Source: a virus. Taken from it: a DNA stretch of 27,925 nucleotides. Made by a program: the position numbers and the translations under genes. Below, one piece after another: positions 1 through 27,925 of this stretch. Under the pieces are notes generated by a model. The model did not search any database, was not told where the DNA came from, and saw only the letters and a program-made list of their open reading frames with translations. The stretch lies in IMG/VR virus record IMGVR_UViG_3300009314_000072, positions 1 through 27,925 of that record; one strand, 5' to 3'. Position 1 is the first letter of the stretch, and every line of letters starts with the position of its first letter.

Positions 1-732
1 CCCGTGAGAATAAAGATTGCCATTTCCCGTAGACTCACCATCCACCTCAAGAGCATAGTAACTTCCAGTTTCATTAAAATCTATTAACAAACCACCCATA
101 TTTTTTGCATCTGCTGTTTCAATTTCTACATGAACTCCAGGGGTTACTGTACCTACTCCAACAGCCCCACCATCCTTCACAAATATCCCATTTGAATCAT
201 CGTCATAAAGTTTTAGGCCATCACCGTCCCTTGCCCTTATCTCATCTGTCCCAATATACAATCCATCAGTCTGGCTCCAGCTTTGTTCCTTGATGGCATA
301 AGTCAACCCATCCGGTGTCACTGCTCTTGTGGCATCCGTACCAGTGGCACATTCTGCATTTGTTGCCAGTTCCACTATCCCAGCAACAGAAGTAGTGGCA
401 GCATCAATCAGATCATCAATCTCATCCAAAGCCTCTGTCAAGATATCTGGAACACCTTCATCCCCAGCAGAGAATCTGGGCAAATGGTAATTAGTGGTAA
501 AACTTCTATGGATAATGCATTCTACTGTTTCCGTATCTCCGGCATACTGGGCAGTCAATTCCAATTCTGTATCACTGGTAATTGAGGCCACGGCATATGT
601 GGGCTCTCCAGCCACATTCTTTTTGAATGCATCATTTACATCTACATCTGTCAACCACGATGTGCCAACAGCGGTTACTGTCTCATCACCGTTCGTTACT
701 GTACAGGATTGTGTCTGTTGTTCATCAGCCAT
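1..732 (-). CDS. Tail fibre protein, N-terminal part (cut by window edge)
   Basis: I translated the minus strand from ATG 732 (AGGAG eight bases upstream); the frame is open to base 1, so only about 244 residues are seen. The N-terminal ~100 residues are Thr/Asp/Ala-rich. Then comes a segment like the repeat found in many phage tail fibres (AGIVELATNAECATGTDATR, then AVTPDGL), and later a GIFVKDGGAVGVGTVTP segment matching the 'VGIGT..P' motif of fibre shafts. This would be an extracellular virion protein in the host-recognition apparatus. It is the last gene of a three-gene tail-type cluster after TerL. Family assignment rests on the two motifs; the receptor-binding end lies outside the window. 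Confidence 0.82.
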   Translation of the reverse strand, partial: MADEQQTQSCTVTNGDETVTAVGTSWLTDVDVNDAFKKNVAGEPTYAVASITSDTELELTAQYAGDTETVECIIHRSFTTNYHLPRFSAGDEGVPDILTEALDEIDDLIDAATTSVAGIVELATNAECATGTDATRAVTPDGLTYAIKEQSWSQTDGLYIGTDEIRARDGDGLKLYDDDSNGIFVKDGGAVGVGTVTPGVHVEIETADAKNMGGLLIDFNETGSYYALEVDGESTGNGNLYSHG

Positions 733-745
733 TTATCTATCTCCT

Positions 746-1099
746 CTAAGTATCATAAGAAATTCCAGCCCATCTAATAGTATCGCCATCCATATAAGAC
801 GGAGATTTGATCGTAAAACCCGTAGTTGCTTTATCCTCAATACTATACTCACCTATTGATAATGATCCAAATCGTTCTTCTCCAGAAAGAGCTTGCCTTT
901 CCAATAAAATAATAAAATTTGTATCATCCCTCTCAGTAGTAAAAGTGACTGCTCTGCCAGTGCTTAATAATGTAGTTGTTCCTGACTCAAATGCTGTTGT
1001 AGAAGCTCCAGCTGGGCCTTGAGTGCCAATCGAAGTGACAGTCGGATTAACTCCTGAAATAGTTACCTTAAATGCAGATTCAGTTATTGTAGTAATCAT
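746..1099 (-). CDS. Putative virion (tail or fibre-associated) protein with short collagen-like turn
   Basis: 117 residues. The protein is Thr/Ser-rich and probably all-beta. It carries a short GTQGPAGAS stretch near residues 26-34 of the type common in phage fibres. The C-terminal half (VTFTTERDDTNFIILLERQ then TTGFTIKSPSYMDGDTIRWA) has the alternating pattern of small beta-sandwich domains at fibre tips and of proteins of the 'expected value' type. The ATG overlaps the stop of the upstream gene (ATGA), so translation is probably coupled, and the next gene is a fibre. Function is inferred from composition and neighbours; I do not recognise an exact family. Confidence 0.7.
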   Translation of the reverse strand: MITTITESAFKVTISGVNPTVTSIGTQGPAGASTTAFESGTTTLLSTGRAVTFTTERDDTNFIILLERQALSGEERFGSLSIGEYSIEDKATTGFTIKSPSYMDGDTIRWAGISYDT

Positions 1100-1449
1100 C
1101 TTGTAATCTCTTTAGACAAACGAACAGCCCCCTGTAATAATCTTGTTACTGTTCCAGCTGGAGCTACCATTTCAATATCATAAATAGCTCTGTTAAATGT
1201 TAGGGTGGCAGTAACAGTGGCGGATAATGTTATTGTAAAAATACCACTTGCTGGAGTCGTAAGAGCTATACTTCCTTCAGTTGTAGATATATCCACGATA
1301 GTTTCCTCATCATCTGCATTCTCCCTAATCTGCATCCGTACAGTATATCCAGTAATATTGACAGGTATATCATCAGAATCAGTCCAAGTTATTACCCTTA
1401 CCCAAGTTATCCCTTGCTCAATTATAGGATTCCATATTCCAGCAGACAT
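1096..1449 (-). CDS. Putative baseplate or tail-fibre-associated protein (BppU-N-like)
   Basis: 117 residues, with GGAG six bases before the ATG. It opens with MSAGIWNPIIEQGITWVRVI and continues with an 'ITGYTVRMQIRENADDEE' segment. That order (an intrinsic 'EQG.tf' strand followed by 'vdLTGyt.rmqiR') is typical of a small beta-sandwich protein found beside fibre genes in many tailed phages, related to the N-terminal domain of baseplate BppU proteins. It is predicted to be a structural virion component. It overlaps the next gene by 4 bases. Recognition is by pattern memory, not by search. Confidence 0.7.
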   Translation of the reverse strand: MSAGIWNPIIEQGITWVRVITWTDSDDIPVNITGYTVRMQIRENADDEETIVDISTTEGSIALTTPASGIFTITLSATVTATLTFNRAIYDIEMVAPAGTVTRLLQGAVRLSKEITR

Positions 1450-1460
1450 AAATCACTCCA

Positions 1461-1601
1461 TTATTTTACAATCACCTTAGTTCGGCCCATATATTCTTCT
1501 TTGTTATCATCATGTTCATAATCTCTCAAAAGTGCCTTATTCTTTTTGTCTTTGTCTATCTTTTTCTTTCTCTTTAATTTTCTTTTCTCATTAGTAATCA
1601 C
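1461..1601 (-). CDS. Small highly basic protein
   Basis: 46 residues, starting at GTG 1601 with AGGAG eight bases upstream, in the gap between TerL and the tail-type genes. The first half is almost entirely Lys/Arg (KRKLKRKKKIDKDKKNK), the second half is mixed and ends in GRTKVIVK. The frame fills the gap (stop at 1461, next ATG at 1449). The charge suggests nucleic-acid or virion-protein binding, but no function can be assigned. Confidence 0.6.
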   Translation of the reverse strand: MITNEKRKLKRKKKIDKDKKNKALLRDYEHDDNKEEYMGRTKVIVK

Positions 1602-1636
1602 AACTCTTTCTCCTTATTATATTTTAAGATTAAGCA

Positions 1637-2911
1637 TTAAAAAAAAGTAACATTTATTTCACCAGCACCCTGGAAGTGTGTATATAGGGCTCCTTTCTCA
1701 GCATCCATTAAATGATCCATCCATTTCACCGGATCATCCGTCCTCTCACCCCTTGAATTCTTCCTCCAGGAATAATTGTGCTTCTCTTTTCTCAGATTGT
1801 CGGAACCCGGGCAAATATAAGTCCTCCATAATTGCACCAATTCAATTGAAGGCTTCACTGACTTTGGGCCTTTGAACATCGGAACAGCTCCAGGAAATCC
1901 AGCAGCAGCAATCTGGTCAATTTTCTCAGGATCTGCACTATCACAATATATTGGACAATTCCTCATATTCTCTGGAATCAATTTTTCCATTTCCTTAATT
2001 ATTTCAGGAGTCTTCATTTCTGTCTGGTAAATCAATTCCCTTTCCCAACAAGTATTCTCCTCCTTATTGCTTATGTCAATCTGCAATAAAGCAGTAGGAA
2101 CATTCCAGCCAAAATCCAACCCATATATTGTCTCACTTATATCCTCACTCTTTGGAAAGCTCTGAGCATCATAAAAATTACTATATACAGCATCCTCCAA
2201 TACTCCCCATTCCCCAAGGGCATAAATCCTGTGAAGATTCTTATTCTGAGTAATTAGATTTTCATAATCCCTTACTGATTCTTTTGGAAGAAATGGATTG
2301 TCTTTATATGTCGATCTAATTACTTTTTTATTGGCATAATAATCCTTATCTACTAACTCGGTTTTCAACCAATGAAATTCACTAATGGGATTGAAAGACA
2401 AAAATATTTGATTAGGTTTCCCATCCCTGCTTTCATTCCTCAAGTACAAAAGCAAAGTCTGAAAATCACTCAAGCTGAATTCAGTGGCTTCCTCTACCCA
2501 GATATAATTCCATTCGCTCGACTTTATCTTCTCTGGATCATCCAGCCCACCAAAATGCAAGAAATTCTGTTTGCTTGGAATCCCATGAAAATAATTCATC
2601 ATTGTCTTCTGACTATTCAATTCTGTTTCTCTCATTCCAAATTCTTCTAATACCTTATAGAAAAATATTCTCCAGGTAGTCAATTTTAAACTTGGTAATG
2701 TTTTCCTCACAATAAGAAAATTCTTTTTCTCCTCTGAAAAGAACTTGTTCATCATCACCTGCATAATGGAATGGCTTTTTCCACTTCCACCACCTCCCAT
2801 ATTTACATTAATCTTACGATCAGTCCCCTTACTACCAAACGGATACCCAGCCTCTTTGCATTTCCGGGGTAATGAGTTTTCCCAAAATATCCTTGTGGCC
2901 TGGATGTTCAT
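1637..2911 (-). CDS. terL: Terminase large subunit (PBSX/Terminase_3 type)
   Basis: 424 residues, the usual length for this family. The ATPase domain has a Walker A GGGGSGKS at residues 39-46, adenine-binding/arginine region NFLIVRKTLPS at 64-74, and Walker B with catalytic glutamate in YIWVEEATE (136-144). The nuclease domain follows, with acidic residues in YGLDFGW (D266) and YCDSADPEKI (D324) and a late HLMDAEKGALY segment near residue 400. It acts as the packaging motor: ATP-driven translocation of phage DNA into the prohead and cutting of concatemers. ATG 2911 overlaps the TGA of the 46-residue gene upstream. TerL is followed by tail-type genes rather than a portal. Confidence 0.96.
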   Translation of the reverse strand: MNIQATRIFWENSLPRKCKEAGYPFGSKGTDRKINVNMGGGGSGKSHSIMQVMMNKFFSEEKKNFLIVRKTLPSLKLTTWRIFFYKVLEEFGMRETELNSQKTMMNYFHGIPSKQNFLHFGGLDDPEKIKSSEWNYIWVEEATEFSLSDFQTLLLYLRNESRDGKPNQIFLSFNPISEFHWLKTELVDKDYYANKKVIRSTYKDNPFLPKESVRDYENLITQNKNLHRIYALGEWGVLEDAVYSNFYDAQSFPKSEDISETIYGLDFGWNVPTALLQIDISNKEENTCWERELIYQTEMKTPEIIKEMEKLIPENMRNCPIYCDSADPEKIDQIAAAGFPGAVPMFKGPKSVKPSIELVQLWRTYICPGSDNLRKEKHNYSWRKNSRGERTDDPVKWMDHLMDAEKGALYTHFQGAGEINVTFF

Positions 2912-3048
2912 TCTAAAACAATCTCCATTGTATATCTATAAAAAGTAATCATTATTGCATCATAAGTATAATACCTGTCAAACTGAATTCCAAAAATCCA
3001 CACCGGACGAAGCCCTTTGCATAATTTATTAAATCTCACTTTCATCAT
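2908..3048 (-). CDS. Small conserved-looking phage protein upstream of TerL
   Basis: 46 residues, starting with two ATGs (3048 and 3045). The first overlaps the TGA of the upstream gene and the stop overlaps the TerL ATG, so the frame is stitched into the operon at both ends. The body contains WIFGIQFDRYYTYDAI and ITFYRYTMEIV: an aromatic-rich, alternating pattern suggesting a compact beta-rich protein. No function is recognised. The perfect ATGA junctions are the main support. Confidence 0.7.
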   Translation of the reverse strand: MMKVRFNKLCKGLRPVWIFGIQFDRYYTYDAIMITFYRYTMEIVLE

Positions 3049-3284
3049 GGAAGCATATCCAGACTCAAATGTTTTTCCTCCAATTCTTCCCTCATCAAAT
3101 CCCTTACAAAATCTAAAGCATCCAGAGGTGTTTTTATTTCCCCACCAAGTTCTTTCTTCCCTCTACAAAACAACCTTAATTCGGCCTCTATATTATATAG
3201 AACAAAGTAGAAATCCACACCATGAAGAGCAATCAGCATTTCCCCTTCTTCTTCCGGACAATTATATTCTAACCTGGCTTTCAT
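3045..3284 (-). CDS. Hypothetical phage protein (conserved-looking, acidic)
   Basis: 79 residues, GGAG seven bases before ATG 3284. It begins MKARLEYNCPEEEGEMLIAL and ends in a helix (LDALDFVRDLMREELEEKH). This matches a small protein often seen in phage operons that opens with 'a.l.f.lpe' and holds one helix of 'vw.f...lR....' type; its function is unknown. It overlaps both neighbours by ATGA junctions and forms a coupled run with the zinc-finger gene upstream and the 46-residue gene downstream. Confidence 0.75.
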   Translation of the reverse strand: MKARLEYNCPEEEGEMLIALHGVDFYFVLYNIEAELRLFCRGKKELGGEIKTPLDALDFVRDLMREELEEKHLSLDMLP

Positions 3285-3436
3285 TCCTTTTCTCCGCTTT
3301 CCATTCTATTGCTCAATTCCTTTTGATGCTCCTCTATGCAACCCATGCATAGCCAATCACCATTAATATTGAATGCCCCATACTTTCCGCACTCGTCACA
3401 AGTCCTGTCATCATCATAAGGAAATTCAGGCTCCAC
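3281..3436 (-). CDS. Small zinc-ribbon-like protein
   Basis: 51 residues, starting at GTG 3436, with an AAGG six to seven bases upstream that overlaps the end of the KTSC gene. Two CxxC pairs are visible: TCDECGKYGAFNINGDW then LCMGCIEEH, about 14 residues apart. This is the spacing of a minimal zinc ribbon, followed by a short acidic helix. Its stop overlaps the next ATG (ATGA). It is probably a zinc-binding protein; whether it binds DNA, RNA or protein is not visible. Confidence 0.7.
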   Translation of the reverse strand: MEPEFPYDDDRTCDECGKYGAFNINGDWLCMGCIEEHQKELSNRMESGEKE

Positions 3437-3439
3437 AAA

Positions 3440-3697
3440 TTACCTTCTTCTCTCAACTTCCTTCTCCATTTTCCTGCACCCATACCTGCCCTTGATATTG
3501 GTATGGAAGAACTTGCCCAAACTGTCACTATTCAGCAAATCGTTGAATTTACCATTCTCCACATCATCATATTCGTAAATCACATCACCCTTGAAAGTAA
3601 TATACAGCTTCTCTGTCTCTGGATAATAGATCAGCTTGCTCATATTCGAAGATAAGCCGTCCACCTCTATCCTTGTGATTTTGTTTTTCAGTGCCAT
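3440..3697 (-). CDS. KTSC-domain protein
   Basis: 85 residues. Residues 15-70 match the KTSC domain layout: SSNMSKLIYYPETEKLYITF, then GDVIYEYDDV, then LLNSDSLGKFFHTNIKGRY. The family takes its name from a Lys-Thr-Ser-Cys motif near its end. Here the equivalent position reads KGRYGCRK, so the C-terminal signature is altered. KTSC domains occur alone in phages and fused to RNA-processing enzymes in bacteria; a nucleic-acid-binding role has been proposed but not shown. The C terminus is basic (KEVERRR). It follows the fibre-motif coiled-coil gene by one base. Confidence 0.85.
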   Translation of the reverse strand: MALKNKITRIEVDGLSSNMSKLIYYPETEKLYITFKGDVIYEYDDVENGKFNDLLNSDSLGKFFHTNIKGRYGCRKMEKEVERRR

Positions 3698-3698
3698 A

Positions 3699-4034
3699 TT
3701 ATTTATCCTTATAATCTACATCACCAGTGTCCATATTATAAATCATTAATGGCCCCTCTGGAGAACTTGTTCCAATCCCAACCATCCCACTGGAAGTGAC
3801 AGAGAATACTAAATTCTCATATTTCTCTACCTTGGATAAAAAATCTAACAATTCATCAGTCATCACTAAGCCCAATTTCTCAAATAGTTCTTCCATTGCT
3901 TTTTTCTCAGCTTTGATGCTATGCAAACTATTCACACATTTCCTGAACACATCTTTTAAATCATCAATTTTCCTACGAATCTGCTCCTTCTTGAACTCAT
4001 CAAAAGCTTCTTGTAAAAGTTTCTGGTCACCCAT
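3699..4034 (-). CDS. Coiled-coil protein ending in a tail-fibre 'VGIGT..P' motif
   Basis: 111 residues, with GGAG about seven bases upstream (AAAGGAGGATCAAATG context). Residues 1-75 are helical and charged (FDEFKKEQIRRKIDDLKDVF, KAEKKAMEELFEKLGLV), consistent with a coiled coil. Residues ~78-95 then read FSVTSSGMVGIGTSSPEG, the beta-repeat motif of phage fibres that also occurs in the fibre at 1-732. The tail ends MDTGDVDYKDK. It could be a small virion or fibre-attachment protein made away from the tail cluster, or a relic fibre end joined to a coiled coil. Confidence 0.8.
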   Translation of the reverse strand: MGDQKLLQEAFDEFKKEQIRRKIDDLKDVFRKCVNSLHSIKAEKKAMEELFEKLGLVMTDELLDFLSKVEKYENLVFSVTSSGMVGIGTSSPEGPLMIYNMDTGDVDYKDK

Positions 4035-4046
4035 TTGATCCTCCTT

Positions 4047-4394
4047 TTAATTTACTCCTATTGGTAATAAAACTCCATCCGCAAAATCCTCTTTGTGTTC
4101 ATCCAACCAACCATTGTACTCTTTTATATAAGTATCAATTAATTCTCTCAATTTCATAGTATCTGTGGTATTCAATACCCAACAATCGAAATGTCCATGC
4201 TTCTGTCCATAACCAAATACATATTTTAACCCAATCCATATTCTCTTTATAAAGGAATAATGAGTGGTCAAAAGAAACTCTGCGTAAAGCTCTGGCGGCC
4301 AATTCTCCTCACCTTCAAAAATATCAAATACCATCCGATGCCTGGGATCTTTGCATGTACATTCAAAATATTCAGTCAAAAAACTTTCTCCCAT
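4047..4394 (-). CDS. Hypothetical phage protein (acidic, Trp/Tyr-rich)
   Basis: 115 residues. The order FECTCKDPRHRMVFDIFEGE, WPPELYAEFLLTTHYSFIKR, IWIGLKYVFGYGQKHGHFDC is shared with a phage protein of unknown function often annotated only as hypothetical: a small Cys pair near the N terminus, a 'W.riw..lkyvfG....yGhFd.w' core and a C-terminal helix. The start overlaps the end of the small membrane gene by 19 bases. No catalytic motif is visible. Both Cys (CTC) could bind metal. Confidence 0.8.
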   Translation of the reverse strand: MGESFLTEYFECTCKDPRHRMVFDIFEGEENWPPELYAEFLLTTHYSFIKRIWIGLKYVFGYGQKHGHFDCWVLNTTDTMKLRELIDTYIKEYNGWLDEHKEDFADGVLLPIGVN

Positions 4395-4519
4395 ATAAGA
4401 ATTAAATCATTATAAAAGAACTTCATGAAAAAACCCAGTGATACTTCTATCGTAAAGGATATTATGTGTTTCATGAATTCTCTAACTCCAGTCTTGAATT
4501 GTAAAAAAGTATTAGTCAT
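4376..4519 (-). CDS. Small membrane-associated protein
   Basis: 47 residues. ATG 4519 overlaps the TGA of the upstream gene (ATGA) and has GAGG seven bases before it, so I use this start rather than an upstream codon. One long hydrophobic segment (FMKHIISFTIEVSLGFFMKF) could span or lie on a membrane, followed by FYNDLILIWEKVF. Function is unknown. It sits in a run with three other small hydrophobic gene products (4740-5092), which suggests a cell-envelope role, perhaps lysis or superinfection control. Confidence 0.6.
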   Translation of the reverse strand: MTNTFLQFKTGVREFMKHIISFTIEVSLGFFMKFFYNDLILIWEKVF

Positions 4520-4737
4520 TTTTGCACCTCTCTTGAAGGATAGTAAGCACCCTTCCATACACAAGACTCAGGTGGCAACTCCTCATTCAACATAGCTGGA
4601 CCAATAAAGTATTCAGGGTGGCCTTTGCAGGAATCCAGGGCTTTTTGCTCGGTATCGTATACCCCTTGGAAATTCCAAATGATGCCCTGGTTATTTTCAT
4701 TTTCAACTTGTCCAACGATCCATAATCGCTTGTCCAT
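4516..4737 (-). CDS. Conserved-looking hypothetical phage protein
   Basis: 73 residues from ATG 4737; a TTG 15 bases further upstream is possible but less likely. The sequence DKRLWIVGQV, IIWNFQGVYDTEQKALDSCK, YFIGPAMLNEELPPE, WKGAYYP has the layout of a widespread small phage protein: an N-terminal 'lWivG' strand, a 'w.f.GvfdteekA..aC' helix, and a final 'w.gayyP'. Its function is unknown. It probably forms one compact alpha/beta domain. The operon is tightly coupled here: the upstream gene stops three bases before this ATG. Confidence 0.82.
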   Translation of the reverse strand: MDKRLWIVGQVENENNQGIIWNFQGVYDTEQKALDSCKGHPEYFIGPAMLNEELPPESCVWKGAYYPSREVQK

Positions 4738-4739
4738 TT

Positions 4740-4871
4740 TTAAGGTCCCCAAAATTTATGTGGTAATAAAAGCCCCCACACCAATATTACCCAGTGATTA
4801 TATTGGCCTCCCCCCCTGGCGCATTGGCGTGGATCTGGCCGGACCGGGATCCTGGTGGTCATTTCACTCAT
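4740..4871 (-). CDS. Small Trp-rich membrane-like protein with GC-rich, Pro/Gly-rich N terminus
   Basis: 43 residues from ATG 4871. The N-terminal half (TRIPVRPDPRQCARGGG) is cationic and Gly/Pro-rich; the C-terminal half (YNHWVILVWGLLLPHKFWGP) is hydrophobic and aromatic, enough for a membrane-inserted segment. The DNA of the first half is strikingly GC-rich for this genome and contains a run of seven G (minus strand). A proline-glycine head before a 'qyNHWvi.vWG.llP..fwGP' tail is something I associate with other phage genomes, so I consider it real. Function is unknown. Confidence 0.6.
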   Translation of the reverse strand: MSEMTTRIPVRPDPRQCARGGGQYNHWVILVWGLLLPHKFWGP

Positions 4872-5012
4872 TTATCCATTTCCTTTAACAACAGTATAAT
4901 AGTCCTTATTACTCAATTCCTCTATCCTCTGGTCTGCCAATGCACCAGCCCTGCATATTGCCCAGGCAACAAACAGACAAAAAGTCACCACTATCAATCC
5001 TATCCATATCAT
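4872..5012 (-). CDS. Small single-pass membrane protein
   Basis: 46 residues, with GGAGG eight bases before ATG 5012, which overlaps the previous TGA. The first ~25 residues (MIWIGLIVVTFCLFVAWAIC) form a clear transmembrane helix, followed by a polar tail (RAGALADQRIEELSNKDYY) that would be cytoplasmic or periplasmic. It is one of three consecutive membrane peptides. Its size and topology resemble small holin-associated or superinfection-exclusion peptides, but no family is recognised. Confidence 0.65.
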   Translation of the reverse strand: MIWIGLIVVTFCLFVAWAICRAGALADQRIEELSNKDYYTVVKGNG

Positions 5013-5092
5013 CTCTTATTCCTCCATAAGAATATAATGGTCAAAGCTCCCACTAAAGCTCCCAATAGTAAGAATGTCATGAATGGGTTCAT
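5009..5092 (-). CDS. 27-residue transmembrane peptide
   Basis: A short frame from ATG 5092 (TAATG junction with the upstream stop, GAGG four bases before) to TGA 5009, which overlaps the next ATG. It encodes MNPFMTFLLLGALVGALTII followed by FLWRNKR: one hydrophobic helix with a positively charged end, typical of a real membrane micropeptide. Its exact fit between two coupled genes supports it. Function is unknown. Confidence 0.5.
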   Translation of the reverse strand: MNPFMTFLLLGALVGALTIIFLWRNKR

Positions 5093-5271
5093 TAGTCCTC
5101 TTCACACTCTTTATACTTCACTGTCTTTACTAACTCATCCAATCTCTCATCCATACCAATTAATATTCCCTCAACAAGATTAAATCTTTCCACTAACTCA
5201 TTAACCTTGTCTACCAATACATAATTGCTTACATGATCTTCTGGTATATTAGTTAGTATCTTGTCTATCAT
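5092..5271 (-). CDS. Small acidic helical protein
   Basis: 59 residues, GGGAG four bases before ATG 5271. It lies partly inside the end of the upstream gene (23-base overlap). Heptad-like spacing of Leu/Val/Ile (VLVDKVNELVERFNLVEGIL, then MDERLDELVKTVKY) suggests a short coiled coil and an oligomer. It ends in CEED. There is no recognisable family. Confidence 0.6.
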   Translation of the reverse strand: MIDKILTNIPEDHVSNYVLVDKVNELVERFNLVEGILIGMDERLDELVKTVKYKECEED

Positions 5272-5431
5272 TAAGCTCCCCTGTGTCTATATCCCTATAA
5301 AAGATATCCACCGGTACTTGTGATCCCAGCCAGTCCTCATTCTTCTTTCTCTCTGTTGATAGTGCATAGTACCTTACCTGGAAGTTCATCCAATCTGTCA
5401 ACGTTGGCTTGGGCTGAGTAGTGGTGGTCAT
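5249..5431 (-). CDS. Hypothetical phage protein starting MTTTTQPKP
   Basis: 60 residues from ATG 5431 (GAGG about nine bases upstream). The order TLTDWMNFQVRYYALSTERK, then WLGSQVPVDIFYRDIDTGEL is coherent and resembles a small phage protein that I have seen beside terminase genes, with a 'VDIFYRDIDTGe..DRQ' end. The frame is open further upstream to 5572, but that extension reads as out-of-frame translation of the neighbouring gene. The first 95 bases overlap the gene ending at 5337 in another frame. Function is unknown. Confidence 0.7.
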   Translation of the reverse strand: MTTTTQPKPTLTDWMNFQVRYYALSTERKKNEDWLGSQVPVDIFYRDIDTGELNDRQDTN

Positions 5432-5609
5432 TGTCCCGGTCCTCTGGTGAGTTGTTTTTGGGTGGCTGGGGACGTTTAATACACCCCACCATTTGCCCTT
5501 TGCCCCTGTTCCATAACTTAAAACATTCCCCTGTACAATTAGCATAACGACGATCCATCTGATCCACCCCATTCACCTCTGCACTTATTGCTGGCATTCT
5601 CTGCATCAT
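5337..5609 (-). CDS. Hypothetical Cys-containing small protein overlapping the next gene
   Basis: 90 residues from ATG 5609 (AGG about nine bases upstream, in the stop region of the previous gene). Cysteines are spaced CTGECFKLW then GCIKR, followed by a polar Pro/Asn/Asp-rich stretch (RPQPPKNNSPEDRDNDHH). Its C-terminal third overlaps the MTTTT gene by 95 bases in a different frame, so its true end is uncertain. It fills an otherwise empty interval, which supports the N-terminal part. No family is recognised. Confidence 0.5.
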   Translation of the reverse strand: MMQRMPAISAEVNGVDQMDRRYANCTGECFKLWNRGKGQMVGCIKRPQPPKNNSPEDRDNDHHYSAQANVDRLDELPGKVLCTINREKEE

Positions 5610-5614
5610 CTCAT

Positions 5615-5818
5615 TTATCCTATCCTATCCAGTAGCAGTAACGTATTATGCAATGGGTGTCTTGTATTCTTTGTTATTTCACAGACATCTTTCCCATACT
5701 TTTCCTTCTTCCTATCTGCTATGTTGTTCATTTGCTTTCCCCATACACACTCAACTGTTCTGTTGTCCATCTTATCTCTTTTATTACAGCAATCCCCATC
5801 TGTACTTTGGCATTCCAT
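5615..5818 (-). CDS. Hypothetical Cys-containing small protein
   Basis: 67 residues, ATG 5818, six bases after the stop of the previous gene and ending five bases before the next start. Cysteines occur in MECQSTDGDCCNKRD, VECVWGK and VCEITKN, so a small metal-bound or disulfide-bonded fold is possible. The Shine-Dalgarno site is weak. Support comes mainly from its exact fit between neighbours. Function is unknown. Confidence 0.45.
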   Translation of the reverse strand: MECQSTDGDCCNKRDKMDNRTVECVWGKQMNNIADRKKEKYGKDVCEITKNTRHPLHNTLLLLDRIG

Positions 5819-5824
5819 TTCATT

Positions 5825-6034
5825 CTATTCTATTATTCCTTTTTCCCTTGCTGTTGCATTAATCATTTCCCATAATCCATCCAGCAATAGCTGAGTTGAC
5901 GTTGGCCATATACATGTAACCGAATTCAAATTGACTTTGGTCAATGCCCTCAGTTCCTCTTCACTCTGTATTACCACTTCTATCCTTACTGGTGTGAACT
6001 CTTTCTTCTTGTCTGGTAATAGTGTGATTTTCAT
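5825..6034 (-). CDS. Conserved-looking hypothetical phage protein (MKITLLP family)
   Basis: 69 residues from ATG 6034, which has a strong AAGGTG site six bases upstream; a GTG nine bases earlier sits within that site and is less likely. It opens KMKITLLPDKKKEF then PVRIEVVIQSEEELRAL, a start shared with many small phage proteins of unknown role (strand-strand-helix), and ends in a helix (LLLDGLWEMINATAREK). It probably forms a single alpha/beta domain. Nothing catalytic is visible. Confidence 0.75.
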   Translation of the reverse strand: MKITLLPDKKKEFTPVRIEVVIQSEEELRALTKVNLNSVTCIWPTSTQLLLDGLWEMINATAREKGIIE

Positions 6035-6053
6035 TTTACCCACCTTTTATATT

Positions 6054-6128
6054 TCATTGCTTTCCATATAAGTTTTGGAAATTCTCATTACTTAATTTAT
6101 TTTGTTCTTTTTCTATTGATTTGCCCAT
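6054..6128 (-). CDS. Possible 24-residue peptide
   Basis: A short frame from ATG 6128 (AAGGA about 12 bases upstream, too far to be convincing) to TGA 6054, reading MGKSIEKEQNKLSNENFQNL. It is the only open frame with a start in the ~110-base gap between two better genes. It may be a micropeptide or simply spacer. Confidence 0.25.
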   Translation of the reverse strand: MGKSIEKEQNKLSNENFQNLYGKQ

Positions 6129-6147
6129 TAGTGGTTGATGTTCCTTT

Positions 6148-6417
6148 TTATATCTTGTTTTTTAAGTTATTTCCTATTTCATTGAGAAGATAGTCTTTTC
6201 TATATTTCTTCTTTATTCTACCTGGATTTCCTACAAAACGTGTACCTAAAAACAAATATCTCTCCTGATCCATAAAATCCTTATTCGGGCTATCTACCCA
6301 ACCCCTTTCTGTCACCCATGAATCCTCCAACATTTCCTTTTTCTTAAACAGCAACCCACCAGTGAACATTCCTGCCAGCCCTGCTGTGAATACCTTTATG
6401 AAAGTGGCTCTGGTCAT
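6148..6417 (-). CDS. Hypothetical protein with N-terminal hydrophobic segment
   Basis: 89 residues; ATG 6417 overlaps the stop of the upstream gene (ATGA). Residues 5-24 (TFIKVFTAGLAGMFTGGLLF) form a Gly-rich hydrophobic helix followed by KKK, so it is likely membrane-anchored with the charged remainder (WVDSPNKDFMDQERY ... RIKKKYRKDYLL) in the cytoplasm. No family is recognised. Confidence 0.65.
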   Translation of the reverse strand: MTRATFIKVFTAGLAGMFTGGLLFKKKEMLEDSWVTERGWVDSPNKDFMDQERYLFLGTRFVGNPGRIKKKYRKDYLLNEIGNNLKNKI

Positions 6418-6677
6418 CTATCTATCCTGTATCTCTGTTTTACTATTACTTTCCTGCTCTTTCCATCCCACTCCCATATTAACGTAGGGGACAAATCCAG
6501 CACTCCAGAAACACAATATCCCTCACCTTGCAACTCAGTCAACTCCTTACTCATATATTCGAAAAACTCCTTTGCCCCATCCAAATCTACAGAATTAATA
6601 GGTATCTCTACTATCTTAGTATTTATCTTAGTATTTGATCTTGAAAATTTCTTTTTTATAAATCCCCAGATTGTCAT
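6414..6677 (-). CDS. Hypothetical small protein
   Basis: 87 residues from ATG 6677, which overlaps the previous TGA and has GGAG nine bases upstream; an upstream start at 6692 is possible. A basic N terminus (MTIWGFIKKKFSRSNTK) precedes a region with strand-helix-strand character (IVEIPINSV, AKEFFEYMSKELTELQGEGY, LIWEWDGKSRKVIVKQRY). It is probably one small alpha/beta domain. Function is unknown. Confidence 0.65.
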   Translation of the reverse strand: MTIWGFIKKKFSRSNTKINTKIVEIPINSVDLDGAKEFFEYMSKELTELQGEGYCVSGVLDLSPTLIWEWDGKSRKVIVKQRYRIDR

Positions 6678-6916
6678 TTCTTCTTTCTCCAAAAAGCCTG
6701 CCTATTTAATCCCTTCCAATTGATAGCCTTTATTATTCCTCTTATATAAAGAAAATCATAGTTGAATGGAGCAATACTGTCATACCCAATATTCAGAAGA
6801 CACCCACAAAAACTATTTATTTGAATGGCCCCTATCTGAAGCTCAACTCCAAACCATTCTGAATTCCTATCGATGTCAAATGCCAATAGCTTAAACCAAA
6901 GATAAAATTCCTTCAT
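6674..6916 (-). CDS. Hypothetical aromatic-rich small protein
   Basis: 80 residues; ATG 6916 overlaps the TGA of the TerS-like gene. The protein is rich in Phe/Tyr/Trp/Ile (FYLWFKLLAFDIDRNSEWFG, YDSIAPFNYDFLYIRGIIK) and ends NWKGLNRQAFWRKKK. It could be a beta-rich or membrane-peripheral protein. I do not recognise it. Confidence 0.6.
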   Translation of the reverse strand: MKEFYLWFKLLAFDIDRNSEWFGVELQIGAIQINSFCGCLLNIGYDSIAPFNYDFLYIRGIIKAINWKGLNRQAFWRKKK

Positions 6917-7428
6917 TCTTCCACATCCTCATATTTGGCTTCTTCAAACTCCACATGAGCCTCTACTTCCTTTGGCTCTACCCTACCTGTTGCTGGTACA
7001 AAGTTTATATTTATCGTCTGTGGCCCAGGAGTGTGCTTCCCTGCTTGCTCTCCATATCCCCTGTCCCTTGCCTTGTGATCCATGAAATATTTCTGTTTCT
7101 GGAATTGGAATTTTCTCTCCTCCAAGCCCATATTCTCCCAATCTTCCCTGCTCAGTATATCTTTAATAAGATTGTATTCCATCTGGTCTACTATCTCAGT
7201 TTTCACTATTTCATAAAACTCCTTTATCTCAGGATCACCCTGGATTCTCTGGTATATATTGGATACCGAACAACCCAATTCCTTTGCTACCAGTGTTTGT
7301 ATTCCACAATGCCTTCTCAATGCATTCATAATCTTCGTTTTTGACAATCTATCCTTTTTCTCAGGAGAGCCATTATGAGTCCTCCTTCTTATCACTCTGG
7401 TTTCCGTTATTTTCTTTTGGATAGTCAT
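6913..7428 (-). CDS. Putative terminase small subunit (helix-turn-helix DNA-binding protein)
   Basis: 171 residues from ATG 7428, which overlaps the previous TGA; an earlier codon at 7467 lies inside the upstream gene. After a basic N terminus (RVIRRRTHNG), residues ~32-60 form a helix-turn-helix: KIMNALRRHCGIQTLVAKEL then GCSVSNIYQRIQGDPEI. This is followed by a helical segment (FYEIVKTEIVDQMEYNLIKD) and EERKFQFQKQKYFMDHKARD, then an acidic tail. That domain order is typical of small terminase subunits, which recognise the packaging site and regulate TerL. TerL lies about 4 kb downstream in the same operon, an unusually wide separation. A phage transcription regulator is the alternative. Confidence 0.75.
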   Translation of the reverse strand: MTIQKKITETRVIRRRTHNGSPEKKDRLSKTKIMNALRRHCGIQTLVAKELGCSVSNIYQRIQGDPEIKEFYEIVKTEIVDQMEYNLIKDILSREDWENMGLEERKFQFQKQKYFMDHKARDRGYGEQAGKHTPGPQTININFVPATGRVEPKEVEAHVEFEEAKYEDVEE

Positions 7429-7862
7429 AATCCAAATGCCACTTTTACACCATACGCCTTGTTCCATTTTCTCAATTCTACCCTCATTGCCCTGTTCTCC
7501 TCCAATCCGGAAAACAGCACATATATAAATATCCCCAACATATTGAATCCCAAATCCTTTACTCCAAATCCTTCTCTGTAGCCATCCTCCACTTCCTTTA
7601 AGAATCCAATAATAAATGTCAATGCCGCTGCTTCTGACCTATCCATCCATTGATCCAATACCCCTACCATCATTGCAGAAGACAGATAATGCAAATAACT
7701 GGTATAATCAATCTTGTCCTGATCCTGTGGAATTACTGTGAAATAACCTTTCCTGGGGCATTCAAATAAAAGTGGAATTCTCCATTCCGGTGCTGTGAAG
7801 TATTCCTGTTGCCCAAATAAAGGAAAAACTAAAAAAAGGAAAATGAGAGCTTTCTTACTCAC
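7425..7862 (-). CDS. Secreted or membrane VanZ/DUF2279 (YfiM)-like protein
   Basis: 145 residues; start taken at the second of two GTG codons (7862), six bases after an AGGAGG. Residues 2-19 form a signal peptide (KKALIFLFLVFPLFGQQ). The core has DKIDYTSYLHYLSSAMMVGV, LTFIIGFLKEVEDGYREG, and KDLGFNMLGIFIYVLF. The order 'DK..H..ss', 'gf.kEv.D' and 'kD...n..G' is that of the YfiM/DUF2279 and VanZ-like membrane proteins. The role in phages is unknown; an envelope function during lysis or exclusion is an inference. It overlaps the tiny Cys peptide by 8 bases. Confidence 0.65.
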   Translation of the reverse strand: MSKKALIFLFLVFPLFGQQEYFTAPEWRIPLLFECPRKGYFTVIPQDQDKIDYTSYLHYLSSAMMVGVLDQWMDRSEAAALTFIIGFLKEVEDGYREGFGVKDLGFNMLGIFIYVLFSGLEENRAMRVELRKWNKAYGVKVAFGL

Positions 7863-7938
7863 CACTTTCCTCCTTATATTCCAATCTACTAAAACACCCT
7901 AAACAAAGGGCATCAATGTCAGTTTTAAAGTTTGACAT
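7855..7938 (-). CDS. 27-residue CxxC peptide
   Basis: Reads MSNFKTDIDALCLGCFSRLE then YKEESGE from ATG 7938, with AGGAG five bases upstream. Its stop lies just inside the start of the VanZ-like gene. The CLGC pair suggests a metal-binding or redox micropeptide. It is the first gene after the promoter-like site at 7957-7985 and carries the Shine-Dalgarno site for the following gene. Confidence 0.5.
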   Translation of the reverse strand: MSNFKTDIDALCLGCFSRLEYKEESGE

Positions 7939-7956
7939 ATATTCTCCTATACCTAT

Positions 7957-7985
7957 AATATAATAAATTTTTACGTAAAAGTAAA
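7957..7985 (-). promoter_or_regulatory. Promoter-like site TTTACT-N17-TATATT (first copy)
   Basis: On the minus strand, TTTACT (7985-7980) and TATATT (7962-7957) are separated by 17 bases, close to a sigma70 promoter. It sits in one of the few intergenic gaps, directly before the block that contains TerS and leads to TerL. The same hexamers and spacing occur at 19275-19303. The predicted start near 7950 gives a very short leader. Confidence 0.55.
7969..7980. repeat. 12-bp perfect palindrome TTTTACGTAAAA
   Basis: A perfect inverted repeat that lies in the spacer of the promoter-like element and overlaps its -35 hexamer by one base. It could be an operator for a dimeric repressor. It is too short and lacks a loop, so a transcription terminator is unlikely. 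Confidence 0.45.
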
Positions 7986-7988
7986 TAG

Positions 7989-8384
7989 TTATTTTTGATT
8001 AAGTCTATTTACTTCTTTCTCCAATTTCTTTATTTCTTCATTAGCTTCTACCAAATCTTCAGAAAGATTTACGGTTTCATTATATAGATTATTCCTCTCA
8101 GTTACTAACTCTCCTATCCTCTGATTTTGGCCATCTATATCCTGTTCTAATGCTATAATTTGACTTTCCAAACTAATAATCGCATTACAATTATTACCAC
8201 AATTATTATCTTGCCAATTCTCAATATCTTCCAGATCACTTATTGCCTCAAAGAAAACAGTTTTCTTCGTTTCTGTTCCTGCTCCAAAATCATACTTCAT
8301 ATCCAATAATCCAGCCAAAAGCTCACATTGTTCATTACTCAGGCTTTCTGCCAGTTGCCTAATTACCATACTTTTGTGATTCAC
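7989..8384 (-). CDS. Coiled-coil protein
   Basis: 131 residues from GTG 8384, which overlaps the previous TGA (GTGA) and has GGGG six bases upstream; an ATG at 8369 is an alternative. Residues ~6-40 form a compact segment (VIRQLAESLSNEQCELLAGL), a Cys/Asn patch follows (NCGNNCN), and the C-terminal ~65 residues are a long coiled coil (IISLESQIIALEQDIDGQNQ, LSEDLVEANEEIKKLEKEV). It is probably a dimer. It is the last gene before the promoter-like gap. Function is unknown. Confidence 0.7.
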   Translation of the reverse strand: MNHKSMVIRQLAESLSNEQCELLAGLLDMKYDFGAGTETKKTVFFEAISDLEDIENWQDNNCGNNCNAIISLESQIIALEQDIDGQNQRIGELVTERNNLYNETVNLSEDLVEANEEIKKLEKEVNRLNQK

Positions 8385-8650
8385 TTCTTTCCCCTTCCAT
8401 GATATTTGATCGCAAAAAATACCCCTGCTATTGTCCCAAACCCTGCTCCCATTCCATAAGATAATTGTTCCCAAATATTACCAAAAGCTATCTTCTTCAC
8501 ATTGAACGTCCAAATGAATGATATAAAGAAACCTACCACAAAGATATTCAGAAATTTCTTATCTATTACCTTTTGCTCTGCTATCTGCCAAGTGTTCACC
8601 GCTACAAGAAACACCTGGATAAAAGCCAATATGAATAGGAATGGGTTCAC
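8381..8650 (-). CDS. Small membrane protein with two or three helices
   Basis: 89 residues from GTG 8650 (AGGA seven bases upstream). Hydrophobic segments are at residues ~3-22 (PFLFILAFIQVFLVAVNTWQ), ~33-50 (LNIFVVGFFISFIWTFNV) and ~64-83 (SYGMGAGFGTIAGVFFAIKY). The order 'vN.w.ia.k....af.v.fliSf.WtfNvkki.fg....r..Y..Ga..G...G' is shared with a phage membrane protein of unknown role that I have seen in other phages; it is a candidate holin-like or envelope protein. Confidence 0.75.
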   Translation of the reverse strand: MNPFLFILAFIQVFLVAVNTWQIAEQKVIDKKFLNIFVVGFFISFIWTFNVKKIAFGNIWEQLSYGMGAGFGTIAGVFFAIKYHGRGKK

Positions 8651-8651
8651 T

Positions 8652-8891
8652 CTAAAATCCTACAGGCTTTTTAGAATCCTTGCTTTTCCATCTAAGTACA
8701 CAACCAAATTCACCAGGAGCAGGAATACAATGAGCTACTCCATTACTATCCACTATACGATGACAAGTACCTTTATGATGATAATATAATATTTAAGGAT
8801 CATTAATTCTATAAATTCGTCCACAAAATTCATATTCTCTCCATTCCTCAAAGGATATATCTTTCCTAATAAGAGTTGTTGTGTCTGCCAT
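8652..8891 (-). pseudogene. Conserved-looking small phage protein interrupted by an in-frame TAA
   Basis: Starting at ATG 8891 (AGGAGG eight bases upstream), 32 codons end in TAA at 8795-8793. The same frame then runs on for 46 more sense codons to TAG 8652. Both halves look like one protein: FEEWREYEFCGRIYRINDP before the stop and KGTCHRIVDSNGVAHCIPAP then GCVLRWKS after it. This continuous pattern ('eWreYdfgGrvYri..P......gg.tHrvvD..GvvHcvPaPg..gcvlrW') matches a small phage protein that I recall. TAA is a normal stop for other genes here, so this is a nonsense mutation, a sequencing error or a readthrough case. No good re-initiation codon follows. Confidence 0.7.
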
Positions 8892-8893
8892 TT

Positions 8894-9538
8894 TCATTTC
8901 CTCCTTTTAACTGTTTTTCGTTCTGGTTCACCCAATTGCTTCACTTCTGAAAATACCCCATTATGCCTCACTTCCCAAGTCCTGTCACTTATCTCTGCTA
9001 ATGCACTATCATGGGTCACCATCAGGATCTGCAATTTCAATTCTTTGCTAATCTCCTTGACCATCTGCCCAAACTTGACAGATAAAGCTCCTGTGTACCT
9101 TCCTGGCTCATCCAAAATCAGAACATTCCGAGTCCTGGGTTTCTGCATACTCCATAAAACTATCCTCAATGCCAAGGAAGTGACATCCACCAATCCACCA
9201 CCCACATTGCCCTTCAAGTCAAATGGCTCAGAGTCATCCTGAACTATTCTCAAAAAGCACTCACTCTTGTTCCTCTTGATCTCAAAGTCACAGATGAACC
9301 TGTAATCCTTGTCAAACACAGAGTTGATGGCCATTGTAACCAGGGACTCAATCTGGTTCTTTACGTTCATCTGGGTGAGCTTGGAAGCTTCTGAGAGCAG
9401 CCATCTGGCCTTCTCGGTGTCCTCCTTTTCCTTCTTCTTCTGGCCTATGAAGATTCTCTGAGTGCCCAGTTGCTTCTGAAGGAGACTTTTCTGGGCCTTC
9501 TTGTCATCTACGAATTTCCTGATTTCGCTGATTTGCAT
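8894..9538 (-). CDS. Rad50/SbcC-like ATPase, C-terminal half
   Basis: 214 residues. It starts with a coiled-coil arm (residues 1-60) with no zinc hook, then a C-terminal ABC-type ATPase lobe: a signature-like GNVGGGLVDVTSLALRIV (110-127), Walker B NVLILDEP (138-145) and the switch histidine in LMVTHDSALAEISDR (172-186). No Walker A is present; it is in the separate gene 12284-13369. The two products probably assemble into one Rad50-type head that works with Mre11 (10971-11888) in end resection, like T4 gp46/gp47. The C terminus is basic (RKTVKRRK). Confidence 0.88.
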   Translation of the reverse strand: MQISEIRKFVDDKKAQKSLLQKQLGTQRIFIGQKKKEKEDTEKARWLLSEASKLTQMNVKNQIESLVTMAINSVFDKDYRFICDFEIKRNKSECFLRIVQDDSEPFDLKGNVGGGLVDVTSLALRIVLWSMQKPRTRNVLILDEPGRYTGALSVKFGQMVKEISKELKLQILMVTHDSALAEISDRTWEVRHNGVFSEVKQLGEPERKTVKRRK

Positions 9539-9805
9539 CTATCCTCCAATTCTCCTCTGAGGATCATTCTTTGGCCCAGCAGGTTTCTTTGCTTTCTTTT
9601 TCCAAGAATATGCTTTATTCTTCAATACTTTCAATTGAGAGCAATCAATCCACTCAAGGTCCAATTGTCCACCTTTTTCAGATAACTTTTCTGATCTTAC
9701 TCCTGCTCTGGAACAACCATTTACCCAATTGGTAATTGCTTCAACAATCCCTTTGAATCCTGTAATTTTACATTTCACTCGGTCACCCAATTCTACATTT
9801 TTCAT
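9539..9805 (-). CDS. Small SH3/KOW-like hypothetical phage protein
   Basis: 88 residues, GGAG six bases before ATG 9805. The order VELGDRVKCKITGFKGIVEA, WVNGCSRAGVRSEKL, LDLEWIDCSQLKVL follows a small beta-barrel protein of phages ('lGdkVkDkiTGFkGi.tart.wlnGC.ri.vqp..l....p...w.De.qL'). The C terminus is Lys/Arg/Pro-rich and probably disordered. It may bind nucleic acid or protein; no activity is known. Confidence 0.8.
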   Translation of the reverse strand: MKNVELGDRVKCKITGFKGIVEAITNWVNGCSRAGVRSEKLSEKGGQLDLEWIDCSQLKVLKNKAYSWKKKAKKPAGPKNDPQRRIGG

Positions 9806-9806
9806 C

Positions 9807-9965
9807 TCATACTCCTTTCAGTTTGACAAAAAAGAATTTCCTGCACTCAATACACCTATATAGATTTCTTTTGTTCTCTTCACTTGTATTCAGATACTTT
9901 ACCTCTTTGCTGCCACAAAAGGTACAAGCCTCTTTAAGCTTTGATTGTGTTTCATTCAAACTCAT
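9807..9965 (-). CDS. Zinc-ribbon protein
   Basis: 52 residues from ATG 9965, with a strong GGAGG six bases upstream inside the coiled-coil gene. CTFCGSKEV and YRCIECRKFFFV give two CxxC pairs about 24 residues apart, a textbook zinc ribbon. It overlaps the upstream gene by 14 bases and ends one base before the next ATG. It may contact nucleic acids or the recombination proteins around it; no specific function is recognised. Confidence 0.75.
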   Translation of the reverse strand: MSLNETQSKLKEACTFCGSKEVKYLNTSEENKRNLYRCIECRKFFFVKLKGV

Positions 9966-10191
9966 ATTTGGCCTCCAATGCCTCTTGCTTGGTATTCATC
10001 TCCTCCTCCACCTTTTCCCTTTCTCCCTTGATCTCAGCCAATCTCTTTTTGCCCTCTTCCACAGTATCAATACCAAAGTCCTTTTTCAGTTCCTCCTTCT
10101 TTGAATCTCGTTTCCCTTCCAATCGGCTCATGTCACTTTTGGCTTCTGATATCTGGCTTTTGATACTTTTCAGTTTGTCTTGTGTGTCCAT
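9952..10191 (-). CDS. Small coiled-coil protein
   Basis: 79 residues, GGAGG five bases before ATG 10191. Nearly the whole length is charged heptads (DKLKSIKSQISEAKSDMSRL, KKRLAEIKGEREKVEEEMNT) with a short central turn (DFGIDTVEEG), giving a helical hairpin. Being placed between the two Rad50 halves, it could supply part of an SMC-like arm, but that is inference. It could equally be an independent dimer. Confidence 0.75.
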   Translation of the reverse strand: MDTQDKLKSIKSQISEAKSDMSRLEGKRDSKKEELKKDFGIDTVEEGKKRLAEIKGEREKVEEEMNTKQEALEAKYEFE

Positions 10192-10425
10192 TTATTCCTC
10201 CACAATTTGGCCTTTAGGACCACAAGTTTTAATCCCAGGAACTTGACAAAAGGGATGTCGATAAAAAGTCCCATTTGATTTTATACCCAATATATGACCA
10301 TGATCTATACATCTACCATACTTGTCTACAGCAACTAATTGAATACAATCACCTTCTTTTATAAGAGCCAATAACACTTCTTCTTCCACTTCTTCTGTTT
10401 GATTGTAAACTTTGAAATTTGCCAT
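10192..10425 (-). CDS. Hypothetical small protein
   Basis: 77 residues, GGAGG seven bases before ATG 10425. An acidic helix (NQTEEVEEEVLLALIKEGDC) is followed by beta-like segments (IQLVAVDKYGRCIDHGHILG, FYRHPFCQVPGI). Three Cys and several His could bind metal, but the spacing is not a known motif. It lies between the metallophosphoesterase and coiled-coil genes. The family is not recognised. Confidence 0.7.
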   Translation of the reverse strand: MANFKVYNQTEEVEEEVLLALIKEGDCIQLVAVDKYGRCIDHGHILGIKSNGTFYRHPFCQVPGIKTCGPKGQIVEE

Positions 10426-10426
10426 C

Positions 10427-10978
10427 TTATTTCCTCCCTTTTATTAAATTTGGATTGTCCGGTCTTTTCTCCATTATCTCTGCAATCTCATCATAATGCA
10501 ATGGAGTGAAATTATTGTTATCCACTCCCACATCCCAACTCTTTCCTATTGGAGAAAGTGTTCCATGAGAATGCCCAAATAAATGCCAAGAGTTATGATG
10601 ACTTTTGTTCCAAGTTCTCATTGCATAATGGCATAATACTATCTTATTTTTCAATATCTTCACTTCCCTCAAAGCCCTTATTCCTACAAAATGCTTGAAT
10701 TCTCCTTTCCTCCATCCCCATTCTATTTTCAAAGAACTATTATCATGATTGCCCAAAATGAGAAATATCCTTCCATTTAACCTCTTTAAATAATTGAAAG
10801 AGAGAACCCAAGCAAAGTCACCAAGATGGTAAACCAAAGAATTGCCTTTTACCTTTTTATTCCAATTCTCTATTAAGATTTCATCCATCTCATTAATACT
10901 CTTGAATGGCCTATTGCAATGTTTTATTATATTTTTATGCCCAAAATGAGTATCTGCTGTAAAATAAATATCAACCAT
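10427..10978 (-). CDS. Metallophosphoesterase (calcineurin-like)
   Basis: 183 residues. All signature blocks are present: ADTHFGH (8-14), HLGDF, ILGNHD, VLCHYAM and HLFGHSHG, giving the two-metal site (Asp/His, Gly-Asp, Asn-His, His, Gly-His-x-His). It belongs to the small YfcE/phage phosphoesterase group rather than to Mre11. Substrate is unknown; small phage relatives are often annotated as nucleotidases or phosphatases. It overlaps the Mre11-like gene by 8 bases, placing two metallophosphoesterases side by side. Confidence 0.92.
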   Translation of the reverse strand: MVDIYFTADTHFGHKNIIKHCNRPFKSINEMDEILIENWNKKVKGNSLVYHLGDFAWVLSFNYLKRLNGRIFLILGNHDNSSLKIEWGWRKGEFKHFVGIRALREVKILKNKIVLCHYAMRTWNKSHHNSWHLFGHSHGTLSPIGKSWDVGVDNNNFTPLHYDEIAEIMEKRPDNPNLIKGRK

Positions 10979-11888
10979 TATCTTCCATTACCCTCCCTAA
11001 TATGGCTTTCACATTATCACCCACTTCCTCTCTTTCCACCAGAGCTTTCAGATTGTCCTCAAATGAATTCCCTTTTATCTCCTGATCCATTACCCCTTCT
11101 GTGAACTCCTTCATCATCTCCTCTTTCTCTTTGGCTCTCTCCAAATGCTCCCTGGAAATCACATCCTCTGCTGGCTGATGGGGAATCTCATGCCAGTCTA
11201 TTTCCTTTGACTCTGTATCGTAAATATAGAATCCTGGTTTATGCTCCATATTGTACTCTGTGGCTGCCATCCTGAGCATTGGGCCTGTATTGCAAATGAT
11301 CCTGCCTTCCCTATCCTGATGGAGAAAACGCTGATGAATATCGCCACAAAGTATGAGACTAAATTCCTTATGCTTTGACAGGAACATCCTGGCATCCCAA
11401 TAATGGTCCTGTGTTGCCCATAGCTTGGTATCCAATATTGGGGCATGGATGGCAAGGATGTTGAATGTTCCTGAATTCATCACCTCTGGGATTTCTCCTC
11501 CATAAGAGCATCCATATACCACATAACTGCCCAAATGTTCCTCTTTCCTATTCTCTACTATATTAACCAACCCGTACTTCTCTAATATCCCCAGATTTGT
11601 TCCTTCTCTATTCTCAGAATACATATACATATCGTGCTGACCATATACCCCATAAATATCAATGGCTTCTTCATAATAAGATTGAAAGAAGTCAATCACC
11701 TTGGGAAGGAGGCCCCACGATCGTGGCTTATGAAAGAAATCACCTGCCTGACAGATTACACAACCCTCTTCTAATGCATAATCAAACGCATACTTCAACT
11801 TCTCAAACTGCACCTCCACCAAATTGTCCAACCTGCAAACTGGGTTTTCCCAGGTCAAATGAATATCACTCAATAATAGGAATTTCAT
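10971..11888 (-). CDS. sbcD: Mre11/SbcD-like exonuclease subunit
   Basis: 305 residues from ATG 11888, which overlaps the previous TGA (ATGA). Motifs: LLLSDIHL (4-11), CQAGDFFH, GVYGQHDM (here with Gln where many have Asn), LAIHAPI, and LILCGDIHQRFLH. This is the Mre11 nuclease core with two metal ions. The C-terminal ~70 residues are helical and charged, suited to binding the Rad50 coiled coil. With the two Rad50-like halves it would resect DNA ends for recombination-dependent replication, as T4 gp47 does. Note the Gln in the usual GNHD block. Confidence 0.92.
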   Translation of the reverse strand: MKFLLLSDIHLTWENPVCRLDNLVEVQFEKLKYAFDYALEEGCVICQAGDFFHKPRSWGLLPKVIDFFQSYYEEAIDIYGVYGQHDMYMYSENREGTNLGILEKYGLVNIVENRKEEHLGSYVVYGCSYGGEIPEVMNSGTFNILAIHAPILDTKLWATQDHYWDARMFLSKHKEFSLILCGDIHQRFLHQDREGRIICNTGPMLRMAATEYNMEHKPGFYIYDTESKEIDWHEIPHQPAEDVISREHLERAKEKEEMMKEFTEGVMDQEIKGNSFEDNLKALVEREEVGDNVKAILGRVMEDNG

Positions 11889-12088
11889 ATTATCCTGTCC
11901 CCTTTGTTTATCTCTACTGTACACTGGAATATGTGAAGTGGTTTACGATCCATTTTATCTTTACCCAACATCTTATCAACTTCCAGGGCATACTTCATCT
12001 CATCAATATCCTCATGCACAGCAATTCTGGTGACTTCTCCCATCCTTCCATCCTTCCTTCTGACCAGTGCATAAGCTCTAAATTTCAT
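11885..12088 (-). CDS. Hypothetical small protein
   Basis: 67 residues from ATG 12088, GAGG nine bases upstream, overlapping the previous gene by 11 bases. It begins MKFRAYALVRRKDGRMGEVT and ends HIFQCTVEINKGDRII, suggesting a compact alpha/beta domain. A longer frame to 12271 exists, but its extra N terminus is the neighbouring gene read out of frame. It lies between the two Rad50/Mre11 genes. Family unknown. Confidence 0.65.
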   Translation of the reverse strand: MKFRAYALVRRKDGRMGEVTRIAVHEDIDEMKYALEVDKMLGKDKMDRKPLHIFQCTVEINKGDRII

Positions 12089-12284
12089 GTGTTTCAACCT
12101 CTGGAGCAATTCTTGGACAAAATTTATATTTACAAAGATTTCCTGATCTGGGACATAAAGAAAAATATTTTGTTGTAGTTTTCGTATACCCAGAAAGGTC
12201 TTTTTCTTCATCAAGAAAACCTTGTTGTACCATAATCTTACAATTAATTGAAAATAATTCAAAAGTTTCATTTACTTTTAACAT
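12078..12284 (-). CDS. Small Cys-rich protein
   Basis: 68 residues from the second of two ATGs (12284; the first, at 12287, is one base from the GGGAGG site). The C-terminal part has four Cys: FSLCPRSGNLCKYKFCP plus an earlier INCKIM, so a small zinc-bound or knuckle-like fold is possible. It is coupled to the end of the Rad50 N-half gene (TGATG). No family is recognised. Confidence 0.6.
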   Translation of the reverse strand: MLKVNETFELFSINCKIMVQQGFLDEEKDLSGYTKTTTKYFSLCPRSGNLCKYKFCPRIAPEVETHEI

Positions 12285-13369
12285 CATACCTCCCTTATTA
12301 TCTCTTCTATTTTCTCTGCTGAAATATCAGAATCACAGAATGGGCATTTTCCTAACTTCTCCAATTCTTCTTTATATTGCAAAATCAAACTTTCCAATTG
12401 ATCCTCATATTCAAATATCTTATTTTCATAACTTTCTAACAATCCCAATAAATCTCCAAGTTGTCTCTCTTCCCCTTTCTTCTCTTTAAATTCCTCCGCA
12501 AGAGCTTCCACCTTACCCAACTCACCTTCCAACTGAACAATTTCCATTTTACTTTCAATAGCTGATGATACATCCAAGTACTCATTTATCAATACCTCCT
12601 CATTTTCTAATTTGATCAATCTTATGATAAGGGATTCCAACTCGTTTACCCCATCTTCACACTTGAGCCATTCCTCCAAATTATCTATCTCTTTATTCAC
12701 TTCTTCATAATCATCCAATAATTCTTCCAGCCCATTTGCATCTTTGTCCAATCTGATATACTGCCCAGCCAAATCCTCAATAATGATTAATTCCTCTTCC
12801 AGATCCTTAATGTATTTCAACTCCTTGATCTGGACTTCCTTTTCCCTGGATTGGGCTTCATTCAATTTGATTTCTCTATTGAAGAAATTAACATCTGTTG
12901 TGAGGGTTGATATCCAAGTGTCTGCCTTGTCCAGTCTCATTATTTTATTCAGAAATTTTCCCACTTCCCCAGGCGTATTCCAAAGTAAAAAAGGCAAACC
13001 AATCTGTTCACTGAAATTGATTTCATCTATATTGAGAGCCTGCTTTATCTCATCTGGCACATCCTTGTTGAAACCTTTGAACTCCTGGTCATGCAATCCA
13101 TACTTCCCTTCTTTTCCCTTTTCCAACCAAACCTCAACATTTGGGTTAATAAGTTTCACCCCCACCTTTGAGTGATCCTCTTTGGAGAATTCTGGTTTTA
13201 TCTTGGCAGGATACCCCAGTGGCCTATTGAAAGCAAGCCACCCAAATCCTCTCAATAGATTCGATTTTCCGCTGTCGGGCAACCCAATCACAACATTTAC
13301 GCCTTCGTGCAATTTGAGCCTTGTCTCTTTGTGACTCTTAAAATAATTATAATATAATTCTTTTAGCAT
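12284..13369 (-). CDS. Rad50/SbcC-like ATPase, N-terminal half ending at the zinc hook
   Basis: 361 residues. Walker A GLPDSGKS is at 29-36, followed by an N-terminal ABC lobe to ~165 with ELNFSEQ-like region (INFSEQIGLPFLLW). A long charged coiled coil follows from ~165 to 340, and the protein ends 16 residues after a CPFC zinc hook (342-345). A full Rad50 would continue back down the coil to Walker B; here that half is a separate gene 2.7 kb downstream (8894-9538). The start overlaps the RuvC gene by 7 bases. The gene would act with the Mre11-like nuclease on DNA ends. Confidence 0.9.
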   Translation of the reverse strand: MLKELYYNYFKSHKETRLKLHEGVNVVIGLPDSGKSNLLRGFGWLAFNRPLGYPAKIKPEFSKEDHSKVGVKLINPNVEVWLEKGKEGKYGLHDQEFKGFNKDVPDEIKQALNIDEINFSEQIGLPFLLWNTPGEVGKFLNKIMRLDKADTWISTLTTDVNFFNREIKLNEAQSREKEVQIKELKYIKDLEEELIIIEDLAGQYIRLDKDANGLEELLDDYEEVNKEIDNLEEWLKCEDGVNELESLIIRLIKLENEEVLINEYLDVSSAIESKMEIVQLEGELGKVEALAEEFKEKKGEERQLGDLLGLLESYENKIFEYEDQLESLILQYKEELEKLGKCPFCDSDISAEKIEEIIREV

Positions 13370-13848
13370 CTGTGGTCCTTTGCATATTTAGCTATCAGTA
13401 AAGCATCTGCTCTCCCATCCAGCTTCCTGCCTCTGGGAGTAACCAGTTGATCAGCTATCTGGGGGAATAGTTCTGAAGCCCTCAAGACAGAAGCATCCTT
13501 CTCCTTTCCCATTCCCTGCATCATTACCTTTTTCCATGATTGGGGAGTGACCAAAATTAATGGATCTCCCAGTGTCACTATGATTCCCTTCCACAATCCG
13601 TACCCCTCACCCATCGAGAACATTGACCCAACTCCCTGTCCTGGCATACTGTGGATTTTCTCAAGTGCAACATACTGTGTCAATAAACAATCCTTTAGTA
13701 TTTCAACCATTGCTGGAATATTATATTCCCTCTTTATTTTCTTACCACTTTTAATTGTCAAGGTAGGAGTATCCCAAAAGAGTATATTATCCTCTAATAA
13801 ATAAGCCACTGCTCCACTTAACCCTGGATCAATACCCACTATGTTCAT
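13363..13848 (-). CDS. ruvC: RuvC-like Holliday junction resolvase
   Basis: 161 residues, the usual size. RNase-H-like fold acidic residues are visible: D7 in VGIDPGLSG, E63 in ALEKIHS, and D144/D148 in KLDGRADALLIA. A GQGVGSMFSMGEGYGLWKG segment is typical of phage RuvC-type resolvases. The enzyme would cleave four-way junctions and debranch replicative DNA before packaging. ATG 13848 overlaps the previous stop. It sits directly between RecA and the Rad50 half, which fits a recombination operon. Confidence 0.9.
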   Translation of the reverse strand: MNIVGIDPGLSGAVAYLLEDNILFWDTPTLTIKSGKKIKREYNIPAMVEILKDCLLTQYVALEKIHSMPGQGVGSMFSMGEGYGLWKGIIVTLGDPLILVTPQSWKKVMMQGMGKEKDASVLRASELFPQIADQLVTPRGRKLDGRADALLIAKYAKDHRC

Positions 13849-14111
13849 AATTCCTCCATTTCTTTCTCAAGCTCTATTATCCTCTCCAGCTTTTCCTCCT
13901 TGATAAAATTAAGACTCATAAGTATGCACGAACGATATTTGTGGTTGATCGTTATTTGTGGATCACCAGAATAGTTCCCTCTTACAACGAAGGGATGATC
14001 CTCGTTCTCTTTGATATGCACTATCACTTTGTCCAAATCCCATACAAACTTGTTGTTATTCTCCAATCTTAATTCAATTTCTTTACCCTTTGCCAACTGT
14101 TCCTCAGTCAT
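13845..14111 (-). CDS. Hypothetical small helical protein
   Basis: 88 residues from ATG 14111, with an AGGAGG six bases upstream overlapping the end of RecA. N-terminal and C-terminal helices (EEQLAKGKEIELRLENNNK; FIKEEKLERIIELEKEMEEL) flank a strand region (KVIVHIKENEDHPFVVRG, PQITINHKYRSCILM). It has the form of a small phage protein often beside recA/ruvC; no function is recognised. Confidence 0.75.
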   Translation of the reverse strand: MTEEQLAKGKEIELRLENNNKFVWDLDKVIVHIKENEDHPFVVRGNYSGDPQITINHKYRSCILMSLNFIKEEKLERIIELEKEMEEL

Positions 14112-14114
14112 GAT

Positions 14115-15155
14115 CTACCTCCTTTGCTTTGAAACCCTTTTCCTTTTGTCCTTGAATGCCTGTTCAATCTCTTCCCACAAATCAATTGTCTTTTCTCGGA
14201 TCTTCCCTACCAGATCACTCTCCTCCACATATTCAATCGCCATCTCTATTCGGCTGAATTCCTTACTAACACAATCAAATTTATCAGAACAGGTCACCTC
14301 TTTATTGTACTGCAAATTCTCCCTCAGATCATCCACCCCATACCCATATACAATTGAAATAGGTGCTTCCCTTCCCTCATCATCACAAGAGCTTTTGATC
14401 ACTCTACACATGCTCCTTCTGCCAAATTTCTTTTCAGCTTTATATTTAGAGGGCATAGTATGAGTAGCTTTGAGCCATTTGTTCTTGGGATGTGGACCAA
14501 TCCTTATTCTCAATGATGACCAGTACTTTATGGCTTTCCCCCCAGGAGTATCATCACCACTTGGCCCACCAATGGTCTGATTTGAATATGCCACAATCCA
14601 ATTATTCTTCTCGATAGAAGTCTTATTTGTTCTAAAAAACTTATGAAGTAATTTGGCTTTCCGCATTCCGTATTCGTCCTTGTCTTCCATCTCCCAATCA
14701 GAGGAAAGTGAAGCAATCGAATCCTCAAAAAATCCATTGATTTCCTTGCTCTCAGGACTCCATTCCTTGAAATTATCCATAAGATCAATAACAGTATGAC
14801 TTTGGGTATAATTCTCCTCTGGGATATTTACTCCCATTATTCTGCTATACTCTTTGTCAAATCTTCGCTCCCCATCATCATAATGAACCTCTCCACCCTG
14901 CTTTAGTATTGATCCAGCATTCTCTATAAGAAGTAATGTCTTACCACAGGATGGAGGCCCAAAGTATTCCACATATATCCCTGCTGGCAGTCCACCACCT
15001 CTGACTCTACCACCTGAGATTGCCAAATCCAGTAATGTAGAGCCTGTTGATAACACCTTGTCAAATCTGCTTTGATGGAGTTTTTGAGGAGGGGCTTTCA
15101 CCCCTTCCTCAATTCCCTCTGCAAAGTGCTTGCTGTCCCTGCGTTTGGTTGTCAT
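14115..15155 (-). CDS. recA: RecA/UvsX-like recombinase
   Basis: 346 residues. STGSTLLDLAISGGRVRGGG (residues ~36-55) and GPPSCGKTLLLIENA with Walker A at 66-73 mark the RecA core. HYDDGERRFDKEYSRIMGV follows, as does a Walker-B-like DSIASLSSDWEME and an IGGPSGDDTPGGKAIKYW segment corresponding to the L2/C-terminal region. The C terminus is basic (KDKRKRVSKQRR). It would form filaments for strand exchange and recombination-dependent replication, with the gp32-like SSB and possibly the UvsY-like protein upstream. The ATG overlaps the previous stop (ATGA). Confidence 0.92.
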   Translation of the reverse strand: MTTKRRDSKHFAEGIEEGVKAPPQKLHQSRFDKVLSTGSTLLDLAISGGRVRGGGLPAGIYVEYFGPPSCGKTLLLIENAGSILKQGGEVHYDDGERRFDKEYSRIMGVNIPEENYTQSHTVIDLMDNFKEWSPESKEINGFFEDSIASLSSDWEMEDKDEYGMRKAKLLHKFFRTNKTSIEKNNWIVAYSNQTIGGPSGDDTPGGKAIKYWSSLRIRIGPHPKNKWLKATHTMPSKYKAEKKFGRRSMCRVIKSSCDDEGREAPISIVYGYGVDDLRENLQYNKEVTCSDKFDCVSKEFSRIEMAIEYVEESDLVGKIREKTIDLWEEIEQAFKDKRKRVSKQRR

Positions 15156-15385
15156 CTGCTATTCTTCTTTCTCATAATTTCTCTTGCTTCTGATTGTAAT
15201 TTGTCTACATGAGAACTCAAATAAGAAACTACATTTTCTTGAACTCGTTCTTGAGCATCCTCTTTACTTTCACCTGGCAATAAGGCTGAAGAAATTCCAG
15301 CATCTACTTTCATAGAATTATAGTTACCTAAGTTAATTGTCAAACCCATTGAAAAAAATACTTTATCTTGCTTTAATTCTTCCAT
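15152..15385 (-). CDS. Conserved-looking hypothetical phage protein
   Basis: 77 residues from ATG 15385, AGGAG six bases upstream. A longer frame to 15451 exists but overlaps the preceding ORF and lacks a site. The core FFSMGLTINLGNYNSMKVDA and GISSALLPGES match a small protein found beside phage recombination genes ('yGlTlNlGnyesvrvdagv..p'); the C-terminal part is helical (AQERVQENVVSYLSSHVDKL). Its function is unknown, but the position next to RecA is suggestive. Confidence 0.82.
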   Translation of the reverse strand: MEELKQDKVFFSMGLTINLGNYNSMKVDAGISSALLPGESKEDAQERVQENVVSYLSSHVDKLQSEAREIMRKKNSR

Positions 15386-15395
15386 TATCTTCTCC

Positions 15396-15575
15396 TCATA
15401 AATTATTTTGGCCTTCCCAAACAGGAAGCCTGAAAAGTTCTGGACGTACAAAAGAAAGAAAACATAACTTTCTCCAGGTCATTCCCTCCACATCAGTTTC
15501 AGGATCAACCTTACTACCTTCCCACTTTTTTCCTTGACCTGCTGCTTTATCCTTACTCCCTTTCTCCTTACTCAC
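15396..15575 (-). CDS. Possible small protein downstream of the tRNA-like element
   Basis: 59 residues if started at GTG 15575 (AAAGG five bases upstream). A first part rich in Lys/Gly (SKEKGSKDKAAGQGKKWEGS) precedes VEGMTWRKLCFLSFVRPELF and RLPVWEGQNNL. The frame stays open to an ATG at 15758, but that extension reads through the tRNA-like element (giving AQLVERWINNPYVVGSIPT, the usual artefact of translating a tRNA gene), so I use the shorter version. Function is unknown and coding status uncertain. Confidence 0.4.
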   Translation of the reverse strand: MSKEKGSKDKAAGQGKKWEGSKVDPETDVEGMTWRKLCFLSFVRPELFRLPVWEGQNNL

Positions 15576-15595
15576 TTCAGCCTTTAAATCATCAA

Positions 15596-15668
15596 TTCTG
15601 ACAGTAGGAATCGAACCTACAACATATGGATTATTTATCCACCGCTCTACCAATTGAGCTATGTCTAT
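15596..15668 (-). tRNA. tRNA-like gene, degenerate (anticodon position AAT)
   Basis: The minus strand has a standard A box (TAGCTCAATTGGTAG) with a 4-bp D stem GCTC/GAGC, a T arm GTAGG-TTCGATT-CCTAC that is fully paired, and an anticodon arm GTGGA-TAAATAA-TCCAT, for a 73-nt fold. Two features are odd. Position 33 is A instead of the near-universal U, with AAT in the anticodon position (Ile AUU if functional). The acceptor stem pairs at only four or five of seven positions (GACA/TGTC). No CCA is encoded. It could be a decaying tRNA, a tRNA-like decoy, or a tRNA with a shifted anticodon. Confidence 0.6.
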
Positions 15669-15761
15669 GGCCGAATTTGCAATTCGCTTATATGTCCTAT
15701 GTAAGGTCAAGAACCACCCTTTCTTTTTACCAGTTTTTATCTCTGCTTGTAAAGCCATTTC

Positions 15762-15770
15762 ATTATACCA
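15762..15770 (-). promoter_or_regulatory. Extended -10 sequence (TGGTATAAT)
   Basis: TGG-TATAAT on the minus strand is a full extended -10, about 95 bases upstream of the tRNA-like element. It overlaps the stop of the upstream gene, and the -35 position (TGCAGT) is poor. It could drive the tRNA-like element and the recA-region genes, or may be chance. Confidence 0.3.
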
Positions 15771-16275
15771 AGATTAAATCAGTAACTGCATTTATAATCT
15801 CTAATCTCGCATCAATTAGAGAGGGCTCACTGGAGAATAAATCAATTTTCAAATCTCTTTTCTCTGGATCAAAATACCGAATAATTTTCAAGTCTTTTTT
15901 CGTACCAGTAGATTCTGTCACAACGCCTTCTTTCAATCCTCTATCTCCGAGCCTTTTCCAAATATCACACTCCAATTTTGCTAAGTCTCTCCTTCTATGA
16001 ATCCATGCAGCAATAGATTTGGTTACACTTTTCCCACCAATTTCAATGGTAACTTCAACCTCAAGATTTGTCTTTTGAATAGAAACTCTCAAATTTAGAA
16101 TCTCTTTCAAAATATCAGAATAAGATTGTAACCATTCCTCCACTTTTTTCTTTTGATCCGTATACACAGGAGTCTCATAATTCATATGAGCACAATGGGT
16201 AGCAATTTTAATTGCCAAATCATCAGTCTTTCTTCTTAAATCTTGAACCTTTTTTAACGCTTCGATTATCTTCAT
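15763..16275 (-). CDS. DIP1984-like phage protein
   Basis: 170 residues from ATG 16275 (AAGGAG six bases upstream); a GTG one codon earlier is possible. It opens MKIIEALKKVQDLRRKTDDL with a helical hairpin (YETPVYTDQKKKVEEWLQSY). Then come LNLRVSIQKTNLEVEVTIEI and SVTKSIAAWIHRRRDLAKLE. This order is that of the DIP1984 family and of a phage protein I have seen next to SSB and UvsY-like genes. The biochemical role is unknown. It follows the SSB gene with a TGATG junction. Confidence 0.8.
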   Translation of the reverse strand: MKIIEALKKVQDLRRKTDDLAIKIATHCAHMNYETPVYTDQKKKVEEWLQSYSDILKEILNLRVSIQKTNLEVEVTIEIGGKSVTKSIAAWIHRRRDLAKLECDIWKRLGDRGLKEGVVTESTGTKKDLKIIRYFDPEKRDLKIDLFSSEPSLIDARLEIINAVTDLILV

Positions 16276-17303
16276 CACTTTCTCCTTCGTCTTGTAATCT
16301 TCTCTTTCTTTGGCTCTTCCTTTTCCACTTCTTCATCCAACCTCTTTTTCGCCTGCTGGCATTCACCAAACTCCTCATCAGTGCATTTCTTGCACTGGTC
16401 TACTGTATCATGGTCTTTCCCAAACTCAAGTCCCTCTGGACATGGATTCGTTGCCCCTGGCTCTTCTTCCATTTCCTCTTTCGGAGCACCCCTTGACCTG
16501 CCACTTCTGTCTGTTTCCTCTTTCTCTGGTTCCCCTTTGTGGCCCCCATAGAACAATTCCTCAATTTCTTTGTATGAGAGAAGTATAATATGTTCATCAA
16601 GAGTATAGGCATTATCCAGAATATCCTGTTCAATCACATATTCCTTTCCACCAACTTTTCTATCCTCAAAATGATGACCTTCATAAACGGTATTCGTCTG
16701 GCCTTCTGAAGCCTTCTTGAAAGCAATACTCCTGCCCTCATCAGGATCAGCATATATAATAGTTTCACCACCCCTTGAACCTGACTTCTCACTTTGAGCC
16801 TGGAGATGCTGCCCAAAGAAATAATCAGCAATCCATAATATCTGAATTCCCTTATCCTCTTCCTCTGGTGGTTCATACCCAATCACATTACAAATATCAT
16901 AAAGGGTAGGTTTCAATGGTTTCACAATCTTTTTCCAATTCTCCTTATCACCATACTCAATAGGCTCTGCCAACTCCTTTGCCCTCTCACAAATCGGGCA
17001 TGGCTTATGATAGTTCTTGGCAGGGCAAACAACCATTTCATCCATCGCCCCTATATTTTTATGCACCCAAAGTTGAAGCAAATAAGCAGCTTCACCTTCT
17101 GCCACATTCGGATCATTTGGTCCTGCTCTATAAGGGATAATATCAATCATATGCTCCCTGACCCCCCTCAAGCTGTAGAAGGGCAGATTCTTTTCATCAA
17201 TGAAAAATGCTTTGAAATCTGATCCATCTGTCTTCCTCTCATTGGTTTCCTTTGTGACTCTTCTCAACCCTTCCCTGTTCTTCTTCCTGTCAAATCTCGC
17301 CAT
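16275..17303 (-). CDS. Single-stranded DNA-binding protein (gp32-like)
   Basis: 342 residues. A basic N terminus (MARFDRKKNREGLRR) precedes the core, which has a zinc site of the gp32 type: C93-x5-H99-x2-C102-x2-C105 (VVCPAKNYHKPCPICERAKE). The C-terminal part is acidic, then contains a second Cys cluster (C288, C304, C307, C315) and ends RRRRK. gp32-like proteins coat ssDNA and recruit polymerase, UvsY and UvsX. The basic end is not the acidic tip typical of T4 gp32. It overlaps both neighbours by one base. Confidence 0.85.
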   Translation of the reverse strand: MARFDRKKNREGLRRVTKETNERKTDGSDFKAFFIDEKNLPFYSLRGVREHMIDIIPYRAGPNDPNVAEGEAAYLLQLWVHKNIGAMDEMVVCPAKNYHKPCPICERAKELAEPIEYGDKENWKKIVKPLKPTLYDICNVIGYEPPEEEDKGIQILWIADYFFGQHLQAQSEKSGSRGGETIIYADPDEGRSIAFKKASEGQTNTVYEGHHFEDRKVGGKEYVIEQDILDNAYTLDEHIILLSYKEIEELFYGGHKGEPEKEETDRSGRSRGAPKEEMEEEPGATNPCPEGLEFGKDHDTVDQCKKCTDEEFGECQQAKKRLDEEVEKEEPKKEKITRRRRK

Positions 17304-17809
17304 TATTTGTTCCTCCTTCTTGCGATTCGTGGATTGTCCTTTAGTCCTTCATTTTGATCTTTAATATCCATACGAGCCTTTCTTTCTTTCATCCTCATAT
17401 CTGTTGACCAGTATCCACCTGTCCATAATTCTGATAAATATTTCAATGAACTTCTTCTATGCTCCATTGCTTTCACTGATGTCTCTAAATAATTGGCATT
17501 TTTCTTAGCCTCATCCCATTCTCTCTTTGCTTCCATCACATTCTTTTGCCTCATCACTAATATTTCAATCACTGCCTCAGTAATTTTCTCAACATCCTCA
17601 TTCCTTTCCATATACTTCTTTGGTTTAGTTCTAATCAATAATTCAATATCACCTCTGGCTAAATCATATCTCTCTTCAGCTTTATCCCTTTCCCACTTGG
17701 CATCGGCAAACCTATCACTCCATTTCTTATAAAGTGATCCTTGTTTCTCCAGTTCAATTTCCAGATTATTTCTATCTATAGTAATATCATCCTTGAATTC
17801 ATTTGCCAT
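17303..17809 (-). CDS. Possible recombination mediator (UvsY-like helical protein)
   Basis: 168 residues from ATG 17809 (GAAGGA eight bases upstream). The sequence is almost wholly helical: DITIDRNNLEIELEKQGSLY, KKWSDRFADAKWERDKAEER, YDLARGDIELLIRTKPKKY, then KNANYLETSVKAMEHRRSSL. Phage proteins with this layout ('d..id.nnLe.E...Q..ly.kw......a....d.ak..l') between SSB and DIP1984-like genes have been annotated as recombination mediators. T4 UvsY loads UvsX on gp32-coated DNA; the same role is plausible here because SSB and RecA are nearby, but I cannot prove it from motifs. Confidence 0.65.
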   Translation of the reverse strand: MANEFKDDITIDRNNLEIELEKQGSLYKKWSDRFADAKWERDKAEERYDLARGDIELLIRTKPKKYMERNEDVEKITEAVIEILVMRQKNVMEAKREWDEAKKNANYLETSVKAMEHRRSSLKYLSELWTGGYWSTDMRMKERKARMDIKDQNEGLKDNPRIARRRNK

Positions 17810-18032
17810 AAGATTCATCCTTCAACATTTCTGTTAATTGATCCGCAGTATACCCAAAGTATTTTGCAATCTTCTTTGTTTCCTCTGGGTGCTTCTTCCC
17901 TGTCTGACCACCTACCAAAGTATTGTAGAATAATCTGTATTCAACTCCACACTCCCTTGCAGCATCCACTATCTTTATTTTCCTTTTTTCCTTTGCTGAC
18001 TTATCCAGTATCAGCTCATCAATTAGTCTCAT
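17799..18032 (-). CDS. Small helix-turn-helix protein
   Basis: 77 residues, GGAGG seven bases before ATG 18032. Residues ~18-72 contain an XRE/Cro-type HTH: KIKIVDAARECGVEYRLFYN, then GKKHPEETKKIAKYFGYTAD and QLTEMLKDE. It would bind operator DNA and may regulate the replication operon or the promoter-like sites nearby. It overlaps the following gene by 11 bases. There is no dimerisation domain beyond the HTH. Confidence 0.75.
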   Translation of the reverse strand: MRLIDELILDKSAKEKRKIKIVDAARECGVEYRLFYNTLVGGQTGKKHPEETKKIAKYFGYTADQLTEMLKDESYGK

Positions 18033-18202
18033 TTCTTTACCTCCATATTTCTAACCATTTCCTTTTTCACCCAAAACTGCCCACTTTTATCTTCTACCAT
18101 AATCCTCTTTCCTTTCCTCCTTATAAAATAGGCACTTCTGAGATTGCTTTTTCCTTGCCTTCCATATTTGTAATAATGAACTATTGTTTTTCTTCTTCGC
18201 AT
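18029..18202 (-). CDS. Small basic hypothetical protein
   Basis: 57 residues from ATG 18202 (weak GGAT upstream), stop overlapping the next ATG. It starts MRRRKTIVHYYKYGRQGKSN and continues LRSAYFIRRKGKRIM, then VEDKSGQFWVKKEMVRNMEV. The aromatic/basic composition suggests nucleic-acid binding. A shorter version from an internal ATG near 18093 with its own AGG site is possible. No family is recognised. Confidence 0.6.
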   Translation of the reverse strand: MRRRKTIVHYYKYGRQGKSNLRSAYFIRRKGKRIMVEDKSGQFWVKKEMVRNMEVKK

Positions 18203-18342
18203 CTATGTTTATATCCATGTAAAAAAGCCGTCCTATAATGAAACCCTATTTTCTTAATTACTTTTTTCTTTTCTCCATGAGTATACAGTAATTTCTCAAT
18301 ATACTTCCAATGACATCTTATAAGTTTATTTATATCACTCAT
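18181..18342 (-). CDS. Small hypothetical phage protein
   Basis: 53 residues; ATG 18342 overlaps the clamp-loader stop (ATGA), so I use it rather than an upstream TTG at 18363. The order SDINKLIRCHWKYIEKLLYT and IGFHYRTAFLHGYKHRCEEE is shared with a small phage protein placed beside replication genes ('ieklie.HWkYvk..l..h.......ig.hY.tAf.HGYKHg'). It is probably a two-helix protein. Function is unknown. Confidence 0.75.
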   Translation of the reverse strand: MSDINKLIRCHWKYIEKLLYTHGEKKKVIKKIGFHYRTAFLHGYKHRCEEEKQ

Positions 18343-19256
18343 ACTCTGGTAGCCAAATAGCAACTATTCACAAGCATAGGTTTTCCTCCATACATAAATG
18401 ATTCACAGAAATATGTCAACATATCATTAACTCTACTTCCTCCATTATTCAAAACTACTGCTGACAAATATCCTGCCACTGCATATCTCACCTTTTCAGG
18501 ATCTTCTTTTATTCCTTTCAATATTTCACTAATTTCACTCCAATCACCTTTCATCAAAGCTCTGCAAAGTTCAATAGTCTGTCTCTCCCCAAATTGCACT
18601 TCCCTTATGGCTTCCAGCAAATCCTCATCATTATCTATATCAATTACCTTGTCCAGGATTACCAGTGCTTTCCTGGGGGAACCTTCACAAGTTCTTACGA
18701 TCTCAGTTATTGCTTCATCTGGAAAACCTTCCACTTTCTCTTTCTCTAATACATTTCCAATTAATAATTTTATTTCTCTACTCCCCAATAAAGAAACTTC
18801 AAATGTAGCGCATCTATTCCTAATTGTTTTGATTAGTTTCTGAGGATCTGTGGTAGTTAATAAAAAATAGATATGATTAGGAGGCTCCTCTATAATTTTC
18901 AATAACGCATTTTGTCCTTCTTTTGTAATCATATGGCACTCATCTAATAGATAAGCTCTTGCTCCTCCCGATATAGGTTTAAATCTGCAATTCTGAGATA
19001 TTTCCCTAATTGTATCAATTCCTCTTGTGTTAGCTGCATTATAAAATAACAAATCATTAATATTAATTTTTAATTCATTAGCAACTACACCAGCTAATGT
19101 GGTTTTCCCACATCCAGAAGGCCCAGTGAAAAGTAATGAATGCTTCTTTCCATCTTCTCTTTGTAACATGGATTTCAATGCTATGACTGTAGATTTATTT
19201 CCATAGAATTCATTGAAATTTTTTGGTCGGTATTTTATTTCTAAACTTTGTTCCAT
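18339..19256 (-). CDS. Sliding-clamp loader ATPase subunit (DnaX/RFC-like)
   Basis: 305 residues. Walker A GPSGCGKT at 45-52, Walker B with DECH (105-108), sensor-1 TTTD, and an arginine-finger NRC (RNRCATF) identify an AAA+ clamp loader; the C-terminal ~90 residues form the helical lid and collar. It has no zinc-binding module of bacterial gamma/tau and no long C terminus, so it resembles a small RFC or phage gp44-like subunit. It would open and load the beta clamps encoded about 5 kb upstream. Expression may start at the promoter-like site just upstream. Confidence 0.9.
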   Translation of the reverse strand: MEQSLEIKYRPKNFNEFYGNKSTVIALKSMLQREDGKKHSLLFTGPSGCGKTTLAGVVANELKININDLLFYNAANTRGIDTIREISQNCRFKPISGGARAYLLDECHMITKEGQNALLKIIEEPPNHIYFLLTTTDPQKLIKTIRNRCATFEVSLLGSREIKLLIGNVLEKEKVEGFPDEAITEIVRTCEGSPRKALVILDKVIDIDNDEDLLEAIREVQFGERQTIELCRALMKGDWSEISEILKGIKEDPEKVRYAVAGYLSAVVLNNGGSRVNDMLTYFCESFMYGGKPMLVNSCYLATRV

Positions 19257-19274
19257 AGTACCCTCTTATCTATT

Positions 19275-19303
19275 AATATAATAAAAAATATTATTAAAGT
19301 AAA
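19275..19303 (-). promoter_or_regulatory. Promoter-like site TTTACT-N17-TATATT (second copy)
   Basis: TTTACT (19303-19298) and TATATT (19280-19275) are separated by 17 bases, in the 50-base gap between the polymerase stop and the clamp-loader start. The hexamers and spacing equal those at 7957-7985, and the flanks share TTTACTTT, TTTATTATATTA and an AG just downstream. GAGGG before ATG 19256 remains in the transcript. Confidence 0.6.
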
Positions 19304-19306
19304 GTA

Positions 19307-21862
19307 TTATTTTATTTCCTCCATTTCTGCCCAGTTCCCATCTATTTCACTTTGCTCAAATTCTACTACCAAAGAAACAATGATCCAGTCCCAATGCTCC
19401 CTTATATCCTCAGTCATTACCTTTTCCATCTTCTCCATAATTATTTCTTGTTCAGTAGGAACCATATCAAACATAATTGAATCATAAATCTGGTTATTTG
19501 TAACCGATTCTAATTTCTCCTTTTTCCTCCAATCATTCAACTGAATCAAATCCCACAAAATACAATGATAAGCAGTCCCTTGTACACTTGTATTCAATAT
19601 CTTGTTCTTCTTTAAATACCCACCTCTACGAAACCCAAGGAATGATTCCACATACCCATTCCTATTATAAAATTGGATTTCTTTTTCCTGCCATTCTCTC
19701 ACTACTCCAAACCTATCCCAGAACCATTTCTCTACACTTCTTACATGAGCTTCAAAATCCTTGTAATCCTTTATTCCATTATCTCTCAAATGGTCATCTA
19801 CTAAAGTTCCATCTTCTAAACATAGTCCATCAATATCACTCCATAAATTATCAGCTACTTGCTTATACCATGATCCATAAAATTCAGGGAATACATAACC
19901 ACTCTTACTAATAAATCTTAGCTTTGTAGTCACATCTTTAGAATCAAGAAAAAATATCTCTGCTGCCACATCTCTATGCATATCAGTGGAAGGATCATTT
20001 ATATAATCCACCAAAACCGGATCATGAGAATAGCAAGCTAAAATCCTTACCTCCAAGCTCCCATAATCACCCTCTAATAATTTGTTCCCCTTACTTGGAA
20101 TTATACCTCTCCTGATAATCTTCATTGCATTTTCATCCTTCTTTGGAGCATTATAAAGATTAGGATGATCACAACTTGGCCTCCCTGTTCTGGCTATATG
20201 AAGATTCACATTAGGGTTCACTTTCCCTCTTATACACTCCCTGGTATACTGAGCGATATAAGTATTACTTAATTTCCTTAATTTTCTAAAAGCAAGTAGA
20301 TCATTTGTCAAAGGAATATCATGCTGGATTAAAGTTTCTTCATCAACAGAAGCTTGTCTCTTTTTAGCTGTCTCTTTAATTACCTTTTTGCCCAACACAT
20401 CATAGACCAATGTCCTCAAATCCTTATCAGATACCCATATCTTATCATTCCTAATTTCAATTCCTAACTCCCTGCCAATCTCCTTCTTGAATTTCTTAGC
20501 TTCCTTGCTCTGCTTCATCTCAAGAAATAAATCATTCATTTCTTTGTCTAATCTCTTTTGCTCTGACTCATAATACTTTTTATCAATTGGAATACCAGCA
20601 CTCTCCACATCCATATAAGCGAGATTTCCCTGGTGAAATAAAGTGTTTATTTTTCTTAACCAGAGGTTTCTATTTATCATTTTCTCTTGCTTCTCTCTTA
20701 GCTTTCTTTCGATCAGAGCATCCATTCCACCATATAATAATAATTTATCTAATGGAGCTTCTTCCATCTTATTGAACCCATTTTTATCCACTGAATTCTT
20801 ATATTGATTTATCTCATTATCATATCCTTCAACCCCAAAATGAATATATGCCTGGAAGTCCAATGAACAAAATTTCCTTCTACCTGCTTCAATCAAATGA
20901 GCAGTGTTCATCGTATCATGAATCCACCCTTTACATTCAGTCCCCAATACATTCCTATTCCATCCCTCCTCAAATTTGGTATTTTGAGCAGACTTCCAAA
21001 TATTCTCATCCTGCAAAACTTCAATCCACTTCTCCTTTACTCCTTCCCTGAAAGCAAAAGAATATGTCCCAGATTCAATGGATACAGCACAACTGATTAT
21101 CTTGGCTCCTCTTTTCCTGGAGTCCAAGCAATTAGTTTCATAATCATAATCCACCACCTTACTGCATCCATTCAAAATATCATCCAATAATAAATTGGTT
21201 TCTTCTTCAGTACTAATGATTCTAATTAATTTTTCCCACTCCTCAAATACAGGAGGCTCTTTATTTAGACAAGAAACGGCCCATTTCAAATCCCTATCAA
21301 ATAGATTCTCCAATCCCTCATCCTTATTATGAAGAAGCATTGATGGGTGGTAAAGTGGAATGATCCAGGCATTTGCTCTCTTATCTGGAATGCAGAGCTT
21401 TCTCCAAATCCCAATACCTGTTTCATATCCTCTACCAAAGTAAAAGGATGAAACTGCTTTTTCTCCCAACAGGAAAATGAAATCAGGTTTCAATTCCTCA
21501 ATTACTTTCATCACCCTCGGATGACAGCACCGGATCTCCTTCATTTCAGGGGTCCTATTATTTCCCTTCTCATTTGTAGGTCTGCAATTGACGGCATTTA
21601 TTTTATAGCAATCCTCATTCATTTCAATGCCATTATTCAGTAATTTGCTTTCTAACAATTGACCAGTTTGGCCCACAAATTGATCGTTTTCCAAGTCCTC
21701 ATTGTATCCTGGACCTTCGCCCAATAAAAGCAGCTTTCTTTTCCCTTTGCCATGATAGGTCATCTTGGGGGAATTGACTTCTTTGTAAAGACCACATTCA
21801 TCACACCCAGAGACTGTCTTGTCTGTTCCCCCAACTTCTTCTTTTGTAAAAAATCCTATCAT
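19307..21862 (-). CDS. Uracil-DNA glycosylase / 3'-5' exonuclease / DNA polymerase I fusion
   Basis: 851 residues. Residues ~15-200 are a family-4-like UDG: Cys20/Cys23 (GCDECGLYKEV), LGEGPGYNEDLE (47-58), NAVNCRPTNEKGNNRTP (89-105), more Cys at 112/113 for the 4Fe-4S site, and the catalytic-loop YHPSML (171-176). The 3'-5' exonuclease has D240/E242 (DYDYETN), N294-x3-E298 and Y377-x3-D381. The polymerase has motif A GDYGSLEVRI (D599), motif B LRFISKSGYVFPEFYG (~648-663) and motif C IYDSIMFD (D794). It is the replicative polymerase, expected to scan or excise uracil ahead of or behind synthesis. The 5'-3' exonuclease domain is absent. Confidence 0.93.
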   Translation of the reverse strand: MIGFFTKEEVGGTDKTVSGCDECGLYKEVNSPKMTYHGKGKRKLLLLGEGPGYNEDLENDQFVGQTGQLLESKLLNNGIEMNEDCYKINAVNCRPTNEKGNNRTPEMKEIRCCHPRVMKVIEELKPDFIFLLGEKAVSSFYFGRGYETGIGIWRKLCIPDKRANAWIIPLYHPSMLLHNKDEGLENLFDRDLKWAVSCLNKEPPVFEEWEKLIRIISTEEETNLLLDDILNGCSKVVDYDYETNCLDSRKRGAKIISCAVSIESGTYSFAFREGVKEKWIEVLQDENIWKSAQNTKFEEGWNRNVLGTECKGWIHDTMNTAHLIEAGRRKFCSLDFQAYIHFGVEGYDNEINQYKNSVDKNGFNKMEEAPLDKLLLYGGMDALIERKLREKQEKMINRNLWLRKINTLFHQGNLAYMDVESAGIPIDKKYYESEQKRLDKEMNDLFLEMKQSKEAKKFKKEIGRELGIEIRNDKIWVSDKDLRTLVYDVLGKKVIKETAKKRQASVDEETLIQHDIPLTNDLLAFRKLRKLSNTYIAQYTRECIRGKVNPNVNLHIARTGRPSCDHPNLYNAPKKDENAMKIIRRGIIPSKGNKLLEGDYGSLEVRILACYSHDPVLVDYINDPSTDMHRDVAAEIFFLDSKDVTTKLRFISKSGYVFPEFYGSWYKQVADNLWSDIDGLCLEDGTLVDDHLRDNGIKDYKDFEAHVRSVEKWFWDRFGVVREWQEKEIQFYNRNGYVESFLGFRRGGYLKKNKILNTSVQGTAYHCILWDLIQLNDWRKKEKLESVTNNQIYDSIMFDMVPTEQEIIMEKMEKVMTEDIREHWDWIIVSLVVEFEQSEIDGNWAEMEEIK

Positions 21863-22104
21863 TTGTTGTACAGATCCAATATAAATCTTATTGCCGTAGT
21901 TGCTACCTGAATAGCTTCTTGTCTCATTTCACCACTTGCATATATTGATTTAGATTCCTTTATTTTATCCCAAAGTTCATCTAATTCTTCTTTTATAACC
22001 CCATATCCTTCATGAGTAGAATGAAAATTATGATAACTTTCTTGAGCTTTTAATAATTCACTATGTATATCTAAAACAATGTCTTCAAAATCAGTTAGTT
22101 CCAT
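21859..22104 (-). CDS. MazG-like nucleotide pyrophosphohydrolase family protein
   Basis: 81 residues. The helix HEGYGVIKEELDELWDKIKE carries an EELDE block, and the second helix (MRQEAIQVATTAIRFILDL) has the E...D of a MazG-type metal site. It is a single short four-helix unit, less than a full MazG, as in many phages. A role in removing aberrant dNTPs or in ppGpp/nucleotide control is possible; some phage members are inactive. The ATG overlaps the previous gene by 14 bases and the stop overlaps the polymerase start. Confidence 0.75.
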   Translation of the reverse strand: MELTDFEDIVLDIHSELLKAQESYHNFHSTHEGYGVIKEELDELWDKIKESKSIYASGEMRQEAIQVATTAIRFILDLYNK

Positions 22105-24568
22105 TTACTATTCTCCTATTCAAACCCAAACTTCTTTTATTCTTTCTTTCTTCTTGTGCAATATAATCAACTGATACTTTGAAATATTCTGGCTTTAATT
22201 CCAATCCTAAATATTTTCTTCCTAATTCCATTGATATAACCCCAGTCGATCCTATTCCGGAAAACGGATCAAGTACTAAATCATTCTCATTTGAATACAA
22301 TTTTATAAAACGTCTTATTACTTCTAATTGCAATGGACAAATATGCTTTCCATCTTCATCACTTTTTGCCACTTTAGTATTCAACGTATCTGTTTCCCTT
22401 ATATCTGTCCAACATCCTGAAGCATAATCAATCCAATCATCAGAAGTCATCTCTCCACTTTCAAAAGCTTTTATTGGAATCTCACTTTCTCCAGGCTTTG
22501 CAAAAATTAATACATAATCATTATAACAAGGAATGCACTTTCCTGAATCTTTTTTAAACCCCCCCATAGACAATCCTGGAACATGATAAACAATGCTTTT
22601 TGCTTGTTGATTTTTCTTTATTGCTACTTCTCCTTTTGTCTGAAATCCCAAGCCATTCATAGTTTCAATTATAATTCCTCTGAAATCTCTCATTCCAATA
22701 TACCCACATTTAACTTTTAACATTGGCAATTGTGCAACATGAACACAAATCTTTCTTCCAGGTTTCATTACTTTATAAAGACGTTCCGCAAAAAATCTAT
22801 AATTTAATGTGAATTCATCATCATTCCCCACATTCCCCATATCTGCAATATCAGATGAATAAGTAAAAAGTGATGCAAATGGAGGAGAAAATATACAGAA
22901 GTCAATTGAGTTTTCTTCTGTATTCTCTAACTCATAAATATTATCCCCATTAATCAATTTATAATTATCAGTTTCTACAATATCATGACGTTCACTTTTT
23001 TTCACATATTCCACTTTGATCTCCTTATTTACAAAATCCTTTAGCTCATCCACAAGATTTCCTTTGTAAAGATTTTCCTGAAATGCAGCATCCTTTTCCC
23101 ACATATCCTTTTTTCTTAACACATTCCTATACATTGGCTCCTCAAAAGAAGTGACTGGAATATAAATCTTCACCTGTTGCTTATTCCCATATCTGTAAAC
23201 CCTTCTCAATGCTTGATAATACTGTTCATAGCTATCATTTAACCCCGAAAATATTACAACAGAGCAGTTTTGAAAGTTCATCCCAAAACCTAACAATCTG
23301 GACTTAGAAATCAAAACATCTAATTTTCCACTTTTGAAATCTTTTATTATTTCTAATCTCTTTTCCGAATTTACTTTTCCGGTAAGATTAAATACACTTC
23401 TTTCTTTTTCAATTAAAGCCCTTAGTATTTCTCCCTCAGTATCATAATTTGTCCATATTATTATTTGTTCATCTTCGTGTTTCATAACAAGATCAAATAT
23501 TAATTGGGGCTTATTCGATTCTATAAATCTTGTTTCTTCTCCATAAAGAAAACCTTTTGATATCTGACTAAATTTAGTCCTATTTGTTATCCCATCTAAT
23601 TTAGCAATCAAACCAAATGAATGATCATCTTTCAACTCTGCTATAATAGCTTGTTGTTCCAAAGTCAATTTAACAGGTTTTTCTTTTATAATAGGAGTTG
23701 GAATATCCTTTAAGTTATCTTCAAAACCATAGTTCTTTGGATCTCTTAGAAATATAGAAAACGATGCAAGATAACGATAAAAAGAATTAACAGCATGAGG
23801 TTTCAATATCCAACCTGGAGCAACATAAGTGAAAAACCTTGAAAAGAATTCCATAAATGTTCTAACTTGATCAAGAAAAAGTGCATGATTTGCATATTCT
23901 TCTCTGTCATTTGGTGCAGGAGTAGCAGTACAACATAATTTCCATTCAATTCCCTTCGATGCGTTAATCAAATTTGTCTTAATTACTCCATGCCTACTTT
24001 TCATTATAGAACTTTCATCTAATACAATAGCTCCAATCTTCCCATTAAAATCAATTGGATTTCTAAAAAGATCGTAATTGACTATTCCAATTCTATCTTT
24101 TTCATTCAACCATTTATTAAAACCAACAGAATGAATATTAATCAATTCTTTCTTATCATAAAATTTGGTTTGTTCCTCTCTTGTTTGCTCTAATATCATT
24201 AACGGGGAAACAATAAGAATTTTCATATTTTTCGGAATTAACTTTCTTACTTTTTCAATCCATTCTAAAAAACAAAAAGTTTTCCCAAGCCCACAGTCGG
24301 CAAAAATAGCATATTTCCTTTTCAATAATGCAAGCTTGACTATGAACTTCTGATAGTCAAACATTTGCTCATTGAACTCCCAATCTTCTCTTACTTTTCC
24401 ATTATTCCCAACTCCTATCATAGATAAGAACATAGAATTTACAATGAAAGAATTCCCTTTAACTTCATAAGATGGAAGTTGTTTGATCTTTAAAAACCAC
24501 TCATATTCTTTTAGTGATAAATCCTCTAATACTAATTCCGATGTATAGTCACCTTCTATCTTTTTCAT
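22091..24568 (-). CDS. SF2 (SNF2-like) helicase fused to a DNA methyltransferase
   Basis: 825 residues. The N-terminal part is a superfamily 2 ATPase: Walker A DCGLGKT (91-97), motif II DESS (184-187), motif III TATPAPND (214-221) and motifs V/VI in LGFGMNFQNCSVVIFSG then YEQYYQALRRVYRYG. The C-terminal part is a beta-class (permuted) methyltransferase: catalytic SPPF (561-564), then DPFSGIGSTG (767-776, AdoMet binding) and LGLELKPEYF. SPPF is usual for N4-cytosine enzymes, whereas N6-adenine enzymes use DPPY. The fusion suggests modification coupled to DNA translocation. It overlaps the clamp gene by 4 bases. Confidence 0.92.
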   Translation of the reverse strand: MKKIEGDYTSELVLEDLSLKEYEWFLKIKQLPSYEVKGNSFIVNSMFLSMIGVGNNGKVREDWEFNEQMFDYQKFIVKLALLKRKYAIFADCGLGKTFCFLEWIEKVRKLIPKNMKILIVSPLMILEQTREEQTKFYDKKELINIHSVGFNKWLNEKDRIGIVNYDLFRNPIDFNGKIGAIVLDESSIMKSRHGVIKTNLINASKGIEWKLCCTATPAPNDREEYANHALFLDQVRTFMEFFSRFFTYVAPGWILKPHAVNSFYRYLASFSIFLRDPKNYGFEDNLKDIPTPIIKEKPVKLTLEQQAIIAELKDDHSFGLIAKLDGITNRTKFSQISKGFLYGEETRFIESNKPQLIFDLVMKHEDEQIIIWTNYDTEGEILRALIEKERSVFNLTGKVNSEKRLEIIKDFKSGKLDVLISKSRLLGFGMNFQNCSVVIFSGLNDSYEQYYQALRRVYRYGNKQQVKIYIPVTSFEEPMYRNVLRKKDMWEKDAAFQENLYKGNLVDELKDFVNKEIKVEYVKKSERHDIVETDNYKLINGDNIYELENTEENSIDFCIFSPPFASLFTYSSDIADMGNVGNDDEFTLNYRFFAERLYKVMKPGRKICVHVAQLPMLKVKCGYIGMRDFRGIIIETMNGLGFQTKGEVAIKKNQQAKSIVYHVPGLSMGGFKKDSGKCIPCYNDYVLIFAKPGESEIPIKAFESGEMTSDDWIDYASGCWTDIRETDTLNTKVAKSDEDGKHICPLQLEVIRRFIKLYSNENDLVLDPFSGIGSTGVISMELGRKYLGLELKPEYFKVSVDYIAQEERKNKRSLGLNRRIVNGTN

Positions 24569-25692
24569 TTATCCACCAATCTTATAGGCATTAGTAATAA
24601 TTTATAATCTGCTTTACTTTTAGATAATCCAAATCCAATTTCTTTAACAATAGGTAAAAACAAAACTGGCCGCACAGGCGTATTAAATTTCATAAGTACT
24701 TTTTCAGAATCAATGTGATTTAATATTTCTAAAACATAATTCCGATTAAATCCAAATTCAATCTTTTCTCCAAAATATTCACAACTATCTAAATTAACTA
24801 TTCCATCAAATGATTCCTCAGAAACAGAAAAAGAACATTTACTATCATCTAATAACAATCTTATTTTGCATTCTTTATTTATTCTAACACTTTGCAATTT
24901 AGTTATAAATTCTTTTCTATTGAAAATAAATTCAGAACTAAATTCTTTCGGAATTACTCTTTGATAATCAGGATATTGACCTTCAACTACTCTTGAATAC
25001 AAAGATATATTATCAAAAGAAAACCCAGTAACTTCTTCCCCAAAAAATATTTTAACATTGGTTCTTATTTTCTTGCATTTCTTAACAAAGAAATCTGATA
25101 CTAATTTTGAAACTATTGTCCCTATCTCAAATTCACTTTCAAATGGATAGTATTCTGCAACCCCTAATCTATGCCCATCAGTTGCTACTACCTTAAAATT
25201 ACGATCTTTAACATCAAAATAAACTCCCATCATTGTAGGTCTTAAATACTCATCAGAAACAGCAAATGACGTTCTAAAAAGCATATCAAAAAGAATAGAG
25301 CAAGGAATTTCTAATGATTTACAATCAGAAATTTCAGGTTTTCCAGGATAATTATCTTTATCTAAACAAGAAAAATCATATTTATCATTTTCTAAAATAA
25401 TTGTAAATTTATATTCTTCCAAATCAAAATCAATATCAATAGACTTTGTTCCTTTTAAAACTTTCAACACATCAAAAGGGTTCACTATAAAACTAAACTC
25501 AGAAACATCGGATATTAAATTATTATATTTAATACAAATAGAATAATCATTCAAGTTTGTAGAAAAAACACTAAAAACCCCATCTGCATATTCTAAAAAA
25601 ACATTGCTTAAAATAGGTAAAGTAGAATTCTTAGGAGTAAAAAAACTTGCCCTTTCAAGCATTTCTATAAAATCTTTTCTGTTAATTTTCAT
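24565..25692 (-). CDS. dnaN: DNA polymerase sliding clamp (bacterial beta-clamp type)
   Basis: 375 residues, the usual beta-clamp length, enough for three domains. Diagnostic segments are NSTLPILSNVFLEY (~22-35), YLRPTMMGVYFDV, VVATDGHRLGVAEY, VEGQYPDYQRVIP and the C-terminal LLLMPIRL. It forms a ring that tethers the polymerase to DNA. It is preceded by a second, divergent clamp-like gene with two bases between them. Both clamp genes end in VDK followed by TGA. Confidence 0.93.
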   Translation of the reverse strand: MKINRKDFIEMLERASFFTPKNSTLPILSNVFLEYADGVFSVFSTNLNDYSICIKYNNLISDVSEFSFIVNPFDVLKVLKGTKSIDIDFDLEEYKFTIILENDKYDFSCLDKDNYPGKPEISDCKSLEIPCSILFDMLFRTSFAVSDEYLRPTMMGVYFDVKDRNFKVVATDGHRLGVAEYYPFESEFEIGTIVSKLVSDFFVKKCKKIRTNVKIFFGEEVTGFSFDNISLYSRVVEGQYPDYQRVIPKEFSSEFIFNRKEFITKLQSVRINKECKIRLLLDDSKCSFSVSEESFDGIVNLDSCEYFGEKIEFGFNRNYVLEILNHIDSEKVLMKFNTPVRPVLFLPIVKEIGFGLSKSKADYKLLLMPIRLVDK

Positions 25693-25693
25693 A

Positions 25694-26767
25694 TCATTTA
25701 TCCACCGTAGCTATTATGTGTTTGAAATCACCTGAATCAAAAAGCACTGAACTTCCTTTATAATAGAATGATTTGTTTTTCTCCAATACAGATTTCAAAA
25801 AGCTTGCAGAAATCATCAGTTTAAAATCTTCTGGCAAGCTGTCTTTTTCAATCTTCAATTTATCCTTAATACTTCCAAAATCCCTTTCCCCCTTAACAAC
25901 CAACTTACCCCTAAATACTTCCAAGCTAATATATGAGAAAGTGCCTAATTTCTCAAATGCCATAACATCAACTCGATCAAGAGATTTTGATAATTCATCC
26001 GGGAAACTATATTCATCACCAGAAACTTCAAAAAACTCTTTAATCTTTTCACTTGGAAATTCCCCTTCAATTAATCTTGAACTAAAAATTACATTTTCCT
26101 CATTCCTAAAATGCACCCAAGATTCATTAATTCCATATTCTTTTATGTCTTCAAATTTGATCAATTCATTCAAAGCTTCCAATGGCAAAATAAAAGAATC
26201 CATTTTCTTATCCATTTCAAACCAGGAAGCTCTATAATTATCTGAGGAAATAATATCATTTCCCCCAATGAAAAGCCCACAAAGCACCCCCAACGATACA
26301 TCAGATGATACAGAGAATAGACATTTAGAAATACCAGTTATGAAATCCTTTGGAACTTTCTTCCATTCAATAGCATCTATTCCCAAAGATTCTATCAAAG
26401 ATGTAATCTGAGATTCAATAAGATTCATTTTTAATTCTGTGATATCATCTCTTACAATTAAAGCAGAACGTGTAACTGAGACAGGAGCTCCTTCTGGAAA
26501 AGTATGCAAATTATCAGCGATGCCTGTATCACTTTTCAATTCCATTTCGATTTCATCACTTTTCATTTTTTGCAACACTTTAAAAAATTCATTGGCTTTG
26601 ATCGAACAATTGATTTCTGATTTGAATGGATAAGAAATTGATATTGTATCACTGTATGTTCTTATCCAATCCTTGTCAAATAGAAATGAATCTGCACCAG
26701 GAATCATATCTTTTCCTACTCCTGGAATGACCTGCTTTAACGCTTTTAGTAATTCTTGCTTTTTCAT
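25694..26767 (-). CDS. Divergent beta-clamp-like protein
   Basis: 357 residues. It begins MKKQELLKALKQVIPGVG and has clamp-like features: SDTISISYPFKSEINCSIKA near residue 45, SSRLIEGEFPSE (like the bacterial 'EGqYPDY' strand) and a C-terminal FLKSVLEKNKSFYYKGS then FKHIIATVDK. It lacks the 'TDGHRL' block and the 'MPMRL' C terminus of a true beta clamp. I infer a second processivity or clamp-like subunit from the order of these patterns and its position next to the canonical clamp. GGAGG lies in a 33-bp repeat over the start. Confidence 0.75.
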   Translation of the reverse strand: MKKQELLKALKQVIPGVGKDMIPGADSFLFDKDWIRTYSDTISISYPFKSEINCSIKANEFFKVLQKMKSDEIEMELKSDTGIADNLHTFPEGAPVSVTRSALIVRDDITELKMNLIESQITSLIESLGIDAIEWKKVPKDFITGISKCLFSVSSDVSLGVLCGLFIGGNDIISSDNYRASWFEMDKKMDSFILPLEALNELIKFEDIKEYGINESWVHFRNEENVIFSSRLIEGEFPSEKIKEFFEVSGDEYSFPDELSKSLDRVDVMAFEKLGTFSYISLEVFRGKLVVKGERDFGSIKDKLKIEKDSLPEDFKLMISASFLKSVLEKNKSFYYKGSSVLFDSGDFKHIIATVDK

Positions 26768-26783
26768 TTGTCCTCCATTTTAT
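26751..26783. repeat. 33-bp direct repeat, left copy
   Basis: Identical to 27580-27612, 829 bp away. On the minus strand it contains the last codons of the C5 methyltransferase (KMEDK), its stop, GGAGG and the start of the next gene (MKKQE). The same content is found in the other copy. Confidence 0.95.
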
Positions 26784-27489
26784 CAATTTCCTTTATTGCT
26801 TGCATGATGACCTGGGCAACTTGTGGCACAATTGCATTTCCTAATGCTCTAAGTCTGTCCACCCTATCGGATACCCCATCAGATGTTCTATCCATTCTGG
26901 ATTCAGGTAATATCCTATCATTTTTGAATCTTTTTCCCGAAAAGCTTTGATAGTATCGTGATTTGTAAATGGAGTTATTTTCCCCTTGTATATTACCATT
27001 TGCGCCGTAGGAGTTGGCCACAATCCATATTCTATCCCTCCTGTGTTCTGCCCCCACCCCACAAGCTGGTATAATGTACGCTTGCGTTTCGTACCCCGCA
27101 CTTTCCATTTGAGAAATAATATCGTCGAGTGCCAATTCGATGATTCCAACAACATTTTCCCCAACAACCCACCTGGGGTTAGTTTCGGTAATAATACGGA
27201 ACATTTCTTCCCAGAGATAACGGTCATCTTCTTTGCCCTTCCGCTTCCCGGCAGAACTAAAAGGCTGGCAAGGGAATCCCCCTGTAATAATGTCGATTGC
27301 CTCAAATTGATTACCTTTCAAATTAAATATGTCATCATATATAGGTACATTAGGCCAATGCTTATTAAGTACCTTTTGGCAAAAATCATCCTGCTCACAA
27401 AAACCTACAATGTCAAGTTCATTACCCCATACCCATTGAGCAGCAAGACTAAACCCACCAATGCCAGAAAATAAATCCAACATTCTCAT
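26764..27489 (-). CDS. dcm: DNA cytosine-C5 methyltransferase
   Basis: 241 residues. Motif I MLDLFSGIGGFS (3-14), motif IV with catalytic C74 in GGFPCQPFSSAGKR (70-83), motif VI GENVVGI (110-116), motif VIII HRRDRIWIVAN, and motif X RALGNAIVP near the end. The part between motifs VIII and X, which holds target recognition, is only about 50 residues, much shorter than usual, so specificity may be relaxed or set by a partner. It probably protects phage DNA against restriction. ATG 27489 overlaps the previous stop. Confidence 0.93.
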   Translation of the reverse strand: MRMLDLFSGIGGFSLAAQWVWGNELDIVGFCEQDDFCQKVLNKHWPNVPIYDDIFNLKGNQFEAIDIITGGFPCQPFSSAGKRKGKEDDRYLWEEMFRIITETNPRWVVGENVVGIIELALDDIISQMESAGYETQAYIIPACGVGAEHRRDRIWIVANSYGANGNIQGENNSIYKSRYYQSFSGKRFKNDRILPESRMDRTSDGVSDRVDRLRALGNAIVPQVAQVIMQAIKEIDKMEDK

Positions 27490-27596
27490 TTGTTTTCTTT
27501 CTTTAATTTTCCTTTATACCAACTAATACAAGTAGCTGTTGTATTAGCTCCATCAAATTCCTTTCTAACTAATTCAGCAAATTCTTGCTTTTTCAT
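27486..27596 (-). CDS. 36-residue protein between the two methyltransferases
   Basis: From ATG 27596 (GGAGGACAA before it) to TGA 27486, both ends overlapping neighbours by ATGA. It reads KKQEFAELVRKEFDGANTTA then TCISWYKGKLKKENK. The 'fvkkefp.AnTT..ciaWYkskl' pattern is one I associate with small phage and restriction-modification-linked peptides. It may be a DNA-binding micropeptide or accessory to a methyltransferase. Its start is duplicated at the clamp-like gene by the direct repeat. Confidence 0.65.
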   Translation of the reverse strand: MKKQEFAELVRKEFDGANTTATCISWYKGKLKKENK

Positions 27597-27612
27597 TTGT
27601 CCTCCATTTTAT
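27580..27612. repeat. 33-bp direct repeat, right copy
   Basis: Identical to 26751-26783. It covers the end of the upstream methyltransferase (KMEDK-stop) and the start of the 36-residue gene (MKKQE). Confidence 0.95.
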
Positions 27613-27925
27613 TAAACCATTGTATTCTTATCTGATTTGCAATTTGTGCTATCATAACTGGTGGAACTGACATTCCTATAATATAGATCGCTTTTTGCTT
27701 CAAAAAATTATAATCTAAACAAAATGTAGAAGCAAGCAACAAAGTTTTAGTACTTAAAAAATGATTTACATCAATAAAATATCTATTTATTGTTGCTATA
27801 GTAGAAAGCACTTTTCTTTTGTCACAAAGAACATCTCCATAACGAGAATAACTATATTTTTGAGAATTCTTCAACTCAAGAAAATCATTTTCAATTATAT
27901 CATCCAAAACTATTTCTTTTTCATT
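27593..27925 (-). CDS. DNA cytosine-C5 methyltransferase, C-terminal part (cut by window edge)
   Basis: The open frame enters from the window edge and ends at 27593, giving about 110 residues. The C-terminal segment YIIGMSVPPVMIAQIANQIR is motif X of C5 methyltransferases (G-x-SVPP), preceded by a region that fits the end of a target-recognition domain. The catalytic Cys and the AdoMet motifs lie beyond the window. The stop overlaps the next start (ATGA) and lies in the 33-bp repeat. Assignment rests on motif X and the adjacent complete paralogue. Confidence 0.8.
   Translation of the reverse strand, partial: NEKEIVLDDIIENDFLELKNSQKYSYSRYGDVLCDKRKVLSTIATINRYFIDVNHFLSTKTLLLASTFCLDYNFLKQKAIYIIGMSVPPVMIAQIANQIRIQWFNKMEDK

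Follow-up and report, generated by a model that had tools for sequence, protein, structure and literature searches.

Rad50 is, to our knowledge, one long protein in almost all life. The locus described here raises the question of whether it can exist permanently divided at its zinc hook, and of what then completes its arm. The locus belongs to IMG/VR record IMGVR_UViG_3300009314_000072, of which a stretch of 27,925 nt was analysed (the window). Its terminase, DNA polymerase, clamp and clamp loader genes assign it to a phage, and it is probably a fragment of a larger phage genome. The minus strand holds the main genes, and all window coordinates given below are on that strand.

Pieces of Rad50 in the window

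The Rad50 N-half is a 361-aa protein (12284..13369) with hits to AAA_23 (4.2e-8) and phrog_16465 (3.6e-26). It is composed of an N-lobe carrying the Walker A motif GLPDSGKS (aa 29-36, 13262..13285; G29, G34 and K35 unchanged across 18 relatives), a long helical arm and, at the carboxyl terminus, the zinc-hook motif CPFC (aa 342-345, 12335..12346), whose C, P and C are invariant in alignment A9. The stop codon is found 16 residues beyond CPFC. The C-half (8894..9538; phrog_15167, 3.2e-31) is a 214-aa protein made of a coil helix and a C-lobe. The latter has the ABC signature region GNVGGGLVDVTSLAL (aa 111-125, 9164..9208; G113 and R125 the same in all 20 relatives), the Walker B region (VLILDE/LILDEP, aa 138-145, 9104..9127; D143 and E144 invariant) and the H-loop TH (aa 175-176, 9011..9016; T175 and H176 invariant). 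CxxC is absent from the C-half. The original prediction, a gene with Walker A and a coil ending just past CPFC and a second gene 2.7 kb downstream with a coil, the signature and Walker B but no hook, is borne out by these features, the gap between the two genes measuring 2745 bp.

From the N-half to the C-half, this gap contains an ORF whose frame is uncertain (128 or 69 aa), an Mre11/SbcD-like nuclease of 305 aa with its ATG at 11888 (10971..11888; Metallophos 1.2e-8, SbcD-like phrog_100 9.4e-22), a second phosphoesterase (10427..10978; phrog_547, 1.3e-51), a 77-aa ORF, a 79-aa coiled-coil protein (9952..10191), a 52-aa zinc ribbon and an 88-aa ORF. Mre11, the second phosphoesterase, the zinc ribbon and three small genes had been recognised initially, a list slightly shorter than the present one; 9952-10191 had been counted merely among the small genes. 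It codes for a conserved coil protein with homologues at nearly all split loci and makes up a third component of the split Rad50. The second phosphoesterase has no relative in the other split loci searched and falls outside the conserved set. The GNHD motif of Mre11 reads GQHD in the window protein and likewise in some relatives (L009, L055). A RecA-like recombinase (14115..15155; Pfam RecA, 9.7e-23) is encoded upstream of the set. A separate 13.5 kb IMG/VR contig carries the N-half and the C-half at 100% identity, and no second Rad50-type ATPase was found within the 27.9 kb record, which may itself be a fragment.

Family profiles relate both halves to Rad50. The best PDB match of the N-half profile (18 N-halves) is Methanocaldococcus jannaschii Rad50 (3.3e-19) and that of the C-half profile (20 C-halves) is the Rad50 C-lobe chains of Pyrococcus furiosus (1.9e-13), with SMC only at 6e-7. 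The Mre11 family profile has P. furiosus Mre11 as best PDB match (2.7e-12). The AF2 model of the C-half (pLDDT 86.9) displays one long helix (aa 2-74) followed by the C-lobe. Foldseek matches it to SMC and Rad50 C-lobes, including Rad50 1f2u_B (TM 0.79 of target) and the SMC C-head 5h66_B (2e-8). The N-half model has low confidence (pLDDT 61.5) and its Foldseek match is the P. furiosus Rad50 N-lobe. The possibility that the halves are unrelated ATPases is thus contradicted by both profiles, which match Rad50 best, and by folded models that match Rad50/SMC head lobes. Identity with the SMC or RecF families was rejected, their matches being weaker than Rad50 at the sequence level; there is no family match to the SMC hinge, and the set has a CxxC at the tip and an Mre11 neighbour in place of a kleisin.

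The set combines a Rad50-homologous N-lobe with Walker A, a C-lobe with signature, Walker B and H-loop, a CxxC at the far end of the coil in the window and nearly all relatives except the Magritte type, and an Mre11/SbcD nuclease encoded alongside or, in some loci, fused. The catalytic residues of these four ATPase motifs are invariant and complement each other across separate chains. A property of Rad50/SbcC that the set lacks is the presence of lobes and arm strands on one polypeptide: the genes are separate at all split loci.

Distribution and ancestry of the split set

The split is old and conserved. Mre11, a hook-ended N-half, a coil protein of 77-96 aa and a C-half are present in nearly every relative found, and the identical cut in dozens of loci, with separate PHROG families for N and C, confirms that the break falls at the zinc hook as first proposed. 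CxxC is at the extreme carboxyl terminus of 17 of 18 aligned N-halves, and 22 distinct N-half tails stop 5-16 aa past it; Magritte-type N-halves (L014 1492-2544; L064) have no terminal CxxC. Some tails past CxxC are rich in His/Cys (15% vs 2.9%), as in CPLCEQAVAHTH (L038, L046, L058, L065), residues that might be in-cis zinc ligands; the window and several other N-halves have no Cys/His in their tails.

Bacillus phage vB_BboS-125 (NC_048735) has an N-half ending with CPLC and a short tail, a 78-aa coil protein, a C-half and Mre11, whose gene (L001 6857-7837, plus strand) is unannotated. The same N-coil-C-Mre11 order is found in Bacillus-type IMG/VR and prophage loci, including those of Brevibacillus, Paenibacillus and Sutcliffiella, while Microcystis phage Mvi-JY20 has overlapping genes ordered N-Mre11-coil-C. 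A 485 kb uncultured phage, Tunturiibacter phage Tunturi_5 and Microbacterium phage Magritte each code for N-half, C-half and Mre11, with the pieces scattered and some of them tens of kb apart. Records of phages found by way of their C-half likewise contain N-half and Mre11, even tens of kb away, and in some phages the split genes are up to ~110 kb from each other. Profile searches found no coil protein in Tunturi_5, and a scan with the cyanophage C-half gave no matches. A full-length Rad50 elsewhere in the genome, which would have spoken against the split, was found in none of the complete phages with the split set, and Bacilli carrying the set are mostly without SbcC.

The set is not confined to phages, a point beyond the original prediction. 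A stand-alone C-half was detected in 49 of 400 Bacilli genomes searched. Mre11, N-half, coil protein and C-half are all present at the 20 Bacilli loci read (L119-L138), one of them on a 722 kb plasmid; their genes overlap in most loci and the N-halves end 12-37 residues past CxxC. A common flanking gene set surrounds 16 of these 20 loci; in representatives, cinA, recA and recX precede the set and rny and a ymdB-type phosphoesterase gene follow it. In a phylum-wide sample of Bacillota the C-half was found in 66 of 399 genomes. Among 18 of these loci that were read, 14 have the four pieces, one has coil protein and C-half at a contig end, and three have a single chain. All intact Bacillota loci with an arm (34/34) have the four pieces. 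Alkaliphilus plasmid pB6464 and B. velezensis plasmid p3 also carry the four genes.

Two kinds of fusion are observed. Mre11 is joined in frame to the N-half on two megaplasmids, Aneurinibacillus NZ_CP116888 (937 aa; L137 11008-13821, minus strand) and P. polymyxa pSC2 (841 aa; L145 3037-5562, plus strand), both annotated as metallophosphoesterase. In three genomes, Mre11, N-head and C-lobe form a single chain of 684-700 aa devoid of arm and hook, with no coil gene (L157 4652-6754, minus strand; L158 3264-5318, plus strand; L159 4583-6670, minus strand). From their domain content, the latter appear to be natural arm-less Mre11-Rad50 proteins.

All four genes are under purifying selection, with dN/dS well below 1 in close relatives (C-half 0.02-0.09, N-half 0.12-0.31, Mre11 0.00-0.12, coil protein 0.01-0.21). 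Separate trees of the N-head and of the C-lobe place the split forms on one side of a single branch (SH-aLRT 96 and 98), and in a tree built from both regions together (26 split and 7 fused forms) one branch divides them with 100/100 support, although a fused relative inside the split group could have been missed because the split forms were found by mutual likeness. The only single-chain forms seen in these searches are the arm-less Mre11-N-head-C-lobe fusions.

Canonical SbcC (E<=1e-20) was detected in 2 of 40 carriers of the set vs 14 of 20 non-carriers (Fisher 2e-7, a value that overstates independence because the genomes are related), the Aneurinibacillus plasmid carrier being excluded from the count and most of the second carrier batch being defined by the C-half match alone. 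The split set seems to replace the usual SbcC in part of the Bacillota.

The coil protein and the proposed assembly of the complex

The coil protein is helical, 77-96 aa long in most loci, and encoded next to or near the C-half. Its profile gives unspecific helical matches only in the PDB and no match in 8 fused-Rad50 loci. A conserved break or turn at mid-length suggests a hairpin rather than a single straight helix. The ratio of residues after and before the hook is 0.86-1.07 in 8 fused Rad50s and 0.44-0.70 in split forms when the C-half is counted alone. Addition of the coil protein brings this ratio to 0.81-1.00 in the short-arm types (the window, at 0.91, Mvi-JY20 and two others) but leaves it at 0.59-0.72 in the long-arm types of the same comparison, or at 0.59-0.81 over the long-N types of Bacilli and of the huge phage. 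Only in short-arm types, and with the coil protein included, do the two sides of the arm come out roughly equal; the imbalance of the long-N types implies that their N-arm folds back or that the coil protein has another role.

We favour, with a probability of about 0.6, the hypothesis that the set codes for an Mre11-Rad50 (SbcCD) complex processing DNA ends, whose Rad50 is permanently divided at the zinc hook and has the coil protein as one element of its arm. The N-chain, with Walker A, the ascending arm and the CxxC tip, would associate with the C-chain, which brings a short descending helix, the signature and Walker B, to form the ATPase head on which Mre11 would dock. That the halves assemble in trans is inferred, with strong support, from the maintenance together of genes as distant as 110 kb, from the Mre11-N and Mre11-N-C fusions, and from archaeal Rad50 crystals 1f2t, 1f2u and 1ii8, whose PDB entries list N and C as distinct chains and provide a precedent. 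The coil protein would most likely supply or brace the stretch of arm leading from the tip to the C-chain. The arm would then lack a continuous covalent path and could come apart. In phages, the split complex would serve replication and recombination by processing DNA ends; in Bacilli, it would take the place of SbcCD.

A zinc hook is built from two CxxC motifs, each contributed by a different Rad50. A hook present only in the N-chain can consequently still give the usual dimer, and the CxxC tips of N-chains would join two complexes in the usual fashion. The initial proposal that a one-chain hook alters closure of the coil needs a qualification in this respect; it holds in that the chain no longer returns down the arm.

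The break itself could be an artefact, or the pieces could be joined after transcription through an intein or a frameshift, an explanation that gene overlaps in many genomic operons might invite. We consider it barely credible: Mre11 and other genes intervene between the window pieces, the identical cut recurs in independent isolates, plasmids and genomes, overlap and frame vary among loci, and the N-half stops soon past the hook in all of them. Chance, assembly error and pseudogene formation were likewise rejected in view of the second contig of 100% identity, the separate PHROG families, the dozens of loci and purifying selection. It is also very unlikely that the halves are decayed remnants or separate ATPases no longer cooperating. 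The wide spacing of the genes in some phages, up to ~110 kb, is compatible with such a loss, but purifying selection acts on them, complementary catalytic motifs are retained on separate chains, the genes constantly co-occur and some are fused with Mre11.

A more serious alternative, which we nevertheless regard as rather unlikely, is a head assembled in trans with the coil protein outside the arm, where it would assist assembly as a chaperone, regulate the complex or clamp the heads. The conserved mid-point turn and the long arms that the coil protein leaves unbalanced leave room for such a role, and its absence from the Tunturi_5 profile search points in the same direction. Against it, the coil protein has no match in the fused-Rad50 loci and its length fills the arm deficit of short-arm types. 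The strongest hint of an arm role is that the coil gene is absent from the three fused genomes where arm and hook are deleted. A place of the coil protein within the arm can be extended to a more tentative proposal, which we put somewhat below even odds: the split forms would be a distinct Mre11-Rad50 branch with a detachable arm, in which the coil protein closes the path from the hook-bearing N-chain to the C-chain and the ring, lacking covalent continuity there, can open to load or release DNA. This would be an ordinary cellular repair system in part of the Bacillota, replacing SbcCD and shared by phages and megaplasmids.

Relation to known systems

SbcCD and T4 gp46-gp47 share with the split set the ATPase motifs, the CxxC hook and an Mre11-type partner in the cluster. 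SbcC and gp46 are, however, one chain with near-equal lengths on either side of the hook, whereas the split set has three chains and occupies a separate tree branch; 3311 phage records contain relatives of the one-chain T4 gp46. Archaeal Mre11-Rad50 offers the nearest solved relatives of both halves. The separate chains of its Rad50 crystals result from an experimenter's cut that removed most of the arm, unlike the natural cut at the hook that keeps the ascending arm. SMC proteins resemble the set in that their C-heads match the C-half model, but profiles rank Rad50 far higher, and SMC has a hinge and a kleisin where the split set has a CxxC tip and an Mre11 neighbour.

PHROG 16465, 15167 and 18563 match the N-half, the C-half and most coil proteins, respectively, and are filed separately, the first as 'exonuclease', the second as 'ATPase' and the third as unknown. 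Searches of the open PMC literature turned up no account of a split Rad50 or SbcC. According to PMC7824862, nearly all jumbo phages have SbcC and SbcD; the paper also describes a split DNA polymerase III in these phages, a parallel case. In many Bacillota that seemingly have no SbcC, the recA-adjacent set has its pieces filed as hypothetical proteins or generic ATPases, and a core repair complex may consequently be unrecognised.

It has long been asked how the Rad50 hook and arm act on ATPase heads so far away from them, and the closed single chain of the arm makes this difficult to test. The split set provides a natural cut at the tip, and in some lineages arm, hook and coil gene are gone together, with head and nuclease retained. 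Split and arm-less forms are ready-made parts for probing the purpose of the arm.

The window has other gene arrangements of note. An 851-aa protein fuses a Uracil-DNA glycosylase domain to a family A DNA polymerase (19307-21862), and an 825-aa protein combines helicase domains with an N6/N4 DNA methylase (22091-24568). Two neighbouring genes code for sliding clamps (24565-25692 and 25694-26767), the second copy being divergent. A tRNA-Ile with anticodon aat (15596-15668) is found amid the replication genes.
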